DNA of 64,000 bases from Desulfurococcus sp. (lineage in GTDB: Archaea; Thermoproteota; Thermoprotei_A; Sulfolobales; Desulfurococcaceae), in contig JAPNUX010000003.1 in NCBI GenBank assembly GCA_026626905.1, positions 62,001-126,000 on the forward strand, given 5' to 3'. Made by a program: the position numbers and the translations under genes. Positions 1 through 64,000 of the stretch are shown piece by piece (positions within the stretch are counted from its first letter, which is position 1; the number at the start of each line of letters is the position of its first letter). A model generated the notes under the pieces. It ran no database searches. It saw only the letters and a list, made by a program, of their open reading frames with translations, and was not told where the DNA came from.

Positions 1-164
1 ACTCTGCAGAAGAGTATCCTTGGATCGGCGGCTTTCTCAATGTCTCTTAGAGCCCAGGAGATGTATTCTGAATCCTTGACGCCGGGCATGTAGTATTCTA
101 TAATCACGACTTCATTGCTCATTATAGCCCGCATGAACTCCTCTCTGGTTCGCAGCTCGTACAT
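1..164 (-). CDS. Thioredoxin-fold-like protein, 3' end outside window
   Basis: An open frame runs from an ATG at 164 down to the window edge without a stop; about 54 residues are visible. It begins MYELRTREEFMRAI and continues with a hydrophobic strand (VVIIEYYMP) followed by an acidic helix, which resembles the beta-alpha start of thioredoxin-like domains, but the redox motif position reads YYMPGVKDSE and has no CxxC. The thioredoxin assignment is inference from pattern only. It is divergent from the thermosome gene, with about 180 bp between the starts. Confidence 0.45.
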   Translation of the reverse strand, partial: MYELRTREEFMRAIMSNEVVIIEYYMPGVKDSEYISWALRDIEKAADPRILFCR

Positions 165-279
165 GTCTTACTCACGCTGAGACGCTTGCACCTCAAGTTT
201 ATTTATTAGACGAACCCTTTAATAACAATCCTGGTTCATGCTGCCTGTACCTGGCATTTTTAAACAGTTATGGTAAAAA

Positions 280-340
280 AGTTTATATAGAAGCTCATCC
301 ATGAGATAGCACACGGATTCTATCATGCTATGGGTGAGGG
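280..340 (+). promoter_or_regulatory. Thermosome promoter and ribosome binding site
   Basis: A TATA box TTTATATA lies at 282-289 behind an A-rich stretch that could be a BRE. Transcription should start near 310-315. A strong Shine-Dalgarno motif GGTGAGGGG (332-340) precedes the ATG at 344. A strong promoter plus strong RBS fits an abundant chaperonin. Confidence 0.7.
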
Positions 341-343
341 GTT

Positions 344-2005
344 ATGGCGTTATATGGCGTACCCGTGTTAATACTAAAGGAAGGCACGCGTAGAACAGTC
401 GGCAGGGATGCTCTGAGAGCTAACATAGCTGCTGCTAGAGCACTCGCGGAAGTATTGAGGACGAGTCTCGGACCTAGAGGACTAGATAAAATGCTGGTAG
501 ACAGCTTCGGCGATGTCACTGTGACAAACGATGGCGCGACAATCGTGAAGGAGATGGAGGTTCAGCACCCAGCTGCAAAGCTACTAGTTGAAGTCGCTAA
601 AGCTCAGGATGCTGAGGTTGGAGATGGAACAACAAGCGCGGTTGTACTGGCTGGAGCCCTCCTAGCTAAAGCCGAAGAGCTCCTCGACCAGAATATTCAT
701 CCAAGCATAATTATTGAAGGCTATACAAGAGCTATGAAGGAGGCTCTAAGAATACTCGAGGATATAGCTGTTAAGATCTCACCAACTGATAGGGAGATGC
801 TGAGGAAGATAGTTAGCACTACTATAGCCAGCAAGTACATTGGTGGTGACGTGATATCAAAGAAGATAACTGAGCTAGCTATTGATGCAGCTTTAACGAT
901 AGCTGAGCCTAGGCCTGATGGAACATTCAACTTCAAGGTAGATGACGTTAAAATCGAGAAGAAGAAGGGTGGCAATGTCCTAGACACTCAGCTAGTTCAC
1001 GGTATAGTTCTAGATAAGGAGGTTGTTCACCCGGGAATGCCGAGGAGAGTAGAGAATGCTAGAATAGTGCTCCTCGACGCCCCACTAGAAATAGAGAAAC
1101 CAGAGATCTCAGCTAAAATCAATATTACAAGCCCCGATCTAATAAAGGCGTTCCTAGACAAAGAGGCACAGATGCTTAAGGAAATGGTTGATAAGATTGC
1201 TAGTGTTGGTGCTAATGTTGTTGTATGCCAGAAGGGTATTGACGAGGTAGCCCAGCACTTCCTCGCCAAGAAGGGAATACTAGCAGTAAGAAGAGTAAAA
1301 AGAAGCGACCTAGAAAAACTGGAAAGGGCTTCCGGCGGTAAGATAGTCAGTAGTATAAGAGACTTGAAGCCGGAGGATCTAGGCTACGCTGAGCTAGTAG
1401 AGGAGAGAAGAATAGGCAACGATAAGATGGTGTTCATTGAGGGATGCAAGAACCCCAAGGCTGTGACAATCCTGGTTCGTGGAGCAAGCGATATGGTCAT
1501 GGATGAAATCGAGAGGAGCCTCAAGGATGCCTTAAACGTCTTAAGAAACGTTCTCTCAACACCGAAGATTGTTCCCGGCGGCGGTGCTGTGGAGATAGAG
1601 CTGGCTATGAGGCTTAGAGAGTACGCTAAGAAGATCGGCGGTAAGGAGCAGCTGGCAATAGAGGCTTTCGCAGCAGCACTAGAGGATATACCCTTAATAC
1701 TCGCGGAGACAAGCGGTAAGGAGCCACTCGATATTCTAATGAGGCTGAGGCAGCTTCACAGTGAAGGCAAGAAGTTTGCTGGCTTGAATGTTGTGACAGG
1801 GGAAGTACTAGAGGACATGATAGAGAACAACGTTATCGAGCCACTGCTAGTCAAGTCATCAATGATCAAGGCTGCAGCTGAAGCGGCAGTCACGATCCTG
1901 AAGATAGATGACATCATTGCTGCAAGCCCAGTGAAGAAAGAGAAGGAAGGCAAGAAGGAAGGCGAGAAGGAAGGCGAGGAAACTAAGACTCCTAGCTTCG
2001 AGTAG
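344..2005 (+). CDS. thsA: Thermosome (group II chaperonin) subunit
   Basis: 553-residue chaperonin subunit that builds the two-ring ATP-driven folding chamber of the archaeal cytosol. The N-terminal ATP-binding signature is clear (LGPRGLDKM near residue 43, TNDGATI near 61, GDGTTSAV at 93-100), and the second equatorial half contains [12 protein letters not shown]. The length is normal for archaeal thermosome subunits. The C-terminus is a Lys/Glu-rich low-complexity tail before the final TPSFE, as in many crenarchaeal subunits. The start is fixed by an upstream GGTGAGGGG motif. Other subunits must be encoded elsewhere. Which paralogue (alpha, beta or gamma) this is cannot be decided from the sequence alone. 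Confidence 0.97.
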
Positions 2006-2012
2006 ACACCAC

Positions 2013-2022
2013 TTATTTTTTA
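2013..2022 (+). terminator. T-run terminator after thermosome
   Basis: A run of six T (2016-2021) lies directly after the thermosome stop codon. Oligo-T tracts are the usual archaeal intrinsic termination signal. Confidence 0.45.
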
Positions 2023-2053
2023 ATTCAAGTTAAACCTAACTCTGGCAGCTGCT

Positions 2054-2120
2054 CGCCTAGTATAATGTTAGGCGTTCTCCTGGGTTTAGGTAGAGATGGA
2101 TGTCAGGGGTTGACAGTAGT
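2054..2120 (+). other. Intergenic hairpins between thermosome and rpoK
   Basis: In the 197-bp gap before rpoK, CGCCTA (2054-2059) can pair with TAGGCG (2069-2074) over a 9-nt loop, and TGTCA can pair with TGACA around 2100-2114. Outer segments TAAACC and GGTTTA flank the first hairpin. This may be an untranslated-leader structure or a small RNA. No C/D or H/ACA signature was recognised. Confidence 0.25.
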
Positions 2121-2202
2121 AGCGGGGTAGCTGAATTCTATGTTTTTAAGCTGTTGAAAGTTAACATAGTTAAGTGTTCTGTTTAGTCGTAAGGTGGTTG
2201 CA

Positions 2203-2523
2203 TTGAGCTTCGATGTGATGGATATCTACGGGAAGGTCTACTCTGAGAGATTGACGAGATTCGAGGTCGCCCGGATCATAGGTGCTAGAGCTCTCCAGTT
2301 ATCCATGGGGGCTCCCCCTATAATCGATGTCTCAAGTGTGCCTGTTAAAGACCCAGTATACATAGCTATAAAGGAGCTATTAACTGGTTTACTACCTATG
2401 TCTGTAAGAAGAAGTAGCTCTGAAGGGGAGAAGCTTGTCCCAGCAGGAAGACTTATTTCACCGAGCATTAGAAGAAGCCTTGAAATGGTTCTCGAGAGCT
2501 GGGATATTAGTCGTAGAGTCTAG
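2203..2523 (+). CDS. rpoK: DNA-directed RNA polymerase subunit K
   Basis: RPB6/omega-type RNA polymerase subunit that stabilises the largest subunit. The diagnostic core is present: [20 protein letters not shown], followed by a [10 protein letters not shown]-like acidic helix and a LPMSVRR strand. The TTG at 2203 is chosen because GGTGG (2193-2197) lies 5 nt upstream, the spacing used by several other genes here; a GTG at 2194 is the alternative. The C-terminus runs about 30 residues beyond the usual domain and overlaps the next gene by 89 bp. An rpoK near enolase is a conserved archaeal neighbourhood. Confidence 0.9.
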
Positions 2524-3589
2524 AGAGTATACTGTCAGCGGTAGACGAGTTGTAGACTTCATAGTTGACAAGCCGCTTGAAGCGGAATTCTTTAACGAGT
2601 TATACAAGCTTCTCTCCGAGATAAACATCCAGGTTCTACAGTTGAAAGCTGAGAAGCCTTTAATCAGGCTCATAGAGGTTGATGGGGGAGCTAGAGTAGA
2701 GAGGTTTAAGCTAGCATTAACGGTAGCATCGCTTATTACAATAGGGTTAACAGGATACGGGCTTTCAGAGTCCTTTCTGTACTTTCAGCAGCAGAAGGGT
2801 GCTGGAAGCACGCTTGAACTGCTATTACTGAATACTCTAGCCTACACGCTCCTCTTTACTCTTGTTCTACTAGTCCACGAGCTCGGCCACATCTACGCTA
2901 GCAGGGGGAGTGGCGTTAAAATTAGAGGACCTATTCTAATCCCGGCACCCCCAATCCAGCTGGGGTTCATAGGCACGCTCGGCGCAGTCATTTTCATGGA
3001 GAGAATCCCGGCTTCACGGAGAGATCTAGCTAGAATAGGAATTTACGGCCCGCTGGCAGGCTTCGCGGCTGCAACAATCGTGGGGTTAGCTGGCTTAGCT
3101 CTATCACCAGTGATCCCTGAGAGCGAGGCGTTAAAAATGATTGAGAGCGGTGAGTTAAGCGCGTTCTCAGTGTCAAGTCTGGCAATGCTGTTGATCCTCA
3201 TGGTTAAAGGTAGCGGCTTCATAGTCATGCACCCCCTTCTATTCATATCATATGTAATGTACATTGTGACATTCTTGAACCTGCTTCCCATCGGCCAGTT
3301 AGATGGGGGTCATGTGGCTAGATCCTTCATGGATACTAGAACTCATAGGATGCTGGGGCTGGCTACTATAATATTACTTTTCGCTACAGGCGGTATCCTT
3401 GCTTTCATGGGGTTCTCTTCTTCATCATTCTACATTAGTCTAGGTGTGGTAGCCTTACTACTCTACACTATAGTAGCTCGAGGAGGACATCCAGGCTGCG
3501 CTAACCAGTATAGTGAAGCCAAATGTATTCCCTGCCTAGTAGCCTACATAGCCCTCCTTATTCTCACAGCACCAATCCCGGTCTGGTGA
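2435..3589 (+). CDS. Site-2 protease family membrane metalloprotease (M50)
   Basis: 384-residue intramembrane zinc protease. The zinc motif HELGH is at residues 148-152 inside a membrane segment, and the second conserved segment [12 protein letters not shown] ends near residue 293, giving the usual HExxH plus LDG pair. About 100 N-terminal residues form a soluble domain before the first membrane span. The start is a TTG with GGGGAG four bases upstream, which places it inside the 3' end of rpoK. It is followed after 3 nt by the topoisomerase gene, so the two are likely co-transcribed. Substrates are unknown; family members release membrane-bound regulators. Confidence 0.9.
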
Positions 3590-3592
3590 GTT

Positions 3593-5626
3593 ATGTCTCC
3601 TAGTATATGGGATCTCAAGGGTAGAGTACTAGTTATCGCGGAGAAGCCTAAGGCTGCTGTAAGGATTGCAGAAGCTCTTTCACCAAGCTATGTTAAAAAG
3701 AGGAGCGGCTCGGTGACAGTATACGAGGTCGCTGGTCGTAACCAGCAGATAGTTGTAGCAAGCGCTGTAGGCCACTTATACGGATTACACACTAAGATGA
3801 AAGGCTACCCTGTCTACGAGTATGAGTGGGTTCCAGTCTACATTACAGGTGAAGGCAAGGAGTATGCTAGAGAGTACCTGGAGATACTGGGGAAGCTATG
3901 TCGGATTGCAGACTACTATGTTAACGCATGTGACTACGATGTTGAAGGAAGCGTTATAGGCTACCTGATAATAAAATTCAACGGTGACTTGAAGAGGGCT
4001 TTTAGAGCCAAGTTCTCCGCTCTCACAAGAGAGGAGCTCACAAGAGCCTTCAACAATCTAAGCGGACTCGACTATGAGATGGTGGAAGCAGGGCTCTGCC
4101 GTCATGAGCTAGACTGGATGTGGGGTATTAATGTTAGTAGAGCACTCATGAAGTCTATTGAGGAGGCTGGAGGCAAGAAGATTACGCTTAGCGCTGGAAG
4201 AGTTCAAACACCCACTTTAAAGTACGTTATCGATGAAATCTCCAAGAGGAACTACTTCATACCACTACCCCAGTACACGGTGAGCGTTAAAGTAAGAGTA
4301 GATGGAGGCGAGATGCTGTTAGAGTACGCTGGGAACCCAGTCGAAGAGCATAGTAGGGCGGTAGCAGTAGCCAGGGAAGTAGAGAGTCAAAGCTACCTTG
4401 TCGTCGATAAAGTTGTCGAAGAACTCGTTCAATTGAAACCTCCTCCCCCCTTCAACCTAGGCGACCTGCAGAAGGAGGCTGCTAGAATATACGGGTTTAG
4501 CCCGGCTAGAACACAATCAATCGCTGAGAAACTATACTTGGAGGCCTTGATAAGCTATCCGAGAACTAACAGCCAGAAGCTTCCTCCCTCAATAAACTAC
4601 AGGAAGATACTAGAGGGCCTGCAAGCTACTAGGGAATACAAGAGTCTTGTTTCAACCCTTCTCTCAGAAACCCGCGGGATCCTAAAGCCTGCTGAAGGAG
4701 ACAAGGAGGATCCAGCACATCCAGCCATATATCCTACAGGGGTCACGCCAGGCAGGCTTGAGAGAGACGAGTGGCTGGTATACGACCTTATTGCTAGGAG
4801 GTTCATGGCGGCTTTCGCGCTTCCAGCTAGGATAGCCCGCTACACGATCTCTGCTAAAACTCCTCGGGGGAGCACGAGGTTCCATGCAAGCGGGCAGAGA
4901 GTAGTAGAGCTCGGATGGCTTAGATACTACGAGTTCCATAAGCCTAGTGAAGTAGAGTTGCCGAGGCTAAGGGAGGGCGTCAAGCTAAGTGTGGTGAGAG
5001 CACTCGTGAGGGAGCACTACACTAAGCCTCCTAGAAGGCTAACCAAGATAGATATATTGAGGTGGATGGAGAGCGTTGAGATAGGTACAGAGGCTACTAG
5101 AGCCCAGATAATAGAGAAGCTATTTGAGAGGAAGTACCTGCGTCTAGCCTCTAGAAGTGTTGAAGCAACAGAACTAGGGTATGGTGTAGTAGAAGTCATA
5201 GAGAAATTCTTCCCCGACCTCCTAAGCGTTGAACTCACACGGAAATTCGAGAAGTACATGGAGGATATTAGGCGTGGAGTTAGAGAGCGAGGCATGGTTC
5301 TCAAGGAAGCCAGAGAAACACTATCCATGCTACTCAGGAAATTCGATGATAACAGGCTTCAAGCCGGGAGGCAGCTGGCTATACGGCTGGGTATAGTAGA
5401 CTTAGGGAGCCGTAGGTGTGCGGTGAAAACTTGTAGACGCGAGGCTACTGTGAAGGGGTTGTGTGAGCGGCATGCTGAAGCCCTTAGACTAGTATACGAG
5501 TACTACAGGGAGTGGTCTAGGAGGAAGAAGATAGAGTTCAGCGAGTATATTGAGAAACTGGGGAAGCTGAAAGCTACCGGCAGATGGATTAAAGATGTGA
5601 TAGAAGCTGGATTAATAGAGGGTTAA
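3593..5626 (+). CDS. topA: Type IA DNA topoisomerase
   Basis: 677-residue topoisomerase that relaxes negative supercoils or decatenates DNA by single-strand passage. A TOPRIM domain opens the protein (VIAEKPKAA near 14-22, acidic ACDYDVEGS near 112-120), and the active-site tyrosine is Y322 in LISYPRTNSQ. A C-terminal segment with the pattern CxxxxC...C..H (about residues 604-622) may bind zinc. There is no helicase domain, so it is not a reverse gyrase. The ATG is 3 bp after the protease stop, and GGTGAG overlaps that stop. Its 3' end overlaps the convergent signal peptidase by 4 bp. Confidence 0.95.
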   Translation: MSPSIWDLKGRVLVIAEKPKAAVRIAEALSPSYVKKRSGSVTVYEVAGRNQQIVVASAVGHLYGLHTKMKGYPVYEYEWVPVYITGEGKEYAREYLEILGKLCRIADYYVNACDYDVEGSVIGYLIIKFNGDLKRAFRAKFSALTREELTRAFNNLSGLDYEMVEAGLCRHELDWMWGINVSRALMKSIEEAGGKKITLSAGRVQTPTLKYVIDEISKRNYFIPLPQYTVSVKVRVDGGEMLLEYAGNPVEEHSRAVAVAREVESQSYLVVDKVVEELVQLKPPPPFNLGDLQKEAARIYGFSPARTQSIAEKLYLEALISYPRTNSQKLPPSINYRKILEGLQATREYKSLVSTLLSETRGILKPAEGDKEDPAHPAIYPTGVTPGRLERDEWLVYDLIARRFMAAFALPARIARYTISAKTPRGSTRFHASGQRVVELGWLRYYEFHKPSEVELPRLREGVKLSVVRALVREHYTKPPRRLTKIDILRWMESVEIGTEATRAQIIEKLFERKYLRLASRSVEATELGYGVVEVIEKFFPDLLSVELTRKFEKYMEDIRRGVRERGMVLKEARETLSMLLRKFDDNRLQAGRQLAIRLGIVDLGSRRCAVKTCRREATVKGLCERHAEALRLVYEYYREWSRRKKIEFSEYIEKLGKLKATGRWIKDVIEAGLIEG

Positions 5627-6096
5627 GGTCTTAGGGATCTGAGAAGAAGTGTTATGTAGCCTAGATAAGGGATCTTGAATACATATCCATTGAATTCAAC
5701 CACCTTGCCAACTATCCTGCTGTAGGGCACGCCTAGGCCTCTCTCGTAGTTAGGGAGATCCTCAATCACGTTGTTATCACCCTCCGTCCTATAGTAGTAT
5801 GTATTGGTTTCATGGTCTACGACTACTCCTATAACTCTGTGGATTACAAGCTCGCCTCTAGGAGTCGTGTAGACTACTACATCACCTACTCTTATATCAC
5901 CGGGGGAAGCACTCTTCAAGAAGACTATATCCCCCTCTCTTAGTGTTGGAAGCATGCTAACTCCTTTTACAACAGCTAGTAGTGGTGTCTTAGAGTCTAG
6001 TGCTGAGATAGCGAATAACACTAGGAGGACTAGTAGTAGAGTTGTAAGTATATTCTGCAGGGATGGATCGAAGCCTCCATCAGTCTTAGGCGTCAA
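5623..6096 (-). CDS. sec11: Signal peptidase I (archaeal/Sec11 type)
   Basis: 157-residue membrane protease that removes signal peptides from Sec substrates. One N-terminal transmembrane segment (about 15-33) is followed by the catalytic Ser in SMLPTL (S47), a His in VIHRVIG (H86, replacing the bacterial Lys as in Sec11-type enzymes) and a downstream GDNN acidic motif. It is the last gene of a three-gene minus-strand set (6722 to 5623) with gaps of 5 and 21 bp. Confidence 0.93.
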   Translation of the reverse strand: MTPKTDGGFDPSLQNILTTLLLVLLVLFAISALDSKTPLLAVVKGVSMLPTLREGDIVFLKSASPGDIRVGDVVVYTTPRGELVIHRVIGVVVDHETNTYYYRTEGDNNVIEDLPNYERGLGVPYSRIVGKVVEFNGYVFKIPYLGYITLLLRSLRP

Positions 6097-6117
6097 TGAC
6101 CCCCTCCAAGAACTCTT

Positions 6118-6414
6118 CTACTCCTCACTCAACAGTTCATCAAGGTCTATGACTATCTCCTTAGGTGGCCTGGGTTCCCCGTGATCCTCGATTTTTCTCT
6201 TACTGCCTTCAATCTCGACTTCTTCGCCTCCAACCTTCAGCTTGCTTACAACCCCCTTCCACCTGTAACCGCAGTTCCTGCACTTGAGGACCCCCATTAC
6301 TGTAATAGTGATCCTGCCTTTAGAGTCTGGTAGAGGGGAGGTGAGCTGCCAGGTTCTCTCTACATCTACATTGCTGCTACCACACTTAGGGCATTTTAAC
6401 ACCTGCTTCTCCAT
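6118..6414 (-). CDS. Zinc-ribbon protein of unknown function
   Basis: 98 residues. Two Cys pairs (CPKCGSSN at 9-16 and CRNCGYRW near 45-52) form a zinc ribbon, and the rest is an acidic tail ending DLDELLSEE. The arrangement resembles small archaeal transcription or translation zinc ribbons, but no specific family was recognised. It sits between a small membrane protein and signal peptidase in one operon. Confidence 0.7.
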   Translation of the reverse strand: MEKQVLKCPKCGSSNVDVERTWQLTSPLPDSKGRITITVMGVLKCRNCGYRWKGVVSKLKVGGEEVEIEGSKRKIEDHGEPRPPKEIVIDLDELLSEE

Positions 6415-6419
6415 GACTG

Positions 6420-6722
6420 CTACACCAGAGGTAGTATTACTATTGCTGTGACTAGTGGTAGCGGTACTAAAATAATTTTCCAGTCCACCAGCCTTCCTGC
6501 AGTAAAGTATAGTGCGAGGGCTACAAGAATAGCTAGGAGTAACTGGGGCTTCGAGTAGACTGCTGAGCCAGCGGCTAGCATCACGCTTAGAATAGACACC
6601 GGGAAGGAGAGGTATAGGAGTGGATTCTTGAGTTTACCGAGTATTCTAAGAGTAAGCAGGCACCACGCAGTGTAGGATGTAGTGATGTTAGCTGTCAGAG
6701 TTAACCATAATAAAGCCTCCAT
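6420..6722 (-). CDS. Small hypothetical membrane protein
   Basis: 100 residues with four predicted hydrophobic segments and no charged motif. It is the first gene of the operon with the zinc ribbon and signal peptidase. Its start codon is back to back with the enolase region: an ATG on the other strand overlaps it at 6721. Each promoter must therefore lie inside the other transcription unit. Function not recognised. Confidence 0.6.
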   Translation of the reverse strand: MEALLWLTLTANITTSYTAWCLLTLRILGKLKNPLLYLSFPVSILSVMLAAGSAVYSKPQLLLAILVALALYFTAGRLVDWKIILVPLPLVTAIVILPLV

Positions 6723-6747
6723 GAATCAGTCACTCCCGGTGGACTCT

Positions 6748-8061
6748 ATGACTGTATACATGGATGTCTACGATGATATATATGTAATCAGGGATGTAAG
6801 GGGGAGAATGGTACTCGACAGCAGAGGTAACCCGACGGTACAGGTTAGAGTAGTCACAGAAGGCCTCGGTGTAGGTGTAGCTAACGCTCCAAGTGGTGCT
6901 TCAACTGGCAGGCATGAAGCTGTAGAAGTGAGAGATGGTGGTAGAGAGTTCAAGGGTAAAGGGGTTTCAAAAGCCGTTGAAAATGTTAATAGAATGATAG
7001 CTAAGGCTCTCATAGGCATGAACTCGAGGCGCCAGCTTGAAGTAGACTCAAAGCTCATTGAGATCGACGGTACACCAAACAAGGCTAGGATTGGAGGCAA
7101 CGCTATTGTTGCAACAAGCCTTGCTGTAGCTAAAGCTGCAGCTTCAACAATGGGCGTTCCATTATACTACTATCTCGGGGGCAAGGCAGCTGACGTGTTG
7201 CCAGTACCATTACTCAACGTGATCAACGGGGGAGTCCACGCCGGCAACAAGCTGGACTTCCAGGAGTTCATGATCGTTCCAGCCGGGTTCAGCAGCTTCC
7301 ACGACGCTATGAGGGCTGCAGTCGAAGTCTACCAGGATTTGAAAGCCGTAATCAAAGAGAAGTACGGGCCTACAGCCATAAATGTCGGTGATGAAGGCGG
7401 GTACGCGCCGCCACTGGAGAAGATAAGGGATGCACTAGACCTCCTCATGGAGGCTATACGTAGAGCAGGCTACGAGCCAGGCGGGGAGGTAGCTCTAGCA
7501 CTAGATGCAGCTAGCTCGCAATTCTACAGGGAGGATAAAGGCGTCTACGTAGTGGAGGGTAGAGAGCTGAGTAGAGACGACATGATTCAGCTCTACGAGA
7601 AGCTAGTAGAAGACTACCCTATAGTAAGCATAGAGGACCCCTTACACGAAGAGGAGTTTGAAGGCTTTGCTGAAATGCGTAGAAGGCTTGGAGGCAGGAT
7701 ACTAATAGTTGGAGACGACTTGTTCACTACGAATCCCTCGAGACTCTCAAGAGGGATTAGCGTAGGGGCTGGGAACGCTATACTAGTGAAGGTAAACCAG
7801 GTTGGTACTCTCTCTGAGACCATGGAGGTAATTAAACTAGCATATGAAAGCAACTATAGAGCTATAATCAGTCATAGAAGCGGGGAGACGGAGGATACAG
7901 CGATAGCTGATATTGCTGTAGGGCTCTCAGCAGGCTTAATTAAGACTGGTGCACCGGCTAGAGGCGAGAGGACAGCCAAGTACAACAGGCTTCTAGAGAT
8001 AGCTGAGGAGCTGGAGAAGCCGAGGTACCCTGGATTCAAGGTATTCCCTAGAAAACCGTGA
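6748..8061 (+). CDS. eno: Enolase
   Basis: Phosphopyruvate hydratase of glycolysis and gluconeogenesis (2-phosphoglycerate to PEP). Hallmarks are LDSRGNPTVQV at the N-terminus, GASTGRHEA, the metal-binding acidic loops (SIEDPL, GDDLFTTNP), the catalytic Lys region ILVKVNQVGTL and SHRSGETED. The frame is open from 6682, but the ATG at 6748 is preferred: GGTGG (6739-6743) precedes it by about 5 nt and the protein then has normal length (437 residues). A TATA-like CATAATAAAG near 6704-6713 lies within the divergent small membrane gene. Confidence 0.96.
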   Translation: MTVYMDVYDDIYVIRDVRGRMVLDSRGNPTVQVRVVTEGLGVGVANAPSGASTGRHEAVEVRDGGREFKGKGVSKAVENVNRMIAKALIGMNSRRQLEVDSKLIEIDGTPNKARIGGNAIVATSLAVAKAAASTMGVPLYYYLGGKAADVLPVPLLNVINGGVHAGNKLDFQEFMIVPAGFSSFHDAMRAAVEVYQDLKAVIKEKYGPTAINVGDEGGYAPPLEKIRDALDLLMEAIRRAGYEPGGEVALALDAASSQFYREDKGVYVVEGRELSRDDMIQLYEKLVEDYPIVSIEDPLHEEEFEGFAEMRRRLGGRILIVGDDLFTTNPSRLSRGISVGAGNAILVKVNQVGTLSETMEVIKLAYESNYRAIISHRSGETEDTAIADIAVGLSAGLIKTGAPARGERTAKYNRLLEIAEELEKPRYPGFKVFPRKP

Positions 8062-8064
8062 TTT

Positions 8065-8310
8065 TTAAGGGATAATTAAGCCTACAATCATCAAGATTAC
8101 AGCTAGGGCAATAGTCAGCTTGAGGAACTGGCTTACAGTTAGATTAGGTATTTCTTTCAGAGCTCTAATAAACACTACAAGGGCGAACGAGAACCCTATG
8201 ACCAATAGTATTGTAAACCCTGCTAGAAACATCCAGACTCCTATACCGCTAACCTTGCTGAAAGCGCTTGCTAGGGCTTCTATTACAGGGCTTATCTTAT
8301 CGACAGCCAT
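8065..8310 (-). CDS. Small two-span membrane protein
   Basis: 81 residues with two long hydrophobic helices (about 26-48 and 63-80) separated by a short charged loop (RALKEIPN). It is convergent with enolase with a 3-bp gap and an A/T-rich upstream region. The layout suggests a small membrane protein, but no function was recognised. Confidence 0.55.
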   Translation of the reverse strand: MAVDKISPVIEALASAFSKVSGIGVWMFLAGFTILLVIGFSFALVVFIRALKEIPNLTVSQFLKLTIALAVILMIVGLIIP

Positions 8311-8375
8311 TTAAACCCCTTAATCTTATGCCTTAAGGAAAAGTAATATAAATCATCGGGCTAATTGATATACTT

Positions 8376-8440
8376 AGAGGTGATGATGGTTAAAAGCGCG
8401 TAGCCGCTGCGCGATGACGTGCACCAGGCTTCTGATCGCG
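8376..8440 (+). ncRNA. Candidate C/D box guide sRNA
   Basis: In a gene-free gap between two minus-strand genes, a box C GTGATGA (8380-8386) is followed by a C'-like CGATGA (8412-8417) and a box D CTGA (8432-8435), with a guide-sized interval of 14 nt between C' and D. The D' box is poor (CTGC at 8407-8410). Spacing fits the compact 50-60 nt archaeal C/D RNAs. No rRNA target was recognised by eye. Confidence 0.4.
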
Positions 8441-8446
8441 TTGAGA

Positions 8447-9241
8447 TCATACTTCTATGACTGTTCCCTCCCCCACCTCTCCTTTAAGAATAGCACTAAC
8501 TACCTCGTCAGCGTTGAAGCCAGACGTCATGATCACTCTAACCCCAAGCTTGCTTGAAAGCCTACTCATTGATTCAATCTTACCGTATATGCTCCCAGTT
8601 ACATCAGCTTTAGCCTCCTCTCTGAGGTTATCGAGGATTAAGCTTAGATTACTCTTATCTATTCTTCTCACGAGCTCTGGATTACTACACTTAGATGGGT
8701 TACACGTGTAGATGCCTTTTACATCTGTTAGAAGCACTATTCTTGAAGGCTTTAACACTTCAGCGAGGAGCCCGAAGACTTCTTCAGTGGAGATTACTAC
8801 CGGGCCTTCATCTGATGGAAGGCACTCACCATACACTACGGGTATCACGTTAAGGGAGAGCAGGCTGGCAACCGGCTCGTAAAACACCTGGAATCCCCCT
8901 CCAGGTTTAACAGTGATGAACGCGCTAGTCTGCACGCTAGATGCCGGTATCCCAGAGGACACTAGGTAGTCTACTATCAGTCTATTAAGGAGTCTAGTTG
9001 ACTGGTGACATTTAGAGATGCAGATAGCTGGGTCCCCATTACAGTATCTTCTTACAGCGTAGTGGGCGAAGCTGCCTCCCCCGTTGCCTAACACGAGTCC
9101 TACTCTCCCGTATACTCGACGTAGAGCTTTAACCACGGTGTCAAGGGCCTCGGATTTCACTGTGACAGGCTTGCTTTTAACTGTGATTAAGCTTCCTCCG
9201 AGCTTCACGTAGACTAGTTCAAGCCGGCTTTGATTCAACAT
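8447..9241 (-). CDS. ipk: Isopentenyl phosphate kinase
   Basis: 264-residue amino-acid-kinase-fold enzyme that phosphorylates isopentenyl phosphate to IPP in the archaeal mevalonate pathway. Motifs are KLGGSLIT (13-20), GNGGGSFAHY (53-62), the ATP-site LLTDVKGIYT and ADVTGSIYGKI. GNGGGSFAH followed by a His-containing segment is typical of IPK and separates it from acetylglutamate or uridylate kinases. It fits functionally with the polyprenyl synthase at 19928 and geranylgeranyl reductase at 23855, which act later in archaeal lipid synthesis. Confidence 0.92.
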   Translation of the reverse strand: MLNQSRLELVYVKLGGSLITVKSKPVTVKSEALDTVVKALRRVYGRVGLVLGNGGGSFAHYAVRRYCNGDPAICISKCHQSTRLLNRLIVDYLVSSGIPASSVQTSAFITVKPGGGFQVFYEPVASLLSLNVIPVVYGECLPSDEGPVVISTEEVFGLLAEVLKPSRIVLLTDVKGIYTCNPSKCSNPELVRRIDKSNLSLILDNLREEAKADVTGSIYGKIESMSRLSSKLGVRVIMTSGFNADEVVSAILKGEVGEGTVIEV

Positions 9242-9332
9242 GAAGCATCCCTGTAGACTACACTAGGTTTTTATCATGGTGGAGACATTAAAGTAAATAG
9301 CTGCATGCCTTTACTAGTGGTGTCATCTACGT

Positions 9333-10664
9333 ATGCTAGAAAAGCTTTCGTCTGCCGGGAAATGGTGGAAGGTGATTGCAGCTAATGTAGTCCTGCTCGT
9401 GCTAGCGGTCTCAGAGTGGAACTACTATGATGTAAGATACTTCGTGAACTACTGGTTTGAAGACTACTTTCTGAAGGGGAGATTCTTCGAGATTTACAGT
9501 GGGCCTCTAAGAGCGAAGGTAGCTTACCCGCCTCTAGCCATATACTTCTTCGTGATCCCATACTACGTTGCCTGGAGCCTGTCACTCAACATCTATCTTA
9601 CTAGGCTTATAGTTAAACTCCCCTTGCTCGCAGCATTTAATGGAGTATACTACATCCTCAATAAGAGGTACGGGGGGAGAGCTGGGGATTTATGGCTGCT
9701 GAATGCTATTGGATATATTGTTGTAGCTGAATACCAGTTTGACCTGATCGCGACACTACTCCTTGCCGTAGGCTTCTTATATGCTGCTGAGAAGAAGTAT
9801 ACTTTATCAGCTGTAGCAATAGCTCTCTCAGCACTAGTGAAGCAGGTGCTGGCCATCCTGGTCCTCTTCCCTATTATATCTCAGTTGAAGGAGGAGGGTT
9901 ATAGGAGTGCTTTCAAATCGCTTAGTATAGTTCTAGCTACAGTTCTACTCATATCAGCACCTTTCATTCTCGTTGACCCCTGGGCTTTCATCGAGAAGAC
10001 AACGTTCTTCCACGCTGTCCGCTACCCGCAGAACTATAGTTTGTGGGCTCTCCCATTATACATGGCGTGGTATGATTTGAATGCTCTACCGCAGTGGATT
10101 ACGTGGGCTTGGATAATACCATTTGTTGCAGCAGTGCTCGCGGTTACAGTAGCCTACTACGTTAATCCTCCTGTAAACGAGGATATGCTACTAGGATACT
10201 TTACAATCCAGCTCCTACTAGTCATCATGCTGAATAAAGTTGGCAATATAAACTACTATACCTGGGTATCCCCCTTCCTTGCAGTCTTTCTTGCCAGGAA
10301 TATCCGTAGGGTTAGCTACCGTGTTCTCGCGCTATACATGCTTACACCAGTGCTCACAGGCGTTATAACCGGGATGCTAGTAGAGTTCCCGGCTACAGTA
10401 ATAGGTGGTGATATACTAATAGTAGAGGATCAAGCCTGGATCTCAGCTGAGCAGCGCGTGATTCTAAGCTATGGTGTAGACTCACTGCTATACAAGCTTG
10501 TAATCTACCTTAGGAGCTCACCTCATATGAGGAGCTTATTCGAGCTTCTGTATGAGGGGAGGAGTGTTACTATGATAATCTCAACACTACTATACAATAT
10601 GTTCCTAGCGTACATGGTGGTGCTTACAGCGAGAAGTATTCGCGAGTCAAGTACCAGGGGTTGA
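9333..10664 (+). CDS. Multi-span membrane glycosyltransferase-like protein (GT-C fold)
   Basis: 443 residues with about ten hydrophobic segments. Between the first two spans there is a DVRYFVNYWFED acidic/aromatic loop followed by AYPPLAIY. This is the usual layout of polyprenyl-phosphate-sugar-dependent mannosyl or glucosyl transferases (DUF2029/PIG-M-like). Donor and acceptor cannot be predicted. It probably acts on the outer face of the membrane in glycolipid or glycoprotein synthesis. It lies 54 bp upstream of dphB on the same strand. Confidence 0.7.
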   Translation: MLEKLSSAGKWWKVIAANVVLLVLAVSEWNYYDVRYFVNYWFEDYFLKGRFFEIYSGPLRAKVAYPPLAIYFFVIPYYVAWSLSLNIYLTRLIVKLPLLAAFNGVYYILNKRYGGRAGDLWLLNAIGYIVVAEYQFDLIATLLLAVGFLYAAEKKYTLSAVAIALSALVKQVLAILVLFPIISQLKEEGYRSAFKSLSIVLATVLLISAPFILVDPWAFIEKTTFFHAVRYPQNYSLWALPLYMAWYDLNALPQWITWAWIIPFVAAVLAVTVAYYVNPPVNEDMLLGYFTIQLLLVIMLNKVGNINYYTWVSPFLAVFLARNIRRVSYRVLALYMLTPVLTGVITGMLVEFPATVIGGDILIVEDQAWISAEQRVILSYGVDSLLYKLVIYLRSSPHMRSLFELLYEGRSVTMIISTLLYNMFLAYMVVLTARSIRESSTRG

Positions 10665-10718
10665 AGTCTTTAATAGAGTCTACTTGGAAACGGATTCACC
10701 GGCACGGGGTTTACTGTA

Positions 10719-11477
10719 ATGCTGGCTTTCGTAGGATTAGGGTACTCCCGTAGGCATCTAACGCAGGAAGCCCTTGAACTATTAGGGATGGCCGACAAGA
10801 TCTACGTTGACACCTATACATCGATCTACGAGGATGGATACGAGTGGATTAAACGAGTGAATCCTTCAGCTGAAGTAGTCTATGCTAGGCGAGCGGATCT
10901 CGAAGGCGAAGGAATCAGTAGAGTAGTGAGCGAAGCGGAGAGAATGAATGTAGCTGTAGCCTGCCCCGGCGACCCTTTTGTTGCAACTACTCATGATGCT
11001 ATTAGAGTTGAAGCCTTGAGGAGAGGGGTTGAAGTAAGGATTGCATCAGGGGTCTCTATTGTAAGCTTAATCTACAGTAGGCTTGGACTTCAATCCTACA
11101 GGTTTGGTAAGATGGTTACACTAGTATACCCCAGGGACTTCAAGCCTTACAGCGTCGTGGAAACCATCTACAGTAACCTAGAGCGGAACCTTCACACTCT
11201 AATACTACTCGACTTGAGAGTAGAAGAGGGGCTAGCTATGACTATACCTGAAGCGATCACTATTCTCGGCGAGCTCGACGAGAAGGGCATGCTAATGGAT
11301 CAAATAGGTGTAGCTATAGCTAGACTAGGATGGAGTACAGAGCTTGTGAGAGCTGGTAGACTACGCTACCTGAGAGAGCAGAGCTATCCTCCCCCACCCC
11401 ACTCGCTGGTTATTACAGCTAAACTACACCCCGTGGAAGCCGAGAACCTTCTGTACACTGCCGGGTTGAAGCTTTAA
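10719..11477 (+). CDS. dphB: Diphthine synthase
   Basis: 252-residue SAM-dependent methyltransferase that converts the modified His of elongation factor 2 towards diphthine. Family features are the N-terminal MLAFVGLGYSRRHLT, the YVDTYTS strand, CPGDPFVATTHD (SAM-binding loop of the tetrapyrrole-methylase fold) and a C-terminal PPPPHSLVI. Length matches archaeal DphB. It follows the glycosyltransferase on the same strand. Confidence 0.95.
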   Translation: MLAFVGLGYSRRHLTQEALELLGMADKIYVDTYTSIYEDGYEWIKRVNPSAEVVYARRADLEGEGISRVVSEAERMNVAVACPGDPFVATTHDAIRVEALRRGVEVRIASGVSIVSLIYSRLGLQSYRFGKMVTLVYPRDFKPYSVVETIYSNLERNLHTLILLDLRVEEGLAMTIPEAITILGELDEKGMLMDQIGVAIARLGWSTELVRAGRLRYLREQSYPPPPHSLVITAKLHPVEAENLLYTAGLKL

Positions 11478-11504
11478 CCGCAGGCTTCAGAAGTAGCTTG
11501 ATGC

Positions 11505-11512
11505 TTTTTAAA
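11505..11512 (+). promoter_or_regulatory. Promoter of the btuFCD-like operon, probably leaderless
   Basis: TTTTTAAA lies 27 bp (centre to ATG) before the ATG at 11536, so transcription should start at or next to that ATG. This favours 11536 over the upstream GTG at 11515. No cobalamin riboswitch is present. Confidence 0.55.
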
Positions 11513-11535
11513 GGGTGAATACAGTAGACTTAACA

Positions 11536-12612
11536 ATGGTGTTGGACGAAATGTCCAAGCAGCTTGCTCGAAGCACTGTAATCTACCTCATAGTACTCGT
11601 AGTGCTAATTGCCACTACAATACCTGTTAACGCATCAATAGTAGTACAGGACTCTCTTGGTAGAACTGTGAGTATTCCAGAAGCACCTAGAAGAATAGTT
11701 TCACTCGCCCCCTCAATAACAGAGATTCTAGCATACCTGAATGCACTGGAATACGTGGTGGGAGCAGACTCCATATCCCTTAGTGATGAATGGCTGAACG
11801 TATCCATGGTACTGAAGTCGAGAAATACTGTTGATGTAGGAGGATACTGGTGGTCTAGTATTAAAGCTGAGAAGATACTCGAGTTAAACCCGGATCTAGT
11901 GCTAGCTGATAGAGGAGCCCATGCCCCGCTCCTAGACTTCTTCAATAGATATAATATCACGGTAGTCTACCTTTCGGGGGGATCCGCTAGAAGCATTAGT
12001 GATGTTTTAAGCGATGTATACACGGTCTCCCAGATAGTGAATAGAAGTAGCCTCTTCAACGAGTTTAACAGAAAGCTCAACGAAGAGATAGAGAAGTACA
12101 GGAGTCTTATAATTGAAGAGTACAGGGGGGTTAGAGTACTCTACGTTGTCAGCTTAACCGGGGGGATATGGGTAGCGGGCTCTGGGACATTCGTAGACGA
12201 TCTTCTTGGAAGGCTTACATTAGTGAACGCTGGCAGCGGTGTGTACGGGTGGGGGATGCTTAGTCTTGAGGATGTCGCCAGGCTGAACCCAGACATAATA
12301 ATAGTAGGCTGGGAGTGGGGTGCTACCTCCATGGAGCCCCAGTTAAAGGAGAGCGGGCTACTAAACCTCGGTAAACCTATCGTAGTATTAAACCAGAGTG
12401 AAACTGACATACTCTCAAGGCCAGGTCCTCTAGTACTCTACGCTCCCAGCGTAATCTACGGGGCTTTAACCCGCTCGAATATCACGTCTACGAAACCTGT
12501 GGTAGCGGGTGAATCCAGCTTCCCCACTGCTACTGTAGTAGTGGTAGCTGCAACCATAGTAGCTTTAATCACGCTGCTAGTACTAGTGAGGTTTAAGGCG
12601 AGGAGGACTTGA
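11536..12612 (+). CDS. btuF: ABC importer substrate-binding protein (BtuF/FecB family)
   Basis: Lipobox-free, membrane-anchored binding protein of a cobalamin, heme or siderophore importer. After a short N-terminal hydrophobic signal (VIYLIVLVVLIAT) comes a type III periplasmic-binding fold: RIVSLAPSITEILAYL, then ELNPDLVLAD and LNPDIIIVGWEW. A C-terminal hydrophobic helix followed by RFKARRT probably anchors it. The start is set by the TATA box 27 bp upstream. It overlaps the permease gene by 4 bp, so the three genes form one operon. The substrate class (corrinoid or iron chelate) is not resolved. Confidence 0.88.
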   Translation: MVLDEMSKQLARSTVIYLIVLVVLIATTIPVNASIVVQDSLGRTVSIPEAPRRIVSLAPSITEILAYLNALEYVVGADSISLSDEWLNVSMVLKSRNTVDVGGYWWSSIKAEKILELNPDLVLADRGAHAPLLDFFNRYNITVVYLSGGSARSISDVLSDVYTVSQIVNRSSLFNEFNRKLNEEIEKYRSLIIEEYRGVRVLYVVSLTGGIWVAGSGTFVDDLLGRLTLVNAGSGVYGWGMLSLEDVARLNPDIIIVGWEWGATSMEPQLKESGLLNLGKPIVVLNQSETDILSRPGPLVLYAPSVIYGALTRSNITSTKPVVAGESSFPTATVVVVAATIVALITLLVLVRFKARRT

Positions 12613-13538
12613 AGTCAACCTCTTTTTTCCTGCTAGCTACGCTTTTAATACTATTAGTTTTACTACTCTACGATCTTAATGGTGTAAGCCCGCTGGTATT
12701 TAACTATAGGCTTAACAGGATTTTATCAGCGTTATTTACTGGTGCTATTATAGCTCTAGCAGGAGTTCTACTTCAATCATCTCTACGCAACCCGCTTGTA
12801 GACCACTATCTACTGGGTGTTGGAAGCGGGGCTCTCACAGCAACGTATCTCTCAGTGATAGCTTTTAATGGATACTTTCTCGGAGTACAGGTGTTCTCGA
12901 TGATGGGGGGTCTTGCAGCCCTGGCTTTAACGATTCTTCTCGCTGAGAAGCTTGCTGGAACATCCTCCTCGTATATTCTAGCAGGTATAGGCGTGAACTC
13001 TCTTCTATCAGGGGCTTCAGTGCTACTATCCTATATCGCTGTGAGAGTATACCCGTACGCTCAGCTTCTGCTTGTTGGCAGCTTTATTACATCTACACCT
13101 GAGAAGCTTCAAGTGCTAGCTGGCACCCTCGTGTTCTCTACTGTATTGTTCACTCTTATAGCTAAACCTCTTAACACTCTCAGTGTTAGCGATGAGTTCG
13201 CGGTTACAGCAGGGTTTAATCCCCGTATAACCCGTCTTACATCAATCATTGTGGCTGGCCTCTCGAGTAGTATTGTCACCTCGATGTACGGGTTGATAGG
13301 CTTCATCGGGCTGGCATCACCCCACATGGCTAGGTACATAACTGGTAGGAGTGATAACAGGGTTGTCGGGCCTGTAGCAATTCTGCTGTCTTCGACTCTA
13401 CTGTACTTAACGGATTTTACTAGCAGGAGGGTTTTCACGGCTGTCTGGGGTGAAGTACCTGCCGGTGCTGTAGCTTCTCTCATCGGGGCCCCCTACTTCA
13501 TCTACCTGCTAGTCTTTAAACGGGGTGCATTAAGATGA
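12609..13538 (+). CDS. btuC: ABC importer permease (FecCD/BtuC family)
   Basis: 309-residue permease with eight to ten spans. Family signatures include GAIIALAGVLLQSSLRNPL near residue 40, the coupling segment YGLIGFIGLASPHMAR and the C-terminal GAPYFIYLL. The start is a TTG overlapping the btuF stop, with GGAGG (12602-12606) just upstream. It joins with the binding protein and ATPase in overlapping order FCD. Confidence 0.92.
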   Translation: MKSTSFFLLATLLILLVLLLYDLNGVSPLVFNYRLNRILSALFTGAIIALAGVLLQSSLRNPLVDHYLLGVGSGALTATYLSVIAFNGYFLGVQVFSMMGGLAALALTILLAEKLAGTSSSYILAGIGVNSLLSGASVLLSYIAVRVYPYAQLLLVGSFITSTPEKLQVLAGTLVFSTVLFTLIAKPLNTLSVSDEFAVTAGFNPRITRLTSIIVAGLSSSIVTSMYGLIGFIGLASPHMARYITGRSDNRVVGPVAILLSSTLLYLTDFTSRRVFTAVWGEVPAGAVASLIGAPYFIYLLVFKRGALR

Positions 13539-14284
13539 TTGAGGGTAGTAGTGTAACAGTAGAGTATGCCCGTGGATTGAAGGGGTTGGAGAAGGCTTCA
13601 TTCAGGATCATGGATAGAGCTGTAACCTGCCTTATAGGCCCTAACGCCTCAGGGAAGTCTACGCTTCTCCGAGCAATAGCAAGAATCACCAGCTACAAGG
13701 GCACAATACTCTTAGATGGCCAGGAGGTTTCAAGAACACCTCTAGCAGTTCTATCAAGGATTCTCTCCTACAGCTCGCCTACACTAGTATCTACCAGCCT
13801 GTCATTAAAGGTTAGAGAAGTCCTTGAGATGGCGCTTTACCCTCTGGGAGCAGTGGATCCCGGGGATGCTATTACAGGGGTCTCCGTGGAGCTCGGCGTA
13901 GCAGGCTTACTCGACAGGTACGTGGATGAGTTGAGTAGCGGTGAGCTTCAAAGAGTAATTCTAGCAGCAGCCTTCATTAAGAATCCACGCTACCTGCTAC
14001 TCGATGAACCTGATGCCCACGTAGACGTAGGCTTTAAGCCTGTGCTATCGAGAATCATCAGGAGGAGAACTAGCTCTTCGACTAGTATTATAGCAACCCA
14101 CGACCCTATCTTTGCATCGCATACATGCGACTATATCCTGCTACTCAGGAAGGGGGCTATAATCTTCAGTGGCCGCCTCGAGGAGCTCTTAGAGAACCCT
14201 AGACTAGTAGAGGAAGCCTATGGTACAGCGTTCACAGTAGCCTCTATGCCTGGTGGAAGAAGGGTGCTAGTACCCTGCTACTAG
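13535..14284 (+). CDS. btuD: ABC importer ATP-binding protein (BtuD/FecE family)
   Basis: 249 residues. Walker A GPNASGKST (35-43), signature LSSGELQRV, Walker B LLLDEPDAHVD and switch ATHDP are all intact, so it should be a functional ATPase. The ATG overlaps the permease stop (ATGA), which indicates translational coupling. Its 3' end overlaps the convergent gene at 14281 by 4 bp. Confidence 0.93.
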   Translation: MIEGSSVTVEYARGLKGLEKASFRIMDRAVTCLIGPNASGKSTLLRAIARITSYKGTILLDGQEVSRTPLAVLSRILSYSSPTLVSTSLSLKVREVLEMALYPLGAVDPGDAITGVSVELGVAGLLDRYVDELSSGELQRVILAAAFIKNPRYLLLDEPDAHVDVGFKPVLSRIIRRRTSSSTSIIATHDPIFASHTCDYILLLRKGAIIFSGRLEELLENPRLVEEAYGTAFTVASMPGGRRVLVPCY

Positions 14285-14856
14285 AGTTCTCTGCACAGGC
14301 TTGCTAGAGCACTAAGTACTATGGATTCAGAGAGTATTGGAGTGTACTTCCTCCACAAGACTATAAGAGAGTTATCTACGAGTATCTCCTCCGGGAGAAT
14401 CTCCAGGTACTTATCCTGTAGCTCCTCGGGGACACGGGGGAAGACAGGCCTCCCGGTGCTTAACCCTATGACTTCGATACAGCCTCTATCTCCAGCCTCC
14501 ACGATAATCCAGTCTCTTAACTCGACAATCCTTGACTCAACAGCCTTGAGGAGGCTTGGGCTGACAGGAGTGAAGACTGTTGCATAGTATTCTCCAGCCT
14601 GTGCAGCGAGTATTTTAACCTCACTAAACCCTTCTGCAACCTCCACGTATAAACCTGGCATCGCCTGCTTCAAGCCAGCTATGTACTCGTATATGCTTCT
14701 AACTCTTCTCTCCGGGATACCTGTTTTCCTCGAAACGTATACTCTCCCATACCCGCTTCTGAAGACTCCTAGCAGGACTGCTAGTAGCTCTCTCAGAGGG
14801 AACCTGGAGCCTGCTGAGAGCTCTCTAGCTAGATCCAGTAGCCTGCAGTCTATCAT
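14281..14856 (-). CDS. Possible HTH regulator, unknown family
   Basis: 191 residues. The N-terminal 60 residues contain a helix-turn-helix-like pattern (LREL LAVLLGVFRSGYGRVYVSRKTG IPERRVRSI), and the remainder is an alpha/beta sensor-like region. It resembles archaeal winged-helix proteins with a ligand domain (DUF4443-like) but that is only a guess from layout. The 4-bp gap to the isochorismatase gene upstream suggests they share an mRNA. Confidence 0.5.
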   Translation of the reverse strand: MIDCRLLDLARELSAGSRFPLRELLAVLLGVFRSGYGRVYVSRKTGIPERRVRSIYEYIAGLKQAMPGLYVEVAEGFSEVKILAAQAGEYYATVFTPVSPSLLKAVESRIVELRDWIIVEAGDRGCIEVIGLSTGRPVFPRVPEELQDKYLEILPEEILVDNSLIVLWRKYTPILSESIVLSALASLCREL

Positions 14857-14860
14857 AGTG

Positions 14861-15415
14861 TTAAACTACTCCACGCTTAATCATGTCGAGTACTTCACTA
14901 GACTTCACTATTCTCGCCCCGAGAATAGACTTCATGTAGTTTAAAGCCCATTCATGATCGCTCTCGCTGAAAGCGCTAACTGCATCTTCAACAATAATCA
15001 GCTTGTACCTATTGTAGAAGGCATCAATAGCCGTATGCATTACGCATATATGAGTGTGTATTCCGGTCAGGATCACAGTGTCAACGCCGAGGTCTCTCAG
15101 CACGTAGTCTAACCCTGTCTCCCTGAAGCCACTATAAGATCTCTTGTAGAGTACTATGTCGCCGGGCTCAGGCTTAAGCTCATCAATGATACTGGACTCC
15201 GGGTCCCCCTGCATCGCGTGGCGGCCCCATATGGATAACTCGTAGTCGAATGGAAGGTGGCTGTCAGCCAGGTATACGACTGGGATACCCGTGCTTCTAG
15301 CTGCTGATACAAGCTCTCTTATAACTGGCACTATCCTGACAGCGCTAGGGCTCTTAAGACGGCCGTACACGAACTCCTTCAACATGTCGACTACGAGTAA
15401 CGCGGGCTTCAACAC
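14861..15415 (-). CDS. Isochorismatase-family hydrolase, probable nicotinamidase
   Basis: 184 residues. The catalytic triad of the cysteine hydrolases is visible: D10 in VVDMLKEF, K91 in YKRSYSGF and C124 in HICVMHTAID. A DSH motif near 52 and a downstream His suit the zinc site of nicotinamidases, so conversion of nicotinamide to nicotinate for NAD salvage is the best guess. NAD synthase at 27489 would complete the route. Other amidases of the family cannot be excluded. Confidence 0.8.
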   Translation of the reverse strand: MLKPALLVVDMLKEFVYGRLKSPSAVRIVPVIRELVSAARSTGIPVVYLADSHLPFDYELSIWGRHAMQGDPESSIIDELKPEPGDIVLYKRSYSGFRETGLDYVLRDLGVDTVILTGIHTHICVMHTAIDAFYNRYKLIIVEDAVSAFSESDHEWALNYMKSILGARIVKSSEVLDMIKRGVV

Positions 15416-15431
15416 TACCCCCTGTTAAACT

Positions 15432-16217
15432 TTAAATGACTCTACTGGGATTAAAACACAATAAGTGATGAGCGACTTCGGTTCCGAGCACTCCAGCAAT
15501 GAAGAGCCGTGTGAGGTCTGAAGCCTCCCTAGGAAACCTGTTAATTCTAAGCAGGGCTTCTACTAGAGCCTTAACTCCTCGTAAACCCCACTCACGTTTA
15601 AGTACCCGTTGAGCCGTGATTACAGCAGATGCTGCTACAAGTACCACCCCTATAGTAGCGGATAGTAGTGCGAGCTTAATGTAGGGTTTGCTCTCATCGT
15701 GATCTCCCAGCCCGTACCATGCTTCAATATCGACTGGAGTGCTACCTGTGTTTAAGATAAAAGTGGTGTACGGCTCGGTAGAAGTTATAGTTATGAACAC
15801 CCATTCCCTCGGCTTGACGGCTCTGATCTCATAGCTATTACCCGGCTTTCTAACAACTAGTGTTAAATTAACGTGCCCTGAGGCCGGCGTGGTATTAGTA
15901 AGCTTGACTCCAAAGATAGTCCAGTGGCATGAATCATGAATACTAAGTGAGAGGAAGCCGATATTACTGCACGATGAAGGCCCAGCGAAGGCTTCGTAGA
16001 TTAAGTAGCCTCTCCCTGAGATCGACCGGGGATTCCGCTCTACTACTCTCCACTGGAAAGTATAGCTGTAAGCCTCCCCGGGTTCTAGAGTAGCTGTAAC
16101 AGGGCCGATCATCGTGGAGATATCTGTGAATTCCTCGGATACCTGGAGGAAGTAAACGCTGGCAGCAAGCAGTAGAATACCAGTTAGAGAGAGTATAAGA
16201 GCACGCGTGCTACCCAC
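15432..16217 (-). CDS. Surface-exposed membrane protein, unknown
   Basis: 261 residues: an N-terminal hydrophobic signal or anchor (ALILSLTGILLLAASVYFL), a beta-rich extracellular part with several NxT/S sites and a Cys pair (SSCSNIGF...DSCHW), then a second transmembrane helix near 190-210 and a basic cytoplasmic tail. It overlaps the preceding interrupted gene by 34 bp and is likely in the same operon. No family was recognised. Confidence 0.6.
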   Translation of the reverse strand: MGSTRALILSLTGILLLAASVYFLQVSEEFTDISTMIGPVTATLEPGEAYSYTFQWRVVERNPRSISGRGYLIYEAFAGPSSCSNIGFLSLSIHDSCHWTIFGVKLTNTTPASGHVNLTLVVRKPGNSYEIRAVKPREWVFITITSTEPYTTFILNTGSTPVDIEAWYGLGDHDESKPYIKLALLSATIGVVLVAASAVITAQRVLKREWGLRGVKALVEALLRINRFPREASDLTRLFIAGVLGTEVAHHLLCFNPSRVI

Positions 16218-17299
16218 CCTCGAACTCTATATACTATATATGCTGGTGGAAAGGCTGAAGGAATACATGCCACGAGAATCGGGAAGTAGAGGTCTGAGTC
16301 AACTACTCTCCGTGCTTCAAGTATCATTATGAATGGAGGGCCTAGCTTCAACACTATAGCTCCACTAGCTGGGCGAGCTGTTATGTAGCGAGTGCCTTGG
16401 ACTAGGTCGATAGCATCATCGATAACATGTACGTCTACAATTAAAGTAAGGTTGTTCCAGCCTCTTCTTAGGCTCCCTAGAACCTCAGTGTAATCCCCGG
16501 TAAGAGCATTCTTGATGCTTCGAGATCCTTGAATACACTTATCTTCAGTGTAGGCTAGGTCGCCATCCATCGGCCATACTGAAGCCCACAGTGTATCTCC
16601 ATTCTGAAGGTAGATGATGCTAGAGAGAGGGGATTTAAGCACAGGTCTACCGTTGAGGAGTAGCGTGTAGTTATAGTAGTATCCTACTAGTAGCTTGTAA
16701 ACTTGCCCCTCTAACACTACTTCGCCTTTAGCCCACTCGCTACCCTCTACTAGTATTCCCGGTCTAATACTGGGGTAAAGCAACGCGTAGCGGACTCTCT
16801 CCAATCTAGCAATTTTTTCTCCCACTAATTCTTCCTCCTCGCCCCTGTAGGTTAAAAGATAGGGTTGAGGAGGCTCCTCATTCATATAGACTGTGAAGTT
16901 GAATGTAAATCTACCTATATAGAAGACTCTAGCGTGAGCCCTATTGTATTCTACAGCCCAATTTAAGTTCTTTTGAGTAATATTGTATATACGTATTGCC
17001 GGATAGTTGAGGATATCAGTTTTAAACCAAGTGTAGTTATCAGGAACCGGCAGCTTTACTTCCAGGCTCTACTCATTCTCTCCAAAGTATACTTTAACAC
17101 CTCCATAGCTACACGTTAGTCCCTCGCAGTCACCAATTTCACCCTTATACATCATTCTGGCAAGCCACATTGATCCTATAGGATCACCTATAGTAGGCTC
17201 GTAAATAGGGTGAAACAGGTAGAGGATAACATAGCATGTAGTCGCGAGTAAAGTGAAGAATACCAGGTAAGAGATAACTAGTATCTTCAGCCTACCCAA
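16184..17299 (-). pseudogene. Surface protein gene interrupted by one in-frame TAG
   Basis: From a TTG at 17299 the frame encodes a signal-anchor (ILVISYLVFFTLLATTCYVI) and about 75 residues before TAG at 17069-17071. Directly after it the same frame stays open for 295 more codons to 16184, with coherent content (VKLPVPDNYTW, FTFNFTVYMNEEPPQPYLL) and a C-terminal hydrophobic stretch. A single nonsense change therefore separates two halves of one 371-codon gene. An ATG at 16885 could restart translation of the downstream part. It is either a recent pseudogene or a base error. There is no evidence for amber recoding. Confidence 0.7.
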
Positions 17300-17422
17300 G
17301 TTTAATTCCTCACCACGATCTAAGTATAGTCGTATATTTATCCTTTAATCCGGTACCTTTAACAGGTCTAGCGACTCGTCGAAGGTATGTTCTGCTACAC
17401 TACTCTAGAGAGCAGGATACCT

Positions 17423-17740
17423 CTACTCATCACATAATTTAGTCTTCTGTAGCCGGAAAACACCTCTAGCATATATTGCTGTTCCAGCTTTGTAAGTACC
17501 CTGAACTCTCATCAGTGAACTAAATATCCAGGTTTCAGTAGCATTTTTCTGTTGCCTGAGCTCTACCATTAAATGGAGGGTTAAGTAGTAATAGTGGGTG
17601 AAGTTTACATTCACCTGCTACATATCCGTATTCTAGGTGTGAATCGGCCTTGGAACCGGTATTTCTACTGATGTCAGCAGTGTTAATGTTGGTAGCTGAA
17701 TTAAAAGTTTTGAATGAAGTTTACTTTCTTCCATTAGAGT
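17423..17740 (-). pseudogene. Decayed paralogue of the neighbouring surface protein
   Basis: Two broken frames remain. One encodes about 29 residues ending VEIPVPRPIHT before a stop, which resembles VKLPVPDNYTW in the neighbouring interrupted gene; the next (17614-17423) begins VNFTHYYYLTL and resembles its FNFTVY segment. The order matches the neighbour, so this looks like a degraded tandem copy. The rest of the 738-bp gap up to glutamate dehydrogenase holds only that gene's promoter. Confidence 0.4.
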
Positions 17741-17993
17741 GGCCCTAAATACATGTATACCCAGTAGACTCATATAAAGTTCCTCTTATTCCGCTTCTTG
17801 AGAGGTCCTGCTTCACCTTCCTTACCGTTTAGCAATTTCATCTTAGAGTTGCCGGCGTGATAGCACTTGAATAGAAAGTTCGAGATGAGAGTTTATACCT
17901 GAGGGTTACGCGGGATATTATGATGCTTTATTCTAATATCATGGGTATCTATAAGATTGTATGATTTATAGTCGTCTTGGTAATCTAGTAAAG

Positions 17994-18031
17994 TTTTAAA
18001 GGCGTCTAGGATAGTATAGGTTAGCTGGAGA
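17994..18031 (+). promoter_or_regulatory. Glutamate dehydrogenase promoter and RBS
   Basis: TTTTAAA at 17994-18000 predicts a transcript start near 18024, and GGAG at 18027-18030 is a fitting Shine-Dalgarno motif for the ATG at 18038. Confidence 0.55.
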
Positions 18032-18037
18032 TGGTAT

Positions 18038-19318
18038 ATGAGTGCTCAAGCCTCACTCTACGAGAACGACCCTGTCTACCAGATGGCTGTAAAGCAGCTT
18101 CGTGAGTCAGCATCGCTCCTAGGGCTCTCTGACGACATTGTAGAGGCCTTAAGGCACCCTGAGAAGCTGATTCAAGTCAAGGTGACTATTCGAAGAGAGA
18201 ATGGGAGAATTGAAACGTACCTGGGCTGGAGGAGCCAGCATAATAGTGCTCTAGGACCCTACAAAGGCGGGATAAGGTACGGTGAGGATACTACTCCAGG
18301 TGAAGTAGTCGCCTTATCAATGTGGATGACCTGGAAGACCTCGCTTGCTGGAATACCTTACGGTGGAGGTAAAGGCGGTCTTAGAGTAGACCCTAAGAAG
18401 CTCACTCCAAGAGAGCTGGAGGAAGCTAGTAGAAAATTCTTTGCTGCGATAGCAAGAGAGGTTGGACCAGACATCGATATACCAGCCCCCGACGTATACA
18501 CGAACCCGCAGATAATGGCATGGTACTTCGACGAGTACAGTAAGATAGCAGGGTACCCGGCTTGGGGTGTTGTCACAGCTAAACCACCTGAGCTAGGCGG
18601 GCTTCAAGCCCGTGTTATATCAACAGGGTATGGTGTAGCTCTTATAGCAAGGGAAGCAGCTAGGAGAATACTAGGCGGGCTTGAAGGTAGAACAGTAGCA
18701 GTCCACGGCTTCGGCAACGTGGGTACTTATGCAGCAGAATACCTTGCTAAATGGGGTGCTAGAGTCGTTGCTGTAAGCGATAGCAGTGGATACGTGTACG
18801 ACCCGAAGGGACTCGATGTAGAGGAGGTTAAGAGAGTTAAGGAGAGCACTGGTAAAGTGACAAGCTACAGTAAGGGTGACGCCAGGGTTTCAGGCAACCA
18901 CATGGAGCTACTAGAGCTACCAGTAGACATCCTTGTGCCAGCAGCGATACAGGATGTTATAACCAGGGAGAATGCTGGGAGAGTAAAAGCCAAGGTGATC
19001 GTGGAGGCTGCTAATGGGCCGACCACCCCGGAGGCAGAGGCAATACTACACGAGAAGGGAGTGGTCATAGTACCAGACATCCTAGCTAACGCTGGAGGTG
19101 TTGTAATGAGCTGGATTGAGTGGAGTCACAATAGAATGGGGTGCTGGCTGACTGACGAGGAGGCTTTAGCAAGACTCGATAAAATGATGTCCCTGAACTT
19201 TGATAGAGTCTACAGTGACTGGATGAAGAGGTTCTCTACTCACCCCATGAGGACGGCGGCATACGCTATTGCTGTTGACCGTGTTGTTAAAGCAATGAAG
19301 CTGAGAGGTTGGATCTAG
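18038..19318 (+). CDS. gdhA: Glutamate dehydrogenase
   Basis: 426-residue hexameric Glu/Leu/Phe/Val dehydrogenase that interconverts glutamate and 2-oxoglutarate with NAD(P). The catalytic Lys region (PYGGGKGGLRVDPK), the substrate loop (PAPDVYTNPQ), the Rossmann motif GFGNVGTYAAEYL and the C-terminal GGVVMSWIEWSHN are all present. In peptide-fermenting Desulfurococcales this enzyme feeds amino-acid oxidation. It overlaps the convergent DUF504 gene by 4 bp. Confidence 0.97.
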   Translation: MSAQASLYENDPVYQMAVKQLRESASLLGLSDDIVEALRHPEKLIQVKVTIRRENGRIETYLGWRSQHNSALGPYKGGIRYGEDTTPGEVVALSMWMTWKTSLAGIPYGGGKGGLRVDPKKLTPRELEEASRKFFAAIAREVGPDIDIPAPDVYTNPQIMAWYFDEYSKIAGYPAWGVVTAKPPELGGLQARVISTGYGVALIAREAARRILGGLEGRTVAVHGFGNVGTYAAEYLAKWGARVVAVSDSSGYVYDPKGLDVEEVKRVKESTGKVTSYSKGDARVSGNHMELLELPVDILVPAAIQDVITRENAGRVKAKVIVEAANGPTTPEAEAILHEKGVVIVPDILANAGGVVMSWIEWSHNRMGCWLTDEEALARLDKMMSLNFDRVYSDWMKRFSTHPMRTAAYAIAVDRVVKAMKLRGWI

Positions 19319-19563
19319 CTTCTCCTCCTGTATATAACTCTATCGTTTTTATCCCTGATTTCCTCTACCCTGTGGACTGGGATGACCTCGCTACGCGTGT
19401 AGATTAAGCCTCCTCTGAAATCCTCGATGACGCCGCCGGGTATAGGCTTTAAGACCTCGCCCTGCTCAGTGCGGAATCTAATGTAAACCACGTACTCGTC
19501 TCTCCGGCCGCCGAACACTACTCGTTTAAGCCACTCTTCAATCTCCCCTCTCTTACGCTTCAC
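19315..19563 (-). CDS. DUF504 / MJ1316-family protein
   Basis: 82 residues of a small conserved archaeal domain. Characteristic features are an N-terminal basic helix, the KPIPGGVIEDF segment and the C-terminal IPVHRVEEIRD. The family has been linked to RNA-end recognition, but the function here is not established. Convergent with glutamate dehydrogenase. Confidence 0.75.
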   Translation of the reverse strand: MKRKRGEIEEWLKRVVFGGRRDEYVVYIRFRTEQGEVLKPIPGGVIEDFRGGLIYTRSEVIPVHRVEEIRDKNDRVIYRRRS

Positions 19564-19690
19564 TACTAGGCACCTTTACAGTATTCTGGATCCTCAACCA
19601 TACTTATTAGATTACAAGTCCACACTATTTTCACGGATATAGTAGCGTCGTGGATAGCTGTATTCCATTGGGTTTAATTGAGGTGGTAGC

Positions 19691-19927
19691 GTGAACAAGA
19701 AGAAGGCTACTGGGATCGCATTGATAACTGGGTCTATTCTAATAGCAGTCGTCTACACCTACCTCTTGTTCTTCTCTAATGTAAAAGAGCTTGTATTAAA
19801 GCTCACAGTATACGCTTTCGTAATACTTCTTCTAGCATCACTCTTCGCGCTGGGATTCACACTATTGAAATCCAAGCTCATCCAGCCTGATGAAGATGGA
19901 GATCAGTTGGAGTGTAGTAGTAGGTAG
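19691..19927 (+). CDS. Small two-span membrane protein
   Basis: 78 residues starting at GTG, with GAGGTGG 4-10 nt upstream (19680-19686). Two hydrophobic helices (10-29 and 40-60) are followed by an acidic tail. Function not recognised. Its stop abuts the convergent polyprenyl synthase. Confidence 0.6.
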   Translation: MNKKKATGIALITGSILIAVVYTYLLFFSNVKELVLKLTVYAFVILLLASLFALGFTLLKSKLIQPDEDGDQLECSSR

Positions 19928-21028
19928 CTATTTCTCCCTGTAAGCTAGCTTCGCGAGCAGCCACTTTAAGGCGCCAGCTGCCTCCCCGCATATCTCTCTC
20001 GAGTCTTCTAGTGCTGCTAGAGCTTCACCTACATACCTCTCGATGAGCTTCTCGCTGTAATCTAGGCTTCCTGTTTCACGTACAACTCTCTGCACGTATA
20101 CTACATCTTCTAACGATACCTCTCCTGGCTCATCGTATATCCTGCTTAGCTCCCTCTTAACCTCCCCGCCTCCCAGCTCGTATGCTTTAACGACGAGCAG
20201 CGTCTTCTTCCTGCCTTTAACATCGCTTCCAACAGGCTTACCTGTCACCCCGGGGTCCCCGTAGAGTCCTATTACATCGTCTCTAAGCTGGAATGCTATG
20301 CCAGCTGGGTTAGCGTATGATGAGAGTTCCTCTAGGAGTCTCCTGCTGTGCGTGCCGGATGCAATAGCACCTAGGTGTAAGGGTAGCTCAACCGTGTAGG
20401 ATGCTGTTTTAAGCGAGTGGACTAAGAGCACGTCTCCCTCTGATACCTCGCTTAAAGGCTTGTAGGATAAGAGGACGTCGAGGAACTGGCCGTAGGCGAC
20501 TCTCCTCAATCCGGCTGCATAGGCTTCAAGTAGCTCGGCTGCCACGCCTCTACTGGCGCCAGCCTTAACTATATGCTCAACAGCTGCTGCTTCAAGGTAG
20601 TCTCCTACAGTTATAGCCTGGGATACACCGTAGTGGGGGCAATCCCTCCTTAGTTCTCTTGCACACTTATCCCTGAACCATGCATGCACGGTTGGACCGC
20701 CACGCCTCAACTCATCTCTATCCATGACGTCATCGTGTGTTAGAAGATAGCTTTGAAGCAACTCAATGCCTGTCATCAAGCTCAGCGCGGAGCTTACATC
20801 ACCTCCACCCCACTGCTTACTCCAGTATCCTATTAGAGCTAGAAAGGCCCGCAGCCTCTTCCCTCCTCTTAAAGTATAATCTGACGCTACTTCAACTATA
20901 TCCAGTGTTAGCGGAGACGCTCCTGAAGCCTCAGCCCTCAGCCTCGAGAAAGCAGCCTTCAAGCCATCTTCAACAAGCTTCAAGCTATACTCAAGCAGCC
21001 CACTATACGTCCACGAATCCAACCCCAC
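19928..21028 (-). CDS. gds: Polyprenyl (geranylgeranyl) diphosphate synthase
   Basis: 366-residue trans-isoprenyl diphosphate synthase. The first aspartate-rich motif is DDVMD in LLTHDDVMDRDELRRGG and the second is FQLRDDVIGLYGD; the GGKRLRAFL helix precedes them. It makes the C20 (or C25) chain of archaeal ether lipids. Chain length cannot be called safely from the sequence alone. It pairs with IPK at 8447 and geranylgeranyl reductase at 23855. Confidence 0.93.
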   Translation of the reverse strand: MGLDSWTYSGLLEYSLKLVEDGLKAAFSRLRAEASGASPLTLDIVEVASDYTLRGGKRLRAFLALIGYWSKQWGGGDVSSALSLMTGIELLQSYLLTHDDVMDRDELRRGGPTVHAWFRDKCARELRRDCPHYGVSQAITVGDYLEAAAVEHIVKAGASRGVAAELLEAYAAGLRRVAYGQFLDVLLSYKPLSEVSEGDVLLVHSLKTASYTVELPLHLGAIASGTHSRRLLEELSSYANPAGIAFQLRDDVIGLYGDPGVTGKPVGSDVKGRKKTLLVVKAYELGGGEVKRELSRIYDEPGEVSLEDVVYVQRVVRETGSLDYSEKLIERYVGEALAALEDSREICGEAAGALKWLLAKLAYREK

Positions 21029-21180
21029 TCCCTCTTCTACCAGCCCTCCTAGTGACAGCTTTAACTCTTTAAATTACATTAAATCCAACCCATCCCTTAA
21101 AGATGCAGAAAGCATTATCCTGGATTAAACAAGAGAAACCTCTTACAGCCTCTCTTCTCCAACCACTCCTAGACTTCAAC

Positions 21181-21332
21181 ACTCGTTGAAGATGGGTTTA
21201 TAAGTTTTTCGGCTAGCATTCTACGAGAGGTTTTCTACGGGCCCGTGGAATGCTAACAAAACTCTCATTGAGGAAAAGTTTAAAACTATTCAAGCATATA
21301 GAACACTAGTGGAAAAACCCAGGTGGGAACCA
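21181..21332 (+). promoter_or_regulatory. CRISPR leader 1
   Basis: About 150 bp directly before array 1, nearly repeated (inverted) before arrays 2 and 3. It contains an inverted repeat AGCATTCTACG (21216-21226) / CGTGGAATGCT (21244-21254) and a TATA-like TTTAAAAC (21279-21286), which would start transcripts near 21308, shortly before the first repeat. Conservation with leader 3 extends further upstream through CACTCGTTGAAGAT. Confidence 0.7.
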
Positions 21333-21414
21333 GTTCAAAACAAGCAAAACTAAGAGCACGTGAACGACTCGCCGTCGCCTTTTAACCCACGTTAAAAACA
21401 AGCAAAACTAAGAG
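21333..21414 (+). CRISPR. Single-spacer CRISPR array 1
   Basis: Two 24-nt direct repeats (21333-21356 and 21391-21414), each beginning GTT and ending CAAGCAAAACTAAGAG, differ at one base (fourth position C/A). They flank a 34-nt unique spacer (21357-21390). The leader-proximal copy equals the proximal repeats of arrays 2 and 3; the distal copy is the variant one, as expected at a trailer end. No cas genes are nearby. Confidence 0.72.
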
Positions 21415-21449
21415 TGTTACGTTAAGATTATTAGCTTGGGAGTGAATAT

Positions 21450-22121
21450 GTGGTTTTCGTGGAAGCCATGGGTGGGATACTTCAGGTTGCACTTGACCTC
21501 ACGGAGCTCGTGAAGGCTGCTGATATAGCTACTAGGGTGGCTTCCCACACGTTGTGTAGGAGTGTGTGGATTGAGGTGGGGACTCCGCTCTTGAAGGCGT
21601 GGGGTAAGATAGCTGTTAAAGCCTTGAAGAATCTTACTAACTGCTTTATTGTTGTTGACACGAAGACTATGGATGTACCCAGTATTGAGGGGGGTGTGCT
21701 CCTGGATGCTGGTGGTGACGCGTTCACAGTTCTAGCTGTAGCGGACAACGAGGTTGTAAGGGAAGCGGTTGAAACCGCTAGGTCTAGGGGTAAGATGGTG
21801 ATAGCAGACTTAATAGGTCACCCGAGGCCTGTTGAGAGGGCTGTAGAGCTTGATGGAATGGGTGTGGATGTAATCCTCTACCATGTCGGGATAAGTGTGC
21901 AGAAGGCTAGGGGGTTGACAGCCCTGGATATGGAGAGGGAAGTGGAGGAGTTGCGGAGGAGGGTTTCAGCGAGGATTGCTGTTGCAGGAGGGTTGAAGCC
22001 GGGGGCTGTGAGAAGCCTGGTTTTGAAGGGTGCAGACATAGTTGTCGTCGGCAGCGCTATAACTAGGGCTGAGGATCCATTGAGAGTAGTTGACGAGATA
22101 CTCGAGGAGATAAAGGTGTAG
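21450..22121 (+). CDS. hps: 3-hexulose-6-phosphate synthase
   Basis: 223-residue orotidine-decarboxylase-fold enzyme that interconverts ribulose 5-phosphate plus formaldehyde and hexulose 6-phosphate. In archaea without the oxidative pentose pathway it runs in reverse to supply ribulose 5-phosphate. Motifs are LQVALDLTEL, VVDTKTMDVPS, VDVILYHVGIS and the phosphate loop VAGGLKPG...VVVGSAITRA. The GTG start has GGGAG (21438-21442) 7 nt upstream. No 6-phospho-3-hexuloisomerase lies next to it. Confidence 0.88.
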   Translation: MVFVEAMGGILQVALDLTELVKAADIATRVASHTLCRSVWIEVGTPLLKAWGKIAVKALKNLTNCFIVVDTKTMDVPSIEGGVLLDAGGDAFTVLAVADNEVVREAVETARSRGKMVIADLIGHPRPVERAVELDGMGVDVILYHVGISVQKARGLTALDMEREVEELRRRVSARIAVAGGLKPGAVRSLVLKGADIVVVGSAITRAEDPLRVVDEILEEIKV

Positions 22122-22162
22122 CTGCCTTCACACCACCCTCTTTAAGCACGGCTTGAGCAGGT

Positions 22163-23263
22163 TTAGAAGGAGGGTTTCCTCAAGAGTTTACCCGTGGATT
22201 CAAGCGTGTACTTAAGTTTCTTTTGATGCTGGCTTAACAGGCTTTTAAGCTTCTCGGCAGCCCTCCTCTTGCATTGACCGCATAGTATCCGGCCGCTCAC
22301 GCAGTCATCGTATATTTCTTTAAGCTCTTTTTCATCGTCTACTAAGTGGTACATGTAGAGCTCGAAGATACTGCACTTCCATGGCTCTCCACCTAGTCTC
22401 CTCTGTTCTTCAGCTGTCGCTCTTCCACCGGTTAAAGCATTCATGAGCTTCTTTTCAGCTGTCTCTGGATCCTCGTCTAAGTGTATAGCGTACTCTGGTC
22501 TACTCTTACTCATCTTGTTTCCATCTAGTCCTCTGAGAAGCTTATGGTATATTGAGCTAGGCCTCTCTAACCCTAACTCCTGGCTGAATCTATCCGCTAT
22601 ATCCCGTGTAAGCCTTAAGTGCGGGTCCTGGTCTGCTCCGACAGGGACGAGGACGTGCTTGAAGCCTCCGTACCTGTCTAGCTGTAAGTGTAGTATGTCG
22701 GCTGCCTGTGTTAGAGAGGCAATGATCTTACCGGGGGTTAACTCACCGTAGATTGCCTCCATTTCAGCCATTGAGATCTTTCTCGAGAATAATTGTATAA
22801 GCCTATAATATTCTACATCCATAGAAGTCTGATAGTAGAATTCTGTTTTCTCGGTGTCCAGCCCCCATGCTACAGCGTGGGCTACGAATTCAACCCCCCT
22901 CTTGATAACCTCGCTTCTCTCCTCGCGTCTAACAATGTATGCTTCAGCATCAGCTATGACGATCTTCACGTGGGCTCCTAGCTCCTGGAGGAACTTTAAC
23001 TCCTCGTAGACCATTGCTGTACCCAGGTGGGGTCTACCGCTAGGCATGAAGCCTGTGAGCACAGCTACCCTGCCTCCGCTTCTCAACGCGTTAAGCCATT
23101 TATCGAAGTCGCGGTGCCCGAATACTATACGCCTCTCAAAGTACTTGTGGCGTCTCGGCATTAAGCCTAGTACTTCATCAATAGAGTGGATTCCGAACTC
23201 CTCGAGTAGCTTCAGGTAGTCGTCTATACTATAATGGCCCCATGGATCTAGTTTCACAGCCAT
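22163..23263 (-). CDS. trpS: Tryptophanyl-tRNA synthetase
   Basis: Class Ic aminoacyl-tRNA synthetase charging tRNA-Trp. The HIGH-like motif is PSGRPHLGTAM, the KMSKS motif is GNKMSKSRPEYA, and a C-terminal Cys pair lies in GRILCGQCKRRA. The frame is open from an ATG at 23317, but the ATG at 23263 is preferred because GGTGG lies 6 nt before it, giving an N-terminus MAVKLDPWGHYSIDDY typical of the family (366 residues). Confidence 0.96.
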   Translation of the reverse strand: MAVKLDPWGHYSIDDYLKLLEEFGIHSIDEVLGLMPRRHKYFERRIVFGHRDFDKWLNALRSGGRVAVLTGFMPSGRPHLGTAMVYEELKFLQELGAHVKIVIADAEAYIVRREERSEVIKRGVEFVAHAVAWGLDTEKTEFYYQTSMDVEYYRLIQLFSRKISMAEMEAIYGELTPGKIIASLTQAADILHLQLDRYGGFKHVLVPVGADQDPHLRLTRDIADRFSQELGLERPSSIYHKLLRGLDGNKMSKSRPEYAIHLDEDPETAEKKLMNALTGGRATAEEQRRLGGEPWKCSIFELYMYHLVDDEKELKEIYDDCVSGRILCGQCKRRAAEKLKSLLSQHQKKLKYTLESTGKLLRKPSF

Positions 23264-23487
23264 ATTCAACCACCTTTCACGCGGGCTCGGCCCCGGAGAC
23301 TCTTCGTCACCAGTCAACCTGGACTAGGATACATCATCGCCATCTCATAGAGGATAGCTTGAAGGCAGTAAAAATATTTCGGTTCACCCGGGGTGATCAT
23401 GCTCACGCTAGTGAATCTACTATAGGGGGTAAAGTTTATAAGGATTGGAGGGGTTGAATCACTATTAGAGGGGGAGGGGGGATTAAA

Positions 23488-23862
23488 ATGGAGGTGCTTA
23501 CCACCAAGAAGGTTATAGGCAGGCACGTCTACGGCGAGCTCTACGGCTGCGACTCTAGAATACTAGCTGACGAGGAAAGATTAACCGAGATAGTACGAGA
23601 GGCAGCCGAGGTCGGAGGGTTCACTCTACTCGATATTAAAGCCTGGAAGATAAACCCCGGGGTAAGTGTTATCGGGATAGTGCTTGAAAGCCATATAAGC
23701 ATTCACACATGGCCTGAATACAGTTTTGCAACAGTAGACGTCTACACGTGTGGCCCTAGAGGCGAGCCTCTTGAAGCATTCATGCATATTGTGAGGGCTT
23801 TAAAAGCTGAGAGGTATACACTAAGAGTCACTAGCAGGGATTTCGAGGATACTAATGCCTAA
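23488..23862 (+). CDS. speH: S-adenosylmethionine decarboxylase proenzyme
   Basis: 124-residue pyruvoyl enzyme of polyamine synthesis. The self-cleavage site is E67-S68 in VLESHISIHTWPE, which generates the pyruvoyl group on the new alpha chain; the following FATVDVYTCG is also conserved. The length fits the prokaryotic class. It overlaps the geranylgeranyl reductase gene by 8 bp. In crenarchaea related proenzymes may decarboxylate arginine instead, so the substrate is probable rather than certain. Confidence 0.9.
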   Translation: MEVLTTKKVIGRHVYGELYGCDSRILADEERLTEIVREAAEVGGFTLLDIKAWKINPGVSVIGIVLESHISIHTWPEYSFATVDVYTCGPRGEPLEAFMHIVRALKAERYTLRVTSRDFEDTNA

Positions 23863-25003
23863 AGCTGATGTATGTATTGTGGGGGCTGGGCCAGCCGGGC
23901 TATCAGTAGCTGGTTTTATAGGCCTCCAGGATACAGTGGTATTCGAGGAGCACGCTAGACCCGGGATACCTCTTCACTGCAGCAGCTTAATTGGTGTTGA
24001 GACTGCTAGACTTGTGAGAAGCCTTGTAGGCAGTGTATTCGACGCCTCCTACAAGAGGGTGTACTTTAACGTCTTCAACAGGTTCTTCGAGGTCTCCTAC
24101 AAGGAGAGCTTCATATTCCATGTAGCCAGGCCGGAACTAGAGGAGAGGCTTGCAGAGCTTGTAGAAAGGAGGGGTCATAGAATACTCTATAAAGCCCAGG
24201 CTAAACCGGGGGGTGTAAACTCGATACTAGCAGGGGGTGGTGAATACAAGTGCAGCATGATAGTTGTAGCTGAGGGAGCTGTGGGAAGGTTTAAGCGCAG
24301 TCTATTAAACTCTAACCCTAGATTTATAACTGGAATACAATCCAGGGTTAGGGTGGAGAATATAGATACAGATTCAGTATATGTCTCCTATGGTGATTTA
24401 ACTCCTGGGTTTTTCTCCTGGATTATACCACTAGATAAGGATACGGCTTTAATTGGAGGGGGATTCAATAGGGTTGAACCAGGCTTACTCGACAAGACTA
24501 TTAAGCATGCAGCTAGAGTATTCGGCGTGAAAATCGGGGGCCGTGTGGAAACATTCGGGGGTGTAATCCCGAGGAGTAAGCCTCTCTCTAACCCCGTGTA
24601 CGCTGGTAGAATAGTATTCCATGGTGACAGCGTGCCTTTAGTTAAACCCTATACTGGAGGAGGCTTACACTATATTTTCAAGTTGTCTAAGCCTCTCGCT
24701 GAATCCATTGATAGAGGGGATATAGGAGGGTACGTGAAGGCTTACCGTGGGGCTGCTGTAAAGCTTGTATTAGAGTACTCTCTCTCAGAGCTTGCTAGGC
24801 GTCTAGCCACTGGGATACCAGTTTTCTTTGCAGCAGGTTTAAGCAGGCTCGGGTTATTCAACCCGTTAGACTATGATGAACACTACATGCTTGCATTAAA
24901 ATCCACTGTGCTAGCATTAACAGGTATTCTCCCGTTAACTCTCGTGTTTAATCCAGGCTTGAATCCCGTGGAAGTAGTTCATGCAGCTAGAACACCTGGT
25001 TGA
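23855..25003 (+). CDS. Geranylgeranyl reductase family flavoprotein
   Basis: 382-residue FAD-dependent enzyme expected to saturate the isoprenoid chains of archaeal lipids. The dinucleotide site VCIVGAGPAGLSVAGF (6-21) is followed by the family Cys region PLHCSSLIGVETA and a GDSVPLVKPYTGGGLHY FAD motif; a hydrophobic C-terminal part suggests membrane association. It is coupled to the AdoMet decarboxylase gene by overlap. Confidence 0.88.
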   Translation: MPKADVCIVGAGPAGLSVAGFIGLQDTVVFEEHARPGIPLHCSSLIGVETARLVRSLVGSVFDASYKRVYFNVFNRFFEVSYKESFIFHVARPELEERLAELVERRGHRILYKAQAKPGGVNSILAGGGEYKCSMIVVAEGAVGRFKRSLLNSNPRFITGIQSRVRVENIDTDSVYVSYGDLTPGFFSWIIPLDKDTALIGGGFNRVEPGLLDKTIKHAARVFGVKIGGRVETFGGVIPRSKPLSNPVYAGRIVFHGDSVPLVKPYTGGGLHYIFKLSKPLAESIDRGDIGGYVKAYRGAAVKLVLEYSLSELARRLATGIPVFFAAGLSRLGLFNPLDYDEHYMLALKSTVLALTGILPLTLVFNPGLNPVEVVHAARTPG

Positions 25004-25090
25004 ATCATCTAGTGTAAAACTGCCTGCAGCATGGTGGAGCTTACTCAAAATTAATTAGGCTTGACATTGGATATTAATAGTGGTGTTTGA

Positions 25091-26041
25091 ATGCACGTCT
25101 CTAGGCCCCGAAAACACCGTCCTTACAGGCATGTAGACTCGTATAGGTGGCTTAGAAGTGATGGAACCCCTAACTTTAATGATAGTATTCATAGAGCTGA
25201 GAGAGAGCTTCAGCTTCTAGCTAGAAGAAACCCTAGGATGGTTTCTCCTTCAACAGTAGTAATGAGGGCTCTCGAGGAGATGGCTTCCCACGGGAGGGGG
25301 CTTATAGTATCATCCAGCGATAGAAGGCTTGAAGGACTTCTAACTCTAGGCGACGTGATAAGCTATCTTGGTGGTGGAGAATACTACAGGATTATTGAGA
25401 GCAGGCATGGATACAGCCTCTACTCGGCTCTCGAGAAAGAGGTTGTTGAGACCATAATGGTGAGGAACCCAGTATACCTCTACGTTGATAATACTCTCAC
25501 AGAAGTACTTGAATCCATGATTACTCATGGAATAGGCATTATCCCCATCTTAAACAAGGATGGCACAGTCTACGGTATTCTAACAGAGCACGACCTCGTC
25601 AAATACCTCTACGGTGTAACCTCCACAGGCTTAAAGACCGGGGAAGTCATGTCGAAGCCTGTTGTCACAGCTAGCGCTGACGACACGTTGAAGGCTACTC
25701 TCGAGAAAATGGTGGCCTACGGGTTTAGAAGGCTGCCAGTAGTACACGAGGATAGAGTAGCAGGTATAGTGACAGCTGTCGACGTAGTGAGATACTTTGG
25801 AAGTCATCAGGCTTTAAGGGATTCTACTAGCGGTGATATAAGAGAGATTCACTCTAAGAGAATAAGGGATTTAATGAGGAGTGATCTCGTAGCAGTTAAA
25901 CCCGATGATGATCTAGCTGAAGCTGTAAGAGAAATGCTGGATAAAAACGTGAGCTCTGTACTAGTGGTGGATGAGGACGGGGTTCTCCAGGGGATAGTCA
26001 CTGAGAGAGATGTACTCTACGCTCTAGTTATCGCTCGCTAG
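25091..26041 (+). CDS. Four-CBS-domain protein
   Basis: 316 residues composed of four CBS repeats, visible as MVSPSTVV, IMVRNPVYLYVDNTL, VMSKPVVTASADDTL and LMRSDLVAVKPDDDL, each followed by a GI(V/L)T(E/A)xD motif. CBS pairs bind adenosine nucleotides or SAM and serve as sensors; there is no effector domain here. The N-terminal 40 residues are basic. Target unknown. Confidence 0.9.
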   Translation: MHVSRPRKHRPYRHVDSYRWLRSDGTPNFNDSIHRAERELQLLARRNPRMVSPSTVVMRALEEMASHGRGLIVSSSDRRLEGLLTLGDVISYLGGGEYYRIIESRHGYSLYSALEKEVVETIMVRNPVYLYVDNTLTEVLESMITHGIGIIPILNKDGTVYGILTEHDLVKYLYGVTSTGLKTGEVMSKPVVTASADDTLKATLEKMVAYGFRRLPVVHEDRVAGIVTAVDVVRYFGSHQALRDSTSGDIREIHSKRIRDLMRSDLVAVKPDDDLAEAVREMLDKNVSSVLVVDEDGVLQGIVTERDVLYALVIAR

Positions 26042-26129
26042 CCCTCGTACCCGGCTTGAAGAAGGATTTTCAGGCTTACTTCTCTTCTTAATAAGGGACT
26101 GTAACCCTAGCGATACTGGGTTTAATGGT

Positions 26130-26651
26130 ATGAGCGAGGAGCCGAAATTCATAGCTGACACAATGCTGGGTTCTCTAGCCAGGTGGCTGAGGATACTAGG
26201 CTATGATACAGTCTACGAGAATAGCATGGAGGACTGGATGATACTGAGGAGAGCAGAGCTTGAAGGAAGAATAATACTGACAAGGGATAGAGGGCTGCAT
26301 AGAAGAGCTGTTAAAAGAGGATTAAAGAGTATTCTACTGGGGGATGAGGATCTCGCAGTCAAGCTGGCGAAGATAGCTAGTTTAACTGGTATAAGACTCT
26401 ACGTGGACTACGATAAGACAAGATGCCCTGAAGATAATACTCTTCTTAAAAAAATCACTAAGAAGGAGGCTAGCGGTAGAGTCCCTCCTAGAGTCTACGC
26501 TCTACACGAGGACTTCTGGATCTGCCCGCGCTGCGGTAAAGTATACTGGGTGGGAAGCCACTGGAGGATGATTGAAGCCGTGTTAAGCGAGGCGAGAGAC
26601 AAGCTAGGCTTATACCAGAAGCAGTTAAAGAAGGGGGCTGAAACACTCTAG
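26130..26651 (+). CDS. Mut7-C RNase domain protein with zinc ribbon
   Basis: 173 residues. The PIN-like Mut7-C domain starts KFIADTMLGSLARWLRILGYDT with the first acidic active-site residue D8 and has TRDRGL downstream. A treble Cys cluster (CPEDNTLL and CPRCGKVYWVGSHW) follows. It is a probable ribonuclease of unknown substrate, widespread in archaea. It is on the same strand as AMMECR1, 16 bp upstream. Confidence 0.85.
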   Translation: MSEEPKFIADTMLGSLARWLRILGYDTVYENSMEDWMILRRAELEGRIILTRDRGLHRRAVKRGLKSILLGDEDLAVKLAKIASLTGIRLYVDYDKTRCPEDNTLLKKITKKEASGRVPPRVYALHEDFWICPRCGKVYWVGSHWRMIEAVLSEARDKLGLYQKQLKKGAETL

Positions 26652-26667
26652 ATAATGTAAGCGGGGC

Positions 26668-27417
26668 TTGAGATGCATGAGGGATCCTAGGAGAAGCAGT
26701 GCTTTAGATTCAAGTAAGCCTCCTGCAAGCCCGGTTCACCCTTCAGAGCTCACCTTTGATGAAGGTGTTCTACTTGTTAGACTAGCGAGGGAGGCTATAG
26801 AAGCCTACGTATCGAGAGGTACGCGTGTAGACTACTCTAAGCACGGTATCCCCGTGAAGCTGGAGAGGCCTGGAATGACCTTTACAACCATAGAGAAGCT
26901 GGATGCATCAGGGAGGACAGCGCTACGCGGGTGTATAGGGTTCCTCGCCCCAGTGTACAGTCTAGTAGAGTCTACAATTGAGTCTGCAATTGAAGCAGCA
27001 GTAGGCGACCCACGCTTCAACCCAGTGGAGGCATGGGAGCTGGATGATATTATAGTGGAGGTTACAGTGCTCTCCCAGCCGGTGCTAGTAGAAGTTGAAG
27101 ATAGATGGAGGCTTCCCTCACTCATAGCTATCGGGAGGCATGGATTAATCGCGGAGAAAGGATGGTTTAAGGGTACTCTCCTCCCTGCTGTGCCAGTAGA
27201 ATACTGCTGGGATGAAGAGACTTTTCTAGCTGAAACATGCATTAAAGCCGGGTTGAAGCCTGACTGCTGGCTGGATGAATCAACTAGAATATACGTGTAT
27301 GAGGGCAGGGTTTTCAGGGAGAAAACTCCACGCGGCGAGGTATACGAGAGAGATATGAATGCAGAGTATAGAACCACCTGCTCTGGAAGCAGAGATCGTT
27401 TAAAACACCATGCTTGA
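26668..27417 (+). CDS. AMMECR1-family protein
   Basis: 249 residues with the strictly conserved LRGCIGFL motif and the AMMECR1 pattern [11 protein letters not shown] and [11 protein letters not shown]-like strand, then [10 protein letters not shown] and [12 protein letters not shown]. Function is unknown across all domains of life; the fold suggests a nucleic-acid or redox role. The start is uncertain: TTG at 26668 or ATG at 26677. Confidence 0.88.
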
Positions 27418-27488
27418 TAAAGTACCAGGGTTTACAGGCGGCTCCAGGATAACACGGCCACGGTACCCGGGATGCATGGTGGAGTAGC

Positions 27489-28319
27489 TTGGCTCGGATA
27501 ACAGTAAGGGATCTCCTTTCTCTACCATGGGATACTGTTATAGATGTAGTAGCGGGCTTCATTAAGAGCTACGCGGATGAACATGGGGCTGGAAGACTGA
27601 TTGTAGGGTTGAGTGGAGGAGTAGATTCAGCTGTAGTATTAAAGACTGTGGTTGAAGCAGCTGGTGCAGCACGGGCTCTCGCTCTAATACTACCTGACAC
27701 AAGGGTGACACCAGCCGGCGACGTCGAGGATGCTGTAAGACTTGCAGAAGACCTCGGTGTGGAGTACATTGTCATACCAATTGATAGAGTAGTTGACTCC
27801 TACAGCGTGATACCAGGGTTTACTCTAAGCGATAAGCTACCAGTAGGGAATCTTAGAGCTAGGATTAGAATGACTATACTCTACTACTATGCTAACAAGC
27901 TGAATGGCCTGGTTGTCGGTGCAGGCGATAGAAGCGAGCTCCTCCTCGGCTACTTCACGAAGCATGGTGATGGCGGCGTGGATATACAGCCGCTGGCATG
28001 CCTCTACAAGACTCAGGTGAGAGAGCTTGCTAGACGCATCGGGATCCCTGATGCTATCACGAGTAAGCCCAGTTCACCTAGGCTTTGGGAGGGCCAGCTA
28101 GCTGAAGAAGAGTTAGGGTTGAGCTATGAGGCAGTAGACCTAGTATTCTACTCGCTTATAGATAGAGGGCTCAGCCTAGAGGAGGCTGTAGAGGCGACAG
28201 GACTACCCTTAACAGTCTTCCAGAGGGTACTAGATCTCCACAGGAGGAGCCGGCATAAGAGGAGTATTCCCCCGATGCCGCGCCTCCCCTGGCTCCCTGA
28301 GCCTATTAGAGAGATTTAA
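27489..28319 (+). CDS. nadE: NAD synthetase, ammonia-dependent
   Basis: 276-residue N-type ATP pyrophosphatase that amidates nicotinate adenine dinucleotide. The PP-loop is VGLSGGVDSAVV (39-50), and GAGDRSELLLGYFTKHGDGG is the substrate-binding loop. There is no glutaminase domain, so ammonia is the likely donor. The TTG start follows GGTGG by 6 nt. It overlaps the convergent gene at 28306 by 14 bp. Confidence 0.95.
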   Translation: MARITVRDLLSLPWDTVIDVVAGFIKSYADEHGAGRLIVGLSGGVDSAVVLKTVVEAAGAARALALILPDTRVTPAGDVEDAVRLAEDLGVEYIVIPIDRVVDSYSVIPGFTLSDKLPVGNLRARIRMTILYYYANKLNGLVVGAGDRSELLLGYFTKHGDGGVDIQPLACLYKTQVRELARRIGIPDAITSKPSSPRLWEGQLAEEELGLSYEAVDLVFYSLIDRGLSLEEAVEATGLPLTVFQRVLDLHRRSRHKRSIPPMPRLPWLPEPIREI

Positions 28320-28737
28320 TCTTGATCACCGTGGTAAAGGCCTTCCTGGAGACTTCTAGTGAGGGGTTTTCTAGAGCTGCTGTAAGGTTTAAGGGGTGTA
28401 GAGTCAGGTTTACTACTACTCTAGCGTTATCAAGCTCTAGGAGGGCTTCACTAGACTTCAGTCTTCTGCCTCCTGCTAGCACTAGCAGGGAGCCTGGTGT
28501 CTCATGGATTGATATAGACTTTACTAGACTGCCTGGATTAAACCCGCCCTCTACGAAAACCCATTCATCCTCAATGAATACTCCTACCTCCCCACTAGCG
28601 TCGAGGAAGCCTTCAACTTTCTCCCTGGAGAGGAGTAGTCTACCGGTGAAAACTCCTTTGAAAACCATTTGGGTGGCAGAGTAAGCTTTCCCTTCAACCT
28701 CAATGATGTTGTTCTTCAGCTTAATGCGGGCTACCAC
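28306..28737 (-). CDS. Hypothetical protein
   Basis: 143 residues, beta-rich, with alternating hydrophobic strands and many short acidic turns (FIEDEWVFVEGGFNPG). It has no signal peptide and no motif I recognise. The overlap with the nadE 3' end and codon use like its neighbours support a real gene. Confidence 0.5.
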   Translation of the reverse strand: MVARIKLKNNIIEVEGKAYSATQMVFKGVFTGRLLLSREKVEGFLDASGEVGVFIEDEWVFVEGGFNPGSLVKSISIHETPGSLLVLAGGRRLKSSEALLELDNARVVVNLTLHPLNLTAALENPSLEVSRKAFTTVIKIKSL

Positions 28738-28824
28738 TGTTTACACCTGAGGATCCAGTTAAACCCTTATGAGGAACTCCAGCTTTAAAAACTATTAGTG
28801 GAGCCCGGGGTATCCGGGGCTCTT

Positions 28825-29364
28825 CTACTCAGATCTCCCTGAGACAACTCTAGCAATAGTATAGGCTAGCATCCCGTAGATGGCACCGCTTAATGCTATA
28901 GCGGAGACCACTATGACGGCTTCACGAGCCGGGTATATATCGCCGAAGAGGAGTGCGTCCAGGGTGAACGCTGGTATAGCTGGCAGAGCCCCAGCGATTG
29001 CAGCTTGCAGTAGACTATACTTCCTGTAGAAGAATAACGTGTAGGATGCTTCACTGAAGACTCCCTGCGCTACACCGTAGATAGCGTTAGTTAACCCGCC
29101 TGGCGTCGGTATAATGGATTCTAGGAGAGCTGGCAGGAATTCTCCTAGCAGCGCGCTTCCAGGCTTACGTATTAGTGAGGCTGCAAGTGGAGCCGGCATA
29201 AACCATAACCCGTAGGTTACAAGCCTTGCAACTACAGGACCGCCTACAGCTTTTACAGCATAGTATACATCCCACCACACGTAGAAGAGCACACTGAACA
29301 CAGCTGCTGTAACACCTAGCACAAGTATATCGATTAACGTGTATCTCGGGCGGCTTTGACTCAT
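28825..29364 (-). CDS. ECF transporter substrate-binding (S) component, YkoE/ThiW-like
   Basis: 179 residues with five to six transmembrane helices. The pattern of an aromatic WWDVYY after helix 1 and a Gly-rich FLPALLESIIPTPGG loop resembles S components for thiamine or its hydroxymethylpyrimidine precursor. The energy-coupling ATPases and T protein are not in the window. The thiamine assignment is inference, helped by the thiamine-precursor operon at 50.7-54.5 kb. No TPP riboswitch was seen. Confidence 0.65.
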   Translation of the reverse strand: MSQSRPRYTLIDILVLGVTAAVFSVLFYVWWDVYYAVKAVGGPVVARLVTYGLWFMPAPLAASLIRKPGSALLGEFLPALLESIIPTPGGLTNAIYGVAQGVFSEASYTLFFYRKYSLLQAAIAGALPAIPAFTLDALLFGDIYPAREAVIVVSAIALSGAIYGMLAYTIARVVSGRSE

Positions 29365-29499
29365 AATCCAGCACCCTTAACTACTTCATGTATAACAGGG
29401 TTATATAAAATCTGAATAACTCGGTTATCGTTGACTTGAGCAAGCTTAAACTAGGAGGTTGCATTAAAATCCCAGAGAAAAAGCTATTGGTGTAAGCTC

Positions 29500-30345
29500 A
29501 TGTTGTTTAGTGATGCACACCTCCATACAAACCCTGTGAGAGGCTTAGGCGCTGGCAGGATAGCGGAGAGATTCCGCAGGGAGGGCGGGTGGTTTGTAGC
29601 ACTTGTCGCTCTACCACCATACCACTACGGGGTGAGCGAGCCGAGCGTGGAATCCTACATAAAGGTTCTTGAAGTCCTCAACAGGGAGGCAGAGGCGTTC
29701 AGAGAGCACGGGTTGAAGGTGGCTAGATTAATGGGGTTTCATCCAGCTGAAGTAGACGAGTACTATAGGCGCGGGCTCGACGGGAGGAGGATCTACGAGC
29801 TGGCTGCAGGAGTCTTAAAGCTGATTAGAGATGCACTGGGGAGAGGCTTACTAGACGGTGTAGGCGAGGTGGGCAGGCAGCACTACAGTACTAGTGTTGA
29901 GAGAATAGTGCTGTCAGAGGTGATCATGATGGAGGCTTTAGAGGCTGCTAGAGACTACGATGCAGTCATCCACCTACACCTCGAGCAGGCTGGATGGATT
30001 ACAGCATTCTCTATTAGCAGGCTGGCTAAAGCACTCAAGAGTAGTAGTGGGAGGATAGTGCTGCATCATGCAGGCATGGATACAGTTCTCTCAGCTGAAG
30101 AATATGGTTTAAGCTACACTATACCAGTGAAGAACTTCAGCGAGAAGCTCGCCTCGAAGAAGCCGCTTAATGCTACAGTAGAATCAGACTTCATCGATGA
30201 CCCAGCTAGGCCTGGCGTGGCAGCATACCCCTGGGAGATCCCGAAGGTTATCAGAAGGCACTTGGAGAACGGTGTCTTCGACGAGGAGTACGCGTACAGG
30301 ATTATGGTTGACAACATAGCAAGACTCTACGATGTAGCACCGTGA
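29500..30345 (+). CDS. TatD-like metal-dependent hydrolase
   Basis: 281-residue amidohydrolase-fold protein. The first metal-binding motif is DAHLHTN (5-11), and further ligands are E in GVGEVGRQHY, H in VIHLHLEQAG, H in IVLHHAG and D in ESDFIDD. This set matches TatD-type nucleases or hydrolases in archaea. The stop overlaps the start region of the zinc-binding gene at 30342-30369, so they are likely translated from one mRNA. Confidence 0.85.
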   Translation: MLFSDAHLHTNPVRGLGAGRIAERFRREGGWFVALVALPPYHYGVSEPSVESYIKVLEVLNREAEAFREHGLKVARLMGFHPAEVDEYYRRGLDGRRIYELAAGVLKLIRDALGRGLLDGVGEVGRQHYSTSVERIVLSEVIMMEALEAARDYDAVIHLHLEQAGWITAFSISRLAKALKSSSGRIVLHHAGMDTVLSAEEYGLSYTIPVKNFSEKLASKKPLNATVESDFIDDPARPGVAAYPWEIPKVIRRHLENGVFDEEYAYRIMVDNIARLYDVAP

Positions 30346-30368
30346 CAGCTATCAGCTGGGTGCTAGTA

Positions 30369-30656
30369 TTGAAGTGTGAGATCTGCGGTGAAAAAGAGGC
30401 TGTATACAAGTGCAGGCTCTGCGGTAGAGCTGTATGCAGCGACGACTACGATCACGAGAAGAACTTGTGTAGTATATGTAGTGAAGCACTCTGCGAGATC
30501 TGCGGTAGGCAGTTGTCGATCAGCTACTGCAAGATCTGCGGTAGAATAGGATGTGAGGACTGCCTCATCCAGGTGACACCAGTAGAATACGTGTGCAGGG
30601 ACTGCGCCTTAAAACTGGGTTTAACAGCAGGTAGATACCGCTTTAAACTCACTTGA
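30369..30656 (+). CDS. Small multi-zinc-finger protein
   Basis: About 95 residues with a series of CxxC pairs: CEICGE, CRLCGR, CSICSE, CEICGR, CKICGR and CRDC, likely binding three to four zinc ions in a B-box or LIM-like manner. The frame is open from GTG at 30342, but the TTG at 30369 has GGGTG (30358-30362) 6 nt upstream and gives a start right at the first finger. Probable protein-protein or nucleic-acid adaptor. Confidence 0.7.
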   Translation: MKCEICGEKEAVYKCRLCGRAVCSDDYDHEKNLCSICSEALCEICGRQLSISYCKICGRIGCEDCLIQVTPVEYVCRDCALKLGLTAGRYRFKLT

Positions 30657-30696
30657 ATCATAGGCTCTAAGAGTAGAGAGCGAGGTGCTGGAGTAC

Positions 30697-31692
30697 ATGG
30701 TTAAACCAGGGAAGCTACCGTGGAGCACTATGAGCAGCCTGCTCTCACTACTACCCTTCACTGACCCAGACCTCATTGTAGGGCCGGCTCAAGGTGAGGA
30801 TGCCGCTGTAATAAGATTTAGAGACGGCTTCCTCGTAGCCCACGTCGACCCTATAACTACAGGGGTTAGAAGAGCAGGCTACTTGGCTGTACACGTTGCC
30901 GGCAATGATGTAGCTGTGAGAGGAGTGAGACCGAGGTGGTTTATGCCTACTGTACTCCTACCCCCACAGTACAGTGTGAGAGAGATTGAAGAGTTGTTCA
31001 GGGATATGGCTTCAGCTCTAAGCGAGATCAACGGGGTTGTAGTGGGAGGGCATACAGAGGTCACGCCAGGCTTAGAGAGACCTATTATAGTCATGGCTGT
31101 AGCAGGCTACACTACGGGGAGAGTTATCACTACTAGGGATGCAAGAGAAGGCGACTACGTTCTAGTCGTAGGGAGGATTGCTGGCGAAGGCGCTGGAGTC
31201 ATAGCATGGGACTTCGAGGACATGCTCCTCAGGAGAGGAGTGCCGGTAGATGTGGTTGAGAAAGCTAAAGGCTTCATAAGCGAGGTCAGCGTGGTTGAAA
31301 CAGCCCTAGCTATAAAGAACTACGTTAACACTATGCATGATGCAACAGAGGGAGGAGTCCTCCAGGCGATCAGAGAGGTAGCTATAGCAAGCGGAAAGGA
31401 TATCATTGTTGAAAGAGAAAAGTTTACTATTGAAAGAGAGGTTGAAGAGATTGCAGGTAGCATGGGCGTTGACCCCCTTAAGCTACTTAGTAGTGGATGC
31501 ATAGTTGCTACTACACCCCCGGGAAACCTCCTCCGGCTCCTCGGGAAGCTAGAGGAGCTTGGCGTTAAGCACAGTATTGTCGGGTATGTTGTAGAGGGAA
31601 GTGGGCGTGTTATAGTAGAGTCGAAGAGTAAGGGTAGAGAGGTAGTAGACACTGATATAATCGATGAGATTTATAAGCTGTGGTCTCAATGA
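30697..31692 (+). CDS. AIR-synthase-related (HypE/ThiL-like) protein
   Basis: About 330 residues of the PurM/HypE/SelD/ThiL superfamily. A conserved GEDAAV near the N-terminus, DPITTG...NDVAVRGV, GGHTEVTPGL and the glycine-rich MHDATEGGVLQAI are intact. Hydrogenase genes are absent nearby and the HypE C-terminal Cys is missing, so it is not HypE. A kinase-like or synthase-like role is likely but the substrate is unknown. A paralogue sits in the thiamine operon at 52080. Start at ATG 30697 (or GTG 30685). Confidence 0.75.
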   Translation: MVKPGKLPWSTMSSLLSLLPFTDPDLIVGPAQGEDAAVIRFRDGFLVAHVDPITTGVRRAGYLAVHVAGNDVAVRGVRPRWFMPTVLLPPQYSVREIEELFRDMASALSEINGVVVGGHTEVTPGLERPIIVMAVAGYTTGRVITTRDAREGDYVLVVGRIAGEGAGVIAWDFEDMLLRRGVPVDVVEKAKGFISEVSVVETALAIKNYVNTMHDATEGGVLQAIREVAIASGKDIIVEREKFTIEREVEEIAGSMGVDPLKLLSSGCIVATTPPGNLLRLLGKLEELGVKHSIVGYVVEGSGRVIVESKSKGREVVDTDIIDEIYKLWSQ

Positions 31693-31713
31693 GGTTGACA
31701 GCGGTGTGCCGCC

Positions 31714-32232
31714 ATGAGTAGTGCTTTAGCAAGTATTGAGAGAGCAGTGAGAGTACTCAGCGATATATCACAAGGTATTAGGGGCAGGGTTGTCAGAAGC
31801 CGCGAGCTCGATGCTAAAACTATTAATGTTGCATCACAGCTAGCCGGGCTTGTGGAGGGTATTTCAGGAGGCCTTCGCACACTAGAGGGTAAGCTTAAAG
31901 CCAGCGGGAGTGTAGAAGGCGTGTCGAGGATTTCACCCTACACTTACCTTGTAGTAGATGGCGAGAGAGTAATTGTTCTTAGAAGCAGGCCGGAGTACAT
32001 GGTTCTCTCCATCGAGTCCAAGGGGTCCTCCATTAGCATTAAAACCAGGAATTCAGCTATCAGCATTAAACCCGACTCCATATCGATTACTGCTAGAGGC
32101 GTTAGTGTTGAAGTCAACCCGTTCAGCGTAGAAGACTACCAGGTTAAGAGAGAGGAGCTTAGGAACGCTTTGAAGAGTATTGATAGAGTAGTTAACCAGA
32201 GGCTGATACAAGTAGTTGAATGGAAAACATGA
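31714..32232 (+). CDS. Hypothetical protein next to CdvB
   Basis: 172 residues: an N-terminal helical region (about 1-70), a beta-rich middle (YTYLVVDGERVIVLRSRPEY, then repeated SISIK strands at about 107-130) and a C-terminal helix. The repeated I-S-I-K strands suggest a beta-solenoid or sandwich. It is convergent with the CdvB homologue, with a 32-bp gap. I recognise no family. Confidence 0.5.
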   Translation: MSSALASIERAVRVLSDISQGIRGRVVRSRELDAKTINVASQLAGLVEGISGGLRTLEGKLKASGSVEGVSRISPYTYLVVDGERVIVLRSRPEYMVLSIESKGSSISIKTRNSAISIKPDSISITARGVSVEVNPFSVEDYQVKREELRNALKSIDRVVNQRLIQVVEWKT

Positions 32233-32264
32233 GCTAAAAGGAAAAACTAGCTCGAGATGCAGGC

Positions 32265-32888
32265 TTAAGCAGTCTTTGCTGCTTCTCCCTCTGGAACAAC
32301 GCCTCTGGGTAGCTCCGCGAACCTCTCCCTCATCTTCTGCTCTGCTACTATCTTCGCCTCCTCTAGAACCTTCTTTGCCTCGCTGTCTAATCCAGTGCCG
32401 ACATCCATTGTTAGGTCTACTATTCCAGCTCCGACAGCCGCCTCGAGTTCTCTTACAGCGTACTGGAGGTCCACCCAGATGTCGGGTGCTACACCTCTCA
32501 GTATGTTTACAGCTTCCCTTATGACTCCTAGGACTGGCGCTATCTCGTTGATTGCTCCACCATATATTATGAACGTCTCGAGCTTTAAGGCAGCGTGCTC
32601 GAGAGCGTACTGTACTGTTAGTAGCTGCTTGCTGACTTTCCTTATCTCAGCTACCTCTTTAGCATACATCTTAGCTCTCAGCTCATCTTTCCTGGTTAGG
32701 GATTCCACTATCACCTCGAATAGCTCGCGGTCTCTCTCACTCAGCTTATCCAGGTAGTTGTTTATTCTGCCTATAGCAGTTTTAATTCTGTACTGTGCTA
32801 TGATAGCCTTCTTCTCCATTGGATCCTTATCGTTCGTGAATAGCTTTCTCAGCTTATCCCCTATTGTCTCCTCACGCCTGTAGCTCAT
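32265..32888 (-). CDS. cdvB: ESCRT-III (Snf7/CdvB-family) cell-division protein
   Basis: 207 residues of an almost entirely helical Snf7-type protein: a basic N-terminal half (LRKLFTN, RIKTAIGRINNYLDKL) and an acidic C-terminal half, the charge layout that lets ESCRT-III subunits polymerise at the division site. The C-terminal winged helix that binds CdvA is missing, so it corresponds to the short CdvB1/B2 paralogues. The ATG has GGGTG 5 nt upstream, and a TATA box CTTTAAAAAG lies at about 32921-32931. CdvA and CdvC are not in the window. Confidence 0.85.
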   Translation of the reverse strand: MSYRREETIGDKLRKLFTNDKDPMEKKAIIAQYRIKTAIGRINNYLDKLSERDRELFEVIVESLTRKDELRAKMYAKEVAEIRKVSKQLLTVQYALEHAALKLETFIIYGGAINEIAPVLGVIREAVNILRGVAPDIWVDLQYAVRELEAAVGAGIVDLTMDVGTGLDSEAKKVLEEAKIVAEQKMRERFAELPRGVVPEGEAAKTA

Positions 32889-32948
32889 ACGTGCACCCGC
32901 TTAGAATCTCGCTCTAGAATGCTTTTTAAAGCGGAGGGCTAATGGACT

Positions 32949-33004
32949 GCTGTAATCCCAGCCGGCTACCCCTCCTTCTCTGTACTCCGAGGCGGGATTA
33001 CACG
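32949..33004. repeat. Imperfect palindrome between cdvB and a small gene
   Basis: TGTAATCCC (32951-32959) is the exact reverse complement of GGGATTACA (32994-33002). GCC (32961-32963) and GGC (32991-32993) extend the stem to 12 bp around one bulged A, enclosing a 27-nt pyrimidine-rich loop. It lies between two divergent promoters, so it could be an operator or an untranslated RNA hairpin. Confidence 0.5.
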
Positions 33005-33076
33005 TCGTGATGCATGCAGCAGGCTTAATTTTAATAATGGATGCACTATATTGTATCCACTGGTACCCTCAGCTTA

Positions 33077-33385
33077 ATGGTGGTCTACGTGGATGAAGAG
33101 TTGAGAAAATATATTGTGTGCTGGAGTAACTGCACGCTTAGACACATAGAGTCTCTCGCAATGATAGGCTTAGTTGAGAGAGTAGAAGTCGCTGACTGCG
33201 AGAAGAAGGGGTTTAAGAAGCTTGTGGCGAGACTAGTGGATGGAAGTATAGTTGACTCCTCATGCTACTATACTGAGGAGGCTGCACAATCCCTTAGAAT
33301 CATAAACCTGTATATAGGCTTCGCCCGGTCTAGAGGGCAGCTAGGGAAGGTAAAGATTGCTGGAGGCGAGGCTTCACTAGAGTAG
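33077..33385 (+). CDS. Hypothetical small protein
   Basis: 102 residues from ATG 33077 (an ATG at 33041 would add 12). The start is preferred because the TATA-like TTAATTTTAATAA (33026-33037) predicts transcription from about 33058. There are three Cys (CWSNC, DCEKKG) and a mixed alpha/beta pattern. No family recognised. Confidence 0.5.
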   Translation: MVVYVDEELRKYIVCWSNCTLRHIESLAMIGLVERVEVADCEKKGFKKLVARLVDGSIVDSSCYYTEEAAQSLRIINLYIGFARSRGQLGKVKIAGGEASLE

Positions 33386-33466
33386 CAGCCTGCTCAACCC
33401 GTATTCAACGCTCAGTACTCGGAAATATAAGAGTCTTTACCCCTAGCTACATCCGAATGCTGGAGC

Positions 33467-33528
33467 CGGGATGATGAATGGTATTACCGGCGAGCTAGTG
33501 TGATGAGCTGGCCCCACACCTGACACCC
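33467..33528 (+). ncRNA. C/D box guide sRNA, probable 16S rRNA target
   Basis: Box C ATGATGA (33471-33477), C' GTGATGA (33500-33506) and box D CTGA (33520-33523) are all perfect and spaced as in archaeal C/D RNAs; D' (about 33491-33494) is degenerate. The first guide contains TGGTATTACCG (33479-33489), complementary to the universally conserved CGGTAATACCA of the archaeal 16S 530 loop region. This supports an RNA that directs 2'-O-methylation there. The second guide (GCTGGCCCCACAC) has no target I recognise. Confidence 0.6.
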
Positions 33529-33537
33529 AGAGTTCCC

Positions 33538-34200
33538 TTAATTGGCTTCGCTTACTACTACAGGCTTTCCTTTCTTCAATGCTCTTCTAAGAGCCTTCAG
33601 GGAATTCACGTAGGCTTGCAGGCCTATACGGGAGGAGCCGGCTCCCACGAACCCTATTCTGGATAGCTCGCTAACCGCCTCCTCGAGTCCTCCACCTAGA
33701 AGGATGGTTAGAGCCCACCCTGCTCTCTCAACCACTAGGCCTCCATACCTCTCAATACTCTTTAACACGCTGTAGCTTAAAGTACTGTAGGCTACGTACG
33801 CATCGTAGCCGCTGGAGAACGGGAGTAGCAGTGATATAATGTGGTATGCCTCCCCACCCCCCTCCTCGTAGTAGAATGTATTCTTCTTGAAGTACTGTGA
33901 TGCACTGAGTAACGCTACAACAGGGTTTGAGGCTACTACTGAGGCTACTCTCACCCTGACCCTGGCTTCCTCTTCAAGTCTAGCTTGGAATTCAACATGG
34001 ATACCCCTGCTTACAGTATTAGTTAAAGCAATGTATTCACCAGTATTGAGGCTGAAGGCTACGCCTCCATGAGGCTTAAGGATCCTGTTGATAAGCCAGT
34101 TCACCCTGAGATTATATGCTTGAAGGTACCGAGTGCTCACGCTTTTACTAGTGAAGTGGCTCCACGCGTCTTCAAGCCGTATTACCGTGTAGCGCGGCAT
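33538..34200 (-). CDS. GTP cyclohydrolase III-like protein, divergent
   Basis: 220 residues. By eye it follows the two-domain layout of archaeal GTP cyclohydrolase III: GGVAFSLNTGEYIALTN aligns with the family GYVFFTRFDNMIAITN, SGYDAYVAY aligns with the second-domain SAYDTYL, and a C-terminal GAGSSRIGLQA aligns with GIGIGRTAEDA. The second-domain GGDNF catalytic/metal motif is replaced by RAGWAL, so activity is doubtful. The ATG at 34200 is preferred to 34221 because GGGAGG lies 6 nt before it. Confidence 0.5.
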   Translation of the reverse strand: MPRYTVIRLEDAWSHFTSKSVSTRYLQAYNLRVNWLINRILKPHGGVAFSLNTGEYIALTNTVSRGIHVEFQARLEEEARVRVRVASVVASNPVVALLSASQYFKKNTFYYEEGGGEAYHIISLLLPFSSGYDAYVAYSTLSYSVLKSIERYGGLVVERAGWALTILLGGGLEEAVSELSRIGFVGAGSSRIGLQAYVNSLKALRRALKKGKPVVVSEAN

Positions 34201-34265
34201 AAAGCACCTCCCTGCCTGCATAATTAATTAAGCTGCCTTCACTATTATTTTCTCTGGTGCTCTCT

Positions 34266-36089
34266 GTGGGCGGTATCTTCGCTGCAGTATGCAGTGGGGT
34301 AGTTAGCAGGGGTCTTGTAACCACTGTTCTACGCCGCCTCCTCTACAGGGGTTATGATGGAGCCGGCGTAGTATTCCCCTCTAATGGAGGGCTGGAGGTT
34401 AGGAAGGCGCCAGGCCACCTTGATAGTGTTGCCAGGCAGGTTGACTTAGAGAGCATTCCCTCCAGGATTGTCCTAGCTCATACAAGGTATGCTAGCAGAG
34501 GCTGGCCTGTATACGAGAATACCCACCCGCTACTAGACTGCTCTGGGAGAATAGCTGTTGTAGGCGATGGCTTAATAGATAACTACGAGGAGTACAGGGA
34601 GAAGCTTGAGAGAGAAGGACACGTCTTCAAGTCTAGGACAGATACAGAGGTCGCTGCACACCTCTTCGAGAAGTATTATAGAGTTGAAGGAGACTGGGTT
34701 AAAGCACTACTAAGAGTTGGAGGCGAGCTTAAAGGATTATACTCGCTTGCATTCCTAGCCAGCGGCTTTGAAGGAGTCTTCTTCATTCAGAACGGGCAGC
34801 CTCTAGTCGTGGGGTTTGGATCAGACTGCACTTTTCTATCCAGTGATATTCCATCGCTCTACGGGATCGCCGACACTGTGTACGTGCTTGAGGAAGGCAT
34901 GGCTGGACTAGTAAAGCTGGGAGAGTTTACTGCTTACAGGATTACTACAGGTGAACCCGTAGACCTCCAAGTCCTCCAGAGCAAGCGGGCTAAGTATAGT
35001 GTTGAATACGTTGATAAAGCCGGGTTCCCCCACTACATGCTGAAGGAGATATACGAGATACCGGAGGCTCTTCATAGAGTTACAATATCAGTTATGGAGA
35101 AGTACTTGAGGCTTGCGTCAATGATAGTTCACGGAGCCCGAGACGTGTACATTGTAGCTAATGGTTCAAGCCTCTACGCAGGCATGGTTTCAGCATACTA
35201 CTTCAACGAGCTAGCCGGGATATCCGTTACACCTGTCTCCGCTGCAGAATTCCCCTACTCAACCCTTGAATCCGTGTCAACAGGCTCAGTAATCATAGCT
35301 GTAAGCCAGAGTGGTGAGACAAGCGATGTAGTAAACAGTGTTAAGCTAGCGAAGCAGAGGGGGGCTGTGATAGTAGGTGTCCTCAATAACGTTGGCTCCA
35401 GGCTTGCCTTGGAGTCAAACGTGTACCTTCCAATAGGTGTCGGCCCGGAGATAGCTGTACCAGCTACGAAGTCTTTCTCAGCGACAGTAGTCGCGCTTCT
35501 ACTCCTAGCAACATACACTGGGATCTACACGGGGAGGCAGAGCTTCACTGAGTACAGTAGGCTTGTTGAGAATGTGAGAGAAGCGGGTAGAATGCTTAAA
35601 GCCCTTCTCCCTCAACTGGATTCAAGTGTCACTAGAGCAGTCCAGGAGACCCCGTTATTCGAGAACGCCTATGTAGCTGGCAGCGGGATAACCTACCCGA
35701 TAGCTCTTGAGGGAGCATTGAAGCTTAAGGAGGCTGCAATGATACACGCTGAAGGAGTAGAGCTGGGTGAGCTGAGACACGGTCCTCTCACCTTGATCTC
35801 GGAGAAATTCCCTGTTATACTCGTAGAGCCGCGTGAAGAGAGGGCACGGCAACTATACTCTAGGATAGCATTAGAAGTCTTAAACCGGGGTGCTCCTCTC
35901 ATAGCAGTTGCATCCAGCGACTCAGCGTGCAGGCATGGAGGTGTATGCATTGAGATACCGCAGCTGGATAGGCACCTCTACCCTGTCATCACTGCTCTAC
36001 CACTACAATTACTAGCATACCGGCTCGGGGTAAAACTGAACAGGCCGATAGACAACCCGCCTGGGCTTGCTAAAGCAATAACAACCTAG
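34266..36089 (+). CDS. glmS: GlmS-like glucosamine-fructose-6-phosphate aminotransferase lacking the glutaminase Cys
   Basis: About 607 residues: an N-terminal glutamine amidotransferase domain (1-225) and two SIS domains. The isomerase half is intact (ANGSSLYAGM, SQSGETSDVV, EIAVPATKSFS, AEGVELGELRHGPL, C-terminal DNPPGLAKAITT). The glutaminase half keeps the fold (YRGYDGAG, AHTRYASRG, SRTDTEVAAHL) but the first residues are MGGIFAAV where active enzymes have MCGI: the nucleophilic Cys is Gly. The oxyanion Asn of HNG is Asp (GDGLIDN). It probably uses free ammonia or lacks amidotransfer. The GTG start has GGTG 6 nt upstream. Confidence 0.9.
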   Translation: MGGIFAAVCSGVVSRGLVTTVLRRLLYRGYDGAGVVFPSNGGLEVRKAPGHLDSVARQVDLESIPSRIVLAHTRYASRGWPVYENTHPLLDCSGRIAVVGDGLIDNYEEYREKLEREGHVFKSRTDTEVAAHLFEKYYRVEGDWVKALLRVGGELKGLYSLAFLASGFEGVFFIQNGQPLVVGFGSDCTFLSSDIPSLYGIADTVYVLEEGMAGLVKLGEFTAYRITTGEPVDLQVLQSKRAKYSVEYVDKAGFPHYMLKEIYEIPEALHRVTISVMEKYLRLASMIVHGARDVYIVANGSSLYAGMVSAYYFNELAGISVTPVSAAEFPYSTLESVSTGSVIIAVSQSGETSDVVNSVKLAKQRGAVIVGVLNNVGSRLALESNVYLPIGVGPEIAVPATKSFSATVVALLLLATYTGIYTGRQSFTEYSRLVENVREAGRMLKALLPQLDSSVTRAVQETPLFENAYVAGSGITYPIALEGALKLKEAAMIHAEGVELGELRHGPLTLISEKFPVILVEPREERARQLYSRIALEVLNRGAPLIAVASSDSACRHGGVCIEIPQLDRHLYPVITALPLQLLAYRLGVKLNRPIDNPPGLAKAITT

Positions 36090-36137
36090 TTCAAGCTAAA
36101 CAGCATAGAACAGCATGGAGCCTCCTAGAAGACACCT

Positions 36138-36145
36138 ATTTAAAC
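36138..36145 (+). promoter_or_regulatory. tRNA-Val promoter
   Basis: ATTTAAAC lies about 28 bp before the first base of the mature tRNA-Val, the normal spacing for an archaeal TATA box. Confidence 0.55.
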
Positions 36146-36172
36146 CTCAAGTAAATCAATAAAATAGCTTTA

Positions 36173-36263
36173 GGGCCCGTCGTCTAGCCTGGTTAGGACG
36201 CCGCCCTTACAAGCCCGGTGCTAGGAGAGGCGGAGGCCCGGGGTTCAAGTCCCCGCGGGCCCA
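36173..36263 (+). tRNA. tRNA-Val (anticodon TAC) with intron
   Basis: Acceptor GGGCCCG pairs with CGGGCCC, discriminator A. The anticodon stem CCGCC/GGCGG encloses CTTACA, then a 16-nt intron (about 36213-36228) at the canonical position after the base 3' of the anticodon, then A. The T arm is CGGGG TTCAAGT CCCCG. Total 91 nt, mature 75 nt. CCA is not encoded. It borders decayed mobile DNA on its 3' side. Confidence 0.93.
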
Positions 36264-36479
36264 CTCTCATCTTGGGATTATGATCCGGCATTTACGGAAA
36301 ATCGAAGAAGAATGACTATAGCGTCTCCTACGTGAGCCCTGCTCCCTGCAAGCCACTGAAATGAATTATGCTCTTTACAGGGACATCTTTTCCTAGTGAG
36401 GAACTTTTATTTCAACATAGATCTCTTATCAATTGTTATTTGCCCCCATCTACGTGGGATTTAGGAATATCTGGATTCC

Positions 36480-37301
36480 AAAGGACTAGGAGGCTGTTGA
36501 GAGGAGGTGTCCTGCCCGAGGATGAAAAGGCATGAGGAGAAACTCGCTGATTACCATCATTGAGACTGAGCCAAAGCCTACGGATCTGCTACGCTTTTAA
36601 TTGATGAGGATTTCAGATGCAGTACCCTGGAGGGGTCTCCCACCTGACCGCAAAGAAGTACCTTCAGAGGTTCAACAGCCTTGCATGGAAGACAAGGAAG
36701 GAGTAGATGGAGTCTGCCCGGAACAGATCAACGCCTTCCTTAGCGATAACAGGCTCAGAGGATGTTTTCCTTCCAGAGAATCCTCCTTCAATCTGAGAGA
36801 GGTTAATGGACGCAGGAAAATCTCTTGGTAAAGCTCGACAATGGAATTGATAAAAGAACAATAATTTTGATGAGCGCTCTGCTCACGACGAAGATCAAGC
36901 TGGTAGCTTTTTCGAAAAGTAGTGTATCTAGGAAGAAGAGGCTCGTATTCCCCTCTACATGGACGAGTTACAGAACTTTACAATAAAGAAGTTAATAGAC
37001 ACTCCGAGCAAAGCAGGAGAATACAATTTAAACCTAATAATGGCTCATCAAAATCTATCCTGGCCGAACATATGCTTCTACACGAAGCGCAAGAACGAGG
37101 GAGAGTTCCACCATTATGTACAGCTGATGTTTCACCGTCCATGAGGAGTTCGTGATAGCGAGGAAGAAATATTATGAGATACTATGAGCGTAGTCTTCAG
37201 GAGGTGATATCTGGGAGAGAAAGGCCAGAGAAGCCGAGAAGAAGTTAGGAGAGGACTGTCTAAGGAAAGAGAAAAAGACCCAGAAACCTAAGAGAAAATA
37301 G
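36480..37301 (+). pseudogene. Remnant of a VirB4/TraG/HerA-like DNA-transfer ATPase
   Basis: Several frames hold connected pieces. The clearest (about 36940-37143) begins RIPLYMDELQNF, a Walker-B-like DExQ motif, and goes on to NLNLIMAHQNLSW, the sensor-like HQ segment typical of conjugative and secretion ATPases. Further pieces are EEFVIARKKYYEIL and a Lys-rich WERKAREAEKKLGED tail ending at the TAG at about 37301. Stops and shifts separate them, so the gene is dead. The 5' pieces (from about 36480) are less certain. Confidence 0.5.
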
Positions 37302-37689
37302 TAGCCACGATGAATTCTTCGGAAGGATATTCTGTGGGATGTTGAGACAGGAAATTTAAGTGATCTAGGCTAGAGGACTATAGGGCTAGGAAAGAGGGGG
37401 AATACAGAGAAGAATACATGCAAATACACTTATTAAACTAACGATAGGATGCCGAAAGAAAAAGCCATTCAAGTAGCCTTAAAATAGAGTTTCGCTTAAG
37501 GAAAGATGAGCCGAACAATTTTTATTGGGTTTAATAGATGGGTGGAAAACGAATTTAAGCATTGGTTTAAAGTAAAAGCTTGAAACCGATTAACAGATTT
37601 CTGTTTTTCCTTTTATCTCTCTTTCACACATCTTATTTCCATATGAAGTTTTCAGTAAACAAGCCTCTTTATGTTTAGGGTAAGCATCT

Positions 37690-38274
37690 TTATACTTCAA
37701 GTATTTTTCTGAATATAACTAGAGTGACCCATATAGCAAAGCCAATTACGTAATAGACCATTAAGCTGATGTATAAGATGATCTGACCTTCTGTGAATAA
37801 CCAATATAACCCGCTACGTTCAACTATTTCACTAGGAGCATATCTAGATAATAGAACTGACGTGATAGTAACAACTATGAATATTATTCCCCAAATAGAG
37901 TAAGCTAATATAGTTGTCAAGAGGCTGTGTCTCATTTCAACAATAGCTTGTTTATTTTGTTTATTATTATCTAGTAATTTAAGATTTTTAATCAGGTCAT
38001 GAGATGTGAAAATAAAAGCAGTAATTCCTGCAAGAGAAAAATAAGTTGTAAAAATGGTAAGTGATAATGGTATGAAAGTAAGGGTTAAAGTCAGAGCTGA
38101 AATAATCGCTATAAATATACTAAATACTCTTATTATAATTAACTTTGAAGTCTGCTCTAAATAATTAGCTTTAAAGAAAGTCCGCTCCAAAACAAAAATG
38201 ATGTGAGAGGCTATTAAGGGAGGAATAATTGATAAACAAAAACCAAAGAGAGGAAATGTTTCTTCTCCTGTCAC
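37690..38274 (-). CDS. Hypothetical membrane protein, A/T-rich
   Basis: 194 residues with five strongly hydrophobic helices and a short charged loop after the third (LLDNNKQNKQAIVEMRH). Its Ile/Phe/Lys/Asn-rich composition and A/T-rich codons differ from all neighbours, suggesting transfer with the surrounding element. No family recognised. It is intact, so it may still be expressed. Confidence 0.5.
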   Translation of the reverse strand: MTGEETFPLFGFCLSIIPPLIASHIIFVLERTFFKANYLEQTSKLIIIRVFSIFIAIISALTLTLTFIPLSLTIFTTYFSLAGITAFIFTSHDLIKNLKLLDNNKQNKQAIVEMRHSLLTTILAYSIWGIIFIVVTITSVLLSRYAPSEIVERSGLYWLFTEGQIILYISLMVYYVIGFAIWVTLVIFRKILEV

Positions 38275-38513
38275 CTTGAATAAAACCTGATTCCTTCAGC
38301 GAATATGGATGCAAGAGAGTAGTAAAGATAATACAGGGACACATTTATAATGATCAAACCAACGAGGACATATTATCGAGGTAGCGCTACCTGCCCATTC
38401 CTTTAAGTAATTAACGAATTTCTGTTTTAACGTTTCATCCTGCTGCGTCTTTCCCGACGTAATTAATATCACCACTAAAATGTAATAGTGTTTAAATTAT
38501 ATACTTCACACAG

Positions 38514-38697
38514 TTATATAGTTGCAGTTATACAGTGTTTCAGTGACTTGCCAGCTCTCACATGCCTGAGAGCGAGCTTAGTATCTGAAGCTTCTAGTAT
38601 CTCACATAGTTCGTTCCACGGGCTTTCTCCACCTTGGAACCTAGTCTTCAGCTCTTTCCGTGATCTGCACACCCTCGGCCTATATCGGAGAATGAAC
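38514..38697 (-). pseudogene. Short gene fragment, unknown
   Basis: About 60 codons stay open in one minus-strand frame (ILRYRPRVCRSRKELKTRF, then GESPWNELCEILEAS and LALRHVRAGKSLKHC) down to a TAA at 38514. No start codon with an RBS precedes it. It reads like the tail of a helical protein left by decay. Confidence 0.3.
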
Positions 38698-38847
38698 TAC
38701 TCTTCTCGCTAAAATGGATTACACCTGTAATTTCTGGAGCTAGAGAACTCCTAGACATTTCCTAGTAGATTACGAAAGAGCCTTCTCTTCTCAACTACTT
38801 TGATGGAGGAGGGTTTGCGAGCTCGGGCTTTAACGCCTGCTTTAATG

Positions 38848-39976
38848 CTACCATGATATCCGTGTTCTAAGTATTCCTGCAAGCCCGTTGAATGTTTTAG
38901 TGAACCACTCGCCTTCAGGTATACTATCACTTAACACTAGTGTCCTCGCCCCCCTCCTGCCTGCTAGCTCTAGCCATTCTTCAATGTCTTCTCTAGTGTC
39001 GCTTATGAGGAGTACTGCAATCAGCCCCATTTCAAGGGCATTGCGGACTTCTTCCTCGCCGTACACTATCATTCCATCATCTTTCGCTAGATGGTACTTG
39101 AATTCCTCGAGGGTCTTTAAGGCTTCAGCGTATTCTTGTCCTACTAGTAGATCCTGGGCTTTCATGATCATTTCTCTTAACCCTGGCTCACCCTGATATG
39201 ATACATCTATGAGCTCTGGCAGCACGATCTTCTTGAGCCTGTAGTCTAAGTAGTCTTTCTCAATGAAATCGTATTTAGCGTACGCTGGCCCTCCAAGCAG
39301 GATTGCTTTAAGCTTACCTTGCTCTAGTAGAGGCAGGAAGACTTGGTTGACGTGCTCTCCTACTCTCTTATAGAAGTCTTCGACCATCTGCTCTATTATT
39401 CTATCATACCTTCTCTGGCTCTGCCCGCCTTTATGGTGTTTTCCTGGAATGTAGTCTTCGAGTTCCTCTACTACTTGGAGTATATTGCCTTTGAGTAAGC
39501 CTATTGTAGCAGCATCTCGCTCTACTAGTAGAAGCCCTATGATATTGGATTCACTGACCATCTCCTCAAGGAACTCTGTGTGGAATACCTTGTCAGTCCT
39601 GTAGAAGAATAATGGGACTTCCTCGGGGGGTATTAGCATGACTGTAATAGAGTCGCCTGTATCAGGGTTCTCGCCTGTGAATAATACTAGTCCTTTATCA
39701 GGGATCTTCGGGATCTTACTTATCCTCTCAATAGCTACTGAGAGAGCTCTCTCTACAGCACTCCTAGTCTTCTTGAGCTTAATGTTGCCTGCAACCGAGA
39801 GCTCCTGGCGTAGCAGGTTGAGTACGTCTCCAATAGGTCTCCCTGGAGGTATGTAGAGGCTTAGCAGTATCGTGGCGTGAGCCTTCCACTTCTTAAGCTC
39901 CTTGATGATCTCTCTCAGCCGCTGCTTATCAACTCTCAGGGATTCAATTTGATCCTCACTGTAGCTAAAGACTCAT
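38848..39976 (-). CDS. prf1: Peptide chain release factor aRF1, apparent +1 frameshift at codon 3
   Basis: Class-1 release factor for all three stop codons. The GGQ motif is in GKHHKGGQSQRRYDR, and the N-domain has GNIKLKKTRSA (NIKS-type stop-codon-reading loop) and LLSLYIPPGRPIGDV. In this frame there is no ATG, GTG or TTG until 39639, which would delete about 110 residues including NIKS. An ATG at 39976, with GGTGG 5 nt upstream, reads ATG AGT CTT then TAG (39967-39965) C. Slipping CTT to TTT by +1 enters the aRF1 frame at AGC (39966), giving 375 residues, the normal size. Alternatives are a one-base genome error or an ATT start. Divergent from the gene at 40068. Confidence 0.9.
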
Positions 39977-39985
39977 CCCTTCCAC
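39965..39985 (-). promoter_or_regulatory. Candidate programmed +1 frameshift site with RBS
   Basis: Read on the minus strand: GGTGG AAGGG ATG AGT CTT TAG, next base C. The slippery CTT followed by a stop and then C is the same arrangement as the bacterial RF2 site (CTT TGA C). GGTGG lies 5 nt from the ATG, the spacing seen for other genes here, which supports real initiation at this ATG rather than at a downstream codon. Confidence 0.55.
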
Positions 39986-40014
39986 CAGGATAGCACATAA
40001 TAACTTGATGGGGG

Positions 40015-40024
40015 GTTTAAATAT
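40015..40024 (-). promoter_or_regulatory. aRF1 promoter
   Basis: On the minus strand ATATTTAAAC predicts transcription from about 39993. This gives a 17-nt leader that contains the GGTGG motif and the ATG at 39976. Confidence 0.55.
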
Positions 40025-40067
40025 CACTGCCCGGGGGCAGGATGCTCCAGCACAGCTGGTGTAGTCT

Positions 40068-41009
40068 ATGGAGTCCAGGATAACTAGGAGCCTGATTGCT
40101 ACTGCTTTAATAGTGGGTGCTGTAGCACTAGCCTACGGCGTGGCTACATCCTCCCTTACTTCTCTTCTAGAGCTCTACTCCCCGGGTACTCTTCTATCCA
40201 TAGCACTGCTTACAGCCGGCTGGGCTATCTCAGCTGTAAGACTTAAGATTCTAGTCGAGTCTACTGTGAAGAGGAGGCTCCCGCTAGTAGAGTACCTGGC
40301 TGTCAGGCTTATAGGAGGCTTGATGGCTAGCCTCACGCCTTCAGCAATTGGGGGTGAGCCTGCTAGAGCATACTATGTGTCTAGGAGAACAGGGATCCCG
40401 CTCACTGAGTCGTATGCTATTGTAATCTACGAGGTCTACTATGATGTTGTAGCAGTCAGCGTTATCGCGGTATTCGCGAGCATTAAGCTACTCCCTCTCA
40501 GCACCCCTGTACTCCTGGTATCTCTTTTCTCTGCTACAGCATGGCTGTACGCTTCGATCAGAGTGTCCAGTACAGGGAGGCTGAGACACCTGGATCCAGA
40601 GCCTGAAGAAAACAAGGGCTTCCTGGGGAGGATTACAGGCCGGCTTCGTAGATACTACTTTAAGTTCGCTGAAAGCTACAGTAGGGTTGCAGCTGGCACG
40701 CCTTTAAGCGTTAAGATCGTGCTATGGCTTCTCACTCTAGTCTATAATACCCTGTGGGGGCTGGCGGTAATCCCTCTCCAGCAGCACTGTACTCTAGGAG
40801 ACATCTTGAGGAGTGTTGAAGCCTACTACCTTATGCAGTCATTCAGCATGCTGCCGACTCCAGGGGGTAGTGGTGCGGCTGAATATGCTCTCTCACTCCT
40901 ACTCGATCCATCCACAGTGTTAAAGTACAGGGTTCTATACTACTACTATAATGTGCTTCTAGGAGTAGTAGCACTATTATTATATGAGAAGCTGGCTGCC
41001 GGGGGTTGA
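40068..41009 (+). CDS. YbhN/LPG-synthase-type membrane flippase-like protein
   Basis: 313 residues with seven to eight transmembrane helices of the lysylphosphatidylglycerol synthase TM family (UPF0104). The conserved AVRLIGGLMASLTPSAIGGEPARAYYV and MLPTPGGSGAAEYAL segments are both present. Archaeal members are thought to move or anchor lipid-linked molecules, but no substrate is known. It is divergent from aRF1. Confidence 0.8.
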   Translation: MESRITRSLIATALIVGAVALAYGVATSSLTSLLELYSPGTLLSIALLTAGWAISAVRLKILVESTVKRRLPLVEYLAVRLIGGLMASLTPSAIGGEPARAYYVSRRTGIPLTESYAIVIYEVYYDVVAVSVIAVFASIKLLPLSTPVLLVSLFSATAWLYASIRVSSTGRLRHLDPEPEENKGFLGRITGRLRRYYFKFAESYSRVAAGTPLSVKIVLWLLTLVYNTLWGLAVIPLQQHCTLGDILRSVEAYYLMQSFSMLPTPGGSGAAEYALSLLLDPSTVLKYRVLYYYYNVLLGVVALLLYEKLAAGG

Positions 41010-41018
41010 GTGAAAACT

Positions 41019-41237
41019 CTAGCCTGCTGTCTTCCCGCCGGCCTTCACAGCTGTTCTAATAGCTTTCTTCGGGCGTAGAGTACCCTTAGACTTACACCTC
41101 CTGCACTTTGTTGCACCCGGCGGGTTTAGTGCACCACACCTCCTGCACACCATCTTGTTGAGTACTCTATTGAAGACTATCTTCTGGAGCTCGGGGTCGT
41201 TTACAGGCACTGGTAACCACCTGTCTCCCTTATACAT
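41019..41237 (-). CDS. rpl40e: Ribosomal protein L40e
   Basis: 72 residues. The zinc-binding quartet CRRC...CRRC (C31, C34, C45, C48) within [19 protein letters not shown] is the L40e signature, and [15 protein letters not shown] precedes it as in archaeal orthologues. The N-terminal 12 residues and the Gly/Lys-rich C-terminus extend a little beyond the usual length. It lies 19 bp downstream of the nucleotidyltransferase gene. Confidence 0.93.
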
Positions 41238-41256
41238 GGCTTAAACGGTTTTAAAG

Positions 41257-41847
41257 CTATATGTTTAACCCTGCTTCTCTAAGCCTATCTAGTATCAGCT
41301 CGTACTCGTCTTCAGGGTACTCGCCTGCAAGCTCCTTTACAAGCTTCCTGTTTACTCTTCTACCAAGCTTCCTCACGTACTCTCCGAGCTTATCGAGGTC
41401 TACTCCCTGCCTAGCTTTTAACACTAGGTAGGCTTCGAGAGGCAGCATCTCTACTCTAACACCATCAACCTCTACTTCCACGGCTTCCTCGAGTATTCTC
41501 CCAGGTATCTCGAGATCCATGTAGTTCTCGTAGAGCTCGACACTCAAGTAGCCGTCTTCTAATGGCACTATGAGCTTAACTGTACCAATCTCTGTTGAAG
41601 AAACCTCCCATCCACGCCTTGATGCAAGCTCACGGTAGAAATCCTGGTCTACGAGAGGGCTCGGCTCGTAGACGAATAAGTCTAAGTCTCCCTCCAGCTC
41701 CCTTGTACCGAGGAGTAGCTGTGGTATCGTGTCGCCAATAACTACAGCCTTCACGCCCTCGCTTCTAAGAGCCTCGAAGACTCTAGCTATATCACTAGGC
41801 TTAAACCCCACAGTAGACACCACTCTTAAATATGGAGTCCAGAGCAT
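41257..41847 (-). CDS. Nucleotidyltransferase-fold protein
   Basis: 196 residues. After a helix, VVIGDTIPQLLLGTRELEGDLDLFVYE gives the Gly and paired-Asp (DLDLF) core of a Pol-beta-type nucleotidyltransferase, as in antitoxin-like NTases, although the usual GS motif is replaced by GD. The start is uncertain: the ATG at 41847 lies upstream of a TATA box, and a GTG about ten codons later is possible. Upstream of L40e in one operon. Confidence 0.65.
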   Translation of the reverse strand: MLWTPYLRVVSTVGFKPSDIARVFEALRSEGVKAVVIGDTIPQLLLGTRELEGDLDLFVYEPSPLVDQDFYRELASRRGWEVSSTEIGTVKLIVPLEDGYLSVELYENYMDLEIPGRILEEAVEVEVDGVRVEMLPLEAYLVLKARQGVDLDKLGEYVRKLGRRVNRKLVKELAGEYPEDEYELILDRLREAGLNI

Positions 41848-41861
41848 AAATAGCAGGATGC

Positions 41862-42545
41862 ATGCCTGGAAGTGTACTCGTAATGGCTGGATTCAGCTAT
41901 GAGAGAGCTATTAGAGCTCAGAGGATTCTAGGGAGCCGGGTTCTCTCGGAGGCTCCATTCTTCCCTAGGGTGGAGAGAGTTAGGCTGGCTGCCGGGGTTG
42001 ACGCAGCATACTGGAGGGGGGTTCAGGTCGCCAGCGCTGTGCTAGTAGACTGTGAGTCAGGCTTCCTGCAAGCCTACACCTGCCAGTCTTCTAAGCCTTC
42101 TATACCCTACATCCCGGGGCTTCTAGCCTTCAGGGAGGCTCCAGTCTACCTTAAAGCACTAGGGAAACTCCCTGTTCAACCAGACGTAGTATTAGTCGAC
42201 GGGCACGGGTTAAGCCATCCAAGAGCCCTCGGTATAGCAACACACATAGGCTTAGTCCTAGGGAAGCCTACTATAGGTGTAGCCAAGAAGCCACTCTACG
42301 GTAGAGAAGAAGTAGTAGAAGGCAGGAGAATCATAGTAGCACACGGCATGCCTGTAGGAGAAGTCATAGAAACACCAAGCGGGAGCAGACTCTACGTTAG
42401 CATAGGATACAAGATTAAACTAGAAGACGCTGTAAGAATAGTGAGAAGCCTCCTAAGAGAAAACATAAAACTACCACTACCACTACACCTAGCAGACACC
42501 TACTCCAAGAACAAGTGCATGAAAGAGCTAAGAATAAAACCATGA
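41862..42545 (+). CDS. nfi: Endonuclease V
   Basis: 227-residue deoxyinosine-specific repair nuclease. The metal site residue is in GVDAAYWRG (D47), and the conserved PYIPGLLAFREAP and VLVDGHGLSHPRALGIATHIG, GKPTIGVAKKPLYG follow. The length fits archaeal EndoV. A TATA-like CTTAAATAT (41824-41832) suggests a nearly leaderless mRNA. Followed by tRNA-Arg after 23 bp. Confidence 0.94.
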   Translation: MPGSVLVMAGFSYERAIRAQRILGSRVLSEAPFFPRVERVRLAAGVDAAYWRGVQVASAVLVDCESGFLQAYTCQSSKPSIPYIPGLLAFREAPVYLKALGKLPVQPDVVLVDGHGLSHPRALGIATHIGLVLGKPTIGVAKKPLYGREEVVEGRRIIVAHGMPVGEVIETPSGSRLYVSIGYKIKLEDAVRIVRSLLRENIKLPLPLHLADTYSKNKCMKELRIKP

Positions 42546-42568
42546 AAACAAGATAAGAGTGGAAAGAA

Positions 42569-42643
42569 GGGCCCGTAGCCCAGCCAGGATAAGGCGCCGG
42601 CCTTCGGAGCCGGAGAACCCGGGTTCAAATCCCGGCGGGCCCG
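42569..42643 (+). tRNA. tRNA-Arg (anticodon TCG)
   Basis: Acceptor GGGCCCG/CGGGCCC with discriminator G, anticodon stem CCGGC/GCCGG with loop CTTCGGA (anticodon TCG), T arm CCGGG TTCAAAT CCCGG. 75 nt, no intron, CCA not encoded. CRISPR array 2 begins 20 bp downstream. Confidence 0.95.
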
Positions 42644-42663
42644 CACCAACCCCTAAAGCTCCC

Positions 42664-42746
42664 CTCTTGGTTTTGCTTGTTTTGAACCTTGAAAGCCGAG
42701 GATGGAAACACGTATACGTTTACTCTTAGTTTTGCTTGTTTTGAAC
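42664..42746 (-). CRISPR. Single-spacer CRISPR array 2
   Basis: Minus-strand array. The leader-proximal repeat (42723-42746) is identical to that of array 1; the distal repeat (42664-42687) differs by one base. The spacer (42688-42722) is 35 nt and unrelated to those of arrays 1 and 3. It sits between tRNA-Arg and a DNA methylase gene. Confidence 0.72.
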
Positions 42747-42890
42747 TGGTTCCCACTTGGGGTTTCTATTGTTGTTCTATATGCTTGAATAGTTTTAAAC
42801 TTTTCTTCCACGGGATTGTTATTAGCATTCCATGAGCCCGCGGAAACCTCTCTCGTAGAATGCTAGCCGAAAAACTTATAAACTCTTAGT
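42747..42890 (-). promoter_or_regulatory. CRISPR leader 2
   Basis: About 144 bp highly similar to leaders 1 and 3, including the TGGTTCCCAC segment next to the repeat, the TTTAAAAC-like box and the paired AGCATTC/GAATGCT elements. Its outer end overlaps the last codons of the methylase gene, whose stop (42876-42878) lies within the conserved TTATAAACTC. Confidence 0.7.
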
Positions 42891-43832
42891 GTAGGGAGAT
42901 CTAGGCGTGTGCTTACTGGTTTCTTCTGTAGGTTTTCTTAGAATGTAGAGTTTCTCGTGGCGTATTAGCAGGAAGTCTCTGTTCTTGAGCTTCACCCATT
43001 TCTCTCTTGTAGTCTTCATTTTATGCTGTATCTTTACTACCTCCTCCTTTAGTACGAAGCCTGTTTCCAGGAGTATTTGGAGGACGTAGTGTGATATGGG
43101 GACATAATGCTTACGTATTCTTGTATCGCCTACTAGTATTGCAGTGTAGTGGCCTGGCTTGAGCACTCGGTGCACTTCTACTGCTATCTGCTGCATCATC
43201 GCAAGGTATTCTTCAAGGCTTTTAGTAGTTGACAGGTCGCCTGGAGCCGCTCCCTTAGAATACTTTATTATATTGTAGTAGGGTGGGTGTGTTGCCACGA
43301 GATCAATGCTTTCATCCCTGATGGAGTCCAGCTTCCTCGCGTCACCATGGTATACTTCTACTCTAGCTTTAAGTACATCTTCAGCTTCAACAGGGTCTCC
43401 TGGAAGCCCTCCTCTAGAATACTGCTTCTCCAGGTATCTCTCAAGCCAGTAAAGCCTGTGCAGGGTTAGGATTACAGCATTATAGTTTATGTCTACTCCT
43501 ATACAATTCCTGCCTAGAAGCTTAGCTTCAATACACGTAGTCCCACTGCCAACCATCGGGTCAAGTACTGTATCCCCGGGTTGAGTATACATGAGTATAA
43601 GGGCACGAGCCATCTGAGGAGGCCAGTTCCCACGGTAATCCCCGCGGTGAGTAGCCCAGGAGCCCCGCTTAGGAAAACTCCACACAGTAGTACTAGTATC
43701 AGTAAGCTCACTTGGAGTAGGGTGAAGCCGTTTAACCTCGAGAGGGTCAAGCCTAATCCTACAGCCCCCAATCTCAACAACCCTACTCTTCCCCACAAAA
43801 TCCAAGTACTCCTCGTAAGTTACCCTCCTCAC
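42876..43832 (-). CDS. DNA methyltransferase, probable N4-cytosine or N6-adenine
   Basis: 318 residues. The SAM motif I is GDTVLDPMVGSGTTCIEA, followed by GVDIN, and the catalytic motif is ATHPPYYN (S/TPPY type). The N-terminal SFPKRGSWATHRGDYRG region resembles the segment before motif I of N4/N6 DNA methylases. It probably protects DNA in a restriction-modification setting, but no cognate nuclease is fused to it. Its last codons and stop are supplied by the CRISPR leader sequence, so the original 3' end may have been replaced. Confidence 0.82.
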   Translation of the reverse strand: MRRVTYEEYLDFVGKSRVVEIGGCRIRLDPLEVKRLHPTPSELTDTSTTVWSFPKRGSWATHRGDYRGNWPPQMARALILMYTQPGDTVLDPMVGSGTTCIEAKLLGRNCIGVDINYNAVILTLHRLYWLERYLEKQYSRGGLPGDPVEAEDVLKARVEVYHGDARKLDSIRDESIDLVATHPPYYNIIKYSKGAAPGDLSTTKSLEEYLAMMQQIAVEVHRVLKPGHYTAILVGDTRIRKHYVPISHYVLQILLETGFVLKEEVVKIQHKMKTTREKWVKLKNRDFLLIRHEKLYILRKPTEETSKHTPRSPYTKSL

Positions 43833-43993
43833 GTCTAGTGGCCCTCAAACCCGCCATCCATACAATATCAGCAGGTAGCAGTAATATTACTACCATTAAG
43901 CAAGTACACTGTGAAACCGTAGTATCTTAACTGCAGGAGAATAGGTTTCGTAGAAAATTATTTGGGGATTTTACCTTTATTTCCCTTGCTTCT

Positions 43994-44711
43994 CTAACAG
44001 TTCAACAGCTCTAGTATTCTACTTAAAAGCCTACTTGTGACGTGTAAAGATTTTTTAAACTTCTCAGTTTTCTTCTTATCTAATAACACATCTAATGATT
44101 TTATATATTCTAATGTGTAACTAACTGCTCTTTCTATAGCTTCATCTTCAGGTTGTCCCTGTTTAATCCAGTAAAGGTATTGTTCAAGCGCTCTCCTAGT
44201 AGCCTCTATGGCGTGGTTTAATGTAGCTTCATCAGGTAGTTTACTTAGGGATCGCTCTCTATTAACCTCCTCTACGGATATCTTCCCCACGTAGATCTCG
44301 TTCAATATATAGTCTACAAACTCGAAGCGTGGTATCTCCTCCTTTATCTCTATCGAGTTATTAGCTCTTACATGTTCAAGCTCTTTTGCAAGCTCACTAA
44401 GCGCATTGAAGCAATCGAAATACCCGGATTTATGCCCTAGGACTATGGAGTATATGCCATTCTACCATGTAATCTATTGAAGGAAGTAATCTAATGATTC
44501 GCTAAGCTTGAGTGAATCCATCAATCGTTCAAGTAGAACTCGCTGGATATAACAGTAGTCTCCGCTACATCCTAGGGTTGAGTAACGTGGCCGACATGTA
44601 GTCGACTATAGTTTCGTAGCCTCCCTGTATAATATAGCGGGTCTTAATCACAGTATATTGATGGAATGAAAGTAGCCTTCTCGATTTTCCTAATTCATCA
44701 GCCTCGAAAAT
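43994..44711 (-). pseudogene. Degraded helical protein gene in defence region
   Basis: A minus-strand frame encodes a helical C-terminal part (about 103 residues from TTG 44305) and stays open upstream to about 44460 without any ATG, GTG or TTG (GIYSIVLGHKSGYFDCFNAL, EIPRFEFVDYILNEIYVG). Further upstream, other frames hold coding-like pieces (LIFEADELGKSRRLLSF, VLLERLMDSLKLSESLDYF). Stops and shifts separate them. A shortened product from 44305 could still be made. Family not recognised. Confidence 0.5.
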
Positions 44712-44825
44712 TAACGCTTAGGAGAGCAGGCCATGGATATCGGGGTATTCAAATACTTAGGGGCTCTAATAGGATACTAGCTCCGCGGGTTTTAAGGGAG
44801 CTGTGAGAATAGTTGGAGCTAAAGT

Positions 44826-47800
44826 TCATAGTTTAGAAAACCATGATAGAGCTTTTTCAAGCCGTTCTTCTCCAACATGCTTCTTAACATAGTTGTCGAA
44901 GAGTTTTACAAGCTCGTTGAACTCCTCGAGGTTCTCGAGGTCTCTGAAGGCTTCTTTCTCTACATTATACTCTTTTCTACTAAACTTCTGGGGGGCTATT
45001 GTGTGGAGACGCTTGCTGAGATCCACTATTCTCAGTAGTGCCTCCCTGTCTCTTTCCTCGAAGCTAGTCCACGTCAGATCAGCATCTACTAGTGCGTTAA
45101 CAGGTCTAGCGTACTGATCTCTCACGAAAGATCTCCCGGTCTTGATAGCCTTATAAGCCAGGTAGTTTAATGCCGATGCATAGAAGTAAGCCTTCTCCCT
45201 CATTTTTCCACAGTCTATGTAAGCTACAGTACTATGAGCTATGTAGTTCTCTGCGTCTGGGATGAAAACTACAGCAGAGAATGTCCTGCTACATCTATAT
45301 ATCACGTAAGCATTACCAGGTTTTAACGTCTTTATACTGCTTGGTTGCACTAGCTCATCCACTAACATCTTGAGCTTGTCTACTTCACTAGCTGTCAGCT
45401 TATTCTCATTGATTGTTAAAACCTCACTTAATAGCTTCTTAAGGTTGTCTTCATTCATCCTGGAAAGGAGGATATCATACATGCATGAGACGTTAAACGG
45501 GTGAATACAACCTATATATATCAGCTTAAAGAAGTCAGCCCTATACTTTCTTAGAAGGTGTTGAGGGACATGTACATCTTGTTTCATTTCACTGAATCTC
45601 ACGATATACTCGTTTCCAGTCTCATCACTCCTCATGCCTGTTATAGTAAGTCCAGCATACCTCTTCTTACCCTTCTTTGCTTCACCACCAAATATGCCTC
45701 TGATGTAATCCCCCATCTTGACTATCTTTTCTACTTGTAGAGCTTGCTTAAGCGATGCGGGATCGACTAAATAGTATCCGATAAGAGGTTTTACGTACTC
45801 CTCGTAGTTCTTATGGTAGTCTTCTAGATCTATTGATATGCCGCCTGTAGATAACCGTAGCGATTTAGAATATCTCCCTTCTCCAGCCATTTTTACATCG
45901 GCTTTTAAAAGCTTTGAGTTTAACGTTTTCACGCCTTCTTTAGCTCGGCTGGTATCCTTCTCTAGCTTGATGAATACGAGTGCAGGGACATTCCCATGCT
46001 GGAAAGCATCATAGTCTAAGTCAATTATCTCCACATAATCTATGAAGTTTTCAAATGATTTAATAACACTATATGTTAACAGTATCCCCGACCTCTGAGA
46101 GGTTTTAGCATGGAATGATGCTTCTCTAGGCATTACAAATGCAACTGTACTCCTAGACATAGTTAAAGCACCGTAGAGAGCGAGGGATGATAGGTCGGAG
46201 CCCTGGATTATACTGTTTACTCCTTTAACTCCTCTAGCCCCTAGGACTTTCTCGAGTACTTCACGAGATTTATCCCTCAGGTTCTCAGCATAGCTTGTCT
46301 TAAACCTTGTTAATTGAAGCCATGGTGGATTAGTCATGATGATATCAGCATTGATGTGCTTAATGATTGCTGGTGCTAGAATGGAGAGTATGCTTGTAGC
46401 CCATACACCGTTTCCATACATTTCAAGGAGTTCTGCTAGGTTGCCGCTGAACTCTTCAATGTTTCTATGCACGTGTTCTTTGAATAATCTTCCAACAACT
46501 GTATAGTCTAGAACGCTGTGTTTAAAGAGGTCTTCTTCAAGACCCTCCTTGACATTATTCTTCAGGCACTCGCGTACACCACCCCTTGTTCCTTCACACC
46601 TCTTAAGGGCTATCCTCAAGATGTTGCCTAAAGCATGTTCTATCTGCAGGAGTGCACTCAAGTTTTCTCCTGCTCTTCTCCTTATCTCCTCTCTCACTTT
46701 ATCGTCTATAGCAAGAGTTATCGTGGTGACTATATTCTCCATAATCTTCCACAGTCTCTCCAAGCCAACTGATCTCTCGGTTTCAGTGTACGATAGTATA
46801 CTAGACTTTTTCTTGCCTCCGCTCTTGAAGGGTACACCCTGCCTGAACATGGTGTAAAGCGTGTCTGTGTGAAATACTAGCGGGCTTGGTACTTCCCGCT
46901 TAACCCCGATGCTCTTCTTCACTCTCGTATACGCTAGCACGAGCTCAGCTCTAGCAATAGATACAGCTAGAGGGTTTGCATCGTATCCAATAACCTCCTT
47001 TAAAGCCTCGTCAGGGGATGCTCCTTCCTTGATCTTCTCGTAGAAAGCCATTACAAGGAATGTCCCGGAGCCGCAGAAGGGGTCGAGTACTATTCTACCT
47101 CGAAGACCTCCACTTAACTGTTTCACTCTTCTAATAATAAACTCTACTACCCATAGAGGCGTGTAGTACTCACCAATCTTTCTCCTAGTCTCAGGGTCTA
47201 TGAATAACTCGTAGAACTCTCTGAAAACATCTTCCGGGTAACCTATGCTCCAGTCAATCATGTTGACACGTGTAGCCACCTCGCCGGCGAGCTCTTCGAT
47301 CAGCTTTACATCGCTTTCATCTAGCTTATCTCTCAGTTTATTGTAGGCTATGAACCACCAGTTTAAGTAAGGTAAAGCTACCTCTACATCAAGCCTTACC
47401 CCACTGCACATTTCAATAGGATCCATTGTTTTCTCCAAGACCCTGGAGAGACTGGCTAATACTATCATCTGGAGTATCGTGTGCTTCACGAATAATCGTT
47501 TTATGAACTCCTCGTCTGCCTCACTGTAGAGTGTCTCAATCATCGTCTTGAAGGATTCGTATAAAGGCTTGATGCTCTCATTACTATGTATCTTGATGAA
47601 TACTTTCATCAATTTATCTTCATAACTAACCAGGTCTTTGAAGAGAGAGGATATAGCGTCTGGGCGAGGAGGAATACTGTATCCTTCCTTCTTTAGAACT
47701 TCTTCAATAATTTTCTCGAGCACCCAGTCAACTCTATCCCTACCCCCACTAGCAACAAGCCCTAGACTCCCCTTCTCAACCCTGTATATCTCCCAGTAAT

Positions 47801-48161
47801 CATTGTTCGTAATAACCACGTAGAGAGCATTAGGGTAGTAAGGCAGGTACTTCTCTCGGATCTTGTTAAGACCATCCTTGAATTCTCTCTTATCCCCCTT
47901 AAACTCAAATATTACCCTGCCGAATAGATCCATGTCAACAAAACCGCCTTCTACCCCCACCTCCTGCGGCATTATAATACTCAAATGCTCCGTGCTCTCA
48001 ATAAACTCGATCAGCTTCTTAATGCGAAACCTATCTAAACCCTGGGAGTGTTGCTCAAGCCTCCTTAAAACACTCCGAGTTAACTCTAATACATGTTTAG
48101 AGACAGCTAAACGCACATTCTCGTGAGGTCTTACATAAGTACCCGCCATAGCTAATCCCAC
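44826..48161 (-). CDS. Type IIG/ISP-like restriction-modification enzyme
   Basis: 1111 residues combining nuclease and methylase. Near the N-terminus GGFVDMDLFGRVIFEFKG gives a PD-(D/E)XK nuclease core (D76 or D78, E86, K88). The SAM motif I is VLDPFCGSGTF (D360) after KIGEYYTPLWVVEFI, and the adenine-methylase motif IV is IIMTNPPWLQL near residue 615-620. The remaining 450 residues should include target recognition. This is the Eco57I-like all-in-one layout. GTG at 48161 or ATG at 48149 is the start. Intact. Confidence 0.85.
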   Translation of the reverse strand: MGLAMAGTYVRPHENVRLAVSKHVLELTRSVLRRLEQHSQGLDRFRIKKLIEFIESTEHLSIIMPQEVGVEGGFVDMDLFGRVIFEFKGDKREFKDGLNKIREKYLPYYPNALYVVITNNDYWEIYRVEKGSLGLVASGGRDRVDWVLEKIIEEVLKKEGYSIPPRPDAISSLFKDLVSYEDKLMKVFIKIHSNESIKPLYESFKTMIETLYSEADEEFIKRLFVKHTILQMIVLASLSRVLEKTMDPIEMCSGVRLDVEVALPYLNWWFIAYNKLRDKLDESDVKLIEELAGEVATRVNMIDWSIGYPEDVFREFYELFIDPETRRKIGEYYTPLWVVEFIIRRVKQLSGGLRGRIVLDPFCGSGTFLVMAFYEKIKEGASPDEALKEVIGYDANPLAVSIARAELVLAYTRVKKSIGVKREVPSPLVFHTDTLYTMFRQGVPFKSGGKKKSSILSYTETERSVGLERLWKIMENIVTTITLAIDDKVREEIRRRAGENLSALLQIEHALGNILRIALKRCEGTRGGVRECLKNNVKEGLEEDLFKHSVLDYTVVGRLFKEHVHRNIEEFSGNLAELLEMYGNGVWATSILSILAPAIIKHINADIIMTNPPWLQLTRFKTSYAENLRDKSREVLEKVLGARGVKGVNSIIQGSDLSSLALYGALTMSRSTVAFVMPREASFHAKTSQRSGILLTYSVIKSFENFIDYVEIIDLDYDAFQHGNVPALVFIKLEKDTSRAKEGVKTLNSKLLKADVKMAGEGRYSKSLRLSTGGISIDLEDYHKNYEEYVKPLIGYYLVDPASLKQALQVEKIVKMGDYIRGIFGGEAKKGKKRYAGLTITGMRSDETGNEYIVRFSEMKQDVHVPQHLLRKYRADFFKLIYIGCIHPFNVSCMYDILLSRMNEDNLKKLLSEVLTINENKLTASEVDKLKMLVDELVQPSSIKTLKPGNAYVIYRCSRTFSAVVFIPDAENYIAHSTVAYIDCGKMREKAYFYASALNYLAYKAIKTGRSFVRDQYARPVNALVDADLTWTSFEERDREALLRIVDLSKRLHTIAPQKFSRKEYNVEKEAFRDLENLEEFNELVKLFDNYVKKHVGEERLEKALSWFSKL

Positions 48162-48291
48162 ATCACTAACTACCTTATGCTAGGCTCTTCCCTGATCATT
48201 ATCACCTGCCTACTAGCCTAATTAATCTTTTAGGTTAGATAGAGAGCTACAATGTAGTTAAGCTCACTACTCCTGTCGAGTATCACCCACT

Positions 48292-48330
48292 CGCCGCGAA
48301 ACCTCTCCCATAGAATGCTAGCCGCCCACA
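48292..48330 (-). repeat. Fragment of the CRISPR leader
   Basis: About 35 bp match the outer part of leaders 2 and 3 with a few changes (GAAACCTCTC, TAGAATGCTAGCCG), in the same orientation as leader 2. No repeat follows; instead the truncated surface-protein pseudogene begins within about 20 bp. This is a dead fourth locus or a recombination junction. Confidence 0.5.
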
Positions 48331-48346
48331 AAACCTAAAGGAGCTA

Positions 48347-49643
48347 CTAAGGAACTATCATTTCACTTCGGCACTTCGGCTTTCTTGTTAGTCCTTGGGG
48401 GCCAGATAAAGGGTCTCCATCTATTTGGACAGGTTTATCTAACGGTACCGTAGCCGAAGGCAGCACCACTAGGTGGGATATCAAGATCCCAAGAGGGGAT
48501 GTAAATTTAAGATGTTGGTTTGCAGTAATACAGGGTGGACAAGGCTCCGAAGGGTATTGGAAGTGGACTTTCTGGCTATACGTTCTTTCTGAAGGCAAGT
48601 GGTACAATGTTACTACAGTCCATGTTGATAGCCCCTATATAGGCGGGTCGCCCAATATAAACGCTGAAATAGCGGAGGGAGAGGGCGTTTCAGCCTGCAA
48701 TGATCGCTTTACACTTGTCACATTCTCAAGGGCTCATGTATTGAAAAAATGGGCAGTGTCAATACATCCTCTTTCTTGTAGTTGACTATACAGGGAACGA
48801 ACCTCCATTTGAGGACTGCCAAGCGATAGATTGGGACATAGTGGATTCGGAGTGGGCCATTACCTCCACAAAGGGGAGGGATACTCCAAGGGGCGTAGAG
48901 TGGAACTTGGCCACTGATCCAAGCCAACGTCCAAGCCCTCAAGTTACTAAGCTGAAACAGAAGGTTCCAGTTGAGGCGAGGTTCAAGGTAAGCCAGTTGA
49001 CTATCAGCCCACGGGAGGTTAAAGTCGGAGAGAAGGTTGATATATTGGCCGTCGTCAAGAACGTGGGTAATGCCGAGGGCACGTGTTCGGTAACCCTGAA
49101 GGTTAATGGGACCTTAGTTGATCGCAAAAATGTCACATTAGCCCAGGAAGATCAACCCTAGCGAACTTCACGGTGGTCGAGGACAAGCCGGGTATCTACA
49201 TAGTTGAGCTCAATGGCTTAGCAGGAGAGTTCAGGGTCCTGAAGCCGCCCACTTTCGTAGCCTCGAACCTTAAGATAGAGCTTGAAAAGGTGAACGTTGG
49301 TGAAGGAGTAAGCGTAGCGGTTAACGTCACGAACGTCGGCGACCTAAGCGGGACATATATAGTGGTTTTGAGGGTTAATGGCACAATCGTGGAGACTAAG
49401 GACATAGCATTAGATGGCCGTAGTTCGACCCTAGCGACTTTTACGATAGAGATCGTAGAAGAACGAGGGGACGGGGTTCCGAGAAGCACGGTAGACACGC
49501 CTTTCATCTATGCTGCTGTATGCGACGTGCTATTCAAAGGGAGAGTCTCACCTAGAATCAATGAGCCAATAGCTACATCTCTAGCAAGCAGCCTGCTCGA
49601 GCAGGGGAACAATACACTTGAAGATCACAGCAAGGTAACTTAA
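48347..49643 (+). pseudogene. Frameshifted CARDB-type surface protein
   Basis: Three collinear pieces in different frames encode one protein without a start: GFLVSPWGPDKGSPS to about 48765, then ILFLVVDYTGNEPPFEDCQ to about 49158, then STLANFTVVEDKPGIY to the end. The two later pieces hold tandem CARDB-like beta-sandwich repeats (TISPREVKVGEKVDI, ELEKVNVGEGVSVAV with VKNVGNAEG and VTNVGDLSG). It was an extracellular adhesion or binding protein. The 5' end is cut off next to the leader fragment. Confidence 0.65.
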
Positions 49644-49960
49644 AGGTGCAACAACTGAAGCACCCCTGAAAACTCAAAACAAAACTCGCTAAAACCAACG
49701 GTAGCATTAAGGTTAAAGAACCACAGTACTCTACGTTAAAGCCGCTATATCTAGCAGTAGAGCTCTTATCTGCAAGGGGCATCACGATACCTTCACGTTA
49801 TTCGGGTAGGAATCGTTTAAGGTAATAGTAGAGACATGGTGAGAGCTAGGGTAGCCGTTTACATGGAGAATATTAGGCTACCAGCAAATGCAACTCTAAG
49901 CGAGTATCATTATTATTCTACAGTCTACTTCACTCTACTATGGTTCTAGCTTGGTAGCCT

Positions 49961-50461
49961 TCAACTTATATTTAAATCGATGTTGAGCTGCCCGAGCTGT
50001 TTTCGTATGCTTTCAAGTATTCTTCTGAGCTCGTGTTCAGGTAGCTCTCCAATACCATATCCATCCACGTAGTTTTCTATCTTAATGTAGTGGGTGGTGA
50101 ATGGTTTTTCAGAGAAAATAATACTGCTGAACTCAATTCTCCACGGGTAGAGGACACGGTTCTTTCCTATTTCATCCGGCCAGACTGGTGTTTGATCATC
50201 GTAGTATGTTCTCTTTACCAAGCCTAAGCCGTGTATCTCCCCTGTGTTTTTAATTTGGAATGCCGCGATATCGAATGGCTTAATATTATTGTATAATCTG
50301 ATGAAAGCCCTCCAATTCTTCTTCTGCTTCACCCCTGCATCTCTATCCCAGAAGCCCCATAGTAATCTATCCCTAGCTACTTTAATATTCTCAATATTCC
50401 TTGAAGTAAAGAGCCACGAGCCCGCAGCCCGCACCAGCCTTAACCCACTATAAGTCCACAC
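49961..50461 (-). CDS. EVE-domain (PUA-like) protein, modified-base reader
   Basis: 166 residues. SWLFTSRNIENIKVARD at the start, a KPFDIAAFQIKN strand pair, then GLGLVKRTYYDDQTPVWPDE and VLYPWRIEF form the EVE fold (compare YYDD..IWP..YP.R in the family). EVE domains recognise modified bases in DNA or RNA and often occur near restriction systems, which fits the R-M gene 1.8 kb away. GTG 50461 start; TATA-like boxes lie at 50468-50475 and 50482-50492. Confidence 0.7.
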   Translation of the reverse strand: MWTYSGLRLVRAAGSWLFTSRNIENIKVARDRLLWGFWDRDAGVKQKKNWRAFIRLYNNIKPFDIAAFQIKNTGEIHGLGLVKRTYYDDQTPVWPDEIGKNRVLYPWRIEFSSIIFSEKPFTTHYIKIENYVDGYGIGELPEHELRRILESIRKQLGQLNIDLNIS

Positions 50462-50719
50462 TTCATTATATTTAAACCTTTCACTTAAATCCTTGAACTA
50501 TACAAGTGCTAGAAGAGTAGCTCCACACCCGGATTAAACACTAGGCTTGAATACTAAAGGACAAGTTGAGATTACTATAAGCTGGCAGCAGGAATCCTTC
50601 TGCTCCTCGCGATTATATCCCCATGATGAATTATTCTTAAATGGGTTTCGCGGCATAAGCTTACAAGCCTTATACTTAAAGAGACCTAAGTTTATGAAAT
50701 CGGGTTTAGGTAAAGAGTT

Positions 50720-52096
50720 CTACTGCTTGAGTGTTCTTGCTATTGATACCACTTTTTCTGCTACTTCTACAGCGCTTCTCCCGAAGACTAGGGTTAATGG
50801 TTCTTTTCCGTGTTCTCCGTAATCGTATATTACATCGGGGACTCTACCTAGTCTTGCTACAGCTGAATCAATCCCCCACTTCGTGGTTGCACCTTCTACG
50901 GCTTTAACTTCTGGTGGCTCTATTCTTCTATCGAAGCTTCCATGCGTGTACCCGAGGGATGCTACTGTATCCTCAATCTCCCTGCTGTAAGCTATATTGG
51001 CTGCAGCTCTTATAGTAGGGTCATGGCTCATTGCTGCGAGTATAGCTCTAGCAATATGGCTTGAGACACCGAACTCAGGCTTCGCTTTCACTATTATTGC
51101 ATCCTTATACCTTCCAATCCTGCCTGGTACTGCTGCTACGTCAAGCGGGCTTCTAGCGTATGGGTATGGAAGGGCCATCCCAATATTCATGAGTACCTCA
51201 GGGATTACTCTGCTCACAACCCTCCCGTTCTCTACGAGTATTCTTACAGCTGATTCAACATTCTCTAGTACCCTCCACCTCTCAGCTGGTATAGCCATGT
51301 ATGCTACAGGGTTTACGGGGCCATGTCCTCTCCCTATATCCAGCCCGTACTCGATAGCTGTTGTAACTAGTTCTTTAGCAGCTTCAACTGCTTCAGGCAC
51401 ACTCCTACCCTTCGCTAAGCCTGCTGCTATAGCTGCAGCAAACGAGCATCCTGTTCCATGAGTTGTCTTAGAGTCTACTCTCCTAGACTTATACTCGTAG
51501 AACTCCCCCTTATAGTAGAGTACGTCCACCGAGTACTCCCCGGTGAGGTGGCCTCCTTTAACTACTGCAGCTTCTGCACCATACTCCTCTACGATTACTC
51601 TTGCAGCCTCCCTGGCATCCCTGAGGCTTTCTACTCTTAAACCTGTTATCCTCTCAGCTTCAGGGGCATTCGGGGTTACTACTGTGGCTCGAGGTATCAT
51701 AAGTTTTACGAGGGCTTCAACAGCATCATCTCTTAGTAGTTTAGCCTTAGACTTAGCTATCATAACTGGGTCGACTACGAGAGGAAACCCGTACCTGTCG
51801 ACTGTAGCAGCTACTACTTTTATAATCTCTGTGTTACTCAGCATTCCAGTCTTAGCAGCATCAACCCCTAGGTCCTCGGCGACAGCTTCAATCTGAGCTG
51901 CAACAATCTCAGGAGGGATATCGTAGATTGCTCTAACCTCATAGGTGTTCTGAGCAGTTATACTAGTTATTGCTGACATGCCGTGAACACCCATTACAGC
52001 GAAGGTTTTCAAGTCAGCTTGAATACCTGCACCTCCACCACTATCACTTCCAGCTATAGTGAGTGCCGTAGGAATAGGCTTACGCACTCCCACCAC
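50720..52096 (-). CDS. thiDN: Bifunctional HMP(-P) kinase / thiamine-phosphate synthase (ThiD-ThiN)
   Basis: 458 residues. The ThiD domain (1-265) has AGSDSGGGAGIQADLKTF, VVDPVMIAKSKAKLL and the ATP-site GTGCSFAAAIAAGLA. The ThiN domain (280-458) includes IPEVLMNIGMALPY, VAAVPGRIGRY and DAIIVKAKPEFGVSSHIAR. Together they phosphorylate hydroxymethylpyrimidine and join it to the thiazole phosphate. It overlaps the AIR-synthase-like gene by 17 bp and closes a three-gene operon. Confidence 0.93.
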   Translation of the reverse strand: MVGVRKPIPTALTIAGSDSGGGAGIQADLKTFAVMGVHGMSAITSITAQNTYEVRAIYDIPPEIVAAQIEAVAEDLGVDAAKTGMLSNTEIIKVVAATVDRYGFPLVVDPVMIAKSKAKLLRDDAVEALVKLMIPRATVVTPNAPEAERITGLRVESLRDAREAARVIVEEYGAEAAVVKGGHLTGEYSVDVLYYKGEFYEYKSRRVDSKTTHGTGCSFAAAIAAGLAKGRSVPEAVEAAKELVTTAIEYGLDIGRGHGPVNPVAYMAIPAERWRVLENVESAVRILVENGRVVSRVIPEVLMNIGMALPYPYARSPLDVAAVPGRIGRYKDAIIVKAKPEFGVSSHIARAILAAMSHDPTIRAAANIAYSREIEDTVASLGYTHGSFDRRIEPPEVKAVEGATTKWGIDSAVARLGRVPDVIYDYGEHGKEPLTLVFGRSAVEVAEKVVSIARTLKQ

Positions 52097-53165
52097 CCTT
52101 GAGAATCTCTAGAGTCTTGAAGAAGACCTGCCAGAAGGGGTCTCTTCTAGGTACAGGGATATCCTCGCTAACCCCATTCCTTCTCACTAGGGTCACCCCG
52201 CTCCCCCTGGAGACCTCTCCTATAACTGCTGCATCAATCCCTTTACTCCTCAATAATTCTAGTGCTAGGAGGGCTTTACCTGGTTTAACTGTAGCTATAA
52301 GAGTCCCCTCGCTTATAGCAGTATAAGGGTCTACTTCTACACCTGTGTACTCGCTGAAAGCTTTAACTACTCTTGCAACATCCTCCCGGATGAAGAGCTT
52401 CTCCTCATATACCTTTATAGCTACACCACTCGCTTCAGCTATATCGTGGAGTGCACCCCACACCCCGTACTCTGTTGCATCATGCATTGCTGTCACCCCT
52501 GTCCTCAACCCTAGCTTTGCGAGAGTGAGAGCATCTTCTACCACGCTTTGAAGCCAGAATACCTCCTTTGCTTTCTCAGCGAACTCCCATCCATACCTTG
52601 AAGCAACTACTTGAGGAAACATTGTTGCAAGTATACCAGCAGTCTCAATAGCAGGCCCCTTTGTCATTACTACTAAGTCGCCGGGGCTAGCCATTTCAGG
52701 TGTAACATACCCGTTTCTCTCAGCTACCCCCATCATAACAGCCCCGCCTATCATAGGGTAGTCTACTCCACCATACCTCCCTGTATGCCCTGCTGCAATC
52801 GCGATCCCTAGCTTCTCGCACTCCCTGTGCATGTGGATCCAGAGGGTTTTCAATTCTTCATCACTAATCTTCAAGGGGAGGTTTAAGTCTATGAAGAGGT
52901 ATCTAGGCGGTACACCTGATACAGCAACATCACTTGCAAGAATGTGGATAGCAAACCACGCGCTCCTCTCCCACCCGTACTCCGGGACTACGAAAACCGG
53001 GTCTACCTCGATTATCAAAGCGTGGTCGCCTAGCTCTACTACCGCGAAGTCTACTCCAAACTTCGGTCCTACAATTACCGAGGGATCCCTTCTCCCTAGA
53101 TGGGGGAGTATGACCTCCTCGAAAAGCCTTCTATCCACCTTACCTATAACACTCTCACTCTTCAC
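52080..53165 (-). CDS. AIR-synthase-related (ThiL/HypE-like) protein in thiamine operon
   Basis: 361 residues of the PurM/ThiL/HypE superfamily: GVDFAVVELG and EVDPVFVVPEYG at the N-terminus, HILASDVAVSGV, AAGHTGRYGG, and MHDATEYGVWGALHDIA. The usual GDDAA of ThiL is changed (FGVDFA). Because it lies between a pyrimidine permease and ThiD-ThiN with overlapping ends, a role in thiamine-precursor metabolism is likely, perhaps thiamine-phosphate kinase, but this is inference. Confidence 0.72.
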   Translation of the reverse strand: MKSESVIGKVDRRLFEEVILPHLGRRDPSVIVGPKFGVDFAVVELGDHALIIEVDPVFVVPEYGWERSAWFAIHILASDVAVSGVPPRYLFIDLNLPLKISDEELKTLWIHMHRECEKLGIAIAAGHTGRYGGVDYPMIGGAVMMGVAERNGYVTPEMASPGDLVVMTKGPAIETAGILATMFPQVVASRYGWEFAEKAKEVFWLQSVVEDALTLAKLGLRTGVTAMHDATEYGVWGALHDIAEASGVAIKVYEEKLFIREDVARVVKAFSEYTGVEVDPYTAISEGTLIATVKPGKALLALELLRSKGIDAAVIGEVSRGSGVTLVRRNGVSEDIPVPRRDPFWQVFFKTLEILKGGGSA

Positions 53166-54469
53166 GCACGCCCACCTCTAGCAAGCCGATTGTAGACTAT
53201 GTACGCAATGAATACTACTATAAGGGTGGGCATAGAGCTACCTATCCTCGAGCCTAGATCGCTGAAGAATGGTACGTGGACTCCTAAGAGGATTGGAGCT
53301 GATAGCAGCATGTAGAGAGTAAACCCTGTACTCCACACTACGAGAGCCCCCCATTTTACATTAACCCCTGGATTCATTACTTTCAAGGGATCCCTGTACT
53401 CGCTTCTCTCCAACACGTAGTCTGCTATCATTACTCCTGTTAAGCTTACAAACGACCCGCCTATCAGTAGGAGGAACCACTCGTACTCCTCCATCGGGAA
53501 TACTAGGGCTAGAAGTGTTCCTAGAGCACCAGCGATAACTATGTGTTTTCTCACATCAGCCCTAGGAGCCATGTTCTTATACGTTATTGCTGCACTATAC
53601 ACGTCGAGGAATGTTGTTGTGACAGTAGAGAATATTATTATAAGCATTGCGGGAATGCCGAGACCGTAGAATGCTATAACACTGATTGGATCCATCTCTC
53701 CCAGAACAATATTACTGTAGGCTCCGAGAAAGTAGAATAAGCTGCTTGCAGCAAAATACCCTGTGTAGCTACCCCAGAATGCTCCTCTAGTGTTCTTCGA
53801 GAACCTAGTGTAGTCGGCTATAAGTGGAGCCCAGGAGACAGGCATAGCTACAACCAGGTCTAACGCTAGCCAGAAGCTATGCGAGAAGCTTAATGGACCC
53901 TTAAACCACTCCCAGAACCCGTACCTCTCGAAGACCACGTAGGTGAGCCATCCTGTTAAAACTACTAGGAGGACTGCACTAAGCCTCTCCATAATACTCC
54001 ACTTCTCCGGGCCCACTACACTCCAAAACGTGACTACTACTCCGAGGAGGAGCACCCACACCCAGTACGCTTCAACCCCGAAGACACTCAAGCTAACAGT
54101 ATTCATTGCACGACCACCCACTATAAGCATTACTGCAGTCCACCCAATGAGCTGAAGATAGTTGAGAGCTGAGACAAGATGAGAGCCTCTTAAGCCTAGA
54201 GGCCTTCTAGCAATCACCATTGTTGGAAGCCCTGTTTCAACCCCTACAACCCCGATGAGCGAGAGAAGCAGGTTGCCTAGTACATGTCCTGCAATTATAG
54301 CGAGAAGAGCCTCCTTCAATGTAAGCGATACTGGGGGTGCAGCAAGTATTGCTCCAGCCCAGAACTCCGCTATACTTATCCCAACCCCAAACCATATCGA
54401 GAAGTTATCTATGAAATCATATCTTCTACTCTCCGAGGGTACCGGCTCTATACTATAGCCGTACGACAA
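53162..54469 (-). CDS. cytX: NCS1-family permease, probable hydroxymethylpyrimidine transporter (CytX-like)
   Basis: 435 residues with twelve transmembrane helices of the purine-cytosine permease family. NFSIWFGVGISIAEFWAGA matches the family N-terminal helix, and ADYTRFSKNTRGAFWGSYTGYF the conserved central segment. First gene of the operon with the AIR-like and ThiD-ThiN genes, so HMP is the likeliest cargo. TTG start with GGTGG 6 nt upstream; the minus-strand TATA TTTATAAG at 54508-54515 leaves too short a leader for a TPP riboswitch. Confidence 0.85.
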   Translation of the reverse strand: MSYGYSIEPVPSESRRYDFIDNFSIWFGVGISIAEFWAGAILAAPPVSLTLKEALLAIIAGHVLGNLLLSLIGVVGVETGLPTMVIARRPLGLRGSHLVSALNYLQLIGWTAVMLIVGGRAMNTVSLSVFGVEAYWVWVLLLGVVVTFWSVVGPEKWSIMERLSAVLLVVLTGWLTYVVFERYGFWEWFKGPLSFSHSFWLALDLVVAMPVSWAPLIADYTRFSKNTRGAFWGSYTGYFAASSLFYFLGAYSNIVLGEMDPISVIAFYGLGIPAMLIIIFSTVTTTFLDVYSAAITYKNMAPRADVRKHIVIAGALGTLLALVFPMEEYEWFLLLIGGSFVSLTGVMIADYVLERSEYRDPLKVMNPGVNVKWGALVVWSTGFTLYMLLSAPILLGVHVPFFSDLGSRIGSSMPTLIVVFIAYIVYNRLARGGRA

Positions 54470-54507
54470 CGGAGCCCACCAGTATCATAGATTCAGTATT
54501 CATCACT

Positions 54508-54515
54508 TATAAATC
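54508..54515 (-). promoter_or_regulatory. Promoter of the thiamine-precursor operon
   Basis: TTTATAAG on the minus strand lies about 40 bp before the TTG start of the permease gene, with GGTGG between. Confidence 0.5.
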
Positions 54516-54692
54516 TATCTATAACCAACTTATCAGCTAAACCACCATGAAGAAGCACACCCTGTACACTTAGCGGGAGCCGTAGTACTACAGGCTAACA
54601 CGCGTAGCCTAAAACTAGGCTAAAATGCTTCCATAGAAGCAGGTAGAAAAAGATTTAATTTAGAAGCTAGTGGTTTATCAGCCTGTAGAGTG

Positions 54693-54953
54693 TTATCCTC
54701 CTGCTGCAGGAGGCATTATTACTACTACGTCTTCATCTCTAAGTTTCGTTTTAACTCCATTAAGGAATTCTATTGACCGGCCGTTTACTAGTATAACGAT
54801 ATCTTCCTGATTAAGGTCTACTTTAACACCTAGCTCCTCTGCTACTCTCTCTAGGAGGTCTTGTAGAGTTGAATCCTCGTTTAGATGTATCCATGCTTCT
54901 GGTTTAACAGCCTTCTCAGCTATTCTAGCTAGTAGTTTAACAAATACTTTCAC
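54693..54953 (-). CDS. MoaD/ThiS-like sulfur-carrier protein
   Basis: 86 residues of the ubiquitin fold, ending in the required di-glycine (PPAAGG). It carries VKLLARIAEKAVKP and DLLERVAEELG typical of MoaD-type carriers for molybdopterin/tungstopterin. It follows the aldehyde oxidoreductase gene with a 32-bp gap, as in many archaeal AOR operons, and supplies sulfur for its cofactor. Confidence 0.88.
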   Translation of the reverse strand: MKVFVKLLARIAEKAVKPEAWIHLNEDSTLQDLLERVAEELGVKVDLNQEDIVILVNGRSIEFLNGVKTKLRDEDVVVIMPPAAGG

Positions 54954-54985
54954 TATCCCACCTAGAGGAGAAAAAGAGAGTAGTA

Positions 54986-56820
54986 TTAGAGTCTTCCAGC
55001 TACCTCTAGGAGTCCTAGTTCCTCGAGCTTCTCTCTTCTCGGGATCCCTCTTTCATCCCATCCTCTAACCTTATAGTAATCCTTGAGAAGAGTGTCCTCC
55101 TCAAATACCTGGCCTTTAGATGGTGCTCTTGGCACAGGCTCTTTAACTATTCTCTCAGGCATTTTATCGTATCTTCCATCAATACCTTCTCTAATATTTA
55201 TAGCTCTCTCCAGGTTGAATATTCTCTCACCTACAAGCCAGAGGTATCTTGGATCCTTAAACTCCTCTACGCCTGTTACAGCATAGAGCATTCTAGCATA
55301 CATATCCATATTCACCATCTCCGTGCCCCACGGGAACAAGCAGAATACTGCTGTCTCAGCAGCCGCTGACTCATCCTGCACGTATTTTGCTAGCTCGCCT
55401 TTACCCTCAGTAGTAAACGGGTCTACTTTTCTCGGAATCCCCATTATCTCGAACTTATTCCAGCCGATCATATGGCTTGCCCCTATCGGTGATGTAGCAA
55501 AGTTTAAGCCGTGGGCTTTAGCTGACCTGGGGTCGTAGGCTGGGAGCTCTAAGCCTTTAACATGCATAGCGTACCTTTCAGCTCCTCTCCCTATAGCTTC
55601 AGCTGCTCTCTTCACACCCTCTGCTAGCAGGTCTCCTATACCTATCCGTAATGCTATTCTCCTAACTAGCTCTGGGATGATATCCGGGTCTCCCCATCTT
55701 AATTCGAGGCCATCTGTCTCGCTCTTCCCTATAACCCCCTTCTCGTAGAGCTCTACTGCGAAAGCTATTACTACGCCTGTCGAGATTGTATCGAGACCAT
55801 AGCGATCGCAGAGCATGTTAGCGTAGACTATAGACTCCACATTTATGTTGCCGAGGTTACCTCCAAGCGACCAAAGAGTCTCGTACTCAGGGTGATCCCA
55901 GACTGTGCCAGCGTAAGGCCCCTTAGCTGCCTTCCATATCTTACCGCACGCTATCATGCAGTTATAGCATGCTACATGCTTGACAACATACCTACCTAGA
56001 TTCTCCCCCTGGAATACTTCAACACCCTCTAGCTCCTTCTGCTTGAAGTTGTAGGTTGGGAAGTGCCCTATAGTGTAGAAGGGGTAGGTGGCGAAAGGTG
56101 TTCCAAGCTTATGGAAGCCTTCAAACCCAGGATTCCTCCTGTAGGATTCAATCTGCTCTCTTACAGCTTTATCAAGTGCTTCTTCATCATACACCTCTGG
56201 CTTCCTATCCCCTACTACAACAATTGCTTTAAGATTCTTCGAGCCCATACAGCCCCGCCGCCACCTCTAGCTGCAGTCCTCATGTCATCTGTGACTATAG
56301 CTGAGATCCTCACGAGTCTCTCTCCAGCTGGACCTATTAACACCATTCTAGCATTCCTGTCAGTCTCATCCAGCAGGAAGTCGCGTGCAGCATCAGTAGT
56401 CATACCCCAGATTCTCTCAGCACTCCTAAACTCTACTCTGCCATCAGCTATGTAGATGTAGGTGGGCTTCTCAGCCTCCCCTCTACTATTAACGCATCGA
56501 AGCCAGCGAATTTCAGCCAGGCTCCAAAGAAGCCTCCTCCAACACTCCTAAAGTATGTTCCCGTGAGCGGGGACTTGAATTGAGCAATCCATCTCGACGC
56601 AGACTGAACTTTAGTCCCTGTAAGCGGCCCCACCGTGAATACAAGCTTGTTCTCAGGGCTCAGCGGGTCGATGCCAGGTTTAAGCTCATCCCACAGGATT
56701 TTTGCTCCAAACCCCCCTCCCACCTACAAACCTCTTGACAAGGTCTTCTCTAAGCTCCTCCACGACAGCCTTCTGCCTCGATAAGTCTACTCTAAGAATT
56801 CTACCTGAGTAGCCGTACAC
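54986..56820 (-). pseudogene. aor: Tungsten aldehyde:ferredoxin oxidoreductase, three frameshifts
   Basis: A complete AOR reading exists in pieces. GTG 56820 starts VYGYSGRILRVDLSRQ; a six-G run (56712-56717) shifts the frame within GGRGFGAK; the second shift is at about 56475-56483 (after ALIVEG); the third is at about 56248 before GSKNLKAIVV. The remaining 420 residues are intact, with the Fe-S/pterin motif CYNCMIACGKIW and a C-terminal LLKDYYKVRGWDERGIP. Three one-base indels in 600 bp mean a recently dead gene or sequence errors. Confidence 0.85.
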
Positions 56821-56933
56821 GGCAATCCCACTCCAGTAGTCATTCTAGAACATATAGTCTTGTAAAGTTTACATAGAAACTAAATTACATGTAGACTTTA
56901 TTAGGATATAAACATTACACTACCAGTAGGTGT

Positions 56934-58163
56934 GTGGCGTTGTCGTATAAATGGGAGGCTGAAATAAACCTTGAGAATGTCTTCACGCTGCAGCCAGCCC
57001 GCCCAGTCACCTACTTTGGTGTTGGAGCCTTAGAGAAGATAAAGGATATTGCTGGATGGCTGAAGGGGAGAGGCATAGACTCCATTCTAATCGTCACCGG
57101 TAAAACCAGCTATAAGGCTACAGGAGCGTGGGATAAGGTAAGACCCGCCTTAGAGGAGAAGGGTATACAGTACACTATCTTCGATGAAGTTCGACCAAAC
57201 CCAACCTATGAGAGCTGTGATAAAGCCGCTGAGCTAGCTAGAGAAGTAAAAGCTGGTGCAGTCCTCAGTATTGGCGGCGGCAGCTCCCATGATACAGCTA
57301 AAACTGTTGCAGCCCTCCTACACTACCCGGGTAAGACAGCTAAAGAACTCTACGAGAAGATAATTGTAATCGAGAAAGCAGCTCCAATTATATGCATTAA
57401 TACAACACATGGAACAGGCTCAGAAGTCGATAAATTCGCTGTCGCCCAGTCTGATGGAGGCTATAAGCCAGCAATACTTGGAGCTGCATTATACCCTGTA
57501 TTCTCAATAGAGGATCCTATTTTAACGAAAGCCCTCCCCGAGAAGCAGACTATTGCTACCTCGCTGGATGCTTTAAACCACGCATTCGAGGCTGCAACAA
57601 CCACTGTGAGAAACCCGTACTCCAAAGAGCTAGCTATGACGGCTGCCCGATTAATCTACAAGTGGCTTCCAATAGCTAGAAGAGAGCCTGGGAACATAAT
57701 TGCACGCTACTGGCTCATGTATGCTTCAGCAATAGCAGGTATAGCATTCGATATAGCACTCCTACACTTAACTCACGCTCTAGAGCACCCGTTAAGCGCG
57801 CTCAACCCTAAGATCTCGCATGGAATAGGGCTGGCAGCCTTAATGCCATCTGTAGTGAAGATCACTTACCGGGTACTACCTGCAACAAGCGCTGACTTCC
57901 TGAGACCCATCATCCCCGACCTTAAAGGAGAGCCTGGTGAAGCAGAGCATGCAGCAGTAGAACTAGAGAAATGGCTTGCAAGTGTAGGCAGCCCCGAGAA
58001 GCTCAGAGATCTAGGGTTCACCGAGCAGGATGTCGAGAAGCTCACAGAGAACGCGATGACATCACCGGGAAGCCCAGGTTTATTCAATGTAGCACCAGTA
58101 AGTGTTACAAGAGAGCTTGTTAGAAGCATATATAGAGAGTCGCTGGAACCCCTCTCTAAATAA
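56934..58163 (+). CDS. adh: Iron-containing alcohol dehydrogenase
   Basis: 409-residue group III alcohol dehydrogenase. The NAD(P)-binding GGGSSHDTAK and the metal-site His/Asp residues in THGTGSEVDKFAV, SLDALNHAFEA and ALEHPLSALNPKISHGIG are all present. It would interconvert aldehydes and alcohols, a natural partner of the aldehyde oxidoreductase encoded divergently 114 bp away. GTG start. Confidence 0.93.
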   Translation: MALSYKWEAEINLENVFTLQPARPVTYFGVGALEKIKDIAGWLKGRGIDSILIVTGKTSYKATGAWDKVRPALEEKGIQYTIFDEVRPNPTYESCDKAAELAREVKAGAVLSIGGGSSHDTAKTVAALLHYPGKTAKELYEKIIVIEKAAPIICINTTHGTGSEVDKFAVAQSDGGYKPAILGAALYPVFSIEDPILTKALPEKQTIATSLDALNHAFEAATTTVRNPYSKELAMTAARLIYKWLPIARREPGNIIARYWLMYASAIAGIAFDIALLHLTHALEHPLSALNPKISHGIGLAALMPSVVKITYRVLPATSADFLRPIIPDLKGEPGEAEHAAVELEKWLASVGSPEKLRDLGFTEQDVEKLTENAMTSPGSPGLFNVAPVSVTRELVRSIYRESLEPLSK

Positions 58164-58278
58164 CAGTTCTTTTAAACCCTTCTCCTCCCACCCTCTTGTT
58201 CCCACGCTAATCTTCTACTGCCCACTCCACGTGCTTTAAGCACGACTAATTACTGTGGGCTTCACATAATCTACTCTG

Positions 58279-59628
58279 GTGGCTAGCGTGGTTAACCGCG
58301 GCGAGCTTCTCTCTCATGGTGATGTTAGAGCTAAGGAGATTGCTCTAGCATTAATGGAGGAGGCTTTGAAGAGTGCTGACCCCTACCAGGCTGTTGTGAG
58401 AGCTCTAAGGGTTGAAGGAGACAGGGTTACCGTGGGCGGTGATGAATTCGAGTTGAAGGGTAGAGTGTATGTTGTAGCCTTCGGTAAGGCTGCATGCCCC
58501 ATGGCTAAGGCTGTCGAGGACTTACTTGGTGATAGGATTGCAGGTGGAGTAGCTATCACAAAATACGGGTATAGCTTTCCATTAAAGAAGATCAAGGTTA
58601 TTGAAGCCGGGCACCCAGTCCCTGATGAGAACTCTGTGAGAGGCGCTCTACTAGGAGTCGAGGTTGCCGGGATGGTGGGTGGAGACGACCTCCTGCTAGT
58701 ACTGGTATCAGGTGGAGGCTCATCACTATTCGCTTTAACCGAGGAGGGGTTAACCCTCGAGGATAAAGTGAGAGTCAACGAGCTCCTCATTAAGAGTGGT
58801 GCTAGAATACAGGAGGTTAACACTGTGAGAAAACACTTATCGAGAGTAAAAGGTGGGAAGCTAGCCAGGCTAGTGAAAGGGACTGTTATAAGCTTGATTA
58901 TATCGGATGTAGTAGGAGATAGACTAGACGTAGTAGCATCAGGCCCTACAGTCAGAGACCCATCAACATTCCAGGATGCCCGTCGAATACTAGAGTACTA
59001 CAACCTCTGGAGTAAGCTGCCTGAGAGAGTTAGAAGACACATAGAGCTAGGAGTTAGAGGCGAGAGAGAAGAGACATTGAAGGAGGATCTACCAAACGTG
59101 CACAACTATCTAGTAGCAAGCAGTAGGATTGCATGTGAATCCGCTGCGAGGAAGGCTGTAGAGCTAGGGTTAAATGCCTACATTCTCACAACAACGCTGG
59201 AAGGTGAGGCTAGGGAAGTAGGCGTAGTCTTAGGCTCAGTAATCGAGGAGGTATACCATAAGGATAGACCATTCAAGAAGCCCTGTGCTATAATAGCTGG
59301 AGGCGAGACAACTATAACTATCACAGGTGAAGCCGGGCCCGGGGGACCAAACCAGGAGGTAGCATTAAGCGCAGCGAGAAAGATAGCCGGGCTCAGAAAC
59401 ACTGCAGTCCTAGCAGTAGACACTGATGGAACAGACGGGCCGACAGACGCTGCTGGAGGACTCGTAGACTCATACACACTAGAAGTCTTAAACGAGAGGA
59501 AAATAGACGTGGAAGAATACCTTAGAAGACACGATACGTATACAGCGCTAAAAGAGGCCGGGGCACTCCTAGTCACAGGGCCTACGAGAACAAAAGTGAA
59601 TTCACTGGTAATAGCTATAGTACTTTAA
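58279..59628 (+). CDS. gck: Glycerate 2-kinase (MOFRL family)
   Basis: 449 residues. The N-terminal DUF4147 domain has VVAFGKAACPMAKAVED, GHPVPDENSVRGA and VSGGGSSLFA, and the C-terminal MOFRL domain has CAIIAGGETTITITG and DTDGTDGPTDAAGG. It phosphorylates glycerate to 2-phosphoglycerate and so joins the non-phosphorylative sugar pathway to enolase. Confidence 0.93.
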   Translation: MASVVNRGELLSHGDVRAKEIALALMEEALKSADPYQAVVRALRVEGDRVTVGGDEFELKGRVYVVAFGKAACPMAKAVEDLLGDRIAGGVAITKYGYSFPLKKIKVIEAGHPVPDENSVRGALLGVEVAGMVGGDDLLLVLVSGGGSSLFALTEEGLTLEDKVRVNELLIKSGARIQEVNTVRKHLSRVKGGKLARLVKGTVISLIISDVVGDRLDVVASGPTVRDPSTFQDARRILEYYNLWSKLPERVRRHIELGVRGEREETLKEDLPNVHNYLVASSRIACESAARKAVELGLNAYILTTTLEGEAREVGVVLGSVIEEVYHKDRPFKKPCAIIAGGETTITITGEAGPGGPNQEVALSAARKIAGLRNTAVLAVDTDGTDGPTDAAGGLVDSYTLEVLNERKIDVEEYLRRHDTYTALKEAGALLVTGPTRTKVNSLVIAIVL

Positions 59629-59904
59629 GCGAAGCCAACACTAACCTCACTCAAACTACACTACTCTAGATGCTAGTGGAAGATATGAATGAAGGCTACA
59701 GCTCGAAGACTATTAACACTGAGAGCACTACTGCTATAATCCACAATGATCCTGCAGCCTCCTACACGTGGAAGCAAGGGGATTCTTATGTTTGAAGTAT
59801 TTCAGCCTGCATAGGTTTTAATAGGCCTTAGCGTACAGTCATCCTTACCCCTGTAGCTCTAAGCTATAAGCTTGCAGGAGAATATATGGTTTAGGGTATT
59901 ATTC

Positions 59905-60321
59905 ATGGTTAGATGGGAAGTCTTATTATGGTTGAAGGCTGCTGACGAGGATCTCGCTGATGCCCGCGATGCACTTGAGAGGAAGCGGTGGTTTAGAGCA
60001 GCCTTCTACGCTCAGCAGGCTGTTGAAAAGACCTTTAAAGCTCTCTTCTTCGTTTACTGTAGGGAGGAGCCGCCGAGAATACATGCTGTAACAGAGCTCT
60101 ACAGGACTCTAAGAGAGCACGGGTTCACTCTACCAGGAGACCTCGAAGAGCAGTTATACATCTTCAACAAGTACTATACGGTTACAAGATACCCTGATGC
60201 GGCAGGTGGACTACCAAGTGAGTCTGTAGATAGAGTTGAAGCTCAGAGAGCTGTAGACTTAGCAGTGAGGATTAGAGACTATGTTAGAGGAGTCCTTGGA
60301 GAAAGTGCTAGTAGAAGTTAA
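59905..60321 (+). CDS. HEPN-domain protein (toxin-type)
   Basis: 138 residues starting at ATG 59905 (upstream TTG 59872 is less likely). WLKAADEDLADARDALERKRW then AFYAQQAVEKTFKALFF is the classic HEPN helical pair. RTLREH near residue 82 gives an R-x4-H motif like the catalytic site of HEPN RNases. It overlaps the MNT gene by 41 bp, the usual HEPN/MNT toxin-antitoxin pair. CRISPR array 3 lies 54 bp beyond the pair. Confidence 0.82.
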   Translation: MVRWEVLLWLKAADEDLADARDALERKRWFRAAFYAQQAVEKTFKALFFVYCREEPPRIHAVTELYRTLREHGFTLPGDLEEQLYIFNKYYTVTRYPDAAGGLPSESVDRVEAQRAVDLAVRIRDYVRGVLGESASRS

Positions 60322-60616
60322 AAGGCTTCTAGAAGAACTAGAGAAGCATGTTAGAGTAGAGGAAGCCTACCTCTTCGGGAGCTACGTGAAGGGCACGTGG
60401 GTTAAAACTAGTGATGTAGACTTAATAGTGATTTCAAGAGACTTCGAGAGCTTAAAGTTCACGGATAGATTAGACTTAGTGTACAGAGTTGAATGGAGGC
60501 TCGGCTTAAAACACTTCATCGAAGTAATACCTTTAACCCCTAGAGAGCTCGAGGAGAGAGTAGAGAGTAGTATCGTGTTAAGAGACGCTTCACGCTACTG
60601 GCTGAAAGTAAAGTAG
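60281..60616 (+). CDS. MNT-type nucleotidyltransferase (antitoxin)
   Basis: 111 residues. LFGSYVKGTWVKTSDVDLIVI carries the GSxxxG and paired-Asp (DVDL) motifs of minimal nucleotidyltransferases, and the rest is a helical/beta cap. In such pairs the MNT protein AMPylates the HEPN partner and neutralises it; that mechanism is established for relatives and inferred here. Confidence 0.83.
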   Translation: MLEESLEKVLVEVKRLLEELEKHVRVEEAYLFGSYVKGTWVKTSDVDLIVISRDFESLKFTDRLDLVYRVEWRLGLKHFIEVIPLTPRELEERVESSIVLRDASRYWLKVK

Positions 60617-60669
60617 TCTTCAACCCCCAGCCTCCCAGCAGCTATGAAAGCTGGTTTAATAAGGAGCTA

Positions 60670-60756
60670 CTCTCAGTTTTTTGCTTGTTTTGAACCCAAT
60701 CCATCAAGCAGCATTGTCTTAGACTTCTAGAGCTCTTAGTTTTGCTTGTTTTGAAC
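60670..60756 (-). CRISPR. Single-spacer CRISPR array 3
   Basis: Minus-strand array. The leader-proximal repeat (60733-60756) is identical to that of arrays 1 and 2; the distal copy (60670-60695) has one substitution and two extra T. The spacer (60696-60732) is 37 nt and unique. It lies just after the HEPN/MNT pair. Confidence 0.72.
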
Positions 60757-60925
60757 TGGTTCCCACCTGGGTTTTTCTATTAGTCTTCTGTATGCTTGAA
60801 TAGTTTTAAACTTTTCTTCCACGGGATTGTTGTTAGCATTCCATGGACTCGAGGAAACCCCCTCGTAGAATGCTAGCCGAAAAACTTATAAACTCATCTT
60901 CAACGAGTGTTAGAGACTCTTCTAG
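60757..60925 (-). promoter_or_regulatory. CRISPR leader 3
   Basis: About 150-170 bp nearly identical to leader 1, including outer flanks reading AACACTCGTTGAAGATG on the minus strand, the paired AGCATTC/GAATGCT motifs and TTTAAAAC before the repeat. Confidence 0.7.
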
Positions 60926-61281
60926 AGTTGTCTGATCCTTTATTGTTGTTTCGGGTTTATCTCTAAGGATTAGTGTAGGGATGTCTGGGATTATGCTGTA
61001 GGGATTGTTACGCCTTCTGGGTTGCTATGGGTGTTTCTAGTATTCATCTAGCTGTGGGTCTACTGGTGGTTAAGACGTGTATGCTGGTCTTTAAACCACT
61101 CTACTACAATAGCCTTATTCAAGCTGTTATTTAAATCATTTTAATGGAGTCCCCGCCTGTAACTCCAGGTTTCATGGTGCTTTCAGCCTGCCGGCTTCCC
61201 GGGCTTACTCAGAGTGGGTCTAGATGGCCGGGTATTTATGGGAGGTTGATGCTAGTAGTTACTCTAGAGGTGCTGGTGTTC

Positions 61282-63717
61282 ATGAGTAAAACGGCTGCTG
61301 GGGGAGAGAAACCTGTCTTTGATGAGATGAGTGTGGAGGATGCTGTAAGATACCTGCAGAGTAATCTAGAGAAGGGTTTAAGTAGGAGTGAGGTTGAAGC
61401 TAGATTAAAGAAGTATGGGTTTAACGAGGTACCTGAGAGAAAAGTAAACCCGTACGTGAGGTTTGCTAGGAAGTTTACTGGGCTTACAGCATGGATGCTT
61501 GAAGCTGTAATCATCCTTTCATTCCTTCTCCACAAGTATCTCGACATGTATATTGTGACAGCCCTACTCTTCGTTAACGGCTTCCTAGGCTTTATTCAGG
61601 AGGAGAAGGCTTCTAGAGCGCTAGAGGCTTTGAAGCAGAAGCTGAGGATTAATGCTAGGGTTCTAAGAGATGGTGTATGGCAGCTTGTCCCGGCTAGAGA
61701 GCTGGTTCCAGGGGATGTAGTAAGATTGAGAGCCGGGGACTTCGTGCCAGCTGACGTTAAAATTGTGGAGGGAAGTATTGAGGTAGACCAGTCTGCTCTA
61801 ACAGGGGAGTCGCTGCCTGTTTCCAAGGAGCACTCCAGCATAGTCTACTCTGGATCCATTGTTAGAAGCGGAGAGGCCACAGGGATCGTGGTGGCGACAG
61901 GCTTAAACACGTACTTTGGTAGAACCGTTGAGTTGGTCCAGATAGCAAGGCCTAAACTACACTCCGAGGAAGTTATCTCCCAGGTTGTTAAATGGCTTCT
62001 CGTAATGGTGGGGGTTGCTCTCGCCTCAGCACTATTGGTATCCTATCTGATCGGGTTAAACCTGCTTGATATAGCTCCTCTTGCACTAGTCCTTCTTGCA
62101 TCCTCTATACCAGTAGCACTCCCAGCTATGTTCACTATAAGCATGGCTCTCGGCTCAGTTGAACTCGTGAAGAAAGGGGTCTTAATAACAAGACTTAACG
62201 CTATTGATGATGCTGCAGCAATGGATACACTATGTGTTGATAAAACAGGCACTATCACAATGAACAAGCTTGAAGTCGCCGACATCCTCCCAATGGAGGG
62301 CTTTAAGAGAGAAGATGTCCTGCTCTACGGGGCACTAGCATCTCAGGAGGCTAACAACGACCCCATAGACCTAGCCTTCCTGAATGCAGCTAGAAGCAGT
62401 AATCTACCTCTAGGAGAATACATTCAGGAGTCATTCAAGCCCTTCGACCCGAAAACAAAGCATACAGAAGCTGTCGTCAAAGGGAAGGAAGGAGCTTTCA
62501 GAGCAGTGAAGGGAGCGATAAGTGCTGTAGCAGCACTAGCAGGAGTCGACGCGAAGATATTGTATGATAAGGCAGCCGGGTTCGCTGCGAAAGGCTATAG
62601 AACTCTCGCTGTAGCAGTGGGAGGAGTCAACGATCCATTAAAGATAGCAGGCCTCGTAGCACTACACGATCCACCTAGAAAGGATGCAGGGAAACTCATA
62701 GAAGAATTAAAGAACCTTGGTATCTCAGTGAAAATGGTTACAGGCGATGCTCTCCCCATAGCGAGAGAAGTTGCCAGCCGGGTTGGAATAGGGAGTAGAA
62801 TAGTGAATATAGCTGAGCTGAGAGAGCTACTCGAAAAGAACCCTGAGCAAGCCTCAAGGCTGGCAGAAGAGAGCGATGGATTCGCAGAGGTATACCCTGA
62901 AGACAAGTACACTATAGTTAAAAGCCTCCAGGCCAGAGGCCATATCGTCGGGATGACAGGGGATGGAGTAAACGATGCACCAGCACTCAAGCAGGCTGAA
63001 GTAGGGATAGCCGTCAGCACAGCAACTGATGTAGCTAAAGGTGCTGCAAGCGTTGTCTTAACATCCGAGGGATTAGTCAACATAGTTGACTTAGTGAAAG
63101 TAAGCCGTGTAATCCACCAGAGGATACTGACATGGATACTCAACAAGATAGTGAAGACATTCCAGATAGTGATATTCGTGGTAGTAGCCTTCCTAGTATT
63201 CAAGAAGTTCATTGTATCAGCATTCGACGTTATCCTCCTAATGTTCCTCGTAGACTTTGTAACCCTCTCGATCTCCACTGATAACGCTAGATGGTCTAGG
63301 AAGCCTGATGTATGGAATATGCGGAGGATAGTATTAGCCTCGGTGATACTAGGCGTGCTGGTAGTCGTAGAGTCACTAGTAGTACTCTACGTGGGGTTAA
63401 AGTACTTTGGGCTGGAAGCAGACTACAATGCTCTACGCACATACTCGTTCACAATACTATTCTACTTCGGCGTCTTCACAGTATTCGTGGTAAGGGAGAG
63501 AGGCCACTTCTGGGAGTCGAAGCCGAGTAAAACCATGTTCTACGCTATCCTTGCGGACACAGTTATCGTGGCAGCCATAGCTACAATAGGAATGCCTGGA
63601 GTAAAGCCTATACCTCCAGCATACACAGCCACTGTGATCACGCTGACACTATTCTTCTCACTCGTAGTCAACGATAACGTAAAGTACATGCTACTGAGAA
63701 GAGAAGGCGTGGAGTAG
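61282..63717 (+). CDS. Plasma-membrane H+-exporting P-type ATPase (P3A)
   Basis: About 811 residues. The phosphorylation site is D320 in CVDKTGTITMNK; LTGESLPVS is the actuator motif, and TGDGVNDAPALKQAEVGIAV the hinge motif. M4 has SSIPVALPAMFTISM. This matches plasma-membrane proton pumps, not Ca2+ or heavy-metal ATPases. The frame is open from 61144, but the ATG at 61282 (M47 of that frame, with GGTG 3 nt upstream) gives the family N-terminus; ATG 61249 is the alternative. TATA-like boxes at about 61088-61096 and 61129-61135. Confidence 0.92.
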   Translation: MSKTAAGGEKPVFDEMSVEDAVRYLQSNLEKGLSRSEVEARLKKYGFNEVPERKVNPYVRFARKFTGLTAWMLEAVIILSFLLHKYLDMYIVTALLFVNGFLGFIQEEKASRALEALKQKLRINARVLRDGVWQLVPARELVPGDVVRLRAGDFVPADVKIVEGSIEVDQSALTGESLPVSKEHSSIVYSGSIVRSGEATGIVVATGLNTYFGRTVELVQIARPKLHSEEVISQVVKWLLVMVGVALASALLVSYLIGLNLLDIAPLALVLLASSIPVALPAMFTISMALGSVELVKKGVLITRLNAIDDAAAMDTLCVDKTGTITMNKLEVADILPMEGFKREDVLLYGALASQEANNDPIDLAFLNAARSSNLPLGEYIQESFKPFDPKTKHTEAVVKGKEGAFRAVKGAISAVAALAGVDAKILYDKAAGFAAKGYRTLAVAVGGVNDPLKIAGLVALHDPPRKDAGKLIEELKNLGISVKMVTGDALPIAREVASRVGIGSRIVNIAELRELLEKNPEQASRLAEESDGFAEVYPEDKYTIVKSLQARGHIVGMTGDGVNDAPALKQAEVGIAVSTATDVAKGAASVVLTSEGLVNIVDLVKVSRVIHQRILTWILNKIVKTFQIVIFVVVAFLVFKKFIVSAFDVILLMFLVDFVTLSISTDNARWSRKPDVWNMRRIVLASVILGVLVVVESLVVLYVGLKYFGLEADYNALRTYSFTILFYFGVFTVFVVRERGHFWESKPSKTMFYAILADTVIVAAIATIGMPGVKPIPPAYTATVITLTLFFSLVVNDNVKYMLLRREGVE

Positions 63718-64000
63718 CCTCAGCTAGCATTGATTACAGGCAGCCAAGCACATATGGAAACCATTTTAAACCTAGCTCTTCAACCTACACTAGCTTAATC
63801 ACCAGTGAAACTGAGGAGAAGAATAGTGTAGAACATCCATGGAAAGAGTAGTCGTCAAGTTCCTGGAATAGCTAGCGGTAAGCTGGAAGAAAAGAATTAG
63901 AGGAATACTACTCCGGGAGTACTCTCTGTGATGTCAGGCTAGTAGAGGAAGCCATACCTCCTTATATATATAGTTTTTACGAACTGTGCTAAGGCTAGGT
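63718..64000. other. Intergenic end of window
   Basis: No convincing gene in the last 283 bp. A TATA-like TTATATATATAG (about 63960-63971) near the right edge could serve a gene beginning just outside on the plus strand. Confidence 0.4.

Follow-up and report, generated by a model that had tools for sequence, protein, structure and literature searches.

In the window, i.e., the whole analysed stretch of 64,000 nucleotides from Desulfurococcus sp., the gene prf1, which encodes the release factor aRF1, is found on the minus strand. Its coding frame extends from an AGC codon to the stop codon (38848..39966, minus strand) and displays 88% identity to its counterparts in two genomes of the same genus (G001 and G002). 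The encoded protein scores 423.8 bits against TIGR03676 (cut-off 234.7) and is a complete aRF1; the Pfam domains eRF1_1, eRF1_2 and eRF1_3 are all matched, and the NIKL and GGQ motifs are present in the translation. Because this is the only aRF1 of a genome that is 99.9% complete, a functional start must exist; a second match in the genome lies far under the family cut-off and is probably pelota. An open reading frame of 313 residues (40068-41009, plus strand) is divergent from prf1, and the two have a short intergenic promoter region in common.

An earlier, sequence-only reading of this DNA held that the aRF1 frame contains no ATG, GTG or TTG before 39639. This is confirmed: the codon at 39639 is located downstream of the conserved N-domain and NIKL, and upstream the frame is closed by a TGA (39973..39975). 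At 39976-39964, ATG AGT CTT TAG followed by C is read in the -1 phase of the aRF1 frame, and the minus strand between 40000 and 39940 is ...TATCCTGGTGGAAGGG ATG AGT CTT TAG C TAC AGT GAG GAT CAA.... The elements of this site, all on the minus strand, are an off-frame start codon ATG, which sets the zero frame (39974..39976), a slippery CTT T composed of codon 3 and the first base of the stop codon (39967..39970), and the zero-frame stop codon TAG (39965..39967) with C at 39964. The same reading placed the ATG 5 nt after a GGTGG, which is indeed found as a Shine-Dalgarno (SD)-like element at 39982..39986, and proposed that a +1 slip from CTT to TTT enters the aRF1 frame. Translation bears this out: the shifted product begins with M-S-L-S-Y-S-E-D, comprises 375 residues and ends at 38848.

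A sequence or assembly error, i.e., an extra T, had been considered a serious alternative in that reading, which mentioned other indels in the window. It is refuted by independent complete genomes with the same arrangement. This arrangement is seen in two other genomes of the genus and in single-contig genomes elsewhere in the family, as well as in every Sulfolobaceae genome compared, two of which (G203 and G204) encode an aRF1 identical to the S. acidocaldarius sequence in the PDB; the probability of an error is practically nil.

Protein searches covered 61 genomes and then the whole order, its families, the class and the phylum, and some 200 prf1 genes were compared at their 5' ends. Each 5' end was oriented and anchored on the conserved LKKWK, and a stop codon in the -1 phase, preceded by ATG or GTG in that phase, was sought. 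The combination of off-frame start, slip codon and stop was found in 117 genomes belonging to 45 genera and seven families, i.e., it is conserved across the Desulfurococcaceae and well beyond, a recurrence that greatly exceeds chance. The Desulfurococcaceae (f1) carry it in 38 of 38 genomes, as RTG NNN YTT TAG C/T, and the Sulfolobaceae (f11) in 31 of 31, as ATG AGT CTT followed by TGA (29) or TAG (2); S. acidocaldarius prf1 is among those with ATG AGT CTT TGA, which equals the bacterial RF2 site. It is also present in all 15 genomes of f3, which we take to be the family of Ignisphaera (mostly ATG YCT ATT and then TAG, TAA or TGA), in 4 of 4 genomes of f4 (ATG AGT ATT TAG), in 25 of 30 of f2 (mostly GTG NNN NNN ATT TAG), in three of five of f5 and in one of three of f10. 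Because every genome of f1, f3, f4 and f11 with an examined 5' end carries the site, these families are free of case selection. Ordinary in-frame prf1 starts are found in f6 (Acidilobaceae), f7, f8 (Pyrodictiaceae) and f9 (with Fervidicoccus), and outgroups that belong to other orders and classes likewise have them. The prf1 genes of Aeropyrum and Ignicoccus start in frame, and the aRF1 of one f6 genome with an in-frame start (G069) is identical to that of Aeropyrum pernix, whose structure has been solved. Site-like arrangements in f6, f8 and the outgroups were rejected as chance, since the slip codon is absent or an ordinary in-frame start is present, and an internal TAG in the outgroups G222 and G243 is merely the terminal stop.

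A few genomes display other arrangements. Two f2 members, G160 (L190) and G162 (L194), have no ATG, GTG or TTG near the site in the aRF1 phase or the +1-frameshift phase, and the only GTG is in the third phase. ATT TAG C is kept in G050 (L123), where ATT (or a TTG further upstream) occupies the start position, and in G062 (L237), where ATA does so; these are possible rare start codons. No in-frame start precedes the conserved core in G053 (L211), where a -1-phase GTG 11 codons upstream opens a frame that ends with GGT TGA C, possibly another frameshift type or an error; its sister G175 (L213) has an in-frame start (GTG/ATG). Outside the order, G215 (L231) has GTG TTG TAT ATT TAG T together with an in-frame GTG, and the site may thus be older than the order.

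Among the 117 genomes, the zero-frame start codon (ATG in 90, GTG in 27) is separated from an NNT slip codon by one to four codons, and in nearly all cases by one or two. The slip codons all end with T (ATT 44, CTT 39, TTT 30, TAT 2, GTT 2); the slippery sequence YTT T is CTT T in the window and the Sulfolobaceae and TTT T in most Desulfurococcaceae, and ATT, GTT or TAT is used elsewhere. The stop codon is TAG in 85, TGA in 30 and TAA in 2 genomes, and the base after it is C in 85 of 117, i.e., not universally. The earlier description of a CTT-TAG site holds for the window, while UAG is not obligatory (TGA and TAA are found in relatives) and the site is not peculiar to this genome; within the GTDB order it is both old and widely distributed.

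In 112 of the 117 genomes, the ATG or GTG that lies nearest upstream has the phase needed for the shift, compared with 39 expected by chance. Codon choice at the site also departs from that of the rest of the gene. Where the amino acid after the slip is serine, the codon is AGY in 85 of 85 cases (AGC in 66 of these 85, against a fraction of 0.56 in the gene body), while the gene bodies contain 663 AGY and 751 TCN codons, and the overlapping phenylalanine codon is TTT in 115 of 115 cases, against 563 TTT and 970 TTC in the gene bodies. Species are not independent; in a recount by genus, TCN encodes the post-slip serine in none of the 35 genera with serine at this position. Past the first codons, synonymous-codon identity is back to background in f1. 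The aRF1 codon that overlaps the stop varies (Ser AGY, Asp GAY, Glu GAR, Asn AAT), yet the -1-phase triplet stays TAG, TGA or TAA. At the level of sequence, an amino acid that changes while the stop persists is a signature of selection for the stop.

In the aRF1 frame, ATG, GTG and TTG are absent from 60 nt upstream through to the conserved core in 62 genomes from 29 genera, and in 72 genomes a stop closes this frame no more than four codons away. An in-frame start is found at most 60 nt upstream in 23 of 117 genomes, and further genomes offer one a few codons downstream; for all of these the shift is not strictly compulsory. Taken across the lineages, the comparative evidence supports a requirement of frameshifting for aRF1 synthesis.

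Around the start, two stretches complementary to the anti-SD sequence are found in f1, f3 and f4: GGTG, whose spacing to the off-frame ATG suits initiation, and AGGGAT, which overlaps that ATG; the 16S 3' end of the window genome is GGATCACCTCCT. In the window, GGTGG is found where the duplex energy has a maximum at equal distance in f1, f3 and f4, and AGGGAT (39975..39980, minus strand), also an energy maximum, covers part of the start codon and ends 4 nt before the slip codon. In f1, f3 and f4 this second maximum lies 4-7 nt upstream of the slip codon, and it is the sole maximum in f2, where only the second stretch (GGTGAT) is present. The sequence (G)AGGG 5' of the ATG is conserved in f1, f3, f4 and f11, with a near-invariant GAT(C/T/A)AGGG immediately 5' of the ATG in f11. 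A TATA-like box, TTTAAA, is located at 40016..40021 (minus strand), about 39 nt 5' of the ATG, which is the f1 median, and this position implies a short leader. In f2 the GTG lies about 27 nt past a TATA-like box and is thus near leaderless. Both distances, to the SD and to the TATA-like box, agree with initiation at the putative off-frame RTG start. No SD-like sequence was seen 3 nt before the slip codon of the window, i.e., in the register of E. coli prfB; the sequence-only reading had placed its element 6-11 nt from CTT, and the slip codon is preceded at 6 nt by the end of GGG and at 4 nt by that of AGGGAT. A search for a downstream stimulatory RNA structure gave no predicted structure (mean z about 0). 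Among the 31 Sulfolobaceae genomes, 29 have the sequence ATGAGTCTTTGA at prf1; elsewhere it is sporadic, at approximately the rate of the reversed control.

The spacing of the SD-like stretches, 4-7 nt before the slip codon, is also that of normal initiation, as would be expected if translation of aRF1 began directly within the aRF1 frame at a codon other than the canonical starts (such as TTT, GTC or GTT near the site) and the off-frame RTG...stop were a tiny upstream open reading frame (uORF). We consider this very unlikely. The in-frame codon before TTT varies freely (GTC, GTT, GTA, CTA, GCA, GCT, ATA and others), and UUU is not known to serve as a start codon. The off-frame ATG or GTG is present at equal phase in 88 of 88 genomes of f1, f3, f4 and f11, it has its own SD in f1, f3 and f4, and the off-frame GTG of f2 is near leaderless; moreover, a uORF requires neither a T-ending codon nor a fixed +1 relation. 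Another route to an in-frame message would be transcriptional slippage on the T run, which would yield an mRNA one U shorter. Many f1 members do contain TTTTT at this position, but there are only three T (CTTT) in the window, its genus, the Thermosphaera-type genomes and all Sulfolobaceae, which is too short for known slippage, and this explanation was rejected for the CTTT sites. Such a mechanism would also need no stop codon, and overall it is scarcely credible. On the basis of these comparisons, we consider it very likely that prf1 is expressed by programmed +1 frameshifting.

The history of the site was assessed from a tree of 156 aRF1 proteins, from which the N-terminus was left out. Five changes suffice, i.e., one gain and four losses, the latter in the Pyrodictiaceae, the Fervidicoccaceae, one f2 genus and G055 of f10; the deep branches are partly supported, which makes the exact number of losses uncertain. 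Where the site was lost, the in-frame start is located at the homologous position. In G055 (L128) the gene starts in frame with TTG TCG CTC AGC (M-S-L-S), one base shorter than ATG AGT CTT T AGC, and it is a natural in-frame control that carries the N-terminus predicted for the frameshift product. G045 (L118), which also belongs to f10, has ATG AGT GTT TAG C, though GTG TTT AGC is also in frame.

Translation of the prf1 mRNA would be initiated at the ATG at 39976, which is conserved and whose use we infer. Two codons further on, the P site would carry peptidyl-tRNA on CUU and the A site the stop UAG, for which the following C makes a weak context. With plentiful aRF1, a tripeptide would be released and no aRF1 made. 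When aRF1 is scarce, the ribosome would wait and the P-site tRNA, held by a wobble pair, could re-pair one base downstream, from CUU to UUU, upon which translation in the +1 frame would yield full-length aRF1 beginning with M-S-L-S. In archaea, U-ending slip codons would be read by G34 tRNAs through a wobble pair, which would facilitate re-pairing. The +1 re-pairing is best for CUU and UUU and poor for AUU (ATT, 44 genomes) and UAU (TAT, 2 genomes), and slippage without full re-pairing may therefore be involved at the latter codons. The net effect would be negative feedback on the sole class I release factor of the cell, similar to that of bacterial RF2 and independently evolved.

This feedback is likely, judging from the logic of the site. 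The +1 shift could instead be real but constitutive, giving a fixed low output of aRF1 that is insensitive to the aRF1 level; responsiveness cannot be read from the sequence, and a start-proximal site with SD-like elements could set a fixed ratio. A fixed-ratio site would need no stop codon. The stop at prf1, however, is recognised by the very factor that the gene encodes, and it has persisted, often in a weak context, while switching between TAG, TGA and TAA, which makes a constitutive shift improbable. Frameshifting and autoregulation, taken jointly, are probable. With slightly less confidence, we also regard it as probable that most lineages of the GTDB Sulfolobales obtain their only release factor, an omnipotent one, exclusively through a +1 frameshift that senses its scarcity, with one origin and at least four losses, i.e., that the RF2 circuit has re-evolved in a non-homologous protein.

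Autoregulation of a release factor by frameshifting is the textbook bacterial case, and UAG is not read by RF2. The parallel drawn by the sequence-only reading is supported, as off-frame start, slip site and stop are kept family-wide and beyond, with the exact CTT TGA in the Sulfolobaceae. In bacterial prfB (PMC3711429; PMC12421855), as predicted for archaeal prf1, the ribosome shifts by +1 on CTT T of a release-factor gene, at an early stop codon recognised by the gene's own product; the prfB consensus is CTT TGA C, and C follows the archaeal stop in many genomes, though not in all. In contrast, the proteins are not homologous, i.e., aRF1 belongs to TIGR03676 and the Pfam eRF1 domains and shows no homology to RF2. 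Furthermore, the prfB site is found at about codon 25, while that of archaeal prf1 is at codon 3-4, right after the start; the SD-like element is 3 nt upstream in E. coli prfB and 4-6 nt in archaeal prf1; and, unlike in prfB, the stop may be TAG, TGA or TAA and the slip codon ATT, TTT, GTT or TAT. The archaeal system is an independent and old one, which would work like bacterial prfB but is outside that family (an unrelated protein, different SD spacing).

Within the eRF1/aRF1 family, recoding of a release-factor gene with proposed autoregulation was described for Mimivirus R726 and Megavirus mg280 (PMC3521657), but these genes are viral and one gene combines one frameshift with one readthrough. 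The same study from 2012 stated that aRF1 reads all three stop codons, and the occurrence of all three at the archaeal site fits a sensor with this specificity. This study, the one found to compare the domains of life, also stated that eukaryotic and archaeal homologs lack this type of autoregulation, which for archaea is contradicted by the prf1 data. In a crenarchaeal cellular gene, programmed frameshifting is known from Saccharolobus solfataricus fucA1 (PMC8211752), which encodes a sugar hydrolase; the shift there is -1, at A AAA AAT, and is accompanied by a putative stem-loop. According to this 2021 review, fucA1 was the only archaeal case of programmed ribosomal frameshifting (PRF) reported, and +1 shifts only in a haloarchaeal virus. 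An aRF1 frameshift is mentioned neither there nor in the GeneTack survey (PMC3711429), which by its own account can miss frameshifts close to a gene end, nor in the 2025 prfB survey (PMC12421855), nor in the accessible part of a 2016 review (PMC5009743). No prior report of a prf1 frameshift in archaea was found in the open-licence literature; one may exist in a subscription journal or as a database annotation.

If correct, prf1 would provide the first example of +1 PRF among the cellular genes of archaea, apparently overlooked because the site is placed at the very start of the gene, and gene starts of aRF1 in genomes of the order need to be checked. Frameshifting of a release-factor gene would be the rule in a large archaeal order, with the same site in the Sulfolobaceae and an unrelated protein, i.e., a clean case of molecular convergence. 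A natural, strongly conserved archaeal +1 site in the genetically tractable host S. acidocaldarius would offer a route to studies of termination and reading-frame maintenance on archaeal ribosomes, and the start-proximal cassette, composed of a start, one or two codons, the slip codon and a stop, would be a very compact frameshift element.
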